From Nitrosomonas sp. Nm166 (GTDB lineage: Bacteria; Pseudomonadota; Gammaproteobacteria; Burkholderiales; Nitrosomonadaceae): a stretch of 64,000 bases of DNA. The notes beneath the pieces are model-generated. The model searched no databases, had not been told where the DNA came from, and was given only the letters and a program-made list of their open reading frames with translations. The stretch spans positions 1-64,000 of the forward strand of contig NZ_FONE01000006.1 in NCBI RefSeq assembly GCF_900112825.1. The letters are read 5' to 3'. Positions 1-64,000 of this stretch are shown here, piece by piece (the first letter of the stretch is position 1; the number at the start of each line of letters is the position of its first letter). A program made the position numbers and the translations under genes.

Positions 1-228
1 CCAATCATTAAATATCAGGGCATGCGGCAGAATTTATCTTTCTCTTAACATGTTCTCATAAAATTATTTTAAACAACACCTTTTCGGACTCAAAAATTCT
101 ACTATCTCAATCATGTCGATATCTTTGTCCAGAGAACGAAGAAATCCACGATAAGTAACCAACTTCTATGATAAAAAATACAATCGGGTATACTTGGAGG
201 TTTTTCACAATTTCAATTGACTAGAATT

Positions 229-1392
229 ATGAGTGCATACCTTTTTACTTCTGAATCTGTTTCCGAAGGCCATCCTGATAAAGTCGCCGATCAAATTTCT
301 GATGCAGTATTGGATGCGATTCTGAAGCAGGATGCCAATGCACGGGTTGCTTGTGAGACATTGTGCAGTACTGGTTTAATTGTGTTATCGGGAGAAATAA
401 CAACACATGCATCTGTGGATTACAATATTATCGCACGTGAAACAGTTAAGAATATTGGCTATACCAGTTCAAACATTGGTTTTGATTCCACTACCTGCGC
501 TGTTTTAACAGCTTTCAACAAACAATCGCCTGATATTGCTCAGGGTGTTGACCGCACTAAAGAAGAAGAGATGGAACAAGGGGCGGGTGATCAGGGGCTA
601 ATGTTCGGATTTGCTTGCGACGAAACGCCGCAATTGATGCCAATGCCCATTTTCTATGCACATCGCTTAGTTGAGCGTCAGGCTGAATTGAGAAAGAAAG
701 GACAATTAGCTTGGTTACGTCCTGACGCCAAATCACAGGTTTCGGTGCGATACCAAAATGGCAAACCACAGTGTATCGAAACCGTTGTGATTTCAACACA
801 ACATGATCCTGATATTTCGCATCATGCATTGACCGAAGCAGTGATTGAAGAAATTATTAAACCGGTGTTGCCTGCTGAACTGATCAGCGATCGCATCCAA
901 TATCTCATTAATCCAACCGGACGTTTTGTCGTGGGTGGTCCGATGGGTGACTGCGGGTTAACTGGTCGGAAAATTATTGTCGATAGCTATGGCGGCACGG
1001 CACATCATGGTGGTGGTGCTTTTTCTGGTAAAGACCCTTCCAAAGTAGATCGATCAGCGACCTATGCAGGACGCTATGTTGCAAAAAATATTGTAGCTGC
1101 TGGAATTGCCAGTAAATGTGAAGTACAGGTTGCCTATGCAATTGGTGTTGCAAAGCCGGTTTCGCTGATGGTCAATACATTCGGCACAGGTAAGATTGAC
1201 GATGAAAAAATCGCGCAATTGATCGAACAACATTTTGATTTGCGTCCTCGCGGTATCATTCATGCGCTGAATTTATTGCGCCCTATTTATGCTAAAACTG
1301 CAGCATATGGACATTTTGGACGCGAAGATCCAGATTTTACCTGGGAAGCTAAGGATAAGGCGGCTCAACTTCGTGCTGACGCGGGCCTATAA
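229..1392 (+). CDS. metK: S-adenosylmethionine synthetase
   Basis: Makes S-adenosylmethionine from methionine and ATP in the cytoplasm. From the ATG at 229 the product is 387 residues, close to the usual length of about 384. Family motifs are GHPDK near residue 14, GAGDQG near 118 and [16 protein letters not shown] in the second half, the last contributing to the triphosphate and metal site. The frame also opens at TTG 217, four codons earlier, but family members begin at the [18 protein letters not shown] stretch, so ATG 229 is preferred. The GGAGG at 196-200 lies too far from either start to settle this. It heads a methyl-cycle cluster with ahcY and metF. The SAH riboswitch lies downstream of metK, so metK itself is probably not under it. 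Confidence 0.97.
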
Positions 1393-1426
1393 TTGAATTT
1401 TATATCAAATCTTCATTAATTCCCTT

Positions 1427-1495
1427 GTGCTGAGGAGCGCTGCAACGGTTTTCCGTGAGGCTCAGCATATGTGGCTATTATTACAACGGCGCTCG
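1427..1495 (+). promoter_or_regulatory. SAH riboswitch in the ahcY leader
   Basis: The metK-ahcY gap carries the SAH riboswitch (ahcY RNA motif). P1 pairs GCTGAG at 1429-1434 with CTCAGC at 1461-1466. The conserved GAGCGCTGCAACGG core starts at 1435. GAGCGC at 1435-1440 can pair with GCGCTC at 1489-1494 to form the pseudoknot stem, inside the conserved AACGGCGCTC at 1485-1494. The element ends about 20 nt before the ahcY ATG, with the ribosome binding site AAGGAG just beyond it. In this class, bound S-adenosylhomocysteine turns expression on, here supplying the enzyme that removes SAH. Assignment rests on sequence and pairing; no covariance search was run. Confidence 0.93.
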
Positions 1496-1517
1496 TTCAT
1501 ATTTTAAGGAGTAGACT

Positions 1518-2951
1518 ATGAACGCTGTGCTTAATTCAGATGGCAGTTTTTTTACTGACTATAAGATTGCCGATATTTCCTTGGCAGAATGGGGGCGTAA
1601 AGAAATCGCCATTGCCGAAACCGAAATGCCAGGGCTAATGGCATTACGTAAAGAGTATGCAAATCAGAAGCCGCTGGCTGGTGCGCGGATCGCGGGTTCT
1701 TTACATATGACCATCCAAACCGCGGTGCTGATTGAAACATTGGTAGCATTAGGTGCGGAAGTACGCTGGGCTTCCTGTAATATTTTTTCCACCCAGGATC
1801 ACGCGGCGGCAGCTATCGCTGCTAAGAATATTCCAGTGTTCGCCTATAAAGGGGAATCCATCCAGGATTACTGGGAATTTGCTCATCAGATCTTCGAATG
1901 GACGGTTGCTGGACAACCTCGTGGTGCTAACATGATTTTGGATGATGGTGGTGATGCCACATTACTGCTTACTCTAGGCGCTAAGGCTGAGAAAAATTCT
2001 TCTTTAGTTGCAAATCCTGGCAATGAAGAAGAGGCAGTATTATTTGCTTCCATCAAAAAACGCTTGGCTTCCCAGCCTGGATGGTATTCAAAGAATCTTG
2101 CCAGCATACGTGGTGTAACAGAAGAAACCACTACGGGAGTCCATCGGTTGTATGAAATGCATAAAAATGGAGAGCTTCCGTTTCCAGCTTTTAACGTGAA
2201 TGATTCTGTAACGAAATCCAAGTTTGATAATCTCTACGGCTGCAGAGAATCGCTGGTTGATGGCATTAAACGTGCTACCGATGTCATGATTGCTGGAAAA
2301 ATTGCAGTGGTTTGTGGGTATGGGGACGTCGGTAAAGGTTGTGCGCAGTCATTGCGCGGTCTGGGAGCAACCGTCTGGATTACCGAAATTGATCCGATCT
2401 GTGCGCTACAAGCGGCAATGGAAGGATATCGTGTGGTGACGATGAATGATGCCTGTGATCAAGCGGATATTTTTGTGACTGCGACGGGTAACCTGCGCGT
2501 GATTACGCATGACCATATGCTGAGAATGAAGGATCAAGCGATTGTTTGCAATATTGGTCATTTCGACTCGGAAATCGACATTGCATCGATTCAGAAATAT
2601 CCTTGGGAAAATATCAAGCCGCAAGTGGATCATGTCCTATTCCCGACCGGCCGCCGCATTATTGTTCTGGCGCAGGGTCGATTGGTGAATCTGGGATGTG
2701 CCACCGGGCATCCTTCCTTTGTGATGTCCAGTTCATTTACTAATCAGGTATTGGCACAGATGGAGTTATGGCAGAATGGGGAGAATTATCAGAATAACGT
2801 GTATGTTCTGCCAAAACATCTGGATGAAAAAGTAGCGCGGCTGCATCTGGGAAAACTCGGCGTAAAACTCACTGAATTGACGGATGAGCAGGTTAGATAT
2901 TTGGGTCTCAATAAGAATGGCCCTTATAAATCAGAAATGTATCGATATTAA
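1518..2951 (+). CDS. ahcY: Adenosylhomocysteinase
   Basis: Reversibly hydrolyses S-adenosylhomocysteine to homocysteine and adenosine, relieving product inhibition of methyltransferases. It has 477 residues, normal for the bacterial long form. Visible motifs are [10 protein letters not shown] near residue 91, [11 protein letters not shown] at 231-241 (substrate-lysine region) and the NAD-binding GYGDVGKG at 267-274. The C-terminus KSEMYRY is typical of the family and closes the neighbouring subunit's cofactor site. AAGGAG sits 6-7 nt before the ATG. The gene follows metK and is preceded by an SAH riboswitch, so it should be induced when SAH accumulates. Confidence 0.98.
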
Positions 2952-2970
2952 TCATTTTTCTTGCTCAATG

Positions 2971-3016
2971 GGAGAAGCATTGTTTGCGCTTGCATACATT
3001 CAAACAATCCTTCTCC
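2971..3016 (+). other. Long imperfect hairpin between ahcY and metF
   Basis: GGAGAAG-C-ATTGTTTG at 2971-2986 pairs with CAAACAAT-C-CTTCTCC at 3001-3016: 15 base pairs with one C-C mismatch and a 14-nt loop. No T-run follows on either strand, so it is not a classical intrinsic terminator. It could be a processing or mRNA-stability hairpin, or a Rho-linked pause site, between ahcY and metF. Confidence 0.55.
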
Positions 3017-3083
3017 TATCTGTAAAACCCAGTAATTGATATGCACGCAAACTGTGATAATGCTGGATTGATAGACTTCTAAG

Positions 3084-3944
3084 ATGGAATCACAAAAGAA
3101 ATTTTCTCCTACCTTCAGTTTTGAGCTTTTTCCACCCCAAACTCTCCAAGGTATTGAGAAACTGCGGCTTACTCGTAAGCAACTGGCTCAATTTTGCCCT
3201 AAGTTTTTTTCTGTCACCTTTGGTGCGGGGGGATCGACGCGTGAAAGAACGCTGGAAACAGTGCTGGAAATCCAGGCAGAAGGGCATGTGGTTGCACCGC
3301 ATCTGTCTTGCATTGGTTCGACTCAGGAGAATATCCGAACCATTCTGGAAAAATATTATCAAGCAGGTATCAGGCATATTGTAGCGTTGCGGGGTGATTT
3401 GCCCTCGGGCATGGCACAGGCTGGGGAGTTTCGCTATGCCAGTGAACTGGTTGCTTTTATCCGGCAGGAGTTCGGATCTCTATTTCATATTGATGTGGCA
3501 GCTTACCCGGAATATCATCCACAAGCACGTTCTGCGCAGGCAGATTTTGAGAATTTCAAGCATAAAATCGAAACCGGCGCTAATTCAGCTATTACCCAAT
3601 ATTTTTATAATGCCGATGCTTATTACCATTTTGTTGCGTTATGTGAATCCGCTGGTTTGAACATCCCTATTGTTCCGGGGATTATGCCGATCAATAAATT
3701 TTCTCAGTTGGTCCGTTTTTCAGACACTTGCGGTGCTGAGATTCCTCGCTGGATTCGCAAAAAACTGGAGGGTTACAACGATGATCATGCATCCATACAA
3801 GCTTTTGGATTGGATATCGTGACTGATCTTTGTGAGCGCTTATTAAAAGCGGGTGCGCCAGGGCTGCATTTTTATACTTTAAATTCAGCTGATCTGACAT
3901 CCCTGATATGGCAGCGCCTTAATCTTAAAAAAGATACCGATTAA
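3084..3944 (+). CDS. metF: 5,10-methylenetetrahydrofolate reductase
   Basis: FAD-dependent reduction of 5,10-methylene-THF to 5-methyl-THF, the methyl donor for methionine synthesis. It has 286 residues, close to the roughly 296 of the enterobacterial enzyme. It shows FSFELFPP at the N-terminus with the catalytic glutamate, VTFGAGGS, HLSCIGS, ALRGDLP (flavin-contacting aspartate region), AAYPEYHP and ITQYFYNA. The cluster metK-ahcY-metF covers three steps of the activated methyl cycle; no methionine synthase is in the window. It is the single-domain bacterial type without the eukaryotic regulatory extension. Confidence 0.96.
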   Translation: MESQKKFSPTFSFELFPPQTLQGIEKLRLTRKQLAQFCPKFFSVTFGAGGSTRERTLETVLEIQAEGHVVAPHLSCIGSTQENIRTILEKYYQAGIRHIVALRGDLPSGMAQAGEFRYASELVAFIRQEFGSLFHIDVAAYPEYHPQARSAQADFENFKHKIETGANSAITQYFYNADAYYHFVALCESAGLNIPIVPGIMPINKFSQLVRFSDTCGAEIPRWIRKKLEGYNDDHASIQAFGLDIVTDLCERLLKAGAPGLHFYTLNSADLTSLIWQRLNLKKDTD

Positions 3945-4065
3945 TTCATGTCTCAGATTTACGTGTTGTGCAAGCAGTGTTGGAATGATCTTTTTCCTGA
4001 TTTGTCTGGCCAGTATATAATGGTATCAATATTATGATTAAAATCAAAAAGTATGGGGTTTCGAA

Positions 4066-4755
4066 ATGAAAGAGATAAAAAATAATCCGGATAAATCGGC
4101 TGTAGAAACATCAATTCCTGAAGCGGCAATTGCAGATGTCTCGATAGTGGATGCCTGTATCGCGCACGCCAGAGAAGTCAAAGCTGCACAGCTTGAACTC
4201 ATCAAAAGCAAAAAATATGATTTTGCGCCTGAATTCAAGGAAATGACCATTCAGCTTTATTTATTGGGGGTAATGTGGAAATTTGCTGAAAGTTTAGGAA
4301 ATACGGATGATGCGCGTGAATTAGCTTTTACAGCATTGAAGACCATGCTCATGCAGGATCGCATGCCAAAACAAAAAGCTGCCAAACGCATCGAATTCCT
4401 CAGAAAAATGTCTAAACTTGAAGATAATCATGATGCACTGGCTGTGGTTATCGGTTATGAATCCGAACCGGGTGATAACAGTTTGGCAGAAGTATTTGAT
4501 CATTATATTGATGATATGCAAGTTTCAGGTGCTTTTTGGCGTTTGTATGATCGCGGCAGAAAAATCATGCTATATGGGGGTTTATTTGTGGCTTTTGTAG
4601 TGATCTGGTTTGTTACATTATTTATGCCCGGAAACAGTACGATTGCGACTTTGGCGGCCGGGCTTATCGCAGCGGCACTTTTTGTGATACCTATGTTCTT
4701 AATTGGTATTTTTATCTATCGCACAAAAATTAAAAAAGCCAAGCAAGCAGGTTAA
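4066..4755 (+). CDS. Unknown membrane protein, two C-terminal membrane segments
   Basis: I do not recognise a family. The 229-residue product has an acidic, alanine-rich N-terminus, a helical region of charged and leucine residues (about 45-135), and two strongly hydrophobic segments near residues 170-190 and 195-218 separated by a short turn, then a lysine-rich end (KIKKAKQAG). Positive charges on both flanks suggest a C-terminal hairpin anchor with the helical body in the cytoplasm. A TATAAT at 4016-4021 suggests its own promoter, though no good -35 accompanies it. It lies between metF and folD, but nothing in it points to folate chemistry. Codon use looks like its neighbours and the reading frame is intact. 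Confidence 0.8.
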   Translation: MKEIKNNPDKSAVETSIPEAAIADVSIVDACIAHAREVKAAQLELIKSKKYDFAPEFKEMTIQLYLLGVMWKFAESLGNTDDARELAFTALKTMLMQDRMPKQKAAKRIEFLRKMSKLEDNHDALAVVIGYESEPGDNSLAEVFDHYIDDMQVSGAFWRLYDRGRKIMLYGGLFVAFVVIWFVTLFMPGNSTIATLAAGLIAAALFVIPMFLIGIFIYRTKIKKAKQAG

Positions 4756-4827
4756 TTCTGATTCCTATCGATGAGCATAGTTAAGATTATTTAGATTGAT
4801 TGATCAAGTCCGGCTGCAAGCGAAAAA

Positions 4828-5703
4828 ATGAGCGCTCATATTATAGATGGCAAGAAAATAGCCGAATTGGTACGTGCTGAGTGGAAAGTGCGTGCTGAGA
4901 AATTAACTCAATTAGGTACCAAACCAGGATTAGCGGTCATTATAGTCGGAGATAATGCTGCATCGGGTATTTATGTCAGAAATAAAGTCAAAGCTTGCAA
5001 TGAAGTCGGCATTTATTCAGAAGTGCATAGTTTCACAGAAAATGCACAGCAAAATGAGGTATTGAATTGCATTCAAGCGCTCAACGAGAATCCGCATATT
5101 CATGGTATTCTGGTTCAGTTACCGTTACCTCCGCACTTTGAGAATAACCGTGTCATCACGTCCATTGCCATTGAGAAAGATGTCGATGGCTTTCACCTTT
5201 ACAATGTGGGTGCATTGGTGACCGGGAATACCGTATTTTCACCTTGCACTCCGTATGGTGTGATGGTGATGCTGGAAAAAAATCATATTCCAATTGAGGG
5301 GCAGCATGCAGTAGTGGTGGGGCGCAGCAATATTGTCGGTAAGCCGATGGCGCTGATGTTGTTGGAACAAGGCGCTACCGTTACCATTTGTACCTCGAAA
5401 ACAAGCAATTTGCCGCATTTTACAAAAAATGCTGATATCCTGGTGGTAGCAACGGGAAAACCGCGTCTTATTACTGCAGAAATGGTGAAGCCTGGCGCCG
5501 TGGTAATTGATGTGGGCATCAATCGACTATCAGATGGAAAACTGTGCGGTGATGTCGATTATGATTCCGTTAAGGAGATCGCGGGTTATATTACACCAGT
5601 ACCGGGAGGCGTAGGACCCATGACGATTACCATGCTACTGTGTAATACCATTCTGGCTGCAGAACGGGCGCAAGCTGGCATTAAAAACGGAAAGTCAAGT
5701 TAA
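4828..5703 (+). CDS. folD: Methylene-THF dehydrogenase / methenyl-THF cyclohydrolase
   Basis: Bifunctional NADP-dependent enzyme that interconverts methylene-, methenyl- and 10-formyl-THF. It has 291 residues, the normal length. The catalytic YxxxK is Y49-K53 in [17 protein letters not shown] lies in the first domain, DVDGFH near residue 115, and PCTPYG plus the nucleotide-binding [15 protein letters not shown] in the second domain. [12 protein letters not shown] is at the C-terminus. With metF it covers the C1-folate pool. aceE begins about 24 nt downstream, so the two may share a transcript. Confidence 0.97.
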
Positions 5704-5726
5704 AACTTAGATGGATGTGCTTAAAC

Positions 5727-8387
5727 ATGGAATTACAACCCGATATAGATTCCCAAGAAACGCAAGAATGGCTGGATGCACTGGATTCAGTCATTATCAA
5801 TGCGGGTACGGAGCGTGCACATTACCTGCTGGAAAAATTAATCGAGAAAGCCCGACGTTCAGGGGCTTATTTACCCTATAGCGCCACCACAGCCTATATC
5901 AATACCATCCCTCCCGGTAAAGAAGAACGTTCTCCAGGAAATAACGCGATAGAGCACCGCATTCGCTCCTATGTCCGTTGGAATGCGATGGCGATGGTAT
6001 TGCGCGCTAATAGAAATACCAATGTCGGTGGCCATATTGCCAGCTTTGCATCCGCGGCAACGCTCTATGATGTCGGCTATAATCATTTTTGGCATGCACC
6101 TCGTGAAACGCATGGCGGGGATTTGGTATATGTTCAAGGACATTCTTCCCCCGGTATTTATGCCTATGCGTTTCTTGCTGGTGAGCTCAGTGAGGAACAA
6201 CTGGATAATTTCCGTCAAGAAGCCGGTGGTAAGGGTCTATCTTCCTACCCGCATCCGTGGTTGATGCCCACTTTCTGGCAATTTCCAACCGTTTCGATGG
6301 GCTTGGGACCTCTGATGGCCATTTATCAGGCGCGATTTATGAAATATCTGGGTAGCCGGGGATTAGTCAATACCGACGGTCGCAAAATTTGGGCTTTTAT
6401 GGGTGACGGTGAAATGGATGAACCCGAGTCGCTCGGTTCGATTTCACTGGCATCACGCGAGAATCTGGACAATTTGATTTTTGTAGTCAATTGCAATCTC
6501 CAGCGTTTAGATGGCCCGGTACGGGGTAACGGTAAAATTATCCAGGAACTGGAAGGCGCCTTTCGGGGTGCTGGCTGGAATGTAATTAAGGTGATCTGGG
6601 GTTCTTACTGGGATTCCTTATTGGCCAAGGATACGAAAGGGTTATTGCAAAAACGCATGATGGAGTGCGTGGATGGTGAATATCAGAACTTTAAAGCCAG
6701 AGATGGCGCCTATGTGCGCGAGCATTTTTTTGGCAAGTATCCTGAATTATTGGAGATGGTTGCCAATATGTCGGATGATGATATCTGGCGGCTAAACCGG
6801 GGAGGGCATGATCCTTACAAAGTCTTCGCGGCCTACAAGACTGCGGCAAAACACACCGGCCAGCCGACCGTGATACTGGCTAAAACGATTAAAGGCTATG
6901 GCATGGGTGAGGCGGGTGAGGCGCAAAATATTACTCATCAGCAGAAAAAAATGGGAACCACCTCACTCAAAGCTTTTCGTAATCGCTTTGGTCTGGATAT
7001 CCCGGATGATAAGATCGATGAAGTGCCTTATCTCACCTTCGCCAAGGATTCTGCGGAATTTATCTATATGCAAGAGCGGCGTAAAGCACTGGGTGGCAAT
7101 TTTCATTGTCGTAAAACAAGAGCAGAAGCCTTGCAGGTACCGCCATTATCCGCTTTTCAATCATTACTGAAAGCTAGCGGTGAAGGACACGAATCGTCAA
7201 CTACGATGGCTTTTGTGCGGATTCTGAATATTTTGGTGAAAGACAAGCAAATTGGTAAGCATGTTGTTCCTATTGTTGCTGATGAATCGCGCACCTTTGG
7301 TATGGAAGGCATGTTCCGGCAGCTGGGGATCTGGTCGTCGGTGGGTCAGCTGTACACGCCGCAGGATGCTGATCAATTGATGTACTATAAAGAAGATAAG
7401 CACGGGCAGATCCTGCAGGAAGGTATTTGCGAAGCCGGCGCGATGTCATCCTGGATAGCTGCGGCGACGGCTTATAGTACCCATGGCATTCAGATGATTC
7501 CATTTTATATATTTTACTCGATGTTTGGTTTCCAGCGTGTCGGCGATTTAGCCTGGGCGGCCGGGGATATGCGTTGCCGTGGGTTTCTGCTCGGAGGAAC
7601 GGCCGGGCGTACAACATTGAACGGCGAAGGACTACAGCATGAAGATGGGCATAGTCATCTCCATGCTTCAACGATTCCCAATTGTGTATCGTATGATCCA
7701 GCGTTTGCGTATGAACTGGCTGTCATCATTCAGGATGGACTGCGCCGCATGTATCAGGAACAGGAGGACATTTACTATTACATCACGGTAATGAATGAGA
7801 ACTACTCGCACCCTGAAATGCCGCCTGGTGCTGAAAAAGACATCCTGAATGGTATGTATTTATTCAACGAAGGCAACGGTAGTAATAATCAACCTCATGT
7901 GCAATTGCTCGGTGCGGGTACCATTCTGCGTGAAGTGATTGCTGCGGCAGCGATCCTCAAAACTGAATACAACGTGAATGCGGATATCTGGAGCGTGACC
8001 AGTTTTAATGAATTAAGGCGCGAAGCACTGGGTGTCACGCGCTGGAATATGTTGCATCCAGATCAGCCGGCGCGGTTTTCCCATGTGGAAAATTGTCTCA
8101 GAAAACGCCAAGGGCCTGTGATAGCAGCGACTGATTATATGAAAATTTATGCGGACCAGATTCGTGAATTTATTCCTCGGAAGTATCGTGTTCTGGGAAC
8201 AGATGGTTTTGGGCGTTCAGATACGCGCGAGAAATTGCGTCATTTCTTTGAAGTTGATCGATTCTATATTACAGTTGCAGCACTCACAGCCTTATCTGAG
8301 GAGGGAAAAATCTCCAGTCATCAGATTGCTCAGGCTATACAAAAATATGGTATTGATCCTGAAAAACCTAATCCAGCGACAAGTTAA
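5727..8387 (+). CDS. aceE: Pyruvate dehydrogenase E1, homodimeric type
   Basis: Thiamine-diphosphate enzyme that decarboxylates pyruvate and reductively acetylates the lipoyl group of AceF. From ATG 5727 it has 886 residues, the normal homodimeric (alpha2) length. ThDP binding is shown by GDGEMDEPES at about residues 226-235 followed by NLDNLIFVVNCN. An in-frame ATG at 5715 would add MCLN; family proteins begin near the MELQPDIDSQET stretch, and neither start has a good Shine-Dalgarno sequence. Typical E1 signatures follow, including VGGHIASFASAATLYDVGYNHFW (in two overlapping parts) and the late GTDGFGRSDTR. aceF is the next gene, but a terminator-like hairpin separates them. Confidence 0.97.
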   Translation: MELQPDIDSQETQEWLDALDSVIINAGTERAHYLLEKLIEKARRSGAYLPYSATTAYINTIPPGKEERSPGNNAIEHRIRSYVRWNAMAMVLRANRNTNVGGHIASFASAATLYDVGYNHFWHAPRETHGGDLVYVQGHSSPGIYAYAFLAGELSEEQLDNFRQEAGGKGLSSYPHPWLMPTFWQFPTVSMGLGPLMAIYQARFMKYLGSRGLVNTDGRKIWAFMGDGEMDEPESLGSISLASRENLDNLIFVVNCNLQRLDGPVRGNGKIIQELEGAFRGAGWNVIKVIWGSYWDSLLAKDTKGLLQKRMMECVDGEYQNFKARDGAYVREHFFGKYPELLEMVANMSDDDIWRLNRGGHDPYKVFAAYKTAAKHTGQPTVILAKTIKGYGMGEAGEAQNITHQQKKMGTTSLKAFRNRFGLDIPDDKIDEVPYLTFAKDSAEFIYMQERRKALGGNFHCRKTRAEALQVPPLSAFQSLLKASGEGHESSTTMAFVRILNILVKDKQIGKHVVPIVADESRTFGMEGMFRQLGIWSSVGQLYTPQDADQLMYYKEDKHGQILQEGICEAGAMSSWIAAATAYSTHGIQMIPFYIFYSMFGFQRVGDLAWAAGDMRCRGFLLGGTAGRTTLNGEGLQHEDGHSHLHASTIPNCVSYDPAFAYELAVIIQDGLRRMYQEQEDIYYYITVMNENYSHPEMPPGAEKDILNGMYLFNEGNGSNNQPHVQLLGAGTILREVIAAAAILKTEYNVNADIWSVTSFNELRREALGVTRWNMLHPDQPARFSHVENCLRKRQGPVIAATDYMKIYADQIREFIPRKYRVLGTDGFGRSDTREKLRHFFEVDRFYITVAALTALSEEGKISSHQIAQAIQKYGIDPEKPNPATS

Positions 8388-8421
8388 ATCAGAATCTGAT
8401 AGGTAAAGAAAAATTGTCAGC

Positions 8422-8446
8422 AAGATGATTGCATCATCTTTTTTTT
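8422..8446 (+). terminator. Terminator-like hairpin between aceE and aceF
   Basis: AAGATGAT at 8422-8429 pairs perfectly with ATCATCTT at 8433-8440 around a 3-nt loop, and the transcript continues into an uninterrupted T-run (8439-8446). The stem is AT-rich, so termination may be partial. It lies after the aceE stop and about 20 nt before aceF, and would lower aceF relative to aceE unless aceF has its own promoter. Confidence 0.65.
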
Positions 8447-8467
8447 GCAGCAATTTGAGGAAGGCAT

Positions 8468-9793
8468 GTGACTGAATTAAAAAAAGTATTAATTCCTGAT
8501 ATTGGTGATTTCAAGGATGTTCCGATCATCGAAGTACTGGTAAAAACCGGCGATGCTATAAAAACCGAAGACTCGTTGGTCACGCTGGAGTCGGATAAAG
8601 CTACGATAGAAATTCCATCCCCATACTCTGGCATCATTAAGGAAATATTTGTCAAGGCGGGTGATAAGGTTTCGGAAGGTACTGCAATTCTTTCGATTGA
8701 AGTTTCAGATGGCGACGAGCATAGAGAACTATCTCCTAAAGCCGCTGAGAAGGTACCCATTCAGGCAACAGCTACAACTCAGTCAGAGGCAACTCGATCA
8801 GAAACTGAAGGAAAACCGGCTGCTGCCCAGCAAATGCAAATGGTGCCTCAGAATGCGGTAACTGAAACTAAACCTCTCTCCAAAGCGCACGCCAGTCCAT
8901 CCATACGCCGCTTTGCCCGGGAGCTCGGTGTAAATCTCGATCTGATCATGGGTAGTGGCCCTAAGCATCGAATTCTTAAAGAAGATGTGCAAGCTTACGT
9001 AAAAAACGAATTGTCAAAATCCCGCAGCATAGGATTAGGACTGGCACTTAATTTGCTGCCTTGGCCACAGGTTGATTTTGCCAAGTTTGGTCCGGTTGAG
9101 CTAAAGCCCTTGACACGTATCAAACAAATTTCGGGTGCCAATTTGCATCGGAATTGGGTGATGATTCCGCATGTGACTCAGTTTGACGAAGCGGATATCA
9201 CTGATTTAGAAGAGTTACGCAAGGAATCCAATGAAAGTGATAAAGGAAATAAAGTAAAGCTGACATTGTTGGCTTTTTTGATGAAAGCATTAATTGCCCC
9301 GTTGAAGAAATTTCCTGAATTCAATGCGTCGCTCGACAATAATGCCGATGGTGAAATCAATTTAATCATTAAACGCTTTTATCATATCGGATTTGCCGTG
9401 GATACGATCCAGGGGTTGGTTGTTCCTGTGATCAAGGATGTCGACCAGAAAGGCATCATAACCATCGCTGAAGAATTGACGAGACTTTCTTCGTTGGCGC
9501 GTGAAGGTAAATTGAAACCTATCGATATGCAGGGTGCTGGCTTTACTATTTCCAGCTTGGGCGGAATTGGCGGTACAGCGTTTACGCCGATTATCAATGC
9601 GCCTGAAGTTGCCATTTTGGGCATCTCAAAGGCAAGCATCAAACCGGTTTACCGCGATAACCAATTTGTTCCGCGCCTCATGCTTCCTTTATCGCTTTCT
9701 TATGATCATCGAGTCATTGATGGCGCAATGGCAGCACGTTTTATAACGCATTTGTCAGAAGTGTTAGCAGATATGCGTCTGGCTTTACTATAA
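8468..9793 (+). CDS. aceF: Dihydrolipoamide acetyltransferase, single lipoyl domain (PDH E2)
   Basis: Core of the pyruvate dehydrogenase complex; moves the acetyl group from E1 to CoA. It has 441 residues. The single N-terminal lipoyl domain has its modified lysine at K44 (ESDKATIE). A Gln/Thr/Pro/Ala linker runs over about 85-138, a peripheral-subunit-binding domain over about 141-176 (SPSIRRFARELG, GPKHRILKEDV), then the catalytic domain, whose DHRVIDG near residue 414 holds the active-site histidine. The start is GTG 8468 after GAGGAAG; an ATG two bases upstream is closed at once by TGA. Many bacterial AceF proteins have two or three lipoyl domains. No E3 (lpd) gene follows. Confidence 0.96.
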   Translation: MTELKKVLIPDIGDFKDVPIIEVLVKTGDAIKTEDSLVTLESDKATIEIPSPYSGIIKEIFVKAGDKVSEGTAILSIEVSDGDEHRELSPKAAEKVPIQATATTQSEATRSETEGKPAAAQQMQMVPQNAVTETKPLSKAHASPSIRRFARELGVNLDLIMGSGPKHRILKEDVQAYVKNELSKSRSIGLGLALNLLPWPQVDFAKFGPVELKPLTRIKQISGANLHRNWVMIPHVTQFDEADITDLEELRKESNESDKGNKVKLTLLAFLMKALIAPLKKFPEFNASLDNNADGEINLIIKRFYHIGFAVDTIQGLVVPVIKDVDQKGIITIAEELTRLSSLAREGKLKPIDMQGAGFTISSLGGIGGTAFTPIINAPEVAILGISKASIKPVYRDNQFVPRLMLPLSLSYDHRVIDGAMAARFITHLSEVLADMRLALL

Positions 9794-9849
9794 AAATATG
9801 GCTAATATTTCCTGGGATATGATTCTTACAGTGGATATAGGGGATAACT

Positions 9850-10518
9850 ATCGATAAATTTCCTCTAGTTGGGATTTACGGTGGAACTTTTGATCCTATC
9901 CATTATGGTCATTTGCGTATTGCTGAAGAATTGCTTGATATCATCGGCTTAGAGCGAATTATTTTTGTTCCGTCAGGCGATCCTCGACTACGTGTTGCTC
10001 CTGTTGCTTCGAGAAAACATCGTTCTGCGATGGTACGCTTAGCAATTCAGGGGAATAACATGTTCTTACTCGACGAGCGTGAAATCAATCGTCCCGGCAT
10101 CAGTACAACGGTTGAATCACTCCGTGAATATCAAAATGAATTAGGAAAAAAAACAGCACCTTGTTTTATCTTGGGAATGGATGCATTTATAAAGATAAAT
10201 CAGTGGCATAGGTGGCATGAATTGTTCAAGCTATGTCATATTATAGTGGTCGCGCGCCCAGGTTATACATCCGTTGATAGGTATCCGGTTCTGCCTATGG
10301 ATATAAGAAAAGAATTTATTTCCCGGCGGGTTTTGAATGCCAACAATCTAAGGCTTCAATGCAATGGTTTGATTTATACTGCACAGACATCATTATTGGA
10401 AATATCAGCTTCTCATATACGATTATTGGTAACTGCTGGGAAAAGTATCCGTTATTTGCTTCCAGAAAATGTTTCTGACTATATTAAATCCAATTATCTT
10501 TACGCTGGAAGAACATGA
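9850..10518 (+). CDS. nadD: Nicotinate-nucleotide adenylyltransferase, start codon unclear
   Basis: Adenylylates nicotinate mononucleotide in NAD synthesis. The nucleotidyltransferase signature GIYGGTFDPIHYGH is encoded from 9871, so translation must begin upstream of that point. The frame has a stop at 9838-9840 and, between it and the signature, no ATG, GTG or TTG. The best candidate is ATC 9850 (AGGGG at 9839-9843 lies 6 nt before it), giving about 222 residues; ATA 9844 is the alternative. A start at TTG 9913 would delete the active site. Removing one G from the GGGG at 9840-9843 would join the frame to a short ORF from ATG 9798, so a single-base insertion or sequencing error is also possible. 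The stop overlaps rsfS by 4 nt. Confidence 0.88.
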   Translation: MDKFPLVGIYGGTFDPIHYGHLRIAEELLDIIGLERIIFVPSGDPRLRVAPVASRKHRSAMVRLAIQGNNMFLLDEREINRPGISTTVESLREYQNELGKKTAPCFILGMDAFIKINQWHRWHELFKLCHIIVVARPGYTSVDRYPVLPMDIRKEFISRRVLNANNLRLQCNGLIYTAQTSLLEISASHIRLLVTAGKSIRYLLPENVSDYIKSNYLYAGRT

Positions 10519-10835
10519 ACCCAGAAAAGCTTGTGAATATTATTGTTGATGCACTTGAAGATGTTAAGGCTTATGATATTGATGTGATTAATGTTTCAAA
10601 AATAACTTCATTGTTTGAATACATCATTATTGCCAGTGCAGATTCAACACGTCAGACAAAAGCGCTTGCGGATCATGTACAAGAAAAAGTCAAGACTGCT
10701 GGAGGTAGGGTCTATAGTGTGGAAGGAGAACAAACTGGGGAATGGCTTCTTGTGGATTTAGGTGATGCAATTGTACATATTATGTTGCCGGCTGCGCGCG
10801 AATACTACAATCTGAAGGGCCTGTGGACTAAGTAG
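10515..10835 (+). CDS. rsfS: Ribosome silencing factor
   Basis: A 106-residue RsfS/Iojap (DUF143) protein that binds ribosomal protein L14 and blocks subunit joining when nutrients are short. Recognisable stretches are IIASADSTRQTKALADHV, GEQTGEWLLVDLGDAIVHI and the aromatic C-terminal REYYNLKGLW. Its ATG overlaps the nadD stop (ATGA), so it is translationally coupled. Order nadD-rsfS-rlmH is widely conserved in proteobacteria. The length is normal. Confidence 0.95.
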   Translation: MNPEKLVNIIVDALEDVKAYDIDVINVSKITSLFEYIIIASADSTRQTKALADHVQEKVKTAGGRVYSVEGEQTGEWLLVDLGDAIVHIMLPAAREYYNLKGLWTK

Positions 10836-10875
10836 AATTGATACTGTTGCTTGGGTATCTTAATTTTGCCTGATC

Positions 10876-11346
10876 ATGAAACTTTTTATACTCGCGGTTG
10901 GAAGCAAGATGCCCGATTGGGTGAGAACAGGTTATTTTGAGTATATCAAACGTTTGCCACGCGAAATCACAGTACACTTAATTGAAATTAAACCTGAGAA
11001 GCGTGTAAGCGGCAAACAAACTGAGCAGTTGTTATTTTCAGAGTATCAGCGAATTCGGGCAGCTCTGCCATCAGATAGTCGAATTGTAGTTCTTGATGAA
11101 AACGGTCAACAGTGGACTACAGTAAAATTTGCAAACGTAATAAAACAATGGATGGCTGATGGTGGTGCTATTGCATTTATTATTGGGGGAGCAGATGGGC
11201 TGCATCATGATATCAAGAATACTGCAACTGGGATCATTGCATTATCAAAGCTGACTCTGCCGCACGGTCTTGTTCGTGTACTTTTGGCAGAGCAACTTTA
11301 TCGAGCTGTCTCGATTATTAAAGGTCATCCTTATCATCGGGCATGA
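10876..11346 (+). CDS. rlmH: 23S rRNA pseudouridine-1915 N3-methyltransferase
   Basis: SPOUT-class methyltransferase that methylates pseudouridine 1915 in helix 69 of 23S rRNA. It has 156 residues, the normal length. The SAM-binding knot is seen as [10 protein letters not shown], with [22 protein letters not shown] and the family C-terminus [10 protein letters not shown]. It follows rsfS by 40 nt in the conserved nadD-rsfS-rlmH block and is probably co-transcribed. Confidence 0.97.
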
Positions 11347-11423
11347 CATTTGCCTGCTCTTTTAAGCTTCTATTGATGAGATAATACTGCCAGATTCGGT
11401 ATATTCATTTAGAGACTATTGTC

Positions 11424-12047
11424 ATGATGTTTTCTGATAACCAAATATATCTTGCTTCACGAAGCCCTAGAAGGCGTGAATTATTGAGACAAATCGGTGT
11501 GAAATTTAATCTCTTACTGATGCGAGAAACACTCGGTCGTCCTATTGATATTGACGAGCAACCGCTTGCTGATGAAGCGCCGACTGATTATGTTTATCGT
11601 ATTGTTCAATTCAAAGCAAGTGAGGGATGGAAGCGAATTTTACAACGTAAATTCCCACAATTACCTGTACTGGTCGCGGATACCATTGTCACGCTTGATG
11701 GATGCATTTTAGGTAAACCTAAAGATATCATACAAGCGGAAGAAATGTTAAAAACCTTATCAGGGCGATCACACCAAGTTTTAACAGCAATTGGTATTGG
11801 GATAAAAGATAAAATACAAGTCAGATTATCGACATCAACGGTAAGATTTCGAGAAATCAGTGAGCGAGAGATTCGCAAGTACCTAGCGCAGAATAATGTC
11901 CTGGATAAAGCCGGTGCTTATGCCATCCAGGGCATGGCAGCTGCATTCATTGCCGAAATAGCTGGTAGTTACAGTGGCGTAATGGGGTTACCTTTATATG
12001 AAACTGCGCAATTACTGGAAGAAATTGGCATAGAACTTTTCCCATGA
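11424..12047 (+). CDS. maf: Maf-family nucleotide pyrophosphatase (YhdE-like)
   Basis: Hydrolyses non-canonical or pyrimidine nucleoside triphosphates, probably as a house-cleaning dTTP/UTP pyrophosphatase. It has 207 residues. The N-terminal signature LASRSPRRRELLRQIG is followed by VADTIVTLDGCILGKP with the catalytic aspartate and the metal/base contacts, then LSGRSHQVLTAIGI and DKAGAYAIQG. Two adjacent ATG codons (11424 and 11427) could both serve. It lies between rlmH and rng, a common betaproteobacterial order. Exact substrate preference cannot be read from the sequence. Confidence 0.93.
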   Translation: MMFSDNQIYLASRSPRRRELLRQIGVKFNLLLMRETLGRPIDIDEQPLADEAPTDYVYRIVQFKASEGWKRILQRKFPQLPVLVADTIVTLDGCILGKPKDIIQAEEMLKTLSGRSHQVLTAIGIGIKDKIQVRLSTSTVRFREISEREIRKYLAQNNVLDKAGAYAIQGMAAAFIAEIAGSYSGVMGLPLYETAQLLEEIGIELFP

Positions 12048-12203
12048 TGATCAATTAGCTGGTTTGAAATTTGATAACGTAGGATGAATTCTGCACATTC
12101 CATTTCGACTTGCGAAATTATGATTTGTTTTAATCTATTTTTGTCTTTATCCTAATCGATTTTCAAAGCAAAAATATAATTTCTTAAAAATTGTATTAAT
12201 ACG

Positions 12204-13655
12204 ATGAACAACGAAATTCTTGTAAATATTACACCGCAAGAAACTAGGGTTGCAGTATTAGAACAAGGTGTAACACAAGAGCTTCATATTGAACGAACGA
12301 GTGATCGTGGTATTGTAGGAAACATTTACACTGGACGTGTTAGCCGGGTCTTGCCGGGCATGCAATCGGCTTTTGTAGATATTGGTCTGGACCGGGCAGC
12401 TTTTTTACATGTCGCAGACATCTGGAATTCAAATCAGCATAGTAATACCACCAAGCCCATAGAAAAACTATTATATGAAGGCAATAACATTCTGGTGCAA
12501 GTCATTAAAGATGCAATTGGCACCAAGGGAGCGCGCCTATCCACCCAAATAAGTCTGGCAGGTCGTTTGCTGGTTTATCTGCCACAGGAATCTCACATTG
12601 GCATCTCGCAGCGTATTGAAGATAATACCGAACGTGAGTTATTACGCGAAAGATTACAACAAATTTTGCCTATAGAAGAGAAAGGCGGATACATCATCCG
12701 TACAATGGCTGAAACGGCGGATGAAAGTGACTTACGTGCCGATCTTGAGTATCTGCATAAGCTATGGCATGACATTCAACAAAATTCTACGGCTATCTCG
12801 GCCCCCATGTTGCTGTATCAGGATCTGGATCTTAGTCATCGGGTATTACGAGATCTTGTGAATGAAGATACCCGGATTCTGGTTGATTCGCGTGAGAATT
12901 ATCAGCGACTGGTGAGATTTGCCCAGAATTACATGACTTATATGGTTGAACGAATAACTTTATATACTGGGGATCGTCCGCTCTTTGATTTGTATGGCGT
13001 TGAAGAAGAAATTGAAAAATCTTTAGCTAAACGCGTGAATCTAAAATCAGGTGGCTATCTGATTATTGATCAAACTGAAGCATTAACTACTATGGATGTA
13101 AATACAGGGGGATTCATTGGGGTCCGTAATTTTGATGATACTATTTTTAAAACAAACCTTGAGGCTGCTCAGGTAATCGCAAGACAGCTTCGTTTGCGCA
13201 ATCTCGGTGGAATTATCATTATTGATTTTATCGATATGGATTCTGAAGAACACAGAAATGCTGTGTTGACAGAACTTAATAAGGCTTTATTAAAAGATCG
13301 TATGCGGATCACTGTTAACGGATTTAGCGCGCTCGGATTGGTTGAGATGACACGTAAGCGCACTCGGGAGAGTCTCGCGCATGTGTTGTGCGAACCTTGT
13401 CCAACGTGTCAAGGGCGAGGAGAAATTAGAACTGCGCAGACAATTTGTTACGAAATTCTGCGTGAACTGTTACGGGAATCCAGGCAGTTTGAAGCGAATG
13501 AATTTCGCATTCTTGCATCACAACAGGTAATTGATTTGTTTCTTGATGAAGAATCTCAGAGTTTAGCTCAACTGGGTGATTTTATAGCCAAGCCTATAAG
13601 CTTGCAGGTTGAAGAATCCTATACCCAAGAACAATACGATGTAATATTGATGTAA
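12204..13655 (+). CDS. rng: Ribonuclease G
   Basis: Endoribonuclease that processes the 5' end of 16S rRNA and helps in mRNA decay. It has 483 residues, the length of RNase G rather than RNase E. An S1 RNA-binding domain covers about residues 35-125 (GNIYTGRVSRVLPGMQSAFVDIG). The catalytic metal-binding aspartates are D298 (TMDVN) and D341/D344 (IIDFIDMD). The Zn-link cysteines that hold the dimer together are C399 and C402 (CPTC). It closes the nadD-rsfS-rlmH-maf-rng block; the 156-nt gap before it may hold its own promoter, which I could not define. Confidence 0.97.
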   Translation: MNNEILVNITPQETRVAVLEQGVTQELHIERTSDRGIVGNIYTGRVSRVLPGMQSAFVDIGLDRAAFLHVADIWNSNQHSNTTKPIEKLLYEGNNILVQVIKDAIGTKGARLSTQISLAGRLLVYLPQESHIGISQRIEDNTERELLRERLQQILPIEEKGGYIIRTMAETADESDLRADLEYLHKLWHDIQQNSTAISAPMLLYQDLDLSHRVLRDLVNEDTRILVDSRENYQRLVRFAQNYMTYMVERITLYTGDRPLFDLYGVEEEIEKSLAKRVNLKSGGYLIIDQTEALTTMDVNTGGFIGVRNFDDTIFKTNLEAAQVIARQLRLRNLGGIIIIDFIDMDSEEHRNAVLTELNKALLKDRMRITVNGFSALGLVEMTRKRTRESLAHVLCEPCPTCQGRGEIRTAQTICYEILRELLRESRQFEANEFRILASQQVIDLFLDEESQSLAQLGDFIAKPISLQVEESYTQEQYDVILM

Positions 13656-13685
13656 TTGAGTGATAGCTGTCTTTATGATGAAAAA

Positions 13686-13763
13686 GACTTGAACCAGATT
13701 TGACGAACACTTTAATTGTTAGTTAGCTAAGAGAATCTGGTTTAAGAGAATCTGGTTCAAGTC
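13686..13763. repeat. 15-bp inverted repeat with internal direct repeat after rng
   Basis: GACTTGAACCAGATT at 13686-13700 is the exact reverse complement of AATCTGGTTCAAGTC at 13749-13763. The spacer contains a direct repeat: TAAGAGAATCTGGTT occurs at 13728-13742 and again at 13744-13758. It lies between convergent genes (rng and a lipoprotein gene) and could act as a bidirectional terminator, although no clean T-run follows directly. The slightly offset second copy suggests local duplication. Confidence 0.7.
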
Positions 13764-13840
13764 AAGAAAACTTTCTGAAAAAATTTTTTATTCTTGGTTC
13801 TTAAATTTCGACTAAAAGCTGCTCAGTTCAAAATTCATCT

Positions 13841-14317
13841 TTATTGGGTTTTAATAGACGATTCAACCATATCGCCAGAATCTGAATTGAGCTTTGCCTT
13901 TCGATTGACCTGTTGATCAGGTGTTTCTGCTGGCTTAGCATACTCCTGTTTCAGCAATTCTGCTGCTATTGTTCGATGATAATCAGCTTGCTTGGTAGCT
14001 TCGTGTGCAGCCTGTTCGTAATAGCGGATATTAGCTACAGTATGCGATTTAAAATCCTGGCCTTGCCTACCATAGTAATGGCTATGTTCATTATATTCCT
14101 CTAGCGACTCTTTTTTTTCCTTAGCTTTTGCTACCATTTCTTTGGCTACCGTGTCATAGCGATTAGCTAACTTGTTATGATCACTATAAGTCTTGGCATT
14201 CTGTACAATTTCTTTATCAATCGCATTTTGCGTTTCTAACTGACTCAACTGTGCACAGGCAACCAGTTGAGAAAGTATAAGTAACACTAAAAGATATTTT
14301 CCCAGTTTTGTGCTCAT
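13841..14317 (-). CDS. Putative lipoprotein of unknown function
   Basis: From the ATG at 14317 the product is 158 residues, starting with a lipoprotein signal peptide: MSTKLGKY, a hydrophobic core, and lipobox LVAC about 20 residues in, so the mature protein would be lipid-anchored. The rest is hydrophilic and rich in Lys, Glu, Gln, Ala and His (repeated alanine and histidine-tyrosine stretches), likely alpha-helical and coiled. The frame opens 12 codons earlier at 14353, but the lipobox geometry and a GGAG upstream favour 14317. I do not recognise a family. It is convergent with rng and may be co-regulated with the neighbouring two-component pair, which is only inference. Confidence 0.75.
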   Translation of the reverse strand: MSTKLGKYLLVLLILSQLVACAQLSQLETQNAIDKEIVQNAKTYSDHNKLANRYDTVAKEMVAKAKEKKESLEEYNEHSHYYGRQGQDFKSHTVANIRYYEQAAHEATKQADYHRTIAAELLKQEYAKPAETPDQQVNRKAKLNSDSGDMVESSIKTQ

Positions 14318-14469
14318 GATAGTAATGACTCCAAGTGAAGTGACGGTTCGCATCGTACCGAGTCAACACTATAATGTATATTAGGGAAACTATGGTTTTT
14401 TGCTAAGGGAAACCATTAGTTGTCAACTAATTGATAATTATCATTTTTTGAATTTATTGATGAGATTTC

Positions 14470-15123
14470 TTAATGCTCTTCAGAGATCCAGCGTGTAGCG
14501 TAGCGTATTAAATCAGCACCATCTTTTAAATTTAATTTGACCCGAATATTGAAACGATGGGTTTCAATGGTTTTAATGCTGCGGCAAAGCAACCTAGCGA
14601 TTTCTTGACTGCTATATCCTTGCCCAATCAAATGTAGCACTTCAAATTCACTTGGAGTGAGTGTATTGATCAATTGTTCAGGTTCAGATCCTCCTGTTGC
14701 AATTCGTTTCAGCAATTTTTCATGCATTTGCTTGCTCAAATATACATTGCCTTTTAAGACTTCCCGAATAGCGGCCAGCAGTACTTCGCCGGGTTCTTGC
14801 TTCATAACATAACCGCGCGCACCAGCCCGCAGGGCCCGTTCAGCATAAACTGACTCATCATGCATGGAAACAAACAGAACAGGGAGTGTAGGGGTCAGCG
14901 CATGCATACTTTTTACCACTTCAAAGCCAGATACTGTCTTGAGGGTGACGTCCAATAAGACAATATCGATGGGACCGCTCTTCTTGAGTATAGCAAGTGC
15001 TTCATTACCGTCACCCGCTTCAGCAAATACCTCCATATCGGGCTCCATATTGATGAGCATTGCCATACCATGCCTTAGCATGGCGTGATCATCCACTAAC
15101 ATCACTTTTGCTTTTGCAGTCAT
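14470..15123 (-). CDS. NarL/UhpA-family response regulator
   Basis: A 217-residue transcription factor with an N-terminal receiver domain (acidic residues D11 and D12, phospho-acceptor D58 in IVLLDV, the Ser of LFVSMHD and the Lys of GYVMKQ) and a C-terminal LuxR-type helix-turn-helix (about 150-210, LTPSEFEVLHLIGQGYSSQE then IARLLCRSIKTIETHR). All receiver landmarks are intact, so phosphorylation control is expected. Its ATG is one base from the stop of the kinase gene upstream, so kinase and regulator form one operon and are very likely partners. Target genes cannot be read from the sequence. Confidence 0.95.
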   Translation of the reverse strand: MTAKAKVMLVDDHAMLRHGMAMLINMEPDMEVFAEAGDGNEALAILKKSGPIDIVLLDVTLKTVSGFEVVKSMHALTPTLPVLFVSMHDESVYAERALRAGARGYVMKQEPGEVLLAAIREVLKGNVYLSKQMHEKLLKRIATGGSEPEQLINTLTPSEFEVLHLIGQGYSSQEIARLLCRSIKTIETHRFNIRVKLNLKDGADLIRYATRWISEEH

Positions 15124-15124
15124 T

Positions 15125-18001
15125 TTAAGCCATCCGCATTTCTAAACGAACTTCTGTGCCGCCTTCGCTACGTGATAAAAATTCCAGTTTTGCACCCAAT
15201 TGCTTTGCACGGTATTGCATGATTTTAATGCCCATGCCTGAGATTGATTTGTGATTGGTATCAATTCCTACAAAACCGCTACCATCATCGCAAATTGATA
15301 GACGTAATATTCCTTCTTCGGAAGTTAACGCTATGTCTATATGCTGCGCTTTACCATGGCGTATTGCATTATTGACAGCTTCTTGGGCAACTCGATATAA
15401 GTTAAGCGCTAAGTTATTATCACTAATAGTAATACTATTGTTGCATGAAAAGTTACAGGTAATATTGTAAGTAGTTGCTATTCTTGCTGCTAAGGTTTGC
15501 AATGCAGGTATTAGACCATTAGCTTCCAACTCAAATGGCAGTAACCCCTGAGCAAGTTGCTTGATCTGTATCACGGCAATTTGGGCTTGTGAGGCTATAG
15601 CAGCGGCAGTTTTAGCCATACTTTCACTTCCTGCAGAAAAAATTTGCTTTTCCAGCGCTCTGGCCTGATAGCCAATTGCCGCTATTTGCTGCCCAAGGTT
15701 ATCATGCAGTTCTTGTCCGATAGTATGTGCTTGTTCTTCCGCTACAAATACCAGCGCTTGTTCTAGGCGTTTACGTTCAAGCCAGCTTTCCAGATCGCTG
15801 GCGATGGCATTGACGAGTTTCTGTTCTTCCGGTACCAGAAAAGGCTTATCTGAAGGATAAAATACGCGCAACTGGCCACATATTTTGCCATTGACACTGA
15901 TCGGCGACCAACATGTACATGCAGGATCTCGTTCTGCACGTCGTTGATTGCGGACTCTGCTGTTGATTTTAGTTTTTGATTGCAACAGGCGCGTATGGTC
16001 TCTGTATTTTCCTGAAGTGAACCGCCAACCATCCAGTTCAATGACAGCGGTGGCAATTTCAGGAAATTGCACAGCAGATATTAGATGCTCAAAAATATTC
16101 TGACATACATTATCTATGGATGATTCCATTCCAATACCACGGCGGATTTCGTAGAGACACGTGATTTCCTTTAAACGCTCGCGCAGTAACTCATCAACTT
16201 TCTTACGCTCAAGCCATTTTGCTAAATCATCTGCAATCGTATCAATGAGTCTCTGTTCTTCCAGGACCAGAAATGGTTTATCTTCAGGATAAAACACACT
16301 TAAATGACCACATACTCTCCCGTTGACGCTGATTTTTGATTGTAAGACGAATCCAATAGCATCACTTTTTTTGTAACACTCAAAGCATACCTTGTCATTG
16401 ATAGTGGTTTTGGATGCCGATATATTGGCAAAGCTGTGTTCCTGATTTTTGGAAGTGAAGCGCTTGCCATCGACTTCGATAACGATGGTAGCAATTTCCG
16501 GAAACTGCATGGCGGGAATTAAAAACATAAAAATATGTTGAGAAATATCATCCATTGATAATTCCAATCCCATACCACGACGGATTTCATAAAGGCAGGT
16601 AATCTCCTTCAAACGTATACGCAGTAATTCATCAACTTGCTTGCGTTCGAGCCACTTTGCCAGATCACTCGTGATTGCATCAATGAGTCTTTGCTCTTCC
16701 AGCACGAGAAATGACTTGTCTTCGGGATAGAAAACGCTTAGGCGGCCACATACTTTGCCGTTGACGGTAATATCCGATTTCAGCTCATGCACTAAGTCCT
16801 GATTCTGATTTATTGAAGTGATTCGCCTTCCATCCAGCTCAATCATCGCAGAAGCATGCTCTGGGTATTGCATGGCAGGTATCAGATGCTCAAAAATCTG
16901 CTGACAAACCTCGTCTACTGATAAGCCCAAGCCGGTACTGTGGCGAATCTCATACAGACAAGTGATTTCCTTCAGGCGCTCGCGCAATTCAATTTCTTTA
17001 TGGCTCAGCTCAACAGAGAATTGCTCGGCTGTTTCCTTAGCGTTGCGTGCTTCTTTTTCTGATTTGATCAGCTTGCGTACAAACCAATTCAATAACAAAA
17101 TCTCGGCAATAATCAACCCGGCTAGATAAAGAATGATGATTTTTAGTTCTTCATTAACGGGTCTGAATAATTCTCCTTCATCCAGTTTCAAGATCATGCC
17201 GAGACCAATCGTTCGTAGTGGCGCATAAGCCTCGATTACCGGTATTTGACGATAGTCTTTTACGGCAATAACTCCGCTTTTACCATCCAGCGCATAGCTT
17301 ATCGGTAGCACACCAACTTCCGTCACGCGCTTCAAATACTTAAAATTTATACCATCAATGTGGCTTATCAGGCAAGGCATTTCCTGCTTTCCAGGTGCGG
17401 GCGGTGCACACAATATGAATTCTCCGGTTTCACCGATTGACCTTATTTCACTAAATCTGCGAGTGAGTTGTGGCAGTGTTATTTCTGTTGTGATACTACC
17501 AAGGCGGCGCATATCTTCATCGAGTACTTCTTGATCGGTACGCAGAATAAACTGTCCATCCCATACTAAGGAAGTGTTACTGTACTTATTCAGTGGTAAA
17601 GACTGAGATTGGTTTTCAGAAAAACGACCAACTTGTGACAATACATTACCGTGCATGTCATAAATAACCGCGGCCGAAAAACCTGCTTGCGTCAACGAGT
17701 TAACGTTTCGCGCAAGATCGTGTAATGCGCGATCGTTGCCCGGCTGTACATTGAGTTCCTTCATGGATTGAATGATAAAAGGGCGAAGAGTCAATGCGCG
17801 AGTATCCGCTACTCCCTTTTCAATCAGGCTTTCTATGAGGAGCGCCTTGCCTTGTAAAGCAACATCTAACCCTCTGCCGAGCACAGACTCGATCTGTTGC
17901 CGCATAGCGCTATAAACTGCGATGCCGGTCGTTAGCGTCAATCCTAACAAAAGTAGACCGCCGATAATACTAATCTTGCGATCATCACGTGTTAAAAGCA
18001 A
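15125..18001 (-). CDS. Sensor histidine kinase with three tandem sensory modules
   Basis: A 958-residue membrane kinase. TM1 is about residues 11-33, an extracytoplasmic sensor fills 34-286, and TM2 is 287-309. Then come three tandem copies of one cytoplasmic, GAF-like module (340-460, 461-606, 607-750). Each begins with LKEITCLYEIR, contains an AM/AVQxPExA and IExDG motif and VNGxxCGxLxVFYPxDK, and ends with LxxWLERK. Copies 2 and 3 carry an extra cysteine-containing insert absent from copy 1. The kinase core is NarX/DegS-like (HisKA_3): H766 in QELHDNLGQQ, N-box QEAVNNAIRHG at 873-883, and G1 DDGSGF at 905-910. It sits directly upstream of its response regulator gene. The ligand is unknown; the cysteines suggest redox, metal or NO sensing, which is inference. 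Confidence 0.95.
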   Translation of the reverse strand: MLLTRDDRKISIIGGLLLLGLTLTTGIAVYSAMRQQIESVLGRGLDVALQGKALLIESLIEKGVADTRALTLRPFIIQSMKELNVQPGNDRALHDLARNVNSLTQAGFSAAVIYDMHGNVLSQVGRFSENQSQSLPLNKYSNTSLVWDGQFILRTDQEVLDEDMRRLGSITTEITLPQLTRRFSEIRSIGETGEFILCAPPAPGKQEMPCLISHIDGINFKYLKRVTEVGVLPISYALDGKSGVIAVKDYRQIPVIEAYAPLRTIGLGMILKLDEGELFRPVNEELKIIILYLAGLIIAEILLLNWFVRKLIKSEKEARNAKETAEQFSVELSHKEIELRERLKEITCLYEIRHSTGLGLSVDEVCQQIFEHLIPAMQYPEHASAMIELDGRRITSINQNQDLVHELKSDITVNGKVCGRLSVFYPEDKSFLVLEEQRLIDAITSDLAKWLERKQVDELLRIRLKEITCLYEIRRGMGLELSMDDISQHIFMFLIPAMQFPEIATIVIEVDGKRFTSKNQEHSFANISASKTTINDKVCFECYKKSDAIGFVLQSKISVNGRVCGHLSVFYPEDKPFLVLEEQRLIDTIADDLAKWLERKKVDELLRERLKEITCLYEIRRGIGMESSIDNVCQNIFEHLISAVQFPEIATAVIELDGWRFTSGKYRDHTRLLQSKTKINSRVRNQRRAERDPACTCWSPISVNGKICGQLRVFYPSDKPFLVPEEQKLVNAIASDLESWLERKRLEQALVFVAEEQAHTIGQELHDNLGQQIAAIGYQARALEKQIFSAGSESMAKTAAAIASQAQIAVIQIKQLAQGLLPFELEANGLIPALQTLAARIATTYNITCNFSCNNSITISDNNLALNLYRVAQEAVNNAIRHGKAQHIDIALTSEEGILRLSICDDGSGFVGIDTNHKSISGMGIKIMQYRAKQLGAKLEFLSRSEGGTEVRLEMRMA
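15752..16984 (-). repeat. Three tandem coding repeats in the kinase gene
   Basis: The three sensory modules correspond to DNA at 16622-16984 (copy 1), 16184-16621 (copy 2) and 15752-16183 (copy 3), about 360-440 bp each. Similar phrases recur on the DNA, for example the segments encoding KEITCLYEIR and FLVLEEQRLID. Copies 1 and 2 share more of their end region (EEQRLIDxI, DLAKWLERK) than copy 3, suggesting successive unequal duplication. No frame is broken. Confidence 0.85.
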
Positions 18002-18130
18002 ATCAATCTCCTCCCTGAGTTTGTATCGTTTAAATTATAAGCACAACGATTGGTCAACTCCAGAGATTGTATGTCGTAGACAGATTATTTATGCTAGTGC
18101 GAATGGATAGCAACAGTACACATAAAACAT

Positions 18131-19258
18131 TCACATCCATTTTTTCCTTTTGAAGAAAATAAGTAAGCCCGCGCCAACCATAATAAAGATTACCCATACG
18201 GCAGGATAAGCCCAGCGCCATTTTAATTCTGGCATGTATTCAAAATTCATGCCATAAATACCAGCGATAAAAGTCAGCGGTATGAAAATGGATGCAAAAA
18301 TAGTCAAAATTTTCATTGTTTCATTCAATTTATTACTAATACTAGAAAGATAAATATCGTGCATGGCAGAAATTCTTTCCCGATAAGACTCGAGAGAATC
18401 TGTGACACGGAGGACGTGGTCATAAACATCCCCATAATATCGTAATGTTCTTTCCTGCAGTAAAGGCATATCTGTACGTAGGATGGTTGCTAGCAACTCA
18501 CGTAAAGGGGAAATATTACGTTTCATGGAAATTAAGCTGCGTCGAATTTGTTGCACGGTTTCCAGCATTTCTTTACTGGAATTGAACAATATATTGTCTT
18601 CCAGGGGATCGAGGATTTCATCCAATCTGTCTTCTACAAAAAAATACTCATCAACAACGGTATCGAGAATGACGTAAGCAAGATAATCACTGCCCAATTG
18701 TCGCAAGCGACCATTAGTGGTTTGCAAGTGGCTGTAAATGGGTTCAAGTGTGTCATCTGCTTTTTCTTTGAAAGTAATGACATACTTAGCCAATAGTAGA
18801 ATGCTGATTTGCTCATACTGTAGGCCAAAATTTTTTTCTGGATTGATACTGATACCTTTAATGACCAGATAAAGAAAATCGTCATACTCCTCCAATTTAG
18901 GTCGCTGATGTGTACTTAAAATATCTTCCAGCACCAGAGGATGAATATTCAGTTCTTGGCCAATAGCTTCGACGACCTTAACATCGCTTAATCCATCTAT
19001 ATTTACCCAGGTAATCAGTTCGGCGTTTTTTAACTGTCTTAATTCTGTAATTGAATGGATTTTGTGCTGTATCAGGATATCGGCATTATATTGAGTGACT
19101 GAAATTTTGCATTCCGTTACGTGCTTTCTCCCAATATGTACTAATGTTCCTGGCGGAAGGCCGGATTTATCTGCCGCACTGCCTAAAACTGATTTGTTGG
19201 TTTGATGACGCAAGCGGCGCCGTGACGGTAAAGTAGAATTCATAATAAGCTTACCCAA
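18131..19258 (-). CDS. corA: CorA-type magnesium/cobalt transporter
   Basis: Pentameric inner-membrane channel for Mg2+ (also Co2+/Ni2+). It has 375 residues: a large cytoplasmic domain and two C-terminal membrane helices. The selectivity motif GMN is at 336-338 (GIYGMNFEYMPE), between TM1 (about 314-334) and TM2 (about 352-368), with a basic end KRKKWM. The N-terminal PPGTLVHIG phrase places it in the Thermotoga-type CorA branch. Start could be M1 or M6; no ribosome site decides it. It lies beside the two-component pair but on its own transcript. Confidence 0.95.
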   Translation of the reverse strand: MGKLIMNSTLPSRRRLRHQTNKSVLGSAADKSGLPPGTLVHIGRKHVTECKISVTQYNADILIQHKIHSITELRQLKNAELITWVNIDGLSDVKVVEAIGQELNIHPLVLEDILSTHQRPKLEEYDDFLYLVIKGISINPEKNFGLQYEQISILLLAKYVITFKEKADDTLEPIYSHLQTTNGRLRQLGSDYLAYVILDTVVDEYFFVEDRLDEILDPLEDNILFNSSKEMLETVQQIRRSLISMKRNISPLRELLATILRTDMPLLQERTLRYYGDVYDHVLRVTDSLESYRERISAMHDIYLSSISNKLNETMKILTIFASIFIPLTFIAGIYGMNFEYMPELKWRWAYPAVWVIFIMVGAGLLIFFKRKKWM

Positions 19259-19414
19259 AATAGTTAACTAAGGTGCTTATTCTAAGAGCTTTGCTTACAA
19301 TTGAGGAGAATCACTCAACAAAAGAGAGAATAAAGAATATAACTGATCGTTAAAGGTCAGGAAAGCAGCTGATAGTGAAATGCATGGAAACGAATCATGA
19401 AAATCCTGCTAAGG

Positions 19415-19600
19415 TTATGTAGATGGATCAGATTTGCTAAGGTAATTGATTTGATTTGCAATTCTGCCATTTTGCAGGGAGCACCAGTCTTGCCACACCT
19501 TACGGGCTTCTTCGACATCGCTGAATGTCCAGAGTACTACACCATCTTCAGTCATTAAGGTTGCCATTTTGTTCGGCCATTCTTTAATTAAGCAATACAT
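19415..19600 (-). CDS. Small protein of unknown function
   Basis: 61 residues, no signal peptide, no membrane segment. Three tryptophans and a pattern of alternating hydrophobic and charged residues (LMTEDGVVLWTFSDVEEAR) suggest a small folded alpha/beta protein. A good Shine-Dalgarno AGGAGA lies 6 nt before the ATG, which is the main reason to believe the gene. I do not recognise the family. It is divergent from the downstream DUF2780-like lipoprotein gene. Confidence 0.6.
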   Translation of the reverse strand: MYCLIKEWPNKMATLMTEDGVVLWTFSDVEEARKVWQDWCSLQNGRIANQINYLSKSDPST

Positions 19601-19779
19601 TATTTTCTCCTATATTTAGTAGTAAGAGAAAGCTTAATCAGTCAACGTGAAGATCTGATGACAGAAATATGAAGAATTCATGACAATGCACATATTATGT
19701 GGTACTAAAGATTCATTAATGGCATGCTATTAATTGAAATATTAATTATTATCGCTTTCCATTTTTATAAGGAGTTATC

Positions 19780-20334
19780 ATGAATAAAATAAATGTCCAA
19801 TTAGGTACTTTAATAATATTTATATCTATCGTGGGTTGTGAAACTACTGGCAAGCCGAGCAGCTCCTCAAGCACGGTAGATCAGAGTCTTTCAACAATAG
19901 AAGATGTAGTCCAAAGCAGTACAGCCGCCGTTACAAGTCCAACAGGGATCAGCCAAATTGGCCTAGTCGATATTTTGGTGCATCGGTTAGGTGTGTCACC
20001 CCAACAAGCATTAGGAGGTGCAGGAGCGATTTTCCAGGTGGCTCAAAGCAATATGGACCCACAAGCATTTGCCACATTGTCTAAATCTATCCCCGGAATG
20101 AGCACGATGCTGGGCGCAGCGCCTGCCATGTCTGGATTGGGTGGCTTATCTTCTATAGCGGGAGGATCAAGTAGCACGGTAGCCAATGTATCCGGACTGG
20201 CCGCATCATTCCAACAACTGAATCTCTCCCCAGACATGGTGGGTCGATTTATTCCCGTTGTAACAAATTATGTAAGACAAACCAGTGATCAGGCAACAGC
20301 CGATCTGCTGCAATCAGCTTTGACAGCACGCTAA
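19780..20334 (+). CDS. DUF2780-like lipoprotein
   Basis: 184 residues. The N-terminus MNKINVQLGTLIIFISIVGC is a lipoprotein signal with lipobox IVGC. The mature part starts with a Ser/Thr-rich linker, then a region matching the DUF2780 (VcgC/VcgE-like) pattern: LVDILVHRLGVSPQQALGGA, GAIFQVAQ, FATLSKSIPGMSTMLGAAP, ending in a second helical block with FIPVVTNYVRQ. The family has no assigned function. AAGGAG sits 6 nt before the ATG, and a strong terminator follows at 20365, so it is a single-gene unit. Confidence 0.85.
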   Translation: MNKINVQLGTLIIFISIVGCETTGKPSSSSSTVDQSLSTIEDVVQSSTAAVTSPTGISQIGLVDILVHRLGVSPQQALGGAGAIFQVAQSNMDPQAFATLSKSIPGMSTMLGAAPAMSGLGGLSSIAGGSSSTVANVSGLAASFQQLNLSPDMVGRFIPVVTNYVRQTSDQATADLLQSALTAR

Positions 20335-20364
20335 GTTAAGAGTTGGAGTCTAAGACGGAAAAGA

Positions 20365-20394
20365 GGGGCAAATGATGATTTGCCCCTATATTTT
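20365..20394 (+). terminator. Intrinsic terminator of the DUF2780-like gene
   Basis: GGGGCAAAT at 20365-20373 pairs with ATTTGCCCC at 20378-20386 around a 4-nt GATG loop. The downstream TATATTTT is a moderate T-rich tail. It begins 30 nt after the lipoprotein stop codon. Confidence 0.85.
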
Positions 20395-21298
20395 GGTTTT
20401 GGGCCGGATTTATCGGGCAGTCAATGAAGGGCCTGCTTTGCAACCGCTAATCATTTCATTCATCGGTTAGATAAAAAGCCAGTGACTTGATTCTTAAAAC
20501 ATATAATTGTATACGGATAGTTACATTTATTGACTTATATAAGTTATAAGTTAATGCAGGTCAAGCGCTAATAGAGGTGGATTGTAAATATTTATTAAAA
20601 ATTCTTTGCCTGATCTATCTGTCATAATAAAAAGTAATGCGGTACCTTAATGCATTTTTCAGGTATTTCAATATTTACATAGCTGCGCGGAGCATCGAGA
20701 AGAAGTGATGTGGGTGAGTTAAATCGAACCCGGCATAGAACGTTTATTCTGAAATTGCAATTAGCTATGTACATTAAAAAATGCCTATCTCAGCAGATTT
20801 TAATGTTTATTAAAACAATTAATGTGGCTGAAGATGACCGTAGATATTTGATGATTGGGTATGCGATTAAGAATTCTTGTTTCCGCTTCAAAATGATATG
20901 AATCATGCTTTTTTATGATGCAATAAGAATTCATATTTTATTAATTAAAGCCAATGAGGCTGACGCAATATGAGCTTCTTAATATCCATCAATCAGAGAT
21001 TTCACCCGGATGGTGTGCCGTTATATAAAAATGATATTGAACCTGCCGTAAATTACTTGTCACCTGATTGCAAAATAGAAAGAGAATCTTGCGTCCGGAT
21101 TGAAATATCAACTGCGCTGTTCGAAGTCATTGGAAGGATGAACGATTGCGGTAAAATTGCGGCCTGTTGGATTGGACAATCAAGGGTTGTAGGAGCAATT
21201 AAATAAATAGCTAATACGTGAGTTTGAGAAACGGATAACTATACTCACTAAATCAATTGCATAAATTTATTTTGCTTCAATAAAACTCATAAGTCCAG
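20395..21298. other. Gene-poor AT-rich stretch
   Basis: About 0.9 kb with no convincing conserved gene between a terminator and a broken kinase fragment. The composition is AT-rich with many short stops in all frames. One short open frame at 20970-21206 is listed separately. The stretch may be the decayed 5' part of the kinase gene whose 3' end is still recognisable at 21299-21591, but I could not identify dimerisation-domain or membrane-segment remains. Confidence 0.5.
20970..21206 (+). CDS. Doubtful small ORF
   Basis: 78 codons from an ATG with GAGG about 10 nt upstream. The product is not clearly hydrophobic, has four cysteines, and matches nothing I recognise. It lies in a stretch that appears to be decaying, directly upstream of a kinase fragment, so it may be a remnant or chance ORF rather than a gene. 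Confidence 0.25.
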   Translation: MSFLISINQRFHPDGVPLYKNDIEPAVNYLSPDCKIERESCVRIEISTALFEVIGRMNDCGKIAACWIGQSRVVGAIK

Positions 21299-21591
21299 GA
21301 TCTTAGAATCATTCAGGAGGTTTTTATCAACATAACCCGGCATTCGCAAGCCACTCGTGTGCATGTTGAGCTTATTGAGACCGAGGACAGGATTGTCATT
21401 ATCATTAAAGTAAATGGTATCGACATCAAGTAATTAAAAATTTTTGATCCGAATCTTTTGGAATAATTGGCATGAATGAGAGAGCACAAAAATTTGGCGG
21501 TAAGTTGGAGATAGCGGGAATTCCCTCGCAGAGCAGTATGATAACATTGAAAATATCGTCAGCTAACGCAGTAGCATTTGCTGGGAATTAA
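21299..21591 (+). pseudogene. Remnant of a NarX-type histidine kinase (ATPase domain)
   Basis: Two out-of-frame pieces match consecutive parts of a kinase ATPase domain. At 21302-21430 the frame reads LRIIQEVFINITRHSQATRV (N-box), then VHVELIETEDRIVIIIKVNG, a damaged G1 box (VNGIDI where DNGxGI is expected), and stops at 21431-21433. At 21451-21588, in another frame, it reads ESFGIIGMNERAQKFGGKLE followed by IAGIPSQSSMITLKI, the usual kinase C-terminus, ending at TAA 21589-21591, two bases before the regulator ATG. No start codon, phospho-histidine box or upstream domains are visible. This is the decayed partner of the response regulator that follows. Confidence 0.85.
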
Positions 21592-21593
21592 TC

Positions 21594-22226
21594 ATGATTA
21601 AAGTTCTGATTGCCGATGATCATACTTTATTTCGTGAAGGGCTTAGAAGAATTCTCCATGAAACTGGAGACATTGAGGTTGTTGCCGAAGCGATGAATGG
21701 AAAGGATGTTCTGAAGAAAATACGGGAGTATGAGTGGGATATCGTTTTATTGGATATCAACTTGCCTGATGTCAATGGGCTGGATGTTCTGAAAAGAATT
21801 TTATCAGCGGATGCTGCTTCGTGTATTCTTGTTTTAAGCATGTATTCAGAGGAAGAGTATGCAGTCAGGGCCATTCGCGCCGGAGCTTCCGGATATTTGA
21901 CGAAAGATAGTCCAATCGATTTGCTTATTCATGTGATTCGTCGCCTTGCTAAAGGGGGTAAATACGTTAATCCTGAACTGGCAGAGAAGCTTTTGTTTAA
22001 TCCGGGTCTAGATTCGGACAAATTAGCTCATGTTACCTTTTCGGATCGGGAATTTCATGTTTTTAAGCTCATCGTTGCTGGCGAATCTTTAACATCGATA
22101 GCCAATAAACTATCACTCAGCGTCAAAACCGTCAGCACTTATCGATCCCGTATTCTGGAAAAAATGAACATGAAGAATAATGCGCAATTGGTTCGGTATG
22201 CGATTCAACATCGACTGGTAGAATGA
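21594..22226 (+). CDS. NarL-family response regulator, orphaned
   Basis: 210 residues. The receiver has D8 and D9, phospho-acceptor D54 (IVLLDINLP), the Ser of LVLSMYSEEE and the Lys of GYLTKDSP. The C-terminal LuxR-type helix-turn-helix is intact (VTFSDREFHVFKLIVAGESL, TSIANKLSLSVKTVSTYRSR). All key residues are present, so the protein should still accept phosphate. Its kinase gene directly upstream is broken, so it must use another kinase or a small phosphodonor, or act unphosphorylated. It converges on the hydrolase gene with a 6-nt gap. Confidence 0.93.
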   Translation: MIKVLIADDHTLFREGLRRILHETGDIEVVAEAMNGKDVLKKIREYEWDIVLLDINLPDVNGLDVLKRILSADAASCILVLSMYSEEEYAVRAIRAGASGYLTKDSPIDLLIHVIRRLAKGGKYVNPELAEKLLFNPGLDSDKLAHVTFSDREFHVFKLIVAGESLTSIANKLSLSVKTVSTYRSRILEKMNMKNNAQLVRYAIQHRLVE

Positions 22227-22232
22227 GGTTTA

Positions 22233-22868
22233 TTAGATTTTCTGGGTAAAAGTTTTTAATATGAGCTGCTTGAGTACTGCCAGCTTGCCATGAAAGAAAT
22301 GTTCAGCGCCAGGTATAAAAACGATTGGTTGTGACTGAGGGGTTGCCCACGCCAGCAAGGTTTCTGGCAATACGATATCATCTTTGTTCCCATGAATAAT
22401 CAAGGCAAACTGAGTTGCTTCTGGCACGGCCGGTGCATTCTGATTAGCAACAGACGGTGCCACCAGAATGAGAAATTCGGGATTAAGCCTCTTCGCAGCA
22501 TGCAATTGAATTGCGCCACCGAATGAGAAGCCTGATAGCAGTAGTGGTAGATCGGTTGGATAATTGCTGAATTGGTGACGGATTGCCTGGGCAATTGTAA
22601 TCACATCTTCTATTTCGCCGATTCCATGATCAAATCTGCCTTCACTTTGGCCCACGCCACGAAAATTAAATTTGGCTGTGATAAATTCAAGCTCTAGCAT
22701 AGTGTTGAATAATGTATATACAACCTTATTATCCATTGTTCCGCCGTGTAAGGGATGTGGATGTGCAATAAGGGCAATGCCTTTCGGCATTGATTCTGGT
22801 TCTCCTAGAATCACCTCGAGTTTCCCGGCAGGGCCATCTATGAAAAACTTCTGAAGAGTGGGATTCAA
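22233..22868 (-). CDS. Alpha/beta hydrolase, small serine-hydrolase type
   Basis: 211 residues. Near the N-terminus is AHPHPLHGGTMDNKVVYTL, typical of a widespread proteobacterial alpha/beta hydrolase group. The nucleophile elbow is GFSFGG (Ser about 118), and a late GAEHFFHGK supplies the probable catalytic histidine, with an aspartate in HGNKDDIV. No signal peptide, so cytoplasmic. Substrate unknown; similar proteins are often annotated as dienelactone-hydrolase-like or CocE/NonD-type. The next gene downstream on this strand is a separate regulator on the opposite strand. Confidence 0.88.
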   Translation of the reverse strand: MNPTLQKFFIDGPAGKLEVILGEPESMPKGIALIAHPHPLHGGTMDNKVVYTLFNTMLELEFITAKFNFRGVGQSEGRFDHGIGEIEDVITIAQAIRHQFSNYPTDLPLLLSGFSFGGAIQLHAAKRLNPEFLILVAPSVANQNAPAVPEATQFALIIHGNKDDIVLPETLLAWATPQSQPIVFIPGAEHFFHGKLAVLKQLILKTFTQKI

Positions 22869-22903
22869 GTAATATAACCTAGGGTGTCAAATTGGGTTGA
22901 ATT

Positions 22904-23212
22904 CTAAATTCTCAGGCGTTCAACGACCTTACCTTTGATCAGGTGCTCACTAATAATTTCATCAATATCATCTTTGTCGATATAGGTATACCACACCTCG
23001 TCAGGATAAATAACAATGACTGGGCCTTCGTCACAGCGATCCAAACAGCCCGCATTATTAATACGAATTTTGTGCTTGCCATCCAGTTTTAAAGATTTAA
23101 TACGCTGCTTGGCATAATCACGCAGTTCCTGGGCGCCAAAATTGCTACAACATTGAGCACCGCCTTCACGTTGATTAATGCAGAAGAAAACATGATACTG
23201 ATAATAACTCAT
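22904..23212 (-). CDS. Thioredoxin-like [2Fe-2S] ferredoxin
   Basis: From the ATG at 23212 the product is 102 residues. It begins MSYYQYHVFFCINQREGG, has CC in GGAQCCSNFG and a second pair in NAGCLDRCDEGP, i.e. four cysteines in the spacing used by thioredoxin-fold 2Fe-2S ferredoxins. The VIYPDEVWYT strand and the C-terminal IISEHLIKGK are also typical. The frame opens 37 codons further upstream, but that extension is basic and unlike the family, and lies in an oddly composed segment. It is a small cytoplasmic electron carrier; its partner is not evident. Confidence 0.9.
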   Translation of the reverse strand: MSYYQYHVFFCINQREGGAQCCSNFGAQELRDYAKQRIKSLKLDGKHKIRINNAGCLDRCDEGPVIVIYPDEVWYTYIDKDDIDEIISEHLIKGKVVERLRI

Positions 23213-23322
23213 AAGAATGTCATAGAAGATATTGTTATCTAAGCAAATTAATTGTTCTAAGGAAACGCTGGTTAATTGACTGCACGGGTGAATCGCTTCG
23301 TTGCGCGGTACTCGCTTCCTCA

Positions 23323-23391
23323 CTGATTAATATGTCTCGGTTGCTGCGTTCCGTGCGCCTCGCGCTTCATCACGTTCGCCGAATTAATCAG
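23323..23391. repeat. GC-rich islet bounded by a 9-bp inverted repeat
   Basis: CTGATTAAT at 23323-23331 and ATTAATCAG at 23383-23391 are exact reverse complements bounding a 51-nt segment that is clearly more GC-rich than its surroundings (for example GTTCCGTGCGCCTCGCGC). The GC-rich sequence extends left to about 23290. It lies between the ferredoxin and ubiB genes and may be a small repeated or inserted element. Confidence 0.45.
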
Positions 23392-23464
23392 CGTTTCCCT
23401 GAATATAGCTAAGTATTCCGTGGATTCAGCAATGATCATTTTTGACCAATATTTTTATAACTAA

Positions 23465-24979
23465 TCACTGGAATATTTGCCAAAACAGTAGTCCAGCCAG
23501 CAGGATGGCAATAAGCGCCAGCAGGCGATTCTGACGCTTCTCTTCAATGACCAGGTCAGTTATCCTTTTTTCCAGTGTATGATTGCGGTTTTCAGCAAAA
23601 GCCTGATGTATCAGGCGTGGAAACTCAGGCAAAATAATCGCCCAGTTTGGAGCTTCCTTTTGTATGCGGCTAGTAAATCCACCTAACCCAATTTGTTCAG
23701 ACATCCAATGTTCCAGAAAAGGTTTGGCTGTTTTCCATAAATCCAGGTCCGGATCCAGATCACGCCCCAACCCCTCAACGTTAAGCAGTGTTTTTTGCAG
23801 TAATACCAATTGCGGTTGAATTTCTACATTGAATTGGCGGGAAGCTTGAAAAAGTTGCATTAAAACGCGCCCAAATGAAATTTCCTTTAACGGCTTATCA
23901 AAAATGGGCTCACAGACAGCTCGAATAGCTGCTTCAAAATCATCTACCCGCGTATCTTTAGGTGCCCATCCAGCCTCAACGTGTGCTTGTGCAACGCGCC
24001 CGTAATCACGGCGAAAAAAAGCCAGAAAGTTTTGTGCCAGATAATTCTTGTCTTGATCGCTGAGTGTTCCCATAATGCCAAAATCGACCGCAATATATCG
24101 GCCATCTTTTCCGACAAAGATATTCCCCGGATGCATATCGGCATGGAAATATCCATCTCGAAATACTTGCGTAAAAAATATTTCTACCCCGACACGTGCC
24201 AATTGAGGTATGTCAATACCTTGTTCTCTTAACGTATAGACATGGCTGATAGGAGTGCCTTTAACGCGCTCCATTACCATTACATTATTACGGCAGTAAT
24301 CCCAATAAACTTCGGGTACTAATAACAGGGGAGAATAAAGAAAATTACGGCGCAACTGACTGCAGTTGGCTGCTTCACGCAGAAGATCAAGCTCATCATC
24401 CAAATGCCGTGCAAACTCTGAAACTACTTGGCGTAACTTTAGACGTTTGCCGTCGGCCCAAAGTACTTCAGCCAACCATGCGCCTGTGTCCATTAATGCA
24501 ACGTCATGCATAATAATAGGCGCCAGATTAGGGCGCAGTATTTTTACAGCCACTTCGGTTCCATCATGTAGTACGGCAAAATGTACCTGCGCAACCGATG
24601 CGCTGGCTATGGGTATCGCATCAAACTTAAAAAATACTTCATGGACTCTTCGTTCATATACTTTTTCTAATGTTGTCAATACAAGATCAGAAGAGAAAGG
24701 GGGTACCTGATCTTGAAGTTTAGCCAACTCATCGGCGATATCGTGAGGTAAAAGATCTCGCCGAGTCGACAGCATTTGGCCGAATTTGACAAAGATAGGA
24801 CCCAATGTTTCTAAAGCCAAGCGTAATCTTTCCCCGCGCGGTTTATCCAATTTTCGCCAGAAAGTGAGCCTTCTTACAATTATCCGTAAAAATCTCAATC
24901 GACTATGACTAAGAACAAACTCGTCTAATCCGAATTGAAAAGCAACAAGCTGGATCTTTAGTAAGCGAAATAGGCGCAT
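23465..24979 (-). CDS. ubiB: Ubiquinone biosynthesis protein UbiB (ABC1/ADCK family)
   Basis: 504-residue atypical protein-kinase-like ATPase needed for ubiquinone synthesis. [20 protein letters not shown] then [13 protein letters not shown] contains the family KxGQ signature. An alanine-rich nucleotide loop appears as [10 protein letters not shown], and the catalytic/metal region as [11 protein letters not shown] and AVDFGIMG. The C-terminus has a membrane helix (about 480-503, [18 protein letters not shown]), fitting inner-membrane anchoring. ubiJ lies 135 nt upstream on the same strand, so the two probably form an operon; ubiE is not in the window. Confidence 0.96.
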
Positions 24980-25114
24980 GGATATAAAAATTCGTCGGCT
25001 GGCATTTGTAAGTTGAAGGAGGTAATAAGATATTACATTTGTTCTTAATAAATATTATTTTTTATTGAATTGGAAGAGTTGGAAGGTAAATGTGTTCTGT
25101 TTAAGATTCGTTTA

Positions 25115-25702
25115 TTAAGCACTTTGTTGGGTTAATCTATTTAACCGCTGCTCGAGTTGCTCGGTATTTAGCTGTAAGTTTTTTACTTCCTGACTAAATT
25201 GATTGATTGCTGTAGGTTTTGTTAAAAATATATTTTCTTCTGTCCAGTACTCAACCAAGGCTTTAGATAGACGGTTAAAATTTTCTATTTTCCATTGTAT
25301 GAGATGTTTGCCAATATGACTTATACGATATGCAGGTATATCGCCAATTACTTTACTCAGATCATGTTCAAGAATCATGTTGAAATTGATTTGCTTGCTG
25401 ATATTGATTAATTCACTAGCAAAAAATCGGTTACCGCTTACTTTTATCAGCTTAAATGCAACTGATTCCCGAGCAAATATTCTGGCTAGAGTGAATGGAG
25501 ATAAAGTGAGTGCCGTATCAGCGCAAATACTATTATCAACTTGCTGTACTTCGCCCTCTGCATCAATAAGCATTTTGAAATTAACCAGAGGAGGTATTTG
25601 AATACAAACTGTTTGGCCGCTAAAAGACTGCAAACGTTTACACGCCCAGCCCTCGCTACGTAATACATAATTAATTGGTGCTGCTATGCCAAATGTTAAC
25701 AT
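25115..25702 (-). CDS. ubiJ: Ubiquinone biosynthesis accessory factor UbiJ
   Basis: 195 residues with an N-terminal SCP2-like lipid-binding domain (about 10-115) and a C-terminal amphipathic helix and coiled coil (EVKNLQLNTEQLEQRLNRL), the UbiJ layout. UbiJ works with UbiK to bring hydrophobic intermediates to the Ubi enzyme complex. Sequence identity to well-known UbiJ is not obvious by eye, so placement upstream of ubiB and the domain pattern are the main grounds. The start ATG lies in an AT-rich region with no strong ribosome site. Confidence 0.8.
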   Translation of the reverse strand: MLTFGIAAPINYVLRSEGWACKRLQSFSGQTVCIQIPPLVNFKMLIDAEGEVQQVDNSICADTALTLSPFTLARIFARESVAFKLIKVSGNRFFASELINISKQINFNMILEHDLSKVIGDIPAYRISHIGKHLIQWKIENFNRLSKALVEYWTEENIFLTKPTAINQFSQEVKNLQLNTEQLEQRLNRLTQQSA

Positions 25703-26142
25703 TATTATATTTGGAGTCTGAAAATTCTAATTAATAATATAAATAAAAAAGCTATTTATTATCGGGACTTGCATTAGTCATTGGTACATAAAGAAACAAA
25801 GTTTAAGTATAACGTCAGTTTTTTCTGTCCATGATTAGGTCCTATGAGTATAGCACCATAACTAATTATAAGGCGCCCTTACACTCATTATTAGCGGTTA
25901 CCGATTTGACTTTTTTGATAGAAGTGTGCGACAGGCCACAGTCATAATTTAAATATAGAGGTATATTTATTTCTTGTTTTCATCTTCTAAAATACTCAGT
26001 AAGTATTATATTGGAAGTCAAATTATCGCAATCTTTTCAGTATTGAAATCGAAAATGTAAAAATGGATTGATGCTTGGCTGAGGGAGGTGTTTTGCATTG
26101 AGTTTGTGGATTGTGATGAGTGACTTTATGACGAGGCCCTTT
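25703..26142 (+). ncRNA. Candidate non-coding RNA region
   Basis: About 440 bp with no plausible ORF on either strand, ending in a plus-oriented intrinsic terminator (26143-26174), although no plus-strand gene precedes it for many kilobases. This is the usual appearance of an intergenic small RNA. The 26070-26140 part is relatively G-rich, unlike the AT-rich sequence before it, and could be the RNA body. I found no convincing -10/-35 pair and no match to 6S, tmRNA, RNase P or SRP RNA. Alternatively the hairpin only marks the 3' end of the rlpA transcript from the other strand. Confidence 0.35.
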
Positions 26143-26174
26143 AATCCCTATTGCTTGCAATAGGGATTTTTTTT
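26143..26174 (+). terminator. Strong intrinsic terminator without a plus-strand gene
   Basis: AATCCCTATT at 26143-26152 pairs with AATAGGGATT at 26159-26168 around a 6-nt GCTTGC loop, followed by a T-run through 26174. Read on the minus strand the hairpin follows the rlpA stop by about 10 nt but is not followed by T residues, so the plus orientation is the better terminator. Confidence 0.8.
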
Positions 26175-26178
26175 GCAT

Positions 26179-27153
26179 CTAGTCAATTACCAATATGGGT
26201 TTAATGGCAAGGTGCTGAATAATGGTGCTAGCTGCTTGTCTTGCAAGTATTTGATCGGGATAGGGGCCTGCGTGTATTTTATACAGGCCATTATTTTTTG
26301 TGATATTGACGGAATTGTTCAGCCATGGGACTCTCTTGCGTACATGCGTGAGAAAGCTGTGAGCATTATCCGATGATCCAAATGCACCTAATTGCAGATA
26401 AATCATATTAATTTCCGAATTGCTGGCATTGACAGGCAATGTTGTGGCAATTGGTTCAGTTGTTGCCAGTTTAGTTGGAAAAATATTGCTGTCAGGTAAT
26501 ATACTTTCAACTTCAACCATACTGCTGCCATTTGCAAGTATTCCCAGTTTATAAGCAGCTGTATAGGAAAGGTCAATCAGGCGATCAGAGAGAAACGGTC
26601 CACGATCGTTGAGACGTACAATAATTGATTTGCCATTTTCCAAATTGGTTACCTTGGCATAGCTGGGTAGCGGCAAAGTGGGGTGTGCGGCTGTCATTTC
26701 ATACATATCATAAACTTCTCCTGAAGCAGTAGAGTTACCATGATAACGGCGACCATACCATGAAGCGACCCCACGCTCTTTATAAGGACGAAGTTCGGTC
26801 ATGGGTCTAAAATATTTTCCCATGGCTACATAAGGTTGCATATTAGCAAAGCGAAGCGGCTCAACTTTAGGTACAGCATCTGGAACCAAATGTAGATTAG
26901 GAGGCGGATTATCATCCGGCCCATCATCCAAATAATAGCCTCCCTCCCTTCTGGCAGCTGAGCCAGAATTTGAGTGAATTGCTGAAGAAGCCGAGGAATG
27001 CTTGTGTCTTAGCTTGTCACCATATTGAGGTGTACTGTTACAAGCTGTTAGCAATACAAAAATCAATGTCAATGCTAATCCAGAGACCAGCGATGCCATT
27101 TCAGGCAAATCAGGCTTACCTATTTTCGAAAATATTAAATAAATATTGATCAT
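26179..27153 (-). CDS. rlpA: Septal ring lytic transglycosylase RlpA
   Basis: 324 residues. An N-terminal lipoprotein signal (hydrophobic stretch then lipobox LLTAC near residue 38) anchors it, probably to the outer membrane. The double-psi beta-barrel holds the family motif GVASWYGRRYHGNSTASGE, MTAAHPTLP and VRLNDRGPF with the catalytic acidic residue. The C-terminal SPOR domain (about 240-324, IYLQLGAFGS) binds denuded septal peptidoglycan. The first ATG overlaps the rodA stop by 4 nt; an inner Met at residue 19 would give a more usual signal peptide. Last gene of the mre-mrd operon. Confidence 0.94.
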   Translation of the reverse strand: MINIYLIFSKIGKPDLPEMASLVSGLALTLIFVLLTACNSTPQYGDKLRHKHSSASSAIHSNSGSAARREGGYYLDDGPDDNPPPNLHLVPDAVPKVEPLRFANMQPYVAMGKYFRPMTELRPYKERGVASWYGRRYHGNSTASGEVYDMYEMTAAHPTLPLPSYAKVTNLENGKSIIVRLNDRGPFLSDRLIDLSYTAAYKLGILANGSSMVEVESILPDSNIFPTKLATTEPIATTLPVNASNSEINMIYLQLGAFGSSDNAHSFLTHVRKRVPWLNNSVNITKNNGLYKIHAGPYPDQILARQAASTIIQHLAIKPILVID

Positions 27154-28250
27154 GTTTTTATAAGCTTAGGATGTGTTTGAATACTCATCAAAATACCGAA
27201 ACCAAGTAACATTGTCACCATCGATGTGCCGCCATAACTGATCAGCGGGAGAGGAACACCTACTACCGGAAGAATACCACTGACCATTCCCATATTCACA
27301 AAAATATAAGTAAAGAAAGTCAAAGTAATTGAACCCGCAATAAGGCGTGTAAACTGTGTAGAAGCGTTCACTGTAATGATCATGCAACGTCCGATGACTA
27401 TGAGGTATAAAAGAAGTAATAAGGTATTACCGATTAACCCGAACTCTTCAGAGAAAACAGCAAAGATAAAATCAGTACTTTGTTCCGGTAAAAAATCTAA
27501 TTGTGTTTGTGTGCCATTTTGCCACCCCTTGCCGTCTATGCCACCAGAGCCGATAGCGATGGATGACTGGATAATATGGTAGCCGGCACCTAATGGATCT
27601 TGTGAAGGATCCAACAATGTCATAATACGTTGGCGCTGATAATCATGCATGATTGACCACAATACCGGAAAGCTACCAGCCACCGTAATTGTTAATCCAG
27701 TAATGATGCGCCATGACAATCCGGCTAGAAATAATACATAAAAACCACTGGCTGAAATTAATGTTGCAGTGCCTAAATCAGGCTGTTTCAGGATCAAAAA
27801 AACCGGCAACATTAACAATACCGTTGCTCCAATATAATCTCTCAGACGCAAAGTAATTTCGTGTTTATCGAAATACCAAGCCATCATAAGAGGGATGGCG
27901 ACTTTCATGAGCTCGGAGGGCTGAATTCTCGTTATTCCTATATCAAGCCAGCGTCTCGCACCATTGTTAATTTCGCCAAATAAAGCGACGCCAATGAGTA
28001 AAACCAGCCCTATTAAATACATCGGCAGTGCGAGGCGTCTGATGTGTTGTAATGGAATATTTGCAACTGACCACATCACTGCCAGCGCTATCGATATGTT
28101 GATCATCTGATGGCTGATTTTATTAATATTTGCGCCAGTTGCACTATAAAGCACAATCAATCCCACTAGCATCAATGCAATAATTCCAACTAAAAGAAAG
28201 CCATCGATGTACCGTGTAAAATAATACCAAATTTTCTTAATTTCAATCAT
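27150..28250 (-). CDS. rodA: Peptidoglycan glycosyltransferase RodA
   Basis: SEDS-family glycosyltransferase that polymerises lipid II during elongation, paired with PBP2. It has 366 residues with about ten membrane helices. Recognisable stretches are GARRWLDIGITRIQPSELMK, LKQPDLGTA (with the essential aspartate) and the late GVPLPLISYGGTSM. It overlaps rlpA downstream and lies 64 nt after mrdA upstream. Inner membrane. Confidence 0.96.
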   Translation of the reverse strand: MIEIKKIWYYFTRYIDGFLLVGIIALMLVGLIVLYSATGANINKISHQMINISIALAVMWSVANIPLQHIRRLALPMYLIGLVLLIGVALFGEINNGARRWLDIGITRIQPSELMKVAIPLMMAWYFDKHEITLRLRDYIGATVLLMLPVFLILKQPDLGTATLISASGFYVLFLAGLSWRIITGLTITVAGSFPVLWSIMHDYQRQRIMTLLDPSQDPLGAGYHIIQSSIAIGSGGIDGKGWQNGTQTQLDFLPEQSTDFIFAVFSEEFGLIGNTLLLLLYLIVIGRCMIITVNASTQFTRLIAGSITLTFFTYIFVNMGMVSGILPVVGVPLPLISYGGTSMVTMLLGFGILMSIQTHPKLIKT

Positions 28251-28314
28251 TTGTTAACAGATTTGCTGCTGGCTTTTATTGACGAGTTATTGCTTCGTCA
28301 TCTTAGATTCTGTC

Positions 28315-30234
28315 TTAAAGATGTTCATGCCCATGATCCTCAGTTGATTCAGTGAGTTTTGCAATCGTTGCTTCTGGCTCTGGTGATTGCCCTAACAAGA
28401 AATAATCAAATACTTGCCTGGCGATAGGCGCTGCTGTTGAGCCGCCTGTTCCGGTATTTTCGACCAATATTGCCAAAGCAATTTTGGGATCTTCCGCCGG
28501 TGCGTACGCAATAAACATGGCGTGATCACGGTGACGCTCGTTGATTGATTTTTCATTGTAACGTTCTCCCTGCTTGATGCCAATGACTTGTGAAGTGCCA
28601 GTTTTACCGGCAAAGGTATAGGCTGCGTTAAGCCCAGCTTTTGCGGCTGTCCCTCCGGGACGAGTGACATCCACCAATGCACTCTTTACAATTTCCAGGT
28701 TCTTGGGTTTTAGATTAAGACTATAGAGTAGTTTTGGGGGGAGCTCCTCAATACTCCCAGTTTGACTATTTTGTATTTGTTTGACCAGCCGGGGAAGATA
28801 AGCTTTTCCATTATTGGCAATGATCATAGTAGCAAAAGCGAGCTGTAGGGGAGTGGCAAGATTGTAGCCTTGGCCAATTGAGACTGAGATCGTGTCTCCA
28901 GCATACCATTTCTGCTTATATTGATTCATTTTCCAGGCAGACGAAGGCAACAGCCCTGAAACTTCACCTTCAATATCAATTCCAGTTTTTCTGCCTAATC
29001 CAAACTGGCTGATAAAATTATGAATATTATCTATGCCCATGTCATTGGCGAGACTGTAATAATAAGTATCACAGGAAACCACTAGGGATTTATGCAAATT
29101 AACTCTGCCGTGACCGCCGGGTTTCCAATCGCGGTAACGGCGGTCCACACCTGGCAGTGAAAAGTATCCAGGATCACCCATACTATATTCAGGTGTACGT
29201 TTTCCCAGTTCCAGCGCTGCTAATGCCATAAAAGGCTTAAAGGTTGATCCGGGTGGATAAACACCGCGTAACGCCCTGTTGTTAAGTGGCCTGTCTATTG
29301 AATTGTTGAGCAAGCTCCAGTTTTCTTGATCAATACCACCGATAAAAAGATTATTGTCATAACCTGGTTTGCTGACAAAAGCAAGTACTTCACCATTATT
29401 TGGATCCAAGGCGACCAATGCACCCCTACGATCCCCAAAGGCTTTTTCTGCAGCCTCCTGTAATCCAAGATCTAATGAAAGAATCAAATTGTTGCCAGGA
29501 ATCGGCGGTGTGCGCGACAGAACGCGAATGGAACGGCCTGCTGCATCTGTTTCTACTTCTTCAAAACCTGTGATGCCATGGAGTTGTGTTTCATAACTTT
29601 GCTCAATGCCAATTTTTCCAATATGATGGGAACCGCGATAATTATTGAGTTCCCCATTCAGTTCAAGCTGCTCAAGGTCTTGATCATTGATACGGCTAAT
29701 GTAGCCCACTACATGTGATACGATTTCTTTTTCTGGATATTGGCGAAAGACCCGGGCCTTGATTTCAACGCCTGGAAAGCGGTAACGATTAGCTGCAAAA
29801 GTTGCAATTTCAACGTCGGTCAAACGGTTACGAATAGGCAGACTTTTAAATCGCTTGCTTTCCTTCATAAGTTTCTTGAAGCGTTGGCGATCAGTAGCTG
29901 TGATCTCGATCAGGGTGGCTAATTCATCCAACGTAGACTCAACGCTCGGAACTTTGCTGGGGGTAATCTCTAATGCATAAGCGGAGTAGTTTTGTGCCAA
30001 TACTCGTCCGTTGCGATCATAAATTAAACCTCGGTTTGGAACCAAGGGCAAGATAGTAATACGATTGGCTTCTGCTAAAGTATGGTAGTGTTCCTGTTGA
30101 GTAACCTGTAAATAATAAAAACGCGCATACAATATCAGAAAGAGAATCAGTATGAATCCAATACTCACAGCAAGACGCATACGAAATTTGTGCAATTCGG
30201 CTGGGTGGTTTCGCAGTTCCACTTTGTGTTTCAT
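28315..30234 (-). CDS. mrdA: Penicillin-binding protein 2
   Basis: Class B penicillin-binding protein, the transpeptidase of the rod complex. It has 639 residues: one N-terminal membrane helix (about 22-43), a dimerisation/pedestal region containing RNRLTDVEIA and HVVGYI, and the transpeptidase domain with the active-site SxxK (PPGSTFKPFMAL), the second motif SCD (VVSCDTYYY) and KTGTSQ. The C-terminal tail is acidic and histidine-containing (DHGHEHL). It overlaps mreD by 4 nt. Periplasmic side of the inner membrane. Confidence 0.97.
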   Translation of the reverse strand: MKHKVELRNHPAELHKFRMRLAVSIGFILILFLILYARFYYLQVTQQEHYHTLAEANRITILPLVPNRGLIYDRNGRVLAQNYSAYALEITPSKVPSVESTLDELATLIEITATDRQRFKKLMKESKRFKSLPIRNRLTDVEIATFAANRYRFPGVEIKARVFRQYPEKEIVSHVVGYISRINDQDLEQLELNGELNNYRGSHHIGKIGIEQSYETQLHGITGFEEVETDAAGRSIRVLSRTPPIPGNNLILSLDLGLQEAAEKAFGDRRGALVALDPNNGEVLAFVSKPGYDNNLFIGGIDQENWSLLNNSIDRPLNNRALRGVYPPGSTFKPFMALAALELGKRTPEYSMGDPGYFSLPGVDRRYRDWKPGGHGRVNLHKSLVVSCDTYYYSLANDMGIDNIHNFISQFGLGRKTGIDIEGEVSGLLPSSAWKMNQYKQKWYAGDTISVSIGQGYNLATPLQLAFATMIIANNGKAYLPRLVKQIQNSQTGSIEELPPKLLYSLNLKPKNLEIVKSALVDVTRPGGTAAKAGLNAAYTFAGKTGTSQVIGIKQGERYNEKSINERHRDHAMFIAYAPAEDPKIALAILVENTGTGGSTAAPIARQVFDYFLLGQSPEPEATIAKLTESTEDHGHEHL

Positions 30235-30782
30235 AACGCATTAAAGTCTGATTTTTGTTTCAAGGGGGTACTTAACAGCACGGAAATAGGTACCCATAAT
30301 AAAATACCTGTTACAGTGGCAGAAAAGTATTGCCAACCAGGCAAATGAGCACCGCTTGCGATTGCGACTAAAACAATCACTATCTGCATAGCCAATAATA
30401 TGAGGCCCATCTGAGGTGCTTGCTGCGTTAAGCTGAATATGCGCAACCGCCGCCCCAGAATTAGTGTGAGATAGACGGCTATACAATAAGCTAAGGCGTG
30501 TTGCCCTAATATAGCGGTGTTACCCACATCCATCATTAATCCCATACCGAAAGCTATGCTCATTCCCATTTTATAAGGATAATTAACGCTCCAGTAAATG
30601 ATAGTGATGGCTACAAAATCAGGTCGAAATATTAGTATATTTTCCTGCAGCGGTAGAAAATTGAGAATGAGCGCAATGACCAAACTTGTAGCGATATATT
30701 CACCGCTGGGCGGTATATACACATCCTGCTTACAGTAATTATCCGGACTTAAATTTCTGTCTTTAGTTTTTTTGCGATTCAA
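30231..30782 (-). CDS. mreD: Rod shape-determining protein MreD
   Basis: 183 residues with about five membrane helices; small integral membrane partner of MreC in the elongasome. PDFVAITIIYW, MGMSIAFGMGLMMDVGNTAI and LGQHALAYCIAVYL follow the family pattern. The N-terminus is hydrophilic and somewhat longer than in enterobacteria. It overlaps both mreC and mrdA by 4 nt, implying tight translational coupling. Confidence 0.92.
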   Translation of the reverse strand: MNRKKTKDRNLSPDNYCKQDVYIPPSGEYIATSLVIALILNFLPLQENILIFRPDFVAITIIYWSVNYPYKMGMSIAFGMGLMMDVGNTAILGQHALAYCIAVYLTLILGRRLRIFSLTQQAPQMGLILLAMQIVIVLVAIASGAHLPGWQYFSATVTGILLWVPISVLLSTPLKQKSDFNAL

Positions 30783-31654
30783 TTTTTAGGCATTTCTAAA
30801 GAATTATTCGGAATTGGTTGTGCTAGCGACAGAATTAAAACTTGCCGATTTCGATCTACACCGGCAACCGGTGTACTGATCACTTGGGCAAAATCATCTA
30901 TTGGATCCTGCTCAATCCTAAGTACCGTAGCGACAGGAATGCCCGGAGGATATACCCCACCGATTCCAGAGGTAACCAGCAGATCACCTTGCCGAATATC
31001 TGTGCTAACCGATAAGTAACGTAGTTCCAGTTCATCATTTTTTCCTGTTCCTGAAACGACTGAACGTAAGCTGTTACGCAAAACTTGTACGGGAACAGAA
31101 TGATTTTTATCGGTGAGAAGCGTCACTTCTGATGACCAGGGATATAACCGTGTGATTTGGCCAACGATACCTTTGTCGTCGATTACTGCTTGACCAAGCT
31201 GGATATCATGAAAGCTGCCTTTATTTAAGGTAATCTTGTGGTTGAATGGGTCGCGCGGCGTATACATAATCTCGGCCAAGACGGCCTTGGCTTTAGTATT
31301 AGTTTCAATCTGCTGAATAGCACCCAGTAATTGGCGTAATTGTATATTTTCAGCTTCTAGCGCATGTAATTTCAAAAGCTGCTCCCGATCCTTCAGATAC
31401 CGCTCCCTTAACTTTATGTTTTCTTCCAGTAAATAAAAGCTGGCAATAAGCTCCTCAATTTGATCATAAATATGGGTTGGAATATAAGCGATTTTCTGCA
31501 GTGGAAAAATAACAATGCCAATGGCTTGACGCAACTCAGGAAAATACTTGAAACGCAAATCTTCAGCAATGAGTAAGCAAGATAACAGTGCGAATACAAA
31601 CAGCCGTGCAAACGGACCTGGTCCATGTCTGAAAAACTGAGGAGCTGTTTTCAT
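30779..31654 (-). CDS. mreC: Rod shape-determining protein MreC
   Basis: 291 residues, one N-terminal membrane helix (about 17-33), a coiled-coil (about 60-105, with LEAENIQLRQLLG) and a periplasmic double beta-barrel region seen in VIDDKGIVGQITRLYPWSSE and VTSGIGGVYPPGIPVATV. Links MreB, MreD, RodA and PBP2. It lies 70 nt downstream of mreB and overlaps mreD by 4 nt. Confidence 0.96.
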   Translation of the reverse strand: MKTAPQFFRHGPGPFARLFVFALLSCLLIAEDLRFKYFPELRQAIGIVIFPLQKIAYIPTHIYDQIEELIASFYLLEENIKLRERYLKDREQLLKLHALEAENIQLRQLLGAIQQIETNTKAKAVLAEIMYTPRDPFNHKITLNKGSFHDIQLGQAVIDDKGIVGQITRLYPWSSEVTLLTDKNHSVPVQVLRNSLRSVVSGTGKNDELELRYLSVSTDIRQGDLLVTSGIGGVYPPGIPVATVLRIEQDPIDDFAQVISTPVAGVDRNRQVLILSLAQPIPNNSLEMPKN

Positions 31655-31724
31655 TACGCCCAGTATTTAAAATCTGGTCTTTTTTAATTTCTTGAGTAAA
31701 AAGGAGATTAATAACTAGCCTTGT

Positions 31725-32807
<1,083 letters not shown>

Positions 32808-32919
32808 TTATGATTTATGAGGGAGCGAATAATAAAATAAAACTATTAAAAAATAATACGCCGGTTAAACCGGGCATGATACCCTAATACTTATTTAAAT
32901 ATAAGGTTACCCATTTGAC

Positions 32920-33207
32920 ATGACCCTATCAGTGAATGATGTAAGACGTATTGCTGATCTTGCTTATATTGAAATTAACGAGGAAGAGGCAAAAGCCATG
33001 CTGACTCAGTTATCCGGCATTTTTAATCTAATTGAAGCGATGCAATCGGTAGATACATCAACAGTGGAGCCTATGTTCCATGCCCAAAGTGTTGTGCAGC
33101 GTTTGCGTGAAGATGAGATCACCGAAACCGATCAGCGAGAATTATGCCAATCGATAGCACCACAAGTTGAAGCAGGCCTCTATCTGGTTCCACAAGTTAT
33201 TGAGTAA
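32920..33207 (+). CDS. gatC: Asp/Glu-tRNA amidotransferase subunit C
   Basis: 95-residue small subunit that stabilises the GatCAB amidotransferase, which converts Glu-tRNA(Gln) and/or Asp-tRNA(Asn) to the amidated forms. Family features are LSVNDVRRIADLAYIEINEE, the VDTSTVEPM phrase and the acidic VVQRLREDEITETD. Followed by gatA and gatB, so the whole enzyme is encoded here. Its presence implies a non-discriminating GluRS or AspRS. Confidence 0.95.
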   Translation: MTLSVNDVRRIADLAYIEINEEEAKAMLTQLSGIFNLIEAMQSVDTSTVEPMFHAQSVVQRLREDEITETDQRELCQSIAPQVEAGLYLVPQVIE

Positions 33208-33307
33208 ATTAAAAATGAAGTAACAAAGTGGGCTAAAAAAGTATCTCGGCATCAAAGAACAATAATTATACTATACGCAACATTTCATTTCTCTATCAGT
33301 AAATACC

Positions 33308-34756
33308 ATGTTTAATGACAGCCTTAAACAGCTCTCGAGTCAACTTGCCGAAAAAAAAATTTCAAGTACTGAACTGACTACTGAATTTCTCAAACGCATC
33401 AGGGAACTGAATCCTAAGTACAACGCATTTATCACTGTGAATGAGGAAAAAAGCCTTGCACAAGCGCAAGTTGCGGATAAGATGCTTGCCTCGGGGCGAG
33501 CAGGTCCACTGACAGGCATACCCATTGCCCAGAAAGATATTTTCTGCGCCAAAGGCTGGCTGACAACCTGCGGTTCAAAAATGCTGTCGAATTTTGTTTC
33601 ACCGTATGATGCTGGTGTCATTGAACGTTTTGATCAGGCAGGCATGGTTAATATTGGCAAGACCAATATGGATGAGTTTGCCATGGGGTCGAGCAACGAA
33701 ACATCCTTTTATGGTCCGGTGAAAAATCCATGGGATATTTTGGCAGTGCCCGGTGGCAGCTCAGGCGGCGCAGCATGCGCGGTTGCAGCACGACTGACAC
33801 CTGCGGCAACCGGCACGGATACCGGCGGCTCCATTCGCCAGCCAGCAGCACTATGCGGCATTTCAGGAATTAAACCGACGTATGGGCTGGTGTCCCGGTA
33901 TGGCATGATTGCCTTTGCCTCCAGCCTGGACCAGGGCGGCCCTATGGCCAAATCGGCAGAAGATCTGGCGCTGCTGTTGAATGTGATGGTCGGGTTTGAC
34001 CCGCGCGACTCAACCAGCCTGCAACGTGACACTGAAGGTTACACACGGGATCTGCAAAAACCATTGGCGGGTTTGCGGATTGGCCTACCCAAGGAATATT
34101 TTGCCAAAGGCATGAGTAAAGATGTCGAAAGCGCGATAGAGAAGGCCTTGGATGAGTATCGTAAATTGGGTGCAGAGACAGTTGACGTGTCGTTACCGAA
34201 CGCGCCTTTATCGATTCCGGTTTATTATGTTTTGGCACCTGCTGAAGCATCGAGTAATTTATCCCGTTTTGACGGGGTTCGCTATGGGTATCGCGCAAAG
34301 TCTTACAATGATCTGGGTGATATGTACCGCAAAACGCGTGCGGAAGGTTTCGGTACCGAAGTGAAGCGGCGTATTCTCATCGGTACTTATGTTTTATCGC
34401 ATGGTTATTACGATGCGTATTACATTAAAGCGCAGAAAGTGCGCCGCCTGATTGCACAGGATTTTACTGAAGCCTACAGGCAATGCGACATTCTCATGGG
34501 ACCCACAACCCCTACGGTTGCCTTTAATCTGGGAGAAAAAAGCAATGATCCTATTCAGATGTATTTGTCGGATATCTACACCAGTGCGGCCAATTTAACT
34601 GGACTGCCAGCCATGTCGATTCCGGTTGGTTTTGGTGATAAGAATCGGCCGATCGGTTTGCATATCATTGGTAATTATTTTATGGAAGCGCAGATGCTGA
34701 ATGTCGCACACCAATATCAACAGGTAACTGACTGGCATTTAAAATCGCCCGTTTAA
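33308..34756 (+). CDS. gatA: Asp/Glu-tRNA amidotransferase subunit A
   Basis: 482 residues, amidase-signature glutaminase subunit that releases ammonia. The catalytic Ser-cisSer-Lys triad is visible: Lys in [11 protein letters not shown], cis-Ser in [14 protein letters not shown] and the nucleophile within the same GGS region, preceded by the glycine-rich [20 protein letters not shown]. Ammonia passes to GatB through a tunnel. It lies 100 nt after gatC and 46 nt before gatB, so the three are one operon. Confidence 0.97.
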
Positions 34757-34802
34757 AGAACTATTTATTCCTGGAACTGTAAATTTTGTCGGAAAATTAA
34801 TC

Positions 34803-36242
34803 ATGCAATGGGAAATAGTCATTGGCCTTGAGGTACATGCCCAACTTTCAACGCGATCCAAAATCTTCTCGGGCGCTTCCACTGCCTATGGCGCGCCGCC
34901 CAACACTCAGGCGTGTGTAGTCGATCTGGCGCTGCCGGGAGTCTTACCGGTACTCAATAAAGGCGCGGTTGAACAGGCGATTAAGTTTGGTTTATCAGTA
35001 GATGCGAGAATCAATTCATCTTCCATCTTTGCGCGCAAAAATTATTTTTATCCTGATTTACCTAAAGGTTATCAGATCAGTCAATACGAATTGCCGGTAG
35101 TGCAAGGCGGTAACATTCAAATTCAAGTAGGTAAGGTTGAAAAGAATATCCGTCTGACACGTGCCCATCTGGAAGAAGATGCCGGTAAATCGCTGCATGA
35201 GGATTTTCATGGCATGAGTGGCATTGATTTGAATCGGGCGGGTACGCCATTACTGGAGATTGTCTCTGAGCCGGACATGCACAGCAGCGAAGAGGCGGTG
35301 GCGTATGCGAAAACATTGCATGCACTGGTGCGCTGGATCGGCATTTGTGACGGCAATATGCAAGAAGGATCGTTTCGCTGTGATGCGAATGTCTCGGTAC
35401 GTCCTCGCGGTACGGAGAAATTCGGTACACGCTGTGAAATCAAGAATCTGAACTCATTTCGTTTTCTTGAGAAAGCGATCGATTATGAAGCCAGAAGGCA
35501 AATTGAAATTCTCGAAGATGGGGGTATCATTCGCCAGGAAACCCGCTTATACGATGCCAATAAAGACGAAACACGCACCATGCGCACCAAGGAAGATGCC
35601 AATGACTACCGCTATTTTCCCGATCCGGACTTATTGCCCTTGGAAATTACGCAAAGCTGGATTGATCAATTAAAAGAAGCGCTTCCCGAATTACCCCCAG
35701 CCCGGCGCAGACGTTATGTCAACGAATTTGGCTTATCAGCTTATGATGCTAACGTTCTAACAAATTCTCGTGAAGTAGCGGATTATTTTGAAAATACAGT
35801 AAAACATTTACCTACCCAGGCCAAGCTGTGTGCCAATTGGATTATGGGCGAGATTAGCGGGCAACTGAATAAAGAGGGGATTGAAATCACAGATTGTCCT
35901 ATCAGTCCTGCTCAACTCGGTGCATTGCTGACACGTATTAGCGACGGCACCATTTCCGGTAAAGCCGCCAAGTCGGTTTTTGAAAGTATGTGGAATGGCG
36001 AGCTGGATAAAAATGTAGACGCTATTATTGAAGCCAAAGGTTTGAAACAGATTTCAGATGACAGCGCTATTGAGAAATTGGTGGATGAAGTGCTGGCTGC
36101 CAATGCACAACAAGTGTCCGATTATCGCAATGGCAAGGAAAAAGCCTTTAACTCGTTGATCGGTCAGGTCATGAAAGCTACTCAAGGTAAAGCTAATCCA
36201 GCGCAAGTCAATGCTATTTTGAAGAAAAAGCTGACAGGATAA
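34803..36242 (+). CDS. gatB: Asp/Glu-tRNA amidotransferase subunit B
   Basis: 479 residues; activates the carboxylate on the tRNA and performs the amidation. It starts [15 protein letters not shown], has [16 protein letters not shown], the metal/ATP region with EDAGKSLHE and [18 protein letters not shown], and the C-terminal tRNA-binding YqeY-like domain ending [13 protein letters not shown]. Last gene of gatCAB; a weak ACAGG/CCTGT hairpin overlaps the stop codon. Confidence 0.97.
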
Positions 36243-36681
36243 GCCTGTGTTTTGGGGATGATTTTTTACACTGATCCATGGCTCTGTTATGGGTGAGTGT
36301 TTTTCGCAACGCTGCAATACATCCTGCAGTTAAGTTACTTCATTTGCAAAGTATTATGCAAAAATTCTTCGTTATACCTCGCTCCCAGTTTCTTTCATTT
36401 TTCATCAGAATCTGCGGTTAGCTATCGTGATTGGGCTCAGTGCTGATCCTTGCGTTAAATCAATATGTGAATTTAACTTTGAACATATACTTTCCGTGCC
36501 AATCGACAATGCCTGCTGCTTCTTAATAACTTATCAGTAGAAATGGAATATTTTTAATAAAAAGATCATGGCGTAGCGTTAAGCAAGGAGAAATGGTTGG
36601 GGCAGGGCAGGAATATTTCCAGTAATCCTATCAACTCGGGATATTTTGCCCGATGAATTAAACAAAAATAACCATATATTG
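36243..36681. other. Intergenic stretch after gatB
   Basis: About 440 bp of AT-rich sequence without a plausible ORF, between gatB and the promoter-like element of the regulator gene. I see no strong terminator beyond a weak hairpin at the gatB stop and no repeat other than the element starting at 36682. Confidence 0.5.
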
Positions 36682-36750
36682 AGGACAAATGACATCTATA
36701 TCTCGAAAAAAAGATTTGATAAAATTATATCTTAGTTAAATTAGATAGAT
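36682..36750 (+). promoter_or_regulatory. Promoter-like element, copy 1, before the LuxR-type regulator
   Basis: This 69-bp block matches the block at 37612-37680 in 52 of 69 positions with no gaps. It holds AGGACAAAT at 36682-36690, CATCTAT at 36693-36699, and TTGATA (36716-36721) as a -35-like hexamer followed after 16 nt by AAATTA (36738-36743) as a weak -10. A second shared patch, AATCGCGAGTCTCAAAAG at 36780-36797, lies in the leader. The ATG of the regulator is about 130 nt downstream. Conservation of spacing points to a shared promoter and operator. Confidence 0.7.
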
Positions 36751-36875
36751 AGTAGTGTTTCTGCTCTATCTATTTACTTAATCGCGAGTCTCAAAAGAAA
36801 AATATTAATTGCAAGTGATGACTCAAATTCTGGCTCAGGCTCTGCATTTGCTGGTTTATAAGTAAACCTAAAAGT

Positions 36876-37601
36876 ATGGCTGAGCAATCTCACGCAAACA
36901 TACGCATATTGGTGGCGGAGAGCTTTGAGCTTGTGCGCATGGGGTTACGTGTATTATTCGAGAATCATCCGGTTATATGCTTGGTAGCCGAAACCCGCTG
37001 TGTAGAAGATTTGGTCGATTTGGCGATGCAGCATAAGCCGGATGTGGTTCTGGTTGATTTGCAGTTAAATAATGGCAATTGTATTGAGCATATTTCCAAA
37101 TTATTAAATGCTTGTCCCCAAATAAAGGTGCTGGCCTTTTCTCACAGCTATAATGAGCAAACTTGCCTAGAAATATTTCGTTCAGGGGTGGTAGGCATTA
37201 TTAGCAAACAGCATTCTTCTGAATTATTGCTGAAAGCCATCCACGCAATTTATGCAGGTCAAATCTGGTTTGACCGCCATATTACCAAGCTGCTATGGCA
37301 AGCGCAGTTTAATGCCAATCTGTCACCCGAAATTCTAACCGATGTTAAGGCGTTGCCATTTCCAAAATTGAGTGAGAGTGAGCGTCAAGTCGCTTATCTC
37401 GCTTGCAAGGGTTTATCTGCTAAGGAAATAAGTTTGCAACTGTGCATTGCAGAAAAAACCGTACGTAATCAATTATCAATAATTTATAAAAAAATCGGTG
37501 TTAAAAAGCAAATTGAATTGTGTCTAAAAGCGCCGCTGTTTAATCACTTCAAAGATTCTCATACATGCGGGATATCTTTCCCTGAAGATCAAGAAAAATA
37601 G
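36876..37601 (+). CDS. LuxR-type regulator with an atypical receiver domain
   Basis: 241 residues. The receiver fold is clear (phospho-acceptor-like D61 in VVLVDLQL, Lys in GIISKQHSSE), but the paired acidic residues that bind Mg2+ are changed: AESFE occupies the place of the usual DDH (residues 14-16, A-E-S). Phosphorylation may therefore be weakened or lost. The C-terminal helix-turn-helix is intact (LSESERQVAYLACKGLSAKE, ISLQLCIAEKTVRNQLS). No kinase gene is adjacent. It is flanked by two copies of one promoter-like element, one before it and one before the oxidase genes, suggesting autoregulation and control of the oxidases. The tail is about 20 residues longer than usual. Confidence 0.93.
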   Translation: MAEQSHANIRILVAESFELVRMGLRVLFENHPVICLVAETRCVEDLVDLAMQHKPDVVLVDLQLNNGNCIEHISKLLNACPQIKVLAFSHSYNEQTCLEIFRSGVVGIISKQHSSELLLKAIHAIYAGQIWFDRHITKLLWQAQFNANLSPEILTDVKALPFPKLSESERQVAYLACKGLSAKEISLQLCIAEKTVRNQLSIIYKKIGVKKQIELCLKAPLFNHFKDSHTCGISFPEDQEK

Positions 37602-37611
37602 CTGTATTTTC

Positions 37612-37680
37612 AGGACAAATAGCATCTATTTCTCTGAAAATAGAGTTGATAAAATTATTCTTCCGCTAAATTGAACTGAT
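37612..37680 (+). promoter_or_regulatory. Promoter-like element, copy 2, before the oxidase genes
   Basis: Near-copy of 36682-36750 (52/69 identical, ungapped): AGGACAAAT at 37612-37620, CATCTAT at 37623-37629, TTGATA at 37646-37651 and, 16 nt on, AAATTG at 37668-37673. A leader patch AATCGCCAGCCTCAAAGA at 37730-37747 also matches the first copy, 20 nt further from the core. It starts 10 nt after the regulator stop and lies about 150 nt before the first oxidase gene, so the oxidases probably have their own start site within the cassette. Confidence 0.7.
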
Positions 37681-37827
37681 GGCAGGCTGTAAAACTATTC
37701 CTCAGAGCTCGATGTGAGCTTTTTAAGAAAATCGCCAGCCTCAAAGATATCTATTGATTTGTCGCGGATATTTCTACGCAAGCTTTAACTTGATAGGTAG
37801 TTTTACATTTAAGGAGGAATATTAAAA

Positions 37828-38826
37828 ATGCTGTTTCAGCTCAATCAACTTTGCTGTGCCACAGAATTCTCTGAGAATTCTGATGCCACGCAATACACGC
37901 CGCATCACACCTGGTTAAGAAAGTTGCCTATGGTGTGGCTTGTTCTGGCATTGTCTTTCGTGCTCATTGCAAAGAGTTATGCAGGGGAGCATATTATTCG
38001 ATTGACAGCAGAAGAAACTCAGGATGATGGATTTGGCAATAAGCTACTGGCTTACAAAATGCTAAATCATACGATTGATGGCGTAGATATCACGAGTCGC
38101 TATAGTCCTGCAGCTACAATTCCTGGTCCTACAATTGTATTAACCGAAGGTGATACAGTTTATTTGACAATTGAAAATGCAATTTCAGGCGCTTTTACGC
38201 ATACACCTGGTATCAGTAAGCAAGTCAGCATACATGTACATGGCGTTCATTACGACATACTCAGCGACGGCACCCTTAAAGTGATTAATAAACACGATGA
38301 CGAGGGAGCCGGTAATGGACCGGAAGCAACACATACAAGCTATGAATACAAATGGAATGTTGCTCACGGAACCGCGGGTACCTGGCCCTACCATGATCAT
38401 AATTTCGAGAGCCATAACGGCTCAGAAAATAAGGGACTTTTTGGCGCCATCATTGTGAAGCCGATTGGTGCTCCCCATTATGCTAAAGAGTATGTGCTCT
38501 ATTTGGGAGATGATGCTTTCTGGGGAATGGAAATTGATGGGGTTACTCAGAAACAATCAAAACATGGCGTCAATCCATCCTTGGGTGCTGTTAAAAATAG
38601 CGATGTCAGGTTTCATTTGATTGCTATGGGCACAGATATCCACAAATTTGTTCTGGATGGTTATCAATGGCTCGATCCGGGAACACATAACCTTATCCAT
38701 CAAGTTTTAATCGGTCCGCTGGAGAAGCATGTATTTACTGTTAAGGCGAAGAATAGTGCACGGTATATGGATAACAACTTTTCTAATAGACTAATGGGCA
38801 TGGTAGGTAAGTTTAAGGTTCAATAA
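37828..38826 (+). CDS. Multicopper-oxidase-like protein A, domain-1 copper ligands only
   Basis: 332 residues, exported: a long N-region (about 34 residues with CC at 9-10), a hydrophobic core at about 35-49 and a probable cut after SYA. Two cupredoxin domains follow. Domain 1 has the trinuclear-site motifs: HVHG (H136, H138) and GTWPYHDH (H189, H191). In domain 2 the expected HTFHLHG is IHKFVLDG (only H272 kept), and the expected HCH-x3-H is replaced by MDNNFSNR near 314-321, so type-1 and second-domain trinuclear ligands are missing. AAGGAGG at 37811-37817 precedes the ATG by 10 nt. Followed after 37 nt by protein B, which shows the opposite pattern of losses. Confidence 0.92.
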   Translation: MLFQLNQLCCATEFSENSDATQYTPHHTWLRKLPMVWLVLALSFVLIAKSYAGEHIIRLTAEETQDDGFGNKLLAYKMLNHTIDGVDITSRYSPAATIPGPTIVLTEGDTVYLTIENAISGAFTHTPGISKQVSIHVHGVHYDILSDGTLKVINKHDDEGAGNGPEATHTSYEYKWNVAHGTAGTWPYHDHNFESHNGSENKGLFGAIIVKPIGAPHYAKEYVLYLGDDAFWGMEIDGVTQKQSKHGVNPSLGAVKNSDVRFHLIAMGTDIHKFVLDGYQWLDPGTHNLIHQVLIGPLEKHVFTVKAKNSARYMDNNFSNRLMGMVGKFKVQ

Positions 38827-38863
38827 ACCTGAAAAACATACCTTACAAAAACAGGATAACACC

Positions 38864-41638
38864 ATGAATAACAATATTTTTAAATTAAGAAATTCGGTCT
38901 CGATGCTGACGGTTTTCATACTGTTTGCTGTGATATTTCTGATATCACCCATGGCATTGGCAGCAACACATTACTTTACGATTACCGCCAAAACCTTACC
39001 TAATGGTCAATTGGGCTATGCTTTGGGTGGGACTGAAGGCGGCAGCAATGCAGAAGCTGTCATTCCTGGCCCGGCTTTATTTGTAAAACAGGGTGATGTG
39101 GTAAATGTAACGCTCTTCAACGAAACCGCATCTGAAGTGGGGTTTAAGGTGCCGGGTCTGAAAAACAAAAATACTACCAGAACACGCCCGGGACAGGTCC
39201 AGAAATATACTGTTTTGGCTAACAAAGCAGGGACCTATGCCTATCACGGTGATGGAAGAGAATTGCTGGGTTTGTTTGGCGCATTTATTGTTGATAAACC
39301 TAATGGTCCGGTAGATAGCTATATTAATGCGGATGGCAGCGTTGTTCCCGTTACTCAAGCCGACGTGGATAAACAATTTGTTTTATTTATGGTCGGTTCT
39401 ACTTTCTGGGGCACCGAAATAGCTAAAGATGGCACGCAAAAACCGTTGTGGGCCAATCCCAATCCGGCAGCGGTCGAAAACGATATTGTCCGTTTTCATG
39501 TCTTATCAGTAGGGCCAGGGCATACCTTTCATTTACACGCGCATCGCTGGCTGAAGACAGGAACAAATGAAATTATTGATACTAAATTGCTGAAAGAAGG
39601 TGCAGATAGTCATGCATTCACTATCAAAGCAGGAACGGGTGTCGGCGTTGGGGATTGGCAATATCATTGTCACTTGTTTGCGCATATGGAGGCAGGCATG
39701 CACGGCAGCTTCCGGGTTGATCCTGCTGGTGGGAATGGTGCCAGTGTTGTAGGTGCGTCACCCTACGGCAGAATTTTACTGGGTCCAAAGGACGAGCCAG
39801 GCTTGGTAACTTTTGAAGTTACCGATGAACCTGCCAGCTGGTTTAGAAGCGCGCGTGGTGATGCTATTGCCGCCCTTACTGATGCGAATGGAATTAGCTT
39901 AGACATTAAAACCAAATCCCTGGAAGTAATCTCTCCGGGCAGTAGTGTTAACTTTGTCATGTCAGATACCAATGCCGTGCATACCATCAGTTCCTTGTTA
40001 TGGCCTACGGGCGCGCATCATATGCCTTTTGGCCAAACCGATGCCTACCGTGGTGGGGCAATTGTCAAATTGGATACACCTGGGCTTTATGTATTTACTT
40101 GCAAAGTCCATCCTTATATGTTCGGTGCAGTTATTGTCGACGATCCTGCCACGGAGGGGCTTGATTTAGGGAATCCGGAAACTAACTATACCGTTGATCT
40201 GGTTGCAGGTATTAAAGAGTTGCCAACGAGCAGTGATCTTGCTGTTCGTTTATTGAATACGTTTTTTATCACCACTTCGCCAGATAATTGGCAGGATTAT
40301 TCTTCCGGTATTTGGAACGTAAGATTTCCCACGTTGCCAGTGAGGATTTCTGGAGCGCCATTTGGCAATGTTGCGGATGACGGAAATGGATACAAATTAT
40401 CCTTATCTGCTCTTAATGTCATCAATGCAGCACTTCCTGCAGGTAAGGTTCCATTAACACCAGGCGTGGGAGAAGTGTGGGTTAACACTCAGTTCGAGAA
40501 AACCGCTGGCAAGTACAAACCGGGCACTACTACCGTGGTTGATGCGAGCAATTGGACAGTTAAACGTAAAGTCGCACTACCACAGATCAACAACAATAAT
40601 CCACATAACATGTGGGTCAACAGAGATCAATCCGTCATTTATCAAACACAGTGGTTTGATAATAAGATTACGATGATTAATCGTGAAAATGGTAAATTAA
40701 TCAAGAACATTCGAGTAGGATATGCACCCTCTCATGTAATGACATTGCCATCAACGGATGATTTGACCATCGTTATCAATGGTGAAAATGGCATTTCGAT
40801 GATGCCAGCTGGAACAACAAGTGTTACTAAAATGCTGCCAACTCAGGCGCATGGACATATTTCTGCTCATCCACATGGTCACTGGGTAAGTGCAGATGGC
40901 TCCAGGATCGTTACGCCTAATATTAATACTGATGATGTTGGTATTTATGGAGCTACTGGTGGCATACAAGCCAGAACAGCAACAGGGCAAAACATCCCGG
41001 GTGCGCATCCGGTTGCCATTGGCATGATGCCGGATTCCAGCAAAATTTACGCCACTAACCTGTTGCATCATTCTTTAAGTGTGCTTGACGGTAATACAGG
41101 TGCGTTAACAAAAACCATTAATCTCATTGCTGACTATGATCCTATTAATGGAGCTTTTTCAGACAAGGACGGAAATGGAGAAATTGCAGTTGGTGTGCTT
41201 CCCATTCAAGTACCCGTTTCACCGGATGGGAAAGCAGTCGTCATTGCTGCGATGGGTGGGCAGATTGTTATTGTTGATACAGCTACAGATAGTATCGTCA
41301 AGATGCTGCCTTGTGACCCAGGTTGTCACGGCGCAAATTTCGGCGCAAAACAAGGCGGAGGGTATTATGCCTATGTCACAAACAAATTCTCTAACCGGCT
41401 GATTGTAGTAGACCCAGATCCAAATGGTGATGGCAACTTAAATGATGCAAAGATCGCTGGTTATGTTTCTCTGGTTGAGAGTGCGGAGAGCGCCAAAGAT
41501 GATACTGTCAGTGGCTTACCGGGATTTGGTGGGCAAGGGGTTCTGGCCGTTCCGAATGTTTATAATGGCTGGGTGCAGAATCTCCCTGCCCATTGGAAGG
41601 AAGGTTTGACGACTGCACAGCAGAATCCAATTGATTAA
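38864..41638 (+). CDS. Multicopper-oxidase-like protein B with extra cupredoxin and propeller
   Basis: 924 residues with a Sec signal peptide (cut after ALA, about residue 33). Domain 1 (34-145) has lost most copper ligands: FKVPG replaces HxHG and YHGD replaces YHSH. Domain 2 (about 165-288) is complete: HTFHLH (H220, H223, H225), and HCH at 268-270 with H274 and M279. A third cupredoxin (about 310-428) has a type-1 site: H373, C413, H416, M419. Residues about 535-905 form repeats with YVTN-like propeller blades (IYATNLLHHSLSVLDGNTGA). AGGATAACACC precedes the ATG. Likely periplasmic; partner of protein A upstream. Substrate unknown. Confidence 0.93.
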   Translation: MNNNIFKLRNSVSMLTVFILFAVIFLISPMALAATHYFTITAKTLPNGQLGYALGGTEGGSNAEAVIPGPALFVKQGDVVNVTLFNETASEVGFKVPGLKNKNTTRTRPGQVQKYTVLANKAGTYAYHGDGRELLGLFGAFIVDKPNGPVDSYINADGSVVPVTQADVDKQFVLFMVGSTFWGTEIAKDGTQKPLWANPNPAAVENDIVRFHVLSVGPGHTFHLHAHRWLKTGTNEIIDTKLLKEGADSHAFTIKAGTGVGVGDWQYHCHLFAHMEAGMHGSFRVDPAGGNGASVVGASPYGRILLGPKDEPGLVTFEVTDEPASWFRSARGDAIAALTDANGISLDIKTKSLEVISPGSSVNFVMSDTNAVHTISSLLWPTGAHHMPFGQTDAYRGGAIVKLDTPGLYVFTCKVHPYMFGAVIVDDPATEGLDLGNPETNYTVDLVAGIKELPTSSDLAVRLLNTFFITTSPDNWQDYSSGIWNVRFPTLPVRISGAPFGNVADDGNGYKLSLSALNVINAALPAGKVPLTPGVGEVWVNTQFEKTAGKYKPGTTTVVDASNWTVKRKVALPQINNNNPHNMWVNRDQSVIYQTQWFDNKITMINRENGKLIKNIRVGYAPSHVMTLPSTDDLTIVINGENGISMMPAGTTSVTKMLPTQAHGHISAHPHGHWVSADGSRIVTPNINTDDVGIYGATGGIQARTATGQNIPGAHPVAIGMMPDSSKIYATNLLHHSLSVLDGNTGALTKTINLIADYDPINGAFSDKDGNGEIAVGVLPIQVPVSPDGKAVVIAAMGGQIVIVDTATDSIVKMLPCDPGCHGANFGAKQGGGYYAYVTNKFSNRLIVVDPDPNGDGNLNDAKIAGYVSLVESAESAKDDTVSGLPGFGGQGVLAVPNVYNGWVQNLPAHWKEGLTTAQQNPID

Positions 41639-41676
41639 TAATTAATTTGATAGAATAGAAAGGCTATTTTCTTGAG

Positions 41677-41708
41677 ACGGCTACTCGCTAAGGCGAGTAG
41701 CCGTTTTC
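41677..41708 (+). terminator. Intrinsic terminator of the copper cassette
   Basis: ACGGCTACTCGC at 41677-41688 pairs perfectly over 12 bp with GCGAGTAGCCGT at 41693-41704 around TAAG, followed by TTTCATTTT. Strong stem, moderate T-tail. It closes the regulator/oxidase cassette about 40 nt after protein B. Confidence 0.9.
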
Positions 41709-42018
41709 ATTTTATAAGTTAATATCTTTTATCGGAGATAAAGATAGCTCTGCGAGTCATTATGCATCAATATTGTTAACCTCAAGGAGGAGTAGATATA
41801 AGCTGGATAATAAGTATTAATTGATTAATTTGTGTAGTTTCTGATCTGTATAATATTTATTGCTTTAATTTCTTATGAGTATTTAGTTCGAACTACGCAA
41901 CAGGAATACGTTATGCTATTTCTAACGATTTGTTAGATTGCTTTGAATTAATTAATAAAGATTGTTGGGTCTTCTAGCCTGACGTCCATTTTGCCAAAGT
42001 TAAGGATAATTTCAGAAA
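41709..42018. other. Intergenic stretch before manC
   Basis: About 310 bp of AT-rich sequence without a plausible ORF. A TATAAT lies at 41849-41854, immediately preceded by TG, and could be the -10 of a manC promoter, but no -35 at proper spacing is convincing. AAGGAGGAG near 41785 has no start codon at usable distance and may be chance. Confidence 0.4.
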
Positions 42019-43458
42019 ATGCATTCAAACATTCACCCCGTCATTCTTTCCGGTGGAAGTGGCACCCGGTTATGGCCGCTTTCTCGCGCTAATTACCCAA
42101 AACAGCTATTGCCACTGGTTAGTAAAGAAACCATGCTGCAAGCAACGCTGATGCGGGCAGCGGCTTTATTGAATGCCCAAGCCCCCATTCTTGTGTGCAA
42201 TTCTGAATATCGATTTTTGACCCAAGAGCAATGTGAAGCGATCAGCATTCAACCTGAAGCAATTTACCTTGAATCGGTTGGCCGCAACACGGCGCCAGCG
42301 ATTGCGCTTGCCGCATTTCATCTTGCCCAGGTCGACGAAGATGCCATTATGCTCGTACTGCCAGCCGATCATGTTCTCGAAGATCAGGCTGCTTTTGCAC
42401 AAGCTGTGGAAACAGCCATAATTGCTGCTCATGAAGGCTATCTCGTCACTTTTGGAATCATGCCTGATGTACCAGAAACTGGTTATGGCTATATTAAAAT
42501 AGGTGAAGCTCTTGCATTTGCCTCAGCCACTTCGCTCACTGCATATCAAGTACAATCCTTTTCCGAAAAGCCCAGTCTGGAAACTGCTACAGCCTATCTG
42601 CAGAAGGGTGGTTATACGTGGAATAGCGGGATGTTTGTTTTTACGGCTAAGCGTTATCTGCAGGAACTGCAACGACACCGGCCAGACATTTTTACTACTG
42701 TCGAGAAAGCCTGGCAAAAGAGAACCATGGATCTGGGTTTTGTCCGTCCTGATAAGGATGATTTTATGGCTTGCCCATCAGAATCTATCGATTATGCCAT
42801 TATGCAGGTAACTGATTGTGCGGCTGTTGTACCCGTACAGTTGGGTTGGAATGATGTGGGATCGTGGAATTCTCTTTGGCAGATTGCTCCTAAAGATGAG
42901 AATGGCAACTTTACGAGTGGAGATACGCTGGTGATGGATACTCAACGAAGTTACATTCGTGCAGAAGATCGCCTGGTTTCCGTGATTGGTCTGGATGACG
43001 TTATTGTGGTAGAAACGGCCGATGCCGTGCTGGTGATGCACAAGAGTAAAACCCAGCAACTTAAGGCTGCAATACAGCATTTTGAGTCCAATCGCCGCAA
43101 GGAGCATCTCGATCATTTGCGCATTCATCGTCCCTGGGGCTGGTACGAGGGTATTGATAGAGGAGAGCGATTTCAGGTCAAGCGCATCATGGTGAAACCG
43201 GGGGGGAAGCTGTCATTGCAAATGCACCATCATAGAGCGGAACATTGGGTGGTAGTCAGTGGTACTGCTAAAGTGACAGTGGAAAATAAAGAAACTTTGT
43301 TCGCAGAAAATCAATCTACTTATATTCCACTGGGCAAACCTCATCGTCTGGAAAATCCTGGAAAAATTCCTCTGCATTTAATAGAAGTGCAATCGGGAGC
43401 CTATCTTGGAGAAGACGATATTGTGAGATTCGAAGATTCTTATGGGCGCACCATTTAG
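42019..43458 (+). CDS. manC: Mannose-1-P guanylyltransferase / mannose-6-P isomerase
   Basis: 479-residue bifunctional enzyme (type II PMI; also called AlgA or CpsB) that makes GDP-mannose and isomerises fructose-6-P to mannose-6-P. The N-terminal nucleotidyltransferase signature is LSGGSGTRLWPLSRANYPKQ; FSEKP, WNSGMFVF and VGWNDVGSW-like LGWNDVGSW follow. The C-terminal cupin isomerase has PWGWYEGID, SLQMHHHRAEHWVVVSGTA and PLGKPHRLENPG. Serves polysaccharide or GDP-sugar synthesis, but no glycosyltransferase genes are adjacent, so the pathway is undefined here. Confidence 0.96.
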   Translation: MHSNIHPVILSGGSGTRLWPLSRANYPKQLLPLVSKETMLQATLMRAAALLNAQAPILVCNSEYRFLTQEQCEAISIQPEAIYLESVGRNTAPAIALAAFHLAQVDEDAIMLVLPADHVLEDQAAFAQAVETAIIAAHEGYLVTFGIMPDVPETGYGYIKIGEALAFASATSLTAYQVQSFSEKPSLETATAYLQKGGYTWNSGMFVFTAKRYLQELQRHRPDIFTTVEKAWQKRTMDLGFVRPDKDDFMACPSESIDYAIMQVTDCAAVVPVQLGWNDVGSWNSLWQIAPKDENGNFTSGDTLVMDTQRSYIRAEDRLVSVIGLDDVIVVETADAVLVMHKSKTQQLKAAIQHFESNRRKEHLDHLRIHRPWGWYEGIDRGERFQVKRIMVKPGGKLSLQMHHHRAEHWVVVSGTAKVTVENKETLFAENQSTYIPLGKPHRLENPGKIPLHLIEVQSGAYLGEDDIVRFEDSYGRTI

Positions 43459-43473
43459 CGAATCAGGACGCGC

Positions 43474-43692
43474 CTATTCATCCTCATCAACTACCTCAAA
43501 GCCTGCATCAATAATGGTCTCTTTGAGTAAATGAGTACTGATATCAGTCGGGTCATACTGAACGATTGCTTGAGCGGCGTCGAGAGAAACTTCGGCTCGG
43601 CTTACTCCTTTCAAATTATTGAGGACGGTTTTAATGCTGTTAACGCAGCCCATGCAGGTCATGCCTTTAATCTTGATAGTGGTTGTTTGCAT
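43474..43692 (-). CDS. copZ: Heavy-metal-associated domain protein, copper chaperone type
   Basis: 72-residue single HMA domain with the metal-binding GMTCMGC motif (C13, C16), then a typical beta-alpha-beta fold phrase (VNSIKTVLNNLKGVSRAEV) and IIDAGFEV. Likely carries Cu(I) to CopA, whose gene lies 22 nt upstream on the same strand. An acidic C-terminal VDEDE is present. Fits the copper theme of this region. Confidence 0.92.
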   Translation of the reverse strand: MQTTTIKIKGMTCMGCVNSIKTVLNNLKGVSRAEVSLDAAQAIVQYDPTDISTHLLKETIIDAGFEVVDEDE

Positions 43693-43714
43693 TGTAGTTC
43701 CTTTATGAAAAGTT

Positions 43715-46108
43715 TTAATGATTGGCTTGCCAGCGCTTCAATAGTAATGAATTGCTGACGACTGATACGGAACTCATGGCCATGGCGGCTCCGGCAATCA
43801 CCGGATTGAGCATGCCGATGGCAGCTAATGGAATACCTAGCGCATTATAAATAAAAGCAAAGAACAGGTTTTGGCGGATTTTCTTGAGTGTAGTACGCGA
43901 CAGAGAGATCGCGTCAGCGACGCTCATCAAGTCGTTGCGTATCAAGGTGATATCGGCCGCTTCAATCGCGACATCCGAACCGGCACCAATGGCGAAACTC
44001 ACATCCGCAGCTGCCAGAGCCGGCGCGTCGTTGATACCATCGCCGACCATGGCGGTAAATTTACCGCTTGCTTTCAGCTTCATCACTTCAGCGGCTTTAT
44101 CTTGCGGTAAGACTTCAGCGCGATATTGCGTAATGCCTGTGTGTTTGGCGACGGCAGAGGCTGTTACGGCATTGTCACCGGTCAGCATAACTACTTCGAT
44201 GCCCATCGCTTGTAAACGTTCAACGGCTTTGAAGGAGGTATCACGCACGCGGTCTGCGATGCCCAGATAACCGAGCACTTTGGGAGTATTATCTGAAGTA
44301 GATGCAATCCCGATGACGGTTTTGCCTTCTGCCTGTAAGGCGGTGATCTGTTTTTCATCAATCATGGTGCCTTGCTCGGCTAGAAATTTGGGTGAACCCA
44401 GCAGGTATTGTGTGTCATCCATGCGAGCTGTAACGCCACTACCGGTGACGGCAGAGAAACCCTGAATGGATTGGAGGGGCAGTTGCATTTTCTGCGCACT
44501 GCCCAGAATTGCTCGGGCTAGCGGATGTTCGGATCCTTGTTCCAGCGAAGCCGCCACTTGCAGTAACTCCTGCGTACTGATGGATGCAATGGGAACAATG
44601 TCGGTAACTTCCGGTTTACCCTCAGTCAGTGTGCCAGTTTTATCGACAATGATGGTTTGAATTTTCTCGGCATGTTCCAGCGCGGCTGCATTTTTGACCA
44701 GCACGCCAGCCTGCGCGCCGCGTCCGGTGCCAACCATGATCGCGGTAGGTGTTGCCAGTCCCAAGGCGCACGGGCAGGCAATGACTAAAACGGCGACGGC
44801 ATTGATGAGCGCAGCAACAAAGTCATCTGTAAGCCACCAGCTAATTCCCAGGGTCAGAATGCTGATCACCACGACAACCGGGACAAATATCCCTGATATC
44901 GTATCTGCCATGCGTTGAATGGGTGCCTTGGAGCCTTGCGCTTCTTCGACCAGACGAATAATGGCAGCCAGTTGGGTATGTTCGCCGACACTGGTTGCGC
45001 GACACTTGAGCAGGCCTTGCTGATTCTGGGTGGCAGCGAAGACTTTTGATTCCACCTGTTTAGTAACAGGTAAGCTTTCGCCAGTCAGCATGGATTCATT
45101 AACGCTGGAGATTCCTTCAATGACGATGCCATCGACCGGCAGATTTTCACCCGACCGGACAATAAAAATATCATTGACTTGCAGACTGCTGACCGGTACT
45201 TCGAGGATTTCTCCGTTGCGCTCAATACGGGCCGTTTTAGGCTGTAATCTGATCAGGGCTTCGATAGCTTCAGAAGTTTTTCCTTTGGCGCGGGCTTCCA
45301 TCAATTTACCCAGCAGAACCAGCGTAATGATAGCTGCACTGGCCTCAAAATAGACATGCTGATCCAGCCTGAATGCTGTGACCACGGCACTGAAAAAATA
45401 AGCCATGCTGGTGCCTAACGCGATGAGGACATCCATATTGGCACCACCGCCACGCAGAGAATGCCAAGCTCCAATATAGAAGCGCTGCCCTATCCAGAAT
45501 TGCACGGGAGTTGCCAGTAGCCATTGCAGCCACCGGGGCAACATGTCCGCATGATCGCCGGAAAACATGGCGCCCATCTGCAACACCAACGGTAGAGTGA
45601 GAATTGCTGAAATCCAGAATAAACGTAATTCTGCTTGATATGCTGCCATCCGGCGTGCTTTTTCTTCAGCATGGCTAAATTCGCTGATTTCGTTCGCGCC
45701 ATAACCCGCATTGATCACAGCATTAATTAAGTCATCCACCGTCACGAGACCCGGCATGAAACTAACTTTGGCTGTTTCGGTTGCGACATTCACAGTGGCT
45801 GAGACACCGGGCAATTTATTCAGCGCTTTTTCGATATGCCCAGCACAGGCTGTGCAGGTCATTTTGTGCAATTGCAATTGCACAGACCGTGGTGCAATAT
45901 GAAAACCGGCTTTTTTTATAACACCGATCAGCATGTCAGTTTTGACTTGGCTTTCGTCATAATTTACATGGGCTTTCTCATTAGCGAAATTGACGGCCGC
46001 CTGAACACCGGGAAGCTTGTTCAGATTCTTTTCGATACGCGCCGCGCAGGCAGCGCAAGTCATACCTTCAATGGGTAATTCGATTTGTTTGAGGGCTGGA
46101 GCGTTCAA
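43715..46108 (-). CDS. copA: Cu(I)-exporting P1B-type ATPase
   Basis: 797 residues. Two N-terminal HMA domains carry CxxC: C18/C21 ([13 protein letters not shown]) and C85/C88 ([13 protein letters not shown]). The transmembrane metal site is CPC in VIACPCALG, phosphorylation at [13 protein letters not shown], the phosphatase TGES (MLTGES), the HP motif SEHPLA and the hinge [16 protein letters not shown]. The pattern is Cu(I) rather than Zn/Cd. Exports copper from the cytoplasm. First gene with copZ behind it; no CueR- or CopY-type operator was identified upstream. Confidence 0.97.
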
Positions 46109-46185
46109 TGGGTAATTCCTAATTAGTGAAGGATCTGTAAGAAGTTGTACCTTAATTGACAGGTTAAACGCCGGGTTATAGTTTT

Positions 46186-46815
46186 TTACTGACGATCAAG
46201 TACTAAGACGCCGTCAATTAGCTGAATTCTATCGCCTTGCTGAAGATTGGATGCATCAGGAAGTGCGATGATTGCTTGACTGCCGTCACTCATGGTGATG
46301 CCGACATGATACTGATGATCCGCATGAACCATATTTCCTCCTTGAATAATAGGAATTCTCCCTGTTGTGTTGGGATGAGTTATCACGTGCGGGCGTGGCG
46401 TTAGATGAATAACTTCCCGCGCGACCGTTCCGGCAACGACACCACCTGCGATAGCATTTAAGCCGGGGGCTTGTCCAATTTTATTGACGAAGTCGATAAT
46501 GCCGCAGTTGACGCACCCTGATATAGTCGGTTGCCTGCGTATGAGGCCAGCATCTGTGCTTCTTATACTAATACTGTTACGGGGATTGCCAATGGCGGTG
46601 CCGACACGATGAATTATTCTTGGCGGCCTGTTCAGATCAGGGGGGCTTTCCGGTAAAGGTTGGCTTGGCTGGTTTTGCAGCCTTGAAGGCTGTGAATAGC
46701 TTTGGTTTATATCTGATGATTGGGCAAATAGCGTATTAACAGCAAGTAGGCTAAAAATAATCGCAATTAAGATAGCTGGTTTCGCTGCATTACCAGCAGG
46801 GCGGCTATTTGACAT
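46186..46815 (-). CDS. Secreted protein with glycine-rich SlyB-like segment
   Basis: 209 residues. A Sec signal peptide (hydrophobic [18 protein letters not shown], cut after LFA) is followed by a Gln/Ser/Pro-rich stretch and then [14 protein letters not shown] and [17 protein letters not shown], which resembles the SlyB/glycine-zipper 2TM segment where the usual motif is CxxCGxV. The C-terminus [20 protein letters not shown]-type beta sequence is like the tail of these envelope proteins. No lipobox. Probably envelope-associated; the family match is weak and function unknown. Confidence 0.75.
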
Positions 46816-46933
46816 CGTTGATCTCCCGACAAGATTGATATCAATATCATGAATCGTTTTGTTAGATTGGGAAGGATTGAGTTGGTTTCATTATAACGAT
46901 TTTTGGAATACTTATGGATTACGGCGAAAATGA

Positions 46934-47737
46934 TCAATCTGCCTGCTTCGGTGTATCTTTCTTTCCTGAAGAACCTTGCTCGGATTGCGCTGGCAGATTG
47001 AGCCGGGTTTCGTTATGGTGGTTTTTAACCATAAAAGTAGCAGCAATAATGCCTAATTCGTAAAGAAGGCATAGAGGCACTGCCAGCATGAATTGTGAGA
47101 TGACATCAGGTGGTGTAAAAATGGCTGCGATGACAAATGCGCCGACGATCACGTAGGGGCGAATTTCTTTTAGCTTTTCAACCGTAATTACCCCTGTTCT
47201 GACCAAAATGATAACAAGCACGGGTACCTCAAAAGTCACACCAAAAGCGATAAACATCGATAAGACAAAGCTTAGGTATTTACCGATATCAGTCATCACG
47301 GCAACACCTTCCGGTGCAAAATAAGTAATAAACTCGAATACCAACGGTAGCGCGGCAAAATAGGCGAATGCCATGCCAAAAAAGAACAAAAAACTGCTGC
47401 CGATGACTAAAGGCAGAGCCAGGCGTTTCTCATGGGAATATAGACCGGGTGCAATGAATGCCCAGATTTGGTACAACGTGTGCGGTAATGTAATGACAAA
47501 AGCTACCATCATGGCGACTTTCATCGGTACAAAAAAAGGTGTAGCGACATCGGTGGCAATCATCTGGCCACCTTGTGGTAATTTCTCCAGCAGTGGTTGC
47601 GCCAACAGCGTATAGAGTTCGCGGGCGTAAAAAGCGCACGGAATAAAGCCGAGCATGAGTCCACTTAACGCGCATATGATCCTGGCGCGCAGTTCTACGA
47701 GGTGTGACAGGAATGAGCCTTCAAGCATGGCAATCAC
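46934..47737 (-). CDS. tatC: Twin-arginine translocase subunit TatC
   Basis: 267-residue core receptor of the Tat system with six membrane helices. It starts with SFLSHLVELRARI, contains FFVPMKVAM, the conserved FxPxF-type loop region YQIWAFIAPGLYSHEK, and the late VIVGAFVIAAIFTPPDVISQ. The C-terminal tail is hydrophilic and lysine-rich. Start may be M1 or M4. Encoded at the end of a his-hinT-tatABC operon common in betaproteobacteria. Confidence 0.96.
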   Translation of the reverse strand: MIAMLEGSFLSHLVELRARIICALSGLMLGFIPCAFYARELYTLLAQPLLEKLPQGGQMIATDVATPFFVPMKVAMMVAFVITLPHTLYQIWAFIAPGLYSHEKRLALPLVIGSSFLFFFGMAFAYFAALPLVFEFITYFAPEGVAVMTDIGKYLSFVLSMFIAFGVTFEVPVLVIILVRTGVITVEKLKEIRPYVIVGAFVIAAIFTPPDVISQFMLAVPLCLLYELGIIAATFMVKNHHNETRLNLPAQSEQGSSGKKDTPKQAD

Positions 47738-47799
47738 AAGAAGGATGATTACGTTGAACGCGGCACATCAATCGATATCCTATAAAAGTTATTAGATTG

Positions 47800-48171
47800 C
47801 TATTTCTTTTCTTTATCGAGGGTGCCGTGTGGAGTTTCGTAGCTGCCTGAAACGGGTGACTGTGATACTGAAAAATTCGTTGATGGATTCTCTTGCGCTT
47901 TGACATCAGCAACGTTTTTCAACTGATCAATGTCTTGCTGCACTGAATGCTCAATCGACTGAACTGTTTCGTGCACAGAAGATTGCATTTTTCTCAGTTC
48001 TTCCATGCGCATTTCGTTATGTATGTCAGTTCTGATGTTATAAACAAAGCTGCGGCAGCGACCGTATAAATGCCCCAGCGTACGTGCTACAGTGGGCAAC
48101 CGTTCAGGTCCGATCACAATTAATGCAACTACCGAAATGACCAGCAATTCCATAAAACTGATATCAAACAT
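47800..48171 (-). CDS. tatB: Twin-arginine translocase subunit TatB
   Basis: 123 residues. One N-terminal membrane helix (MFDISFMELLVISVVALIVI) followed by GPERLPTVARTLGHLYGR, the amphipathic helix of TatB, and a long hydrophilic tail with acidic and glutamine residues. Bridges TatC to the pore-forming TatA. It lies between tatA and tatC with 65 and 62 nt gaps. Confidence 0.94.
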   Translation of the reverse strand: MFDISFMELLVISVVALIVIGPERLPTVARTLGHLYGRCRSFVYNIRTDIHNEMRMEELRKMQSSVHETVQSIEHSVQQDIDQLKNVADVKAQENPSTNFSVSQSPVSGSYETPHGTLDKEKK

Positions 48172-48236
48172 GCTGTTTCATTAACTCAACTGTATCAATA
48201 AGTCGTATTGATTGTATTGCATAAACTGCCAAACAC

Positions 48237-48632
48237 CTAAGTTTTAGCTTGCGTTTTTTCCTTGATTTCAACATCAGCTGGCTGATTATTCACATGCGTT
48301 GTCTGGAACGCATTGCTTCCAGTTGAGTTTTTATTTATTGGTGTGGATGGGGCAGAGGGATTCGTATTCGTAGAAGCATGATGCTCTTCTTTGATGCTTT
48401 CCTTGAAGGTATTCACCGAAGTTTCTCCCTTTGACTCAATCTCTATGATTGGCTCCTTCATAGGCGTTGATTGGGATATGGTATTTTCGGTTTCTGATTC
48501 TCTCATACCTTCCTTAAAACCTTTTATGGCATTTCCCAGATCTGTGCCCAGATTACGTAATTTTTTGGTACCAAATACCAGGACGACAATGACTAATACG
48601 ATTATCCAATGCCAAATACTGAATGTACCCAT
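48237..48632 (-). CDS. tatA: Twin-arginine translocase subunit TatA, long tail
   Basis: 131 residues, clearly longer than the usual 75-90. The N-terminal part is canonical: [20 protein letters not shown] (membrane helix) then [20 protein letters not shown] (amphipathic helix with the FGTKKLR motif). The extra about 70 residues are Ser/Thr/Asn/Glu-rich and low in complexity ([20 protein letters not shown]). CAGGAGGAAG precedes the ATG. The tail is probably cytoplasmic and disordered. Confidence 0.94.
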
Positions 48633-48667
48633 TATTACTTCCTCCTGTTAAATGGAACAGCGCCTGC

Positions 48668-49021
48668 CTAGCCTTGATGATGAATCATGCCAGGTAGGCG
48701 CTCCCTTCCACCGATAATGTGGAAGTGCAGATGAAATACTTCTTGTCCACCTACACGCCCCGTATTGATAATTGTGCGAAAACCATCTTCGCAACCTTGC
48801 TCTTTTGCTAGCCTGGGCGCTAATAATAGCATTTTACCCAATAAATTCTGATGACTATCTTGAGTTCCAGCGAGTGAATCAATATGTAGCTTGGGGATCA
48901 GTAAGAAATGAACCGGTGCGGCAGGATGGATGTCGTTAAAAGCGAGAATATCTTCATCTTCATGGATTTTATTGCAGGGAATTTCTTTTTTTACAATTTT
49001 GCAGAATATGCAGTTATTCAT
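48668..49021 (-). CDS. hinT: HIT-family nucleoside phosphoramidase
   Basis: 117 residues; HINT-branch purine nucleoside phosphoramidase. CIFCKIVKKEIPCNKIHED at the start, DIHPAAPVHFLLIPKLHI, and the histidine triad HLHFHIIGGRERLPG with the catalytic histidines. It lies directly after hisE and before tatA, the position usual in betaproteobacteria. Cytoplasmic; physiological substrate uncertain. Confidence 0.95.
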   Translation of the reverse strand: MNNCIFCKIVKKEIPCNKIHEDEDILAFNDIHPAAPVHFLLIPKLHIDSLAGTQDSHQNLLGKMLLLAPRLAKEQGCEDGFRTIINTGRVGGQEVFHLHFHIIGGRERLPGMIHHQG

Positions 49022-49024
49022 ATG

Positions 49025-49351
49025 TCATCCTGTTGTTCGAGATGCTTTTTCTTCTATTCCAGACATACCTTCCCGTCTTGCCAGTTCTTTCAATACATCC
49101 TCAGGAGTAAGTTCATGGTAGGCCAGTAGTACCAGACAATGAAACCATAGATCTGCGGTTTCATGGATCACTTGATCAGCATTGCCATCTTTAGATGCCA
49201 TCAGCGTTTCGGCAGATTCTTCTGCAATCTTCTTGAGTATCTTGTCTTGTCCACCATGAAATAGCTTGGCAACATATGAGCTATTTGCATCAGCCAGCTT
49301 ACGTGCTTTAATGGTTTCTGCCAAACGGAGAAGAATAGTTAAGTCGGTCAT
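49025..49351 (-). CDS. hisE: Phosphoribosyl-ATP pyrophosphatase
   Basis: 108 residues. Second step of histidine synthesis, hydrolysing PR-ATP to PR-AMP. The MazG-like helical fold is shown by [20 protein letters not shown] (metal-binding EExxE region) and [11 protein letters not shown]. It overlaps hisI by 4 nt, so HisI and HisE are separate here rather than fused as in enterobacteria. Confidence 0.96.
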
Positions 49352-49737
49352 TTACTATAAATTTTTTCTGGATCCTTGATTATTGGCGCTGCAATTATCC
49401 ATTCATCAGCTTCTAATTTCTGAAAAAAACAGTTATGTCTACCAGTGTGACAAGCAATACCGCCGATTTGTTCTACGATGAGGAGTAATACATCTTCATC
49501 ACAGTCAAGATATATCGCTTTTATTTTTTGGATATGACCAGATTCTTCGCCTTTGTGCCATAGCCTTTTACGAGAACGTGACCAGTAAATGGCCTCACGT
49601 TTTTCCACGGTGAGCCTGAGTGCTTCTCGATTCATCCATGCAAACATGAGAACCTTACCACTCTCAGCTTCCTGAGCAATCACCGGCACCAGGCCGTCTT
49701 CCGACCAATTAATTTTGTTAAGCCAAGTATCAGGCAT
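49348..49737 (-). CDS. hisI: Phosphoribosyl-AMP cyclohydrolase
   Basis: 129 residues. Opens the adenine ring of PR-AMP. Motifs: [54 protein letters not shown] (metal-binding aspartates and cysteine) and [10 protein letters not shown] (zinc-binding). Only the HisI part is present; HisE is encoded by the next, overlapping gene. Confidence 0.97.
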
Positions 49738-49777
49738 AAATGAATGCTTTTTAAATAGGTTATTAACTATTTTAGCA

Positions 49778-50554
49778 TTATAACCGTACTTCTATACCAT
49801 GTTGTGCCATATACTGTTTCGCTTGTTGTACGGTATATTCACCGTAATGGAAGATACTGGCTGCTAATACGGCATCAGCATGTCCTTGCAGAATACCATC
49901 AACCAGGTGATCGAGATTACCAACACCACCACTGGCAATGACAGGTATGCCAATCGCATCTGAAACAGCACGTGTTAAGGCAATATCAAAACCATTACGT
50001 GTGCCATCTCTATCCATACTGGTGAGTAAAATCTCACCGGCTCCGAGAGATTGCATTTTTTTTGCCCATTCAATGGCATCAATGCCTGTCGCTTTACGTC
50101 CACCATGGGTAAAAACCTCCCAACGCGGTAATAAACTGTCGGGCGAAGTAACTTGTTTAGCGTCAATCGCCACAACAATGCACTGAGAGCCGTAATGATT
50201 GGATGCGTCGGCTACCAGCTGAGGATTCAAGACAGCTGACGTGTTAATGCTGACTTTATCAGCGCCGGCATTGAGTAACCGGCGAACATCTTCGACCTGA
50301 CGCACACCGCCTCCAACCGTTAAAGGAATAAATACTTGCGCAGCCACATTTTCGATGATATGCAGAATCAGATCGCGATTGTCAGAACTGGCTGTGATGT
50401 CGAGAAAAGCGAGTTCATCCGCGCCTTGCTCATCATAACGGCGAGAAATTTCTACCGGATCACCTGCATCCCGTAGCTCAACAAAATTAACACCTTTGAC
50501 AACACGTCCATTGGTTACGTCCAGACATGGGATAATACGCTTAGCGAGGCTCAT
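49778..50554 (-). CDS. hisF: Imidazole glycerol phosphate synthase cyclase subunit
   Basis: 258-residue TIM barrel that uses ammonia from HisH to form imidazole glycerol phosphate. [20 protein letters not shown] carries the catalytic aspartate of strand 1, [11 protein letters not shown] and VVAIDAKQV that of strand 5, and [16 protein letters not shown] is typical. The phosphate sites GGG (VGGGVRQ) and ASGGVGN are present. It is upstream of hisI and downstream of hisA and hisH in one operon. Confidence 0.97.
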
Positions 50555-50625
50555 CAGATTTAAAAGCCGATTGTGAGAATAGAGGAAGATTTAATGAATT
50601 GGGATTTTCGGTTATAGCACTTGGG

Positions 50626-51381
50626 TTAAGAGATACCGCTCTCTTTGCTGAGTTTGTCAGCTAATATCTGGGCTTCCTTGAAATTCAGTGAACCTTCATA
50701 GATAGCGCGTCCGGTAATAGCGCCTATGATACCTTCAGATTCAATGGTACACAGCTTATGAACATCATCAATATTGGTGATACCGCCACTGGCAATGACC
50801 GGAATGGATAACTCTTTGGCGAGCTCCACGGTGGCTGCGATATTGATACCACTGAGCATGCCATCTCTACCAATATCTGTATAAATAACTGCTTCCACAC
50901 CATAGCCTTCAAATTTCCTAGCCAGATCAATCACATCATGTCCGGTTACTTTAGACCAACCATCGACAGCGACTTTACCGTCTTTCGCATCCAGTCCAAC
51001 CATAATCTGACCTGGGAAAGCATTGCAGGCATCCTGCAGGAAGCCGGGTATTTTGATAGCAGCAGTACCAATAATAATATAGGTAATACCATCATCCAGA
51101 TAACGCTCGATGGTGTCGAGATCGCGAATGCCACCACCAAGTTGAATAGGAATCTGGTCATCGATGGTCCGTACAATTTCCAGTATCGCCGTTTCATTTT
51201 TAGGTTTGCCGGCAAATGCACCATTTAAATCGACAATATGAAGTCTGCGTGCGCCTTGACTTAACCAATGTGCTGCCATCTCACCAGGTTCTTTGGAAAA
51301 TACTGTCGCATCTTCCATGATTCCTTGTTTGAGTCGAACACAATGCCCATCTTTGAGATCGATTGCAGGAATAATCAGCAT
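50626..51381 (-). CDS. hisA: ProFAR isomerase
   Basis: 251-residue TIM barrel paralogous to HisF that isomerises ProFAR to [23 protein letters not shown] holds the catalytic aspartate of strand 1, [18 protein letters not shown] that of strand 5 (D about 130), and [17 protein letters not shown] and [11 protein letters not shown] the phosphate site. Fourth gene of the cluster in order of the minus strand. Confidence 0.97.
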
Positions 51382-51423
51382 GGCTTAATCAGAGTTAGTA
51401 ATTGATTAATAAGAATTAGTGTA

Positions 51424-52080
51424 CTACTTTTTGATTATGAAATGTGGTGTCCATTTGGCAAAATTACTTAGCAGGGTTAACCCTGCTAATTGGCTTTTTT
51501 CTGGGTGAAACTGTACAGCGAAAATATTATCTTTTGCAACAGCACAAGTAAATGCGAAAGGATAATTGCTATGCGCAGCGATGGATGCAGAATCGGTTGT
51601 TTCCACATAATAGCTATGTACGAAATAAAATCGCGCATCTTCTGCGATACCTTCCCATAAGGGATGTCTAATGGTTTGGTAAACCTGGTTCCAGCCCATA
51701 TGGGGTACCTTGAGTTTTTGTCCATCCGCTGTTGTCATCGCTGCAGCAGGAAAATGCACAACTTTGCCGGGCAGGATGTTTAAACCTTTGACATGCCCTT
51801 CTTCACTTTCTCCAAATAGCATCTGCAAGCCGAGGCAAATCCCAAGAAATGGTTTGCGAGCCGCTGCCTCCATCACAGCTTCACGCAGACCACGAGTTTC
51901 AAGCTCATGCATGCAATTAGGCATGGCACCTTGTCCTGGCACGACTACTCGCTTTGCTTTATGCACAACGTCTGGGTCATTGGTAACCGCGATCGAAGCA
52001 GCCGATGCGACATGTTCAAGTGCTTTATGCACGGAACGTAAATTTCCCATTCCATAATCAACAATTGCAATATCCGTCAT
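51424..52080 (-). CDS. hisH: Imidazole glycerol phosphate synthase glutaminase subunit
   Basis: 218-residue class I amidotransferase supplying ammonia to HisF. The Cys-His-Glu triad: nucleophile in LGICLGLQMLF, His/Glu in VQFHPEKSQLAG. The oxyanion strand motif VVPGQGAMPN precedes. The N-terminal MTDIAIVDYGMGNLRSV is typical. Confidence 0.97.
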   Translation of the reverse strand: MTDIAIVDYGMGNLRSVHKALEHVASAASIAVTNDPDVVHKAKRVVVPGQGAMPNCMHELETRGLREAVMEAAARKPFLGICLGLQMLFGESEEGHVKGLNILPGKVVHFPAAAMTTADGQKLKVPHMGWNQVYQTIRHPLWEGIAEDARFYFVHSYYVETTDSASIAAHSNYPFAFTCAVAKDNIFAVQFHPEKSQLAGLTLLSNFAKWTPHFIIKK

Positions 52081-52107
52081 ACGATAATGTCTATGAAATG
52101 AGGTTAC

Positions 52108-52695
52108 CTATAAAGTGCCTTTGGTGGATGGAATAATGCCGGCTGCTCCAGGATCATGCTCAATAGCCATGCGCAATGCGCGTCCAAATGCCTTAAACAC
52201 TGTTTCAGCCTGGTGATGTGCATTTTTTCCCGATAGATTATCAATGTGCAAGGTTACAAGGGCGTGATTGATAAATCCCTGGAAAAATTCGTGAATCAGA
52301 TCGACATCAAAATCACCGATACGTGCTCGTACAAATTCAACATTAAATACTAAGCCAGGACGCCCGGATAAGTCTATGACGACGCGTGATAACGCTTCAT
52401 CAAGGGGGACATAGGCATGTCCGTAGCGGCGCAACCCTTTTTTATCGCCCACTGCCTTGGTAAAAGCTTGGCCAAGCGTGATACCAATATCTTCAACGGT
52501 ATGGTGTGCATCGATATGCAAATCACCCTTGGCGGTAATTTCCAAATCGATCATGCCATGACGGGCAATTTGATCAAGCATGTGATCCAGAAAAGGTACG
52601 CCCGTATTGAGAACAGATTTGCCTATCCCGTCCAAATTCAGATTAATGCTGATTTGAGTTTCCAGTGTGTTTCTTGTTACCTGTGCCTGGCGCAT
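52108..52695 (-). CDS. hisB: Imidazoleglycerol-phosphate dehydratase
   Basis: 195 residues, the single-function dehydratase without the N-terminal phosphatase found in enterobacterial HisB. Manganese-binding histidine motifs: [39 protein letters not shown] and [13 protein letters not shown]. Dehydrates IGP to imidazole acetol phosphate. A separate histidinol-phosphatase must be encoded elsewhere; none is in the window. Confidence 0.97.
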
Positions 52696-52736
52696 AGAAT
52701 GAAATTTCTGATTAGTGCTGGGATTTTGAGTGAATT

Positions 52737-53822
52737 TTAAACAGTTTCACTGAGTATGTTGTGCAATGCCGCGCAAAATTGCGAATTTTCATCAGGTGTG
52801 CCTACTGTGACACGCAGACAATTTTCTAATAATGGGTGTGTGCCATCAAGATTTTTGATTAATATTTTGCGTTGTTTGAGTGCTTGAAAGATCTGATTGG
52901 CCGCATGAATACGAAATAAAATAAAATTAGCATCCGAAGGAAATACTTCTATATTGGTTATTGTATTAAGATATGCCAACATTTTTCTACGTTCTGATTT
53001 AATTGCTTCTGCTTGTTCCAGTAACACATCCGTATGATGCAATACCTTCTCTGCAATTAATTGTGTCATTATGCCAACATTATAAGGTAAACGCACCTTT
53101 TCCAGTTGCACTAACCATTTGGGTCGGCCTACTAATAAGCCCAGCCTTAAACCCGCTAATCCTAATTTGGATAAGGTACGCATTAATAATAGATTAGGGT
53201 ATTCAGCTAATTTATTCATTAAACTGGCGTCAGCAAAAGCGTGGTAGGCTTCATCGATAATGACAATGCCAGAGGTTGCCTGAATGATACTTAAAATAGT
53301 ATCAGCATCGAATAAATTTCCTGTGGGATTGTTAGGGTAGGCCAAGAAAATCGCGGCCGGTTTGTGTTTTGCAATGGCGGCCAGCATGGCTTCGAGATCA
53401 AGCGAGAAATCCTTATTTAAAGGCACTCCAACGTACTGAATATTCGCAAAAGTAGCAATCATCCGGAACATGACGAAAGCAGGCTCCACACTCAGCAATA
53501 CTGCATCCGGTCTGGCTACCGCCATGGCAATGATTTGGATAATTTCATCCGATCCATTGCCGAGCAAGATGTCCATATCTTCAGAAATAGCCAAAGCCTG
53601 ACGTAATGTTGCTTTAAGCGAAGTGGCGCTGGCATCAGGATAACGGTTGACCGGCGCATTTGCCGCTAATTGAGCGATCTCATTGCGCAATACGGGCGGC
53701 AATGGATAAGGGTTTTCCATCGCATCCAACTTAATCATGCCTGCTGCAGGCGACACATGATAAGCTGAGAGCGTCAGAATTTCCGGACGAATAATTTGCT
53801 CTGGATTATAAAAATTTGGCAT
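52737..53822 (-). CDS. hisC: Histidinol-phosphate aminotransferase
   Basis: 361-residue PLP aminotransferase, fold type [53 protein letters not shown] and the PLP lysine in [14 protein letters not shown] are visible. Converts imidazole acetol phosphate to histidinol phosphate. It is the first gene of the hisC-to-tatC run; hisD and hisG, usually directly upstream, lie about 8 kb away. Confidence 0.96.
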
Positions 53823-53887
53823 ACGTACACATTCTAACTCAACAAGGATTTAAAGTTGATATCGACAGTATAATTTTATTAAAAAAA

Positions 53888-55081
53888 TTATAATAAACGA
53901 CTCATATCTCCATTCTTGAACCCGATCAGTAGTTCTGAGAAATTCTTTCCAAACGCAATTACTTTAAATAATTCACCCATTTCAGCCGGGCTGACCAGTT
54001 TTTGCAATTGATTGGCTTGCGGTAAGTAACTATGAATGTCTTCAACAGATGTTTGTGCCAGAATTTCAGTAATGCCACAATTAATTAGAAAATAAGCTTG
54101 CGTGGTGTAACCCAATAGTACTAATTCGGTATTTTCTGCTGCCGCGGTAATTGCGCTAAAGTCCATGTGACTGGTGATATCTTGTAAGCCGGGCAGGAAA
54201 AACGGATCATCATGCGCGTGATGACGATAATGACACATCAGCGTACCCTGACTGCGCTGAGGATGGTAATATTCATCGCGGCCAAAACCATAATCAATTA
54301 GCAGAATAACCCCTTGCTGCAAGATGTTTGCCAGACTGCGCATGAAGTAAGTAGCGGCGAGATTGATTTCGCTCACATAGGAGTAGGTCACATCATCATT
54401 TGGGTTGATCAGAGAGGCCAATTGACTGGCGGCATGATACAGTTCGATATTTTGAATAGGGCGATCTTGCCAGGCAAATTGATCATTTTTCCATATGACA
54501 CCGCGCTCAAACAACACATTGTTATGCCATGCTACGATATGAACTGGCATGGCATCCAGCACCTCATTAGCAAGAATAGTGCCATTAAATTGAGTAGGTA
54601 ATTGCGCTAACCATTCGACCATGTGCGTGAGATGAGGCGCTTTGTCGGCAAATAATATTTGCTGCCGCTGGCGCAGCTCAGCACTGATTTCAAGAATGAA
54701 ATATTTTCTCGGTAAAGCATTTGATTTTTCTAGTTCAAGCAGTAAATCCAGCGCCAGCTTGCCGGATCCGGCACCAAACTCAAGAATATCAGCCTGATTA
54801 ATTTGCCGGGAAATCTGTATCACTTGTTGTGCTAGCGTACGGCTAAATAATGAGGAAATTTCCGGGGCCGTGACAAAATCACCTGCGCTGCCTAATTTTG
54901 TTGCTCCACTGCTGTAATAACCCATTCCTGGTGCATACAGCGCTAGATTCATGAATTGTTCGAATGGAATCCAGCCACCTGCGGCATGGATTTTATCCCG
55001 AATCATGGTTTGTACAGAATGGCTGTGTGTCAATGCAGCTTCACTAGCGGGCGGCAAGGTTGCAGGTAAAGACATAAGCAA
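53888..55081 (-). CDS. MidA/NDUFAF7-type SAM-dependent methyltransferase
   Basis: 397 residues. The family phrase GGWIPFEQFMNLALYAPGMG, YYSSGATKLGSAGDFVTAPE, and the SAM site ILEFGAGSGKLALDLLLELE are clear, followed by LANEVLDAMPVHIVAWHNN and LLIDYGFGRDEYYHPQRSQG. Mitochondrial relatives methylate an arginine of complex I subunit NDUFS2; the bacterial target is uncertain. It is divergent from a pteridine-reductase-like gene, with a 70-85-nt gap, and two near start codons (M1, M3). Confidence 0.9.
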   Translation of the reverse strand: MLMSLPATLPPASEAALTHSHSVQTMIRDKIHAAGGWIPFEQFMNLALYAPGMGYYSSGATKLGSAGDFVTAPEISSLFSRTLAQQVIQISRQINQADILEFGAGSGKLALDLLLELEKSNALPRKYFILEISAELRQRQQILFADKAPHLTHMVEWLAQLPTQFNGTILANEVLDAMPVHIVAWHNNVLFERGVIWKNDQFAWQDRPIQNIELYHAASQLASLINPNDDVTYSYVSEINLAATYFMRSLANILQQGVILLIDYGFGRDEYYHPQRSQGTLMCHYRHHAHDDPFFLPGLQDITSHMDFSAITAAAENTELVLLGYTTQAYFLINCGITEILAQTSVEDIHSYLPQANQLQKLVSPAEMGELFKVIAFGKNFSELLIGFKNGDMSRLL

Positions 55082-55165
55082 GAATGTTTCTTTGTGGTAA
55101 ATTGCAAAGTTATCAATAAATCGAGCGATAAGCTATAGTTTAACAGTACTTTGACGGGGGTGTAT

Positions 55166-55906
55166 GTGCAAGGGAAAGTGATATTGATTACCGGGGGAGC
55201 AAAGCGGGTAGGCGCTGCCATTTGTCGCAAATTGCACGCGCAAGGCGCACGATTAGTAGTGCATTATCGCTCCTCAATGAACGAAGCAAGCGCTTTGCAA
55301 CATGAGCTTAATCAAAAACGCCCTGATTCAGTAGCCATGGTGCAAGCAGATTTATTAGACACAGAATTATTGCCTGACTTGATTGAAAAAGCAGCAAAAC
55401 GTTTTGGGCGATTGGATGCCTTGATTAATAATGCTTCCAGCTTTTTCCCAACACCGCTCAATCAATGTACGCTAGAAGGGTGGGATGACCTGGTCGGCAG
55501 TAATCTTAAGGCGCCGCTTTTTTTATCGCAAGCGGCGGCACCTTATCTCAAACAGCAGCATGGTTGTGTAGTTAATATTGTGGATATTCATACTGAACGG
55601 CCACTAAAAAATTACGTAATTTATAATGCCGCCAAAGGCGGGCTGTTAGCGCTGACCAGATCGTTAGCAGTGGAAATGGCTCCCGAAGTGCGTGTGAATG
55701 GTGTTTCGCCGGGGCCTATTCTATGGCCGGAAGAAGGTAAATGGACCGACGAAGCAGTACGCCGGCATACGATTTCAGGTACATTGCTCAAACGTTGCGG
55801 TGAGCCCGACGATATCGCCAAAACCGTACAGTTTCTGGTTGCCGATGCGCCTTATATCACTGGACAGATTATTGCGGTCGATGGCGGACGCAGTATTCAT
55901 TTGTAG
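55166..55906 (+). CDS. Short-chain reductase, pteridine reductase type
   Basis: 246 residues from GTG 55166, which gives the usual N-terminus MQGKVILITGGAKRVGAA. Its ribosome site is GGGGG at 55156-55160. The cofactor motif TGGAKRVG has the arginine seen in NADPH-using pteridine reductases (TGxxxRxG), NNAS is at LINNASSF, and the catalytic pair YxxxK is YNAAK. Probably reduces dihydropteridines such as dihydrofolate or dihydromonapterin (FolM/PTR1-like). Ends just before a remnant of hsdM. Confidence 0.88.
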   Translation: MQGKVILITGGAKRVGAAICRKLHAQGARLVVHYRSSMNEASALQHELNQKRPDSVAMVQADLLDTELLPDLIEKAAKRFGRLDALINNASSFFPTPLNQCTLEGWDDLVGSNLKAPLFLSQAAAPYLKQQHGCVVNIVDIHTERPLKNYVIYNAAKGGLLALTRSLAVEMAPEVRVNGVSPGPILWPEEGKWTDEAVRRHTISGTLLKRCGEPDDIAKTVQFLVADAPYITGQIIAVDGGRSIHL

Positions 55907-55928
55907 GACGGATTGATTAGACTTCGTG

Positions 55929-56024
55929 ATGAAACAAGACGAACAGCAATTTCTCAACGATCTCGATAAAAAACTTTGGGTCGCGGCCGGTAAGCTGCGC
56001 TCCACATCTGAAAAATGTAGATGA
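55929..56024 (+). pseudogene. Remnant of the 5' end of a type I methyltransferase gene (hsdM)
   Basis: An ATG-started frame of 31 codons reads MKQDEQQFLNDLDKKLWVAA then GKLRSTSEKCR before TGA at 56022. This matches the start of HsdM subunits of type I restriction-modification systems (an FLNELDKKLWxAAxKLRS-type helix). The match ends abruptly at LRS, where the family continues with NxDAAVYKHVVLG; a YFVLGYL in a shifted frame shortly after may be a trace of it. No hsdS or hsdR remains were found. Confidence 0.8.
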
Positions 56025-56439
56025 TTTTGGTATTCAATATTTTGTATTGGGTTATTTAAGGCATTTTTTATTAATATTCTAAAGATAGGCTGTTTCTTAA
56101 TACATGATATTATTATTATGATAGCTGCGAAATCATTACAGCCATAGTAAATGTATTATTTAAAGTTAAGCTATTTTGGCAGCGCAATATAAAGCTAGGG
56201 ATGGTTGGTAGCTATCTTATCCCTTCAAAAAACTTCAGATTCAGGAAATTCAACCTTAAGGTAATTCAACCCTTAAAGCTAGATTTAAAATTTAGATTTG
56301 TTTCTGTAAGTAATATTCCTACATTAAAATAAGAAAATTACCTAATTTTGTTTAGGTTCTACTTCCATTTAGTCATGGTTGAAAATTTGCACGTACGATT
56401 CTCGCACTTCTAATTTAAAATTTTTTAAGGGAGCATTGA
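56025..56439. other. AT-rich intergenic stretch before flhD
   Basis: About 415 bp, strongly AT-rich, no ORF of note. The first part may be scar sequence from the lost hsdM. The remainder should contain the flhD promoter; AAGGGAG lies about 10 nt before the flhD ATG, but I cannot name a -10/-35 pair or a CRP-type site. Confidence 0.45.
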
Positions 56440-56757
56440 ATGGAATCAGATCAAATTCTTGATGAGATTAGAGATATTAACTTAAGTTATCTGCTACTTG
56501 CCAAGCAAATGTTAAGAGAAGATAGGGTATCGGCAATGTATCGATTAGGAATTAATCAGGATATTGCGGAAATCATGGAAAAATTAACCTCTGCGCAACT
56601 TATCAAGATGGCTGCTTCTAATATGTTACTTTGTCGCTTTCGCTTTGATGATCGCTTAATTGCCGAGATGTTATCCAATGATGCTCGCGATCAAGCCGTA
56701 GCAAAATCACACGCGGCCATTTTGATGGCAGGAAAACCAGCAGAAGCTGTAGTGTAA
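56440..56757 (+). CDS. flhD: Flagellar master regulator subunit FlhD
   Basis: 105 residues, normal length. ILDEIRDINLSYLLLAKQML, EDRVSAMYRLGI, LTSAQLIKMAASNMLLCRFRF and KSHAAILMAGKPAEAV follow the FlhD pattern. Forms FlhD4C2 with FlhC to activate class II flagellar promoters. flhC is 21 nt downstream. No flagellar structural genes are in the window, so the regulon lies elsewhere. Confidence 0.95.
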   Translation: MESDQILDEIRDINLSYLLLAKQMLREDRVSAMYRLGINQDIAEIMEKLTSAQLIKMAASNMLLCRFRFDDRLIAEMLSNDARDQAVAKSHAAILMAGKPAEAVV

Positions 56758-56778
56758 GTTTGCATATAAGAATATATC

Positions 56779-57315
56779 ATGCGCAATCGAAGCATTTTAA
56801 CTGAAGCCAGACAAATTCAGCTTGCAACCGAATTGATCATATTGGGTGCTCGATTACAAGTCTTGGAGATGAATACTAATCTTAGTCGCGAGCGGCTTGT
56901 TAAGCTCTATAAGGAAATCAGAGGAGTATCTCCTCCTAAAGGAATGCTGCCTTATTCAGAAGATTGGTTCATGAGCTGGCAACCAAACATGCATTCGTCA
57001 TTATTTATTAATATATACAATTATATTATCGCGAATACCGGAATTAACGGCATAGATGCACTGATCAAGAGTTATCGGCTGTATATCGAACATATCAGCG
57101 TGCATCAGCTGGAAAAAGTGTTAAGTTTGACTCGGGCTTGGACTTTAGTACGTTTCGTTGAGAGCGGTGTATTATGCATAACACCATGCATCAACTGTCA
57201 TGGAAAGTTTATTGTACACTCTTTAGAGATTCATTCTAATCATGTATGTGGTTTATGCAATATCCCTTCGCGAGCTGGGAGAACCAAAAAAGAAGTCATT
57301 GTAAACTTTCATTAA
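56779..57315 (+). CDS. flhC: Flagellar master regulator subunit FlhC
   Basis: 178 residues. ARQIQLATELIILGARLQVL, GVSPPKGMLPYSEDWF and the C-terminal zinc site with four cysteines (CxxC in CINC and CGLC, preceded by another cysteine) match FlhC. DNA-binding subunit of FlhD4C2. It is convergent with the aminotransferase gene with a 17-nt gap, so the two transcripts must terminate in the AT-rich overlap. Confidence 0.95.
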   Translation: MRNRSILTEARQIQLATELIILGARLQVLEMNTNLSRERLVKLYKEIRGVSPPKGMLPYSEDWFMSWQPNMHSSLFINIYNYIIANTGINGIDALIKSYRLYIEHISVHQLEKVLSLTRAWTLVRFVESGVLCITPCINCHGKFIVHSLEIHSNHVCGLCNIPSRAGRTKKEVIVNFH

Positions 57316-57332
57316 AATAAAAAACTAAATAC

Positions 57333-58526
57333 TTATTTTAATAAATTTTTGATGCGATTTAACGCTTGCTGCAAATTTTCTAATGAAGTGGCGAATGATA
57401 AGCGCATATAACCTTCACATCCGAAAGCAGAGCCTGGAACGACAGCTACACCAGCGCCTTCCAGCAAATATTCACTGAATGCGATATCGCTTTGTCCGTT
57501 AATCAACTTTCTTTCATATAGATCATTTATGGACTGGCGGACATCCGCAAACGCATAAAATGCGCCATCGGAGGGTAGGCAGCGTATGCCGTTGATCTGA
57601 TTCAGCTGCTCAGTCACGAAGGCGTTACGTTCCCTAAATGCGAACACCATGGGATGAATGCAGGACTGATCACCATTTAATGCTGCTTCGGCAGCTGCCT
57701 GAGAAATAGAGCTAGGATTTGATGTGCTCTGTGATTGGATATTTTCCATGGCGGTTATGATGTGGGATGGCCCACCGCAATAACCTATGCGCCATCCCGT
57801 CATTGAATAAGCTTTAGATACGCCATTTAAAACGACAGTTTGCTGAAATAAATCCGGACAGGCATTAGCAATATTAGTAAAAACCTGATTTGATAATAAA
57901 ATATGCTCATACATGTCATCGGTAGCAATCAGAATCTGCGGATATTTACGTAAAATTTCTCCTAATGCCTTCAGTTCATCAATGGTATAAACTGCTCCCG
58001 ATGGATTGCTAGGGCTGTTGATGACAAACATTCGAGTTTTAGGTGTAATGGCTGCTTCCAGTTGCTCTGCAGAAATTTTGAAATTTTGTTCGATTCCCGT
58101 ATTGATAAAAACGGGCTTGCCTTCAGCGATCAAAACAATGTCGGGATAAGAAACCCAGTAAGGGGCTGGAATAATGACCTCGTCACCAGGATTGATGACC
58201 GATAACGCCAGGTTAAAAAAACTCTGCTTACCGCCACAGGAAACCAAAATTTGCTTGGCTTCAAAATCAAAATTATTTTCGCGTTTAAATTTAGCTACAA
58301 TGGCGTTTTTTAAACCGGGTGTTCCGCCAACCGGCGTATATTTGGTCAAGCCTTTGTTGATAGCGGCTATTGCTGCATCCTTAATATGCTGTGGTGTGTC
58401 AAAATCAGGTTCACCTGCACCTAGCCCAATGATATCTTTACCTTCAGCTTTTAATTGAGCTGCTCTAGCAGTAACAGCAAGAGTAGGGGATGGCTTGATA
58501 GTTTGAACGCGGTTAGAGAGTTCCAC
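57333..58526 (-). CDS. Aspartate/aromatic aminotransferase, class I
   Basis: 397 residues from GTG 58526, which sits 5-6 nt after GAGGA; the open frame continues 19 codons further upstream but those residues are not family-like. PLP enzyme of fold type I: GAGEPDFDTPQHIK, SPSNPSGAVYT, the PLP lysine in NGVSKAYSMTGWRIGYCGG and the late MRLSFATSLENL. Probably transfers amino groups between aspartate and 2-oxoglutarate (AspAT Ib type). Divergent from uvrB. Confidence 0.93.
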   Translation of the reverse strand: MELSNRVQTIKPSPTLAVTARAAQLKAEGKDIIGLGAGEPDFDTPQHIKDAAIAAINKGLTKYTPVGGTPGLKNAIVAKFKRENNFDFEAKQILVSCGGKQSFFNLALSVINPGDEVIIPAPYWVSYPDIVLIAEGKPVFINTGIEQNFKISAEQLEAAITPKTRMFVINSPSNPSGAVYTIDELKALGEILRKYPQILIATDDMYEHILLSNQVFTNIANACPDLFQQTVVLNGVSKAYSMTGWRIGYCGGPSHIITAMENIQSQSTSNPSSISQAAAEAALNGDQSCIHPMVFAFRERNAFVTEQLNQINGIRCLPSDGAFYAFADVRQSINDLYERKLINGQSDIAFSEYLLEGAGVAVVPGSAFGCEGYMRLSFATSLENLQQALNRIKNLLK

Positions 58527-58604
58527 AAAAATCCTCGCACTAAAATAGGTAAACCGGCATGTTAAAATGGCTTGAAGATACAATTTAATAATGGAATTAT
58601 ACCT

Positions 58605-60635
58605 GTGATCGTAACCTTCCCCAATAGTCCGTATAAACTACATCAAGCATTTGAACCGGCAGGTGATCAACCAGCCGCAATTGCGCAACTTGTTGAAGGT
58701 ATTAATGATGGTCTTGCGTTCCAAACATTATTGGGAGTTACCGGTTCGGGTAAAACCTATACAATTGCCAATATGATCGCACGCTTGGGTCGCCCGGCAA
58801 TTTTGATGGCACCGAACAAGACTCTGGCAGCACAGCTCTATGCAGAAATGCGTGAATTTTTTCCTGAGAATGCGATTGAGTACTTTGTCTCTTATTATGA
58901 TTATTATCAACCAGAAGCCTATGTGCCGGCGCGTGATTTGTTTATCGAGAAAGATTCCAGTATTAACGAGCATATTGAGCAAATGCGCTTATCCGCCACC
59001 AAGTCGTTGCTGGAACGCGATGACGCGATCATTGTGGCTACCGTATCGTGTATTTATGGTATCGGTGATCCGGTTGATTATCATGGCATGATTCTGCATT
59101 TGCGCAATGGTGAGAAAATTACTCAACGCGAAATCATTAAGCGCCTGACGGAAATGCAATACGATCGTAATGAGCTGGAATTCAAGCGTGGTGTATTCCG
59201 TGTTCGAGGCGATGTCGTGGATGTTTTCCCGGCAGAAAACTCGGAAGCGGCGGTGCGGGTGTCATTATTCGATGATGAAGTCGATAGCATGTCATTATTT
59301 GATCCTCTGACAGGTCGTATGCTGCAGAAATTATCGCGTTATACCATTTATCCTTCCAGTCATTATGTGACACCGCGAAGCACTACATTGCGTGCGATGG
59401 AAACCATCAAAGCTGAATTGCGTGAACGGTTGGAGTATTTTTATCAGGAGCATCGCCTGGTTGAAGCCCAGCGCCTTGAACAACGCACGCGATTTGACTT
59501 GGAAATGCTCAATGAGCTGGGCTTTTGCAAAGGCATTGAAAATTATTCGCGTCATCTTTCCGGCAAGAAACCCGGCGAGCCGCCGCCAACGCTGCTTGAT
59601 TATCTGCCACGGAATGCGTTGATGATTATTGATGAAAGCCATGTTACCGTGCCACAGATCGGTGGCATGTATCGCGGTGACCGTTCGCGCAAGGAAAACT
59701 TGGTGAATTATGGCTTTCGTTTGCCATCTGCTTTGGATAATCGCCCTTTGCGATTTGAGGAATTTGAAAAAAGAATGCCGCAAACCATATTTGTATCAGC
59801 AACACCAGCTGATTATGAGAAATTGAATAGTGGCCAAGTGGTAGAGCAGGTTGTGCGACCAACAGGTTTGGTGGATCCTATGATTGAAGTACGCCCTGTC
59901 GCAACGCAGGTTGATGATTTAATGTCTGAAGTCAGTTTACGGGTGGCCAAAAATGAGCGCATACTGGTTACCACGCTGACAAAGCGCATGGCAGAGGATT
60001 TGACGGATTATTTTTCCGATCATCAAATCAAAGTGCGTTATTTGCACTCCGATATCGATACTGTTGAGCGAGTTGAAATTATACGTGATCTACGCCTGGG
60101 TCAGTTTGATGTTCTGGTGGGGATTAATTTGCTGCGTGAAGGGCTGGATATTCCGGAGGTTTCCCTGGTTGCCATATTGGATGCTGATAAGGAAGGTTTT
60201 TTGCGCTCGGAAAGATCACTGATTCAAACTATCGGCCGGGCTGCGCGCCATATCAATGGCACTGCCATTCTATACGCTGATAAGATCACTAAATCAATGC
60301 GTTCTGCAATTGATGAAACCAATCGCCGGCGTCATAAGCAGATACAACATAACCTCCGGAATCATATCACGCCACGATCTGTGCATAAACGCATCAAAGA
60401 TCTGATCGACGGTGTTTACAATTATGAGTCGGCACAACAGAACCTTAAAGCCGCGCAGGTGCAGGCACATTATGATGTCATGAATGAATCCCAATTGGCT
60501 AAGGAAATTCAGCGTGTTGAAAAGAAAATGCTGAGTGCTGCAAAAAACCTGGAATTTGAGCAAGCAGCACTGTACCGGGATGAACTAAAAAGCCTTAAGA
60601 ATAAATTGCTGATCGGCTTTACTGATGTTACTTAA
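58605..60635 (+). CDS. uvrB: Excinuclease ABC subunit B
   Basis: 676 residues from GTG 58605 ([20 protein letters not shown], the family start); the frame extends to TTG 58572 without family similarity. Walker A is GVTGSGKT, the DNA-separating beta-hairpin [12 protein letters not shown], helicase motifs [30 protein letters not shown] and [12 protein letters not shown], and the C-terminal UVR domain that binds UvrC. Helicase-like damage verifier in nucleotide excision repair. No other uvr gene is adjacent. Confidence 0.98.
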
Positions 60636-60639
60636 AGTA

Positions 60640-60981
60640 TTACTTCTTAACCTCAGTAGAAGAGACAAAAATAAGTGTGCTAAAGGTACGGTTCAATGTC
60701 TTACTGGTAAAGTTAGTCATCACCATATCTTCAACGAAACGAATATGGTCGCCTTTATTGACTTTAGTCGTAGGGGCCGCAATCCAGAATCTGTTTCCAC
60801 CGTTTTCTAGCTCCATGTATGTATATCCGGTTGTGTCGATGATGTTAACAACTTTTCCCTCGTTATCAGGTAATCCTGATCTTTGTGTATTCTGTGGTTC
60901 ATGGTGTAGCGCCATCACATGGGCGGAATTGAATAATAAACACCCAATTAAGGCCATCAAAGATAAAAATGAAATTTTCAT
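60640..60981 (-). CDS. Exported NrfJ-like OB-fold protein
   Basis: From the ATG at 60981 (GGAG 5 nt upstream) the product is 113 residues with a signal peptide (MKISFLSLMALIGCLLFNSA, cut about residue 24). The mature part shows GYTYMELENGGNRFWIAAPT, TTKVNKGDHIRFVEDM and MTNFTSKTLNRTFSTLIFV, a pattern of NrfJ-like proteins associated with cytochrome c nitrite reductase systems and their relatives. No nrfA is nearby. The cut just before the Ala-His (ALHHEP) gives a His-rich N-terminus. Convergent with uvrB, 4-nt gap. Confidence 0.8.
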   Translation of the reverse strand: MKISFLSLMALIGCLLFNSAHVMALHHEPQNTQRSGLPDNEGKVVNIIDTTGYTYMELENGGNRFWIAAPTTKVNKGDHIRFVEDMVMTNFTSKTLNRTFSTLIFVSSTEVKK

Positions 60982-61033
60982 GAACGCTCCAAAGATACTG
61001 TTTTGTTGAAAACCGATATGATACACCGCTCAA

Positions 61034-61858
61034 TTATTTAGTTCCAATACCGGCATGGGGCACTGATGTTCTATCCTGGCGTACTTTCTCAAAGAAACAA
61101 ATAGCAGCTGCAGCTGCAGCATTTAAGGATTCAGTTCTACCCGGCATTGGAATAGCGATGTTCTCGTCAGCCGCCTGTATCATTTCTTTAGACAGTCCTG
61201 CTCCTTCGTTACCGAATACAAATGCAGTTGGGCCGGTTAGTGAGATCTCAAAAAGATTTTTTGTAGCTTGTATGGATGTGGCAATGACAGTACCGTCAAA
61301 TTGTCGTGCAAGTTTTTGCAGGTCACAGTCTTCATGAATACGTAAGAGAAAATGTGCGCCCATCGCAGCTCGTAAGGTTTTAGGTGACCAGGCATCGGCG
61401 CATTGTTTAGATAGATAAACATCTCCGACATTAGCAGCGGCTGCCGAACGCAAAATGGAGCCAAGGTTGCCAGGATCTTGAATTGCCTCCAGCAAAACAC
61501 TAAACATTTCCTTTCCATGATCAGTTTCTTTCTTCAATTCAGGAACTGAAATGAGCGCAAGAATTCCCGTTGGTGTTTTTACAGGAGATATGGCACGAAA
61601 TAATGCATTACTGATAATTGTTATTTTAGGTAGTGAATTGCTAAAGAGAATATTCAGAAAACGCTGATTTTCAGCATTCTCAAAATAAGACTGGCTGACG
61701 ATCAAATTTTTCGGTGTGCCCACTACCGAACAGTAAATTTGAATAAGATGTATACCATCAAGCAGCGTTAAACCGGTTTTTTTTCGATAGGGTGATAATC
61801 CTTCTAATTTGATCAATTGCTTGATCAGCGGATGATCGCGCGAAGTGATAACCGGCAT
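61034..61858 (-). CDS. SpoU-family RNA 2'-O-methyltransferase
   Basis: 274 residues. An N-terminal substrate-binding domain (about 1-100) precedes the SPOUT knot: LEAIQDPGNLGSILRSAAAA, FVFGNEGAGLSKEMI and IPMPGRTESLNAAAAAAICF are motifs 1-3. Likely methylates ribose in 23S rRNA (RlmB/TrmH-like), but the exact nucleotide cannot be told. It lies between hisD and the NrfJ-like gene on the same strand. Confidence 0.9.
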   Translation of the reverse strand: MPVITSRDHPLIKQLIKLEGLSPYRKKTGLTLLDGIHLIQIYCSVVGTPKNLIVSQSYFENAENQRFLNILFSNSLPKITIISNALFRAISPVKTPTGILALISVPELKKETDHGKEMFSVLLEAIQDPGNLGSILRSAAAANVGDVYLSKQCADAWSPKTLRAAMGAHFLLRIHEDCDLQKLARQFDGTVIATSIQATKNLFEISLTGPTAFVFGNEGAGLSKEMIQAADENIAIPMPGRTESLNAAAAAAICFFEKVRQDRTSVPHAGIGTK

Positions 61859-61905
61859 GGTTAAGTTCTACAGTTGTCAGCCAATTGCGCAATAATATTG
61901 TTGAG

Positions 61906-63210
61906 TTATTGTTTTTTATAGCGATACTCTGCTGACAGGGCGTGAGCTTGCAGTCCTTCCCCGTAAGCCAGTACAGACGCAATTTCTCCCAGTTTTGCAG
62001 CACCCTGCTGAGAAACCTGAATGAGACTGCTGCGCTTCTGAAAGTCATAGACGCCCAATGGGGAAGAAAACCGTGCTGTCCGCGATGTGGGCAAAACGTG
62101 ATTGGGACCAGCACAATAGTCACCTAAAGCTTCACAGGCATGACGACCGAGGAAAATAGCGCCGGCATGGCGGATTTTATTCACCCAGTTTTCCGGCTGA
62201 TCAACAGATAATTCCAGATGCTCAGGCGCAATTCGGTTGGCGATCGCACAAGCCTCCTCCAGGTCCTGCACTTGAATCAAAGCACCGCGATTTTCAAGTG
62301 CAGTGCGGATGACATCTTTGCGCGGCATTTCAGATATCAGGCGATTAATACTGTGCATCACCTGATCAAGAAACTCTGCATCGGGAGATAATAAAATCGA
62401 TTGGGCTAATTCATCGTGTTCCGCCTGGGAGAATAAATCCATCGCAATCCAGTCAGGATCTGTTTTGCCATCGCAGATCACCAAAATCTCAGAGGGACCT
62501 GCAACCATATCGATGCCGACGATGCCGAATACCTGACGCTTGGCGGCGGCAACATAAGCATTCCCAGGACCCACAATTTTATCCACTTGCGGTATCGTTT
62601 CAGTGCCATACGCCAATGCACCTATGGCCTGCGCCCCGCCAATGGTAAAAACACGATCAACTTTGCTGATGGCAGCTGCTGCCAGCACCATATCATTTCT
62701 TTCTCCAGCTGGTGTGGGGACTACCATAATCAGTTCTTTTACGTCGGCTACTTTCGCCGGGATGGCATTCATCAGAACGGACGAAGGATACGAGGCTTTA
62801 CCGCCAGGCACGTATAAGCCCACGCGATCAAGCGGCGTTACTTTCTGACCTAACAATGTATCGTCCGGATCAGTATACTGCCATGAATTCAATGGCTGTT
62901 TTTCATGATAGCTGCGGATTCGTTGTGCTGCTTGTTCCAGTGCATTGCGCTGAGCGGGTGATAAGGCTGCCAAGGATTGCTGCAAATGATTCTGCGTGAG
63001 TTCGAGGTCTTTAGCGGATGTGGCGGAGAGCCTGTCAAAACGGTTAGTGTATTCGATCAAGGCAGTGTCTTTGCGCTTCCTGATATCTGCAAGAATCGTG
63101 GTGACTATCGAATCGACAGCATTGTCTTGTGCATTTTCAAAAGCCAATAGTTTTTCAAGATTGGAATCAAAATCAGGTGTAATTGAATTGAATCGTTTTA
63201 TTTGAATCAT
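61906..63210 (-). CDS. hisD: Histidinol dehydrogenase
   Basis: Zinc enzyme for the last two oxidations to histidine. From ATG 63210 the length is 434 residues, equal to the usual length. [56 protein letters not shown] and [14 protein letters not shown] are signatures; the zinc-binding His/Gln region is [14 protein letters not shown] at 63255 overlapping the hisG stop (GTGA) would add 15 residues and couple translation; the family start favours ATG 63210. Confidence 0.96.
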
Positions 63211-63251
63211 GGTATGAAATGAATTTCCGACGGATGTGGTTGCTGGCAGGC

Positions 63252-63896
63252 TCACTTTTCGATAGCTGCAGAAAATGCATCCAGCACGGGTTGAATAGTC
63301 GCTCTCTTTAGCTTCAATGCGGCCTGGTTAATAATCAATCTTGCTGAGATCGGCATGATCTCCTCGACGGCTTTAAGGTGATTGGCCTTTAAGGTATTAC
63401 CGCTTGACACCAGATCGACGATGGCATCAGCCAATCCCACTAAGGGGGCTAATTCCATCGATCCGTACAACTTGATGAGATCGACATGAACGCCTTTGTC
63501 AGCAAAATGTTCGCTGGCAGTCTGTACATATTTGGTGGCAATGCGTAATCGTGCGCCTTGCCGCACGGCAGAATCATAATCAAAACCTTCAGGTACAGCT
63601 ACCATCATCCGGCAACAAGCGATGTTGAGGTCCAATGGTTGATAAAGACCAGCGCCCCCATGTTCATGCAATACATCTTTTCCCGCAATCCCGAGATCTG
63701 CTGCACCATATTGCACATAAGTCGGCACATCCGATGCCCGTACAATAATCAGGCGAACATTGGCGCGATTGGTGGAAAGGATCAGTTTGCGTGATGATTC
63801 TGGATCATCCAGGGCAACGATCCCTGCTACTTTTAACAGAGGCGCTGTATCTTCAAAGATTCGCCCTTTTGACAGGGCGATAGTAATTTCAGTCAT
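63252..63896 (-). CDS. hisG: ATP phosphoribosyltransferase, short form
   Basis: 214-residue catalytic subunit of the first step of histidine synthesis. [40 protein letters not shown] and [20 protein letters not shown] (PRPP-binding loop) are visible. The short form lacks the C-terminal regulatory domain, so it needs HisZ for activity and feedback; hisZ is not in the window. Upstream of hisD with a 4-nt GTGA overlap if the longer HisD is used. Confidence 0.96.
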
Positions 63897-63907
63897 AAAT
63901 CAGAGAA

Positions 63908-64000
63908 TTATTCTAGATTGGCCGCTGCGAAATCCCAATTAATCAGTTTATCCAGTATGGTGTTTACATAATCGGCGCGGCGATTCTGGTAATCCAGATA
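63908..64000 (-). CDS. sodB: Superoxide dismutase (Fe type), 3' end only
   Basis: Partial gene cut by the window edge; 30 residues remain: [20 protein letters not shown] then [10 protein letters not shown] and TAA. This is the C-terminus of Fe/Mn superoxide dismutases (the DYxNxRxxY and LxNWDF pattern). The Fe-versus-Mn type is uncertain from this part. Its stop lies 12 nt before the hisG start on the same strand, so sodB and hisG could be co-transcribed. Confidence 0.88.

Follow-up and report, generated by a model that had tools for sequence, protein, structure and literature searches.

Genes A and B, which lie next to each other in the window (the whole 64,000-nucleotide stretch of Nitrosomonas sp. 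Nm166 DNA that was analyzed), likely encode a single exported multicopper oxidase whose two subunits both are needed for activity, and their sequences point to an origin by duplication, fusion, and reciprocal loss. The proteins carry complementary halves of the trinuclear copper site and are kept side by side in relatives; thus, the working site is probably built where A meets B. The first-pass annotation proposed that neither chain alone has a full set of trinuclear ligands and that the two together complete it, and we found no A or B sequence with a full set.

Gene A (37828..38826, + strand) encodes a two-domain cupredoxin protein with the domain-1 half of the trinuclear site. In the product of gene B (38864..41638, + strand), a two-domain multicopper oxidase part (residues ~30-300) is joined by fusion to two further modules, a cupredoxin and a 7-bladed propeller. 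The first-pass annotation placed both reading frames correctly, and their coordinates, lengths, and strand all agree with the DNA. The gap between the genes is 37 bases, and inspection by eye gives each a putative Sec-type signal peptide. Direct reading places a Shine-Dalgarno-like AAGGAGGAA 5' of A (37811..37819, + strand), and an intrinsic-terminator-like hairpin of 15 pairs followed by a T-rich tail lies 3' of B (41674..41707, + strand). The region has 7 terminator-like sites compared to 3.9 expected in shuffles, and the hairpin after B has the longest stem. A NarL/LuxR-type response regulator identified by Pfam just upstream of A (36876..37601, + strand) is a possible regulator of the pair. 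Its family is present in 33/79 loci, lies directly upstream of A in 32 of them, and is the only widely recurring neighbor family besides the A/B pair. No substrate enzyme was found among the 25 neighbor families listed for a flank that covered ~3.2 kb beyond B (median), a comparison that takes in more distant genes only in part, among them the copper ATPase gene at 43715-46108 of the window.

Protein A keeps the domain-1 trinuclear histidines and lacks those of domain 2, as originally proposed, and the residue numbers given there for A and B agree with the translations. The domain-1 motifs are HVHG (H136 and H138; 38233..38244, + strand) and YHDH (H189 and H191; 38389..38400, + strand). Both histidines of each motif, and hence all four, are present in 77/77 distinct A proteins. 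The alignments show that the domain-2 motifs are degenerate: GTDIHKFVLD (H272-KFVLDG; 38629..38658, + strand) replaces HTFHLH, and YMDNNFSNRLMGM (38764..38802, + strand) replaces HCHxxxHxxxxM. A single histidine at a domain-2 trinuclear position occurs in one of the 77 proteins (L017). No A protein has a cysteine at the type-1 (T1) Cys position, which is occupied by Asp in 68/77. The old domain-2 T1 His is kept in 69/77 and the Met in 73/77, and mean pairwise identity is 0.627 in domain 1 and 0.606 in domain 2. The retention of most T1 His and Met residues, together with a conservation close to that of domain 1, indicates that domain 2 of A is not decaying freely, which counts against the split-site reading.

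Protein B has its domain-1 ligands replaced (FKVPG at residues 94-98 and YHGD at 127-130) and its domain-2 set intact, again as first described. FKVPG (39143..39157, + strand) stands in place of HxHG, and none of the 74 B proteins has a histidine at either position. YHGD (39242..39253, + strand) stands in place of YHDH; its first histidine is found in 45/74 and the second in 0/74. Domain 1 of B therefore retains one of the four histidines in 45 proteins and zero in 29. In the B of the window, a single aligned domain-1 histidine is left, H128 of YHGD, a residue that varies within the family. The domain-2 motifs are HTFHLH (T1 H220; T2/T3 H223 and H225; 39521..39538, + strand), with its three histidines in 73/74, and HCHLFAHMEAGM (T3 H268 and H270; T1 C269, H274, and M279; 39665..39700, + strand), found in 72/74. 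All four domain-2 trinuclear histidines are present in 72/74, and both exceptions are broken gene copies. The T1 ligand H220 occurs in 73/74 and C269, H274, and M279 each in 72/74. Mean pairwise identity in B is 0.566 for domain 1 and 0.703 for domain 2, compared to 0.723 and 0.788 in the complete form, C. Relative to C, domain conservation in A and B shifts in the direction expected if the site were split.

The third cupredoxin of B (39806..40153, + strand) has an amicyanin-type T1 site, H373 / C413-x2-H416-x2-M419. The amicyanin/pseudoazurin-type T1 loop has the pattern His ... Cys-x2-His-x2-Met. The four ligands had been picked out from the window alone and proved invariant in 31/31 aligned sequences, which comprise fused B, the methanotroph partner, and a stand-alone paralogue. 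Matches of this domain to amicyanin/pseudoazurin are weak, and its profile matches are far below cut-offs. The YVTN-like propeller (40448..41602, + strand), also recognized at first pass, was confirmed by TIGR02276 above cut-off and by 1l0q, which was matched with E 4.1e-22 by profile and Z 38.4 by fold. The 7-bladed model has a pLDDT of 89.8 and a pTM of 0.91. Alignment and model place five conserved histidines in it: H624, H671, H673, and H822 are invariant and H581 is at least 90% conserved across the 31 sequences of the three groups. A heme site at the CxxxCH of B (817-822) was considered and dropped because it is absent in L191 and L194.

The conservation of these histidines across three groups and the confident model leave some room, if clearly less than an even chance, for the idea that the main chemistry is in the propeller. 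The five histidines would bind a metal or cofactor that oxidizes the substrate, and the A/B oxidase would be the electron sink. Nitrous oxide reductase has a 7-bladed propeller with a His-ligated copper cluster, and the propeller model matches nitrous oxide reductases with Z 30-31.5 over ~305 residues, a likeness in fold. However, other 7-bladed propellers match as well or better (6nau, Z 34.9, besides 1l0q), and conserved histidines can be structural. Nitrous oxide reductase is not claimed as a homologue of the propeller. Propeller chemistry adds to the two-subunit oxidase and does not exclude it.

A stand-alone cupredoxin-propeller protein is found in at least 24 of the 37 genomes searched in the genus. 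This ammonia-oxidizer paralogue (~615 aa; three aligned copies) is 52-55% identical to B 315-924 and has the T1 ligands and propeller histidines of B, but no oxidase domains. Its existence shows that the C-terminal module of B can work alone. B could then serve in electron transfer, using its propeller and two type-1 coppers, and A could be a separate copper-binding or assembly protein; neither would reduce O2, and each chain alone indeed lacks a complete trinuclear site. We consider this unlikely, because nothing obvious would then hold the complementary four-His sets in 77 A and 72 B proteins in which the opposite sets have disappeared. Strong B matches are never found without A, and both genes are under purifying selection, with a median dN/dS of 0.084 for A (48 comparisons, non-independent) and 0.063 for B (60 comparisons).

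Strong matches to A (E <= 1e-60) occur in 72/125 family genomes and strong matches to B in 71/125. All 71 genomes with B also have A, and one more has A with a truncated B. A was not found widely without B: for 77/80 A copies, a B gene lies no more than 346 bp away on that contig. The search for side-by-side pairs with the same reciprocal losses, suggested in the first-pass annotation, located them in relatives. In the MAG G011, the B match begins only at residue 258. In genome G107, which lacks A, there is a weak B-like fragment interrupted by two in-frame stops.

Outside the family sample, the A profile (E <= 1e-15) matched 4/369 genomes of a class sample; two belong to this genus, and the other two carry the complete form. 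The C profile (E <= 1e-20) matched 3/398 genomes of a phylum sample; two are of this genus, and the third match (L201) is weak and to an unrelated-looking oxidase. We did not detect the oxidase part of B in phage records at E <= 1e-5. Copper monooxygenases (PF02461) were found in 11/18 genomes, namely 10/14 with the complete form and the genome of the window itself. PF02461 is present in none of three A/B MAGs labeled Nitrospirae, Chromatiales, and Pseudomonadales (L162, L166, and L171), and in the A tree their A proteins fall inside a marine Nitrosomonas clade. Misbinning or transfer is therefore likely, and these MAGs were not used as evidence of wide distribution.

Additional multicopper oxidases are encoded elsewhere in the genome of the window, one of them a complete two-domain protein (329 aa), so the dead halves might be relics and A and B might each pair with a third multicopper oxidase of the cell. 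This is highly improbable. In the tree, the 329-aa protein is an outgroup at great distance (end branch 4.8), and it needs no partner to complete its site. A third partner is unnecessary because A and B sit side by side, are inherited together, and complement each other. An artefact of wrong frames, misassembly, or a chance motif, which a single genome window may suggest at first sight, is refuted by the same ligand pattern in isolates and MAGs of three genera, Nitrosomonas, Nitrosospira, and Nitrosovibrio.

The outgroup C proteins, mostly from methanotrophs, have all eight trinuclear histidines in one chain (16/16). The methanotroph oxidase is homologous to A and B, but it is one complete chain that is neither split into A and B nor fused. 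A separate cupredoxin-propeller gene, homologous to the C terminus of B, immediately follows the complete oxidase in 13/15 C loci. The same gene order is seen on a Methylocystis rosea plasmid, where the pair is annotated as 'multicopper oxidase domain-containing protein' and 'hypothetical protein'. Homologues with complete ligand sets, raised earlier as a finding that would count against a split site, thus exist as the 16 C proteins, but none of these falls within the A or the B clade, and no A or B protein examined is complete. Their position and the fact that most precede the cupredoxin-propeller gene that is fused in B make the C proteins look ancestral rather than a counter-example.

The tree was computed from a thinned set of 38 A, 30 B, and 12 C rows plus one outgroup. 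A and B each form a clade of their own with 100/100 support; the branching order of A, B, and C is weakly supported. A tree with A and B constrained as one clade was 2.9 log units better and was not rejected (p-AU 0.57). Paired A and B divergences correlate with r = 0.923 (64 pairs), which is supportive only because relatives co-diverge anyway, and the nearest neighbors of A and B agree in only 44/64 pairs.

The proposal of an obligate heteromer derived from a duplicated two-domain enzyme is supported by these comparisons of the sequences, namely the reciprocal losses and their conservation, co-occurrence, and linkage; selection, the single origins of A and B, and the complete outgroup are also observed. 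We infer the ancestor and the order of events as follows. A homotrimeric type-B two-domain oxidase would have been encoded beside a separate cupredoxin-propeller gene, and the one-chain form would persist in methanotrophs. In the ammonia-oxidizer lineage, the oxidase gene would have duplicated, one copy would have fused to the cupredoxin-propeller gene to give B, and the two copies would have lost opposite trinuclear half-sites.

Export, complex formation, stoichiometry, copper loading, and the electron path are predictions of the same account. A would contribute domain-1 H136, H138, H189, and H191, and B would contribute domain-2 H223, H225, H268, and H270 together with the type-1 copper (H220, C269, H274, and M279). 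Since opposite half-sites are lost, the three-copper O2-reducing center could arise only where A domain 1 meets domain 2 of a neighboring B. A three-subunit ring (A2B or AB2) would have one trinuclear center per trimer, and the 2:2 or 3:3 units suggested earlier for the heteromer thus need not hold. Electrons would probably enter via the amicyanin-like copper domain of B and/or the propeller and then pass from the domain-2 type-1 copper to the trinuclear center, where O2 would be reduced to water.

In phmmer searches of the PDB, the best matches of A and of B residues 1-290 were type-B two-domain laccases. The best two-domain laccase E values are 4.5e-16 for A and 3.4e-18 for B, and in the alignments the motifs of A domain 1 and of B domain 2 are in register with the laccases. 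The small laccases SLAC, Ssl1, and CjMCO have two cupredoxin domains like A and B, and type-B enzymes have their T1 site in domain 2, as B does. Their trinuclear site forms between adjacent subunits, one contributing domain 1 and the other domain 2, and they are described as homotrimers (PMC13151041). Each type-B chain has a complete set of ligands, whereas the set is split over two proteins in A/B; neither A (the domain-1 four) nor B (the domain-2 four) has all eight trinuclear histidines in one chain. Type-B oxidases also lack the two extra modules of B. In ceruloplasmin, six cupredoxin domains form a ring, and its one trinuclear site lies where domains 1 and 6 adjoin. This geometry, shared by other six-domain oxidases, is that expected for A2B or AB2, but ceruloplasmin is one polypeptide and the asymmetry of A/B would come from two genes. 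The MnxEFG manganese oxidase complex resembles A/B in joining a multicopper oxidase to extra copper-binding subunits, but its trinuclear ligands are known from MnxG alone. B matches MnxG weakly in sequence (E 0.009).

A linked A-B AlphaFold2 model was built from 18 paired rows (alignment A4); a 59-row alignment with unpaired rows (A3) was dropped because its A rows were misaligned across both halves. The model has a mean pLDDT of 74.2 and a pTM of 0.68, and its interface contacts are unreadable. Every one of the 50 VIA-align rows listed falls in the B half (residues 332-593), with a type-B laccase match of the B part at Z 24. Foldseek placed ceruloplasmin-like proteins at 17-19 A rmsd and fungal laccases at 13-15 A. 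With rows for the B half only and high rmsd, the modeled A-B arrangement cannot be called laccase-like. The pTM hints at a defined A-B packing and was not counted as evidence.

Judged by title and the opening of the abstract, none of the papers listed in searches of an open-access library, which covers few subscription journals, describes the A/B pair or a heteromeric trinuclear site, in line with the first-pass remark that no described oxidase of this layout is known. Within the literature searched, A/B would be the first multicopper oxidase that needs two genes for its O2-reducing center, and it would reach with two genes the one-site ring that ceruloplasmin has in one chain. If true, it is a clean natural case of a homo-oligomer becoming an obligate hetero-oligomer by reciprocal half-site loss. 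Since the complete outgroup, the gene fusion, and the split form all survive in genomes of today, the transition can be reconstructed and tested one step at a time. The findings also point to an unstudied copper oxidase common to methane and ammonia oxidizers, relevant to their copper and nitrogen-oxide chemistry, including the debated NO to nitrite step. More tentatively, A/B may be the first natural multicopper oxidase whose trinuclear site arises only when two paralogues that have degenerated reciprocally form a heteromer. B would then act as a wire, from a His-rich metal-binding propeller through the amicyanin-type copper and the domain-2 type-1 copper to the A/B center, and ammonia oxidizers would have an oxidase dedicated to some intermediate of nitrogen or copper chemistry. 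In a study of N. europaea, two unnamed multicopper oxidase genes rise together in phage infection with LFC values of 6.16 and 6.14 (PMC13356812).

Genes A (37828-38826, + strand, 332 aa) and B (38864-41638, + strand, 924 aa) each encode half of a trinuclear copper site, and B directly follows A after 37 bases. A Shine-Dalgarno-like AAGGAGGAA ahead of A and a long terminator-like hairpin behind B (41674-41707) make the two look like a single two-gene unit. Both proteins start with a putative Sec signal peptide, as read by eye. Pfam assigns Cu-oxidase_3 to A and Cu-oxidase_3, Cu-oxidase_2, and a lactonase-type propeller to B; NCBIfam adds YVTN repeats above cut-off in B and weak amicyanin and pseudoazurin matches in its third domain. 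In PDB sequence searches, A and residues 1-290 of B aligned with two-domain (type-B) laccases. A NarL/LuxR-type response regulator is encoded upstream of A (36876-37601), and a regulator of this family immediately precedes A in 32/79 named loci, several with two tandem copies. Two genes past B, on the opposite strand (43715-46108), is a heavy-metal P-type ATPase with HMA domains that is copper-type by resemblance.

The reciprocal ligand loss proposed in the first-pass annotation was confirmed in homologues of both proteins. In the first set of relatives, the domain-1 motifs HVHG and YHDH are kept and the domain-2 set is gone in 44/44 A frames, and the domain-2 motifs HTFHLH and HCHxxxHxxxxM are kept and the domain-1 set is gone in 40/40 B frames, counting only frames that cover the oxidase part. 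The second set (L114-L198, mostly named records) comprised 70 A and 65 B proteins with this pattern, along with 15 C proteins, the outgroup one-chain oxidases with a complete set. Variants are HTWHLH (6/65) and HTFHIH (1/65) in B and a different second residue of HVHG in two Nitrosospira A rows; three B rows apparently without HCH have it past an insertion or in another reading frame. With all loci combined, histidine occupies the four domain-1 trinuclear positions in 77/77 A proteins, and only one (L017) has a single histidine at a domain-2 trinuclear position, in line with the pattern claimed for A. The claim that B is its complement also held: all four domain-2 positions are present in 72/74 B proteins, the exceptions being L010, where the gene is split between frames, and L157, a broken fragment close to the end of a contig, and B domain 1 has one of its four histidines in 45/74 and none in 29/74. 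The type-1 (T1) cysteine of A is replaced, by Asp in 68/77, and the other T1 ligands are mostly kept (first His, 69/77; Met, 73/77). The alignments indicate that reciprocal half-site loss is fixed in evolution. In the Nitrosospira-type B proteins of L150 and L153, a charged insert of ~50 residues separates the two domain-2 copper motifs, and a split match suggests the same insert in the 981-983 aa B frames of three genomes (G128, G129, G135).

The two genes travel together. Strong matches (E <= 1e-60) to A and B were found in 72 and 71 of 125 family genomes, respectively, and no genome had a strong B without A; the widespread A without B that would have argued against a heteromer was thus not observed. 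The sole A genome without a strong match to the B oxidase part is G011, where the B match begins only at residue 258; G107 lacks A and contains a weak B-like fragment interrupted by two in-frame stops. B lies within 346 bp of A on one contig for 77/80 A copies; the remaining three are the G003 pair, divided over two contigs, a partial second copy in G028, and the G011 copy. Seven genomes have more than one A copy, and five comparisons of separate pairs within single genomes, as well as two tandem pairs, gave similar distances for A and B (e.g. 0.49 and 0.44). Distances in A and B correlate across 64 pairs (r = 0.923), with an identical nearest neighbor in 44; shared descent alone predicts a correlation, so this value serves only as support. 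Median dN/dS is low (A, 0.084; B, 0.063), and therefore both genes are kept by selection. Mean pairwise identities of domains 1 and 2 are 0.627 and 0.606 in A, 0.566 and 0.703 in B, and 0.723 and 0.788 in C, which suggests a conservation shift in the expected direction that is clear for B but only slight for A. A homologue records include Nitrosomonas oligotropha, N. ureae, N. halophila, N. nitrosa, N. communis, N. marina, N. europaea ATCC 25978, Nitrosospira, and Nitrosovibrio. Two Nitrosomonas MAGs (L167, L172) contain tandem A-B pairs in which one B has HTWHLH rather than HTFHLH. Three MAGs labelled Nitrospirae, Chromatiales, and Pseudomonadales (L162, L166, L171) have no amoA match, and their A homologues fall within a marine Nitrosomonas clade of the A tree, probably through misbinning or transfer.

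Homologues with complete ligand sets, considered beforehand as evidence against the proposal, do exist, but they lie outside the A and B clades. All eight histidines are on one chain in 16/16 C proteins found by the same profile search, from Methylocaldum, Methylomicrobium, Methyloglobulus, Methylohalobius, Methylocystis, and others, including MAGs labelled Methyloversatilis and Nitrosopumilus. A separate cupredoxin-propeller gene follows the oxidase in 13/15 C loci and was not found in the flanks examined of L197 and L198; L197 is the Nitrosopumilus-labelled MAG, with a complete two-domain oxidase. One C copy is on a Methylocystis rosea plasmid, which also has the cupredoxin-propeller gene. 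Identity to B residues 315-924 is 46-48% for eight of these partner genes. A and B are each monophyletic (support 100/100), and the order among C rows is poorly resolved. Constraining A and B to one clade gave a slightly better tree (p-AU 0.57), as would be expected for one duplication, but this is not proof. The branches to A (0.73) and B (1.21) are long, and therefore the finer branching order is not trustworthy. The C-terminal tree separates fused B (93/93), methanotroph partners (100/100), and stand-alone paralogues of ammonia oxidizers (100/100).

In the simplest history, a complete oxidase gene adjoining a cupredoxin-propeller gene would have been duplicated, the second copy would have fused to the neighboring gene, and the two copies would then have lost opposite half-sites. 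The comparative evidence supports the earlier reading of a split heteromeric oxidase derived from a duplicated two-domain enzyme. By family, A and B derive from a type-B two-domain multicopper oxidase and should jointly act as one, although neither chain carries the single-chain ligand set that defines that family. The case is of high interest because the split form, the fusion, and the complete outgroup can all be put to a direct test.

Type-B two-domain oxidases are homotrimers with trinuclear sites at the interfaces (PMC13151041), each formed by domain 1 of one subunit and domain 2 of its neighbor. In that arrangement, all eight trinuclear ligands would be supplied by A domain 1 and B domain 2, and the reverse pairing, B domain 1 against A domain 2, would supply none. 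A three-subunit ring, A2B or AB2, would contain one correctly directed contact and so a single trinuclear site. Ceruloplasmin has the same one-site ring layout; its ring is one chain, in contrast to the multi-subunit ring proposed here. The trinuclear site would be fed through the HCH motif by the T1 copper in domain 2 of B, and the fused amicyanin-type domain of B, whose T1 ligands are invariant in 31/31, may be well placed for electron entry. Reading the stop between the genes as a residue, in 18 loci where A and B share a frame, gave a linked chain that was modeled with pLDDT 74.2 and pTM 0.68. In a structural search, its B half matched small laccases (Z 24), and whole-length alignments to ceruloplasmin-like proteins were loose.

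The C-terminal 610 residues of B were modeled with mean pLDDT 89.8 and pTM 0.91 and resemble 7-bladed propellers, with 1l0q as the best match (Z 38.4, rmsd 1.9 over 294 residues). Nitrous oxide reductases are among the matches (Z 30-31.5), and other propellers match as well or better. Within the propeller (40448-41602), four histidines (H624, H671, H673, and H822) are invariant in an alignment that covers three groups, and a fifth, H581, reaches at least 90% conservation. These histidines, common to B, the stand-alone paralogues, and the methanotroph partners, fall at similar spots at blade starts by the repeat pattern as read by eye and mark a possible metal or cofactor site. The stand-alone form, a copper protein of ~615 aa with no oxidase domain, occurs in at least 24 of 37 genus genomes searched; copies include L066, L067, L068, and G000:C67:12704-14431 in the window's own genome.

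The pair is present in just over half of family genomes (72/125, counted by A), which rules it out as a universal missing step of ammonia oxidation. Among genomes with the complete form, 10/14 encode a particulate methane/ammonia monooxygenase, and an NnrS-family gene lies a few genes from the M. rosea plasmid copy. Reduced copper, nitrogen oxides, and a quinol or cytochrome donor are candidate substrates. No description of such a pair was found in searches of an open-access library. A comparative proteomics study of ammonia oxidizers discusses nitrosocyanin as a candidate NO oxidase, and the terms multi-copper, YVTN, and propeller are absent from its text (PMC5960693). In another study, late phage infection of N. 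europaea Nm50 induced two multicopper oxidase genes to nearly the same extent (LFC 6.16 and 6.14; PMC13356812), and these are possibly an A-B pair.
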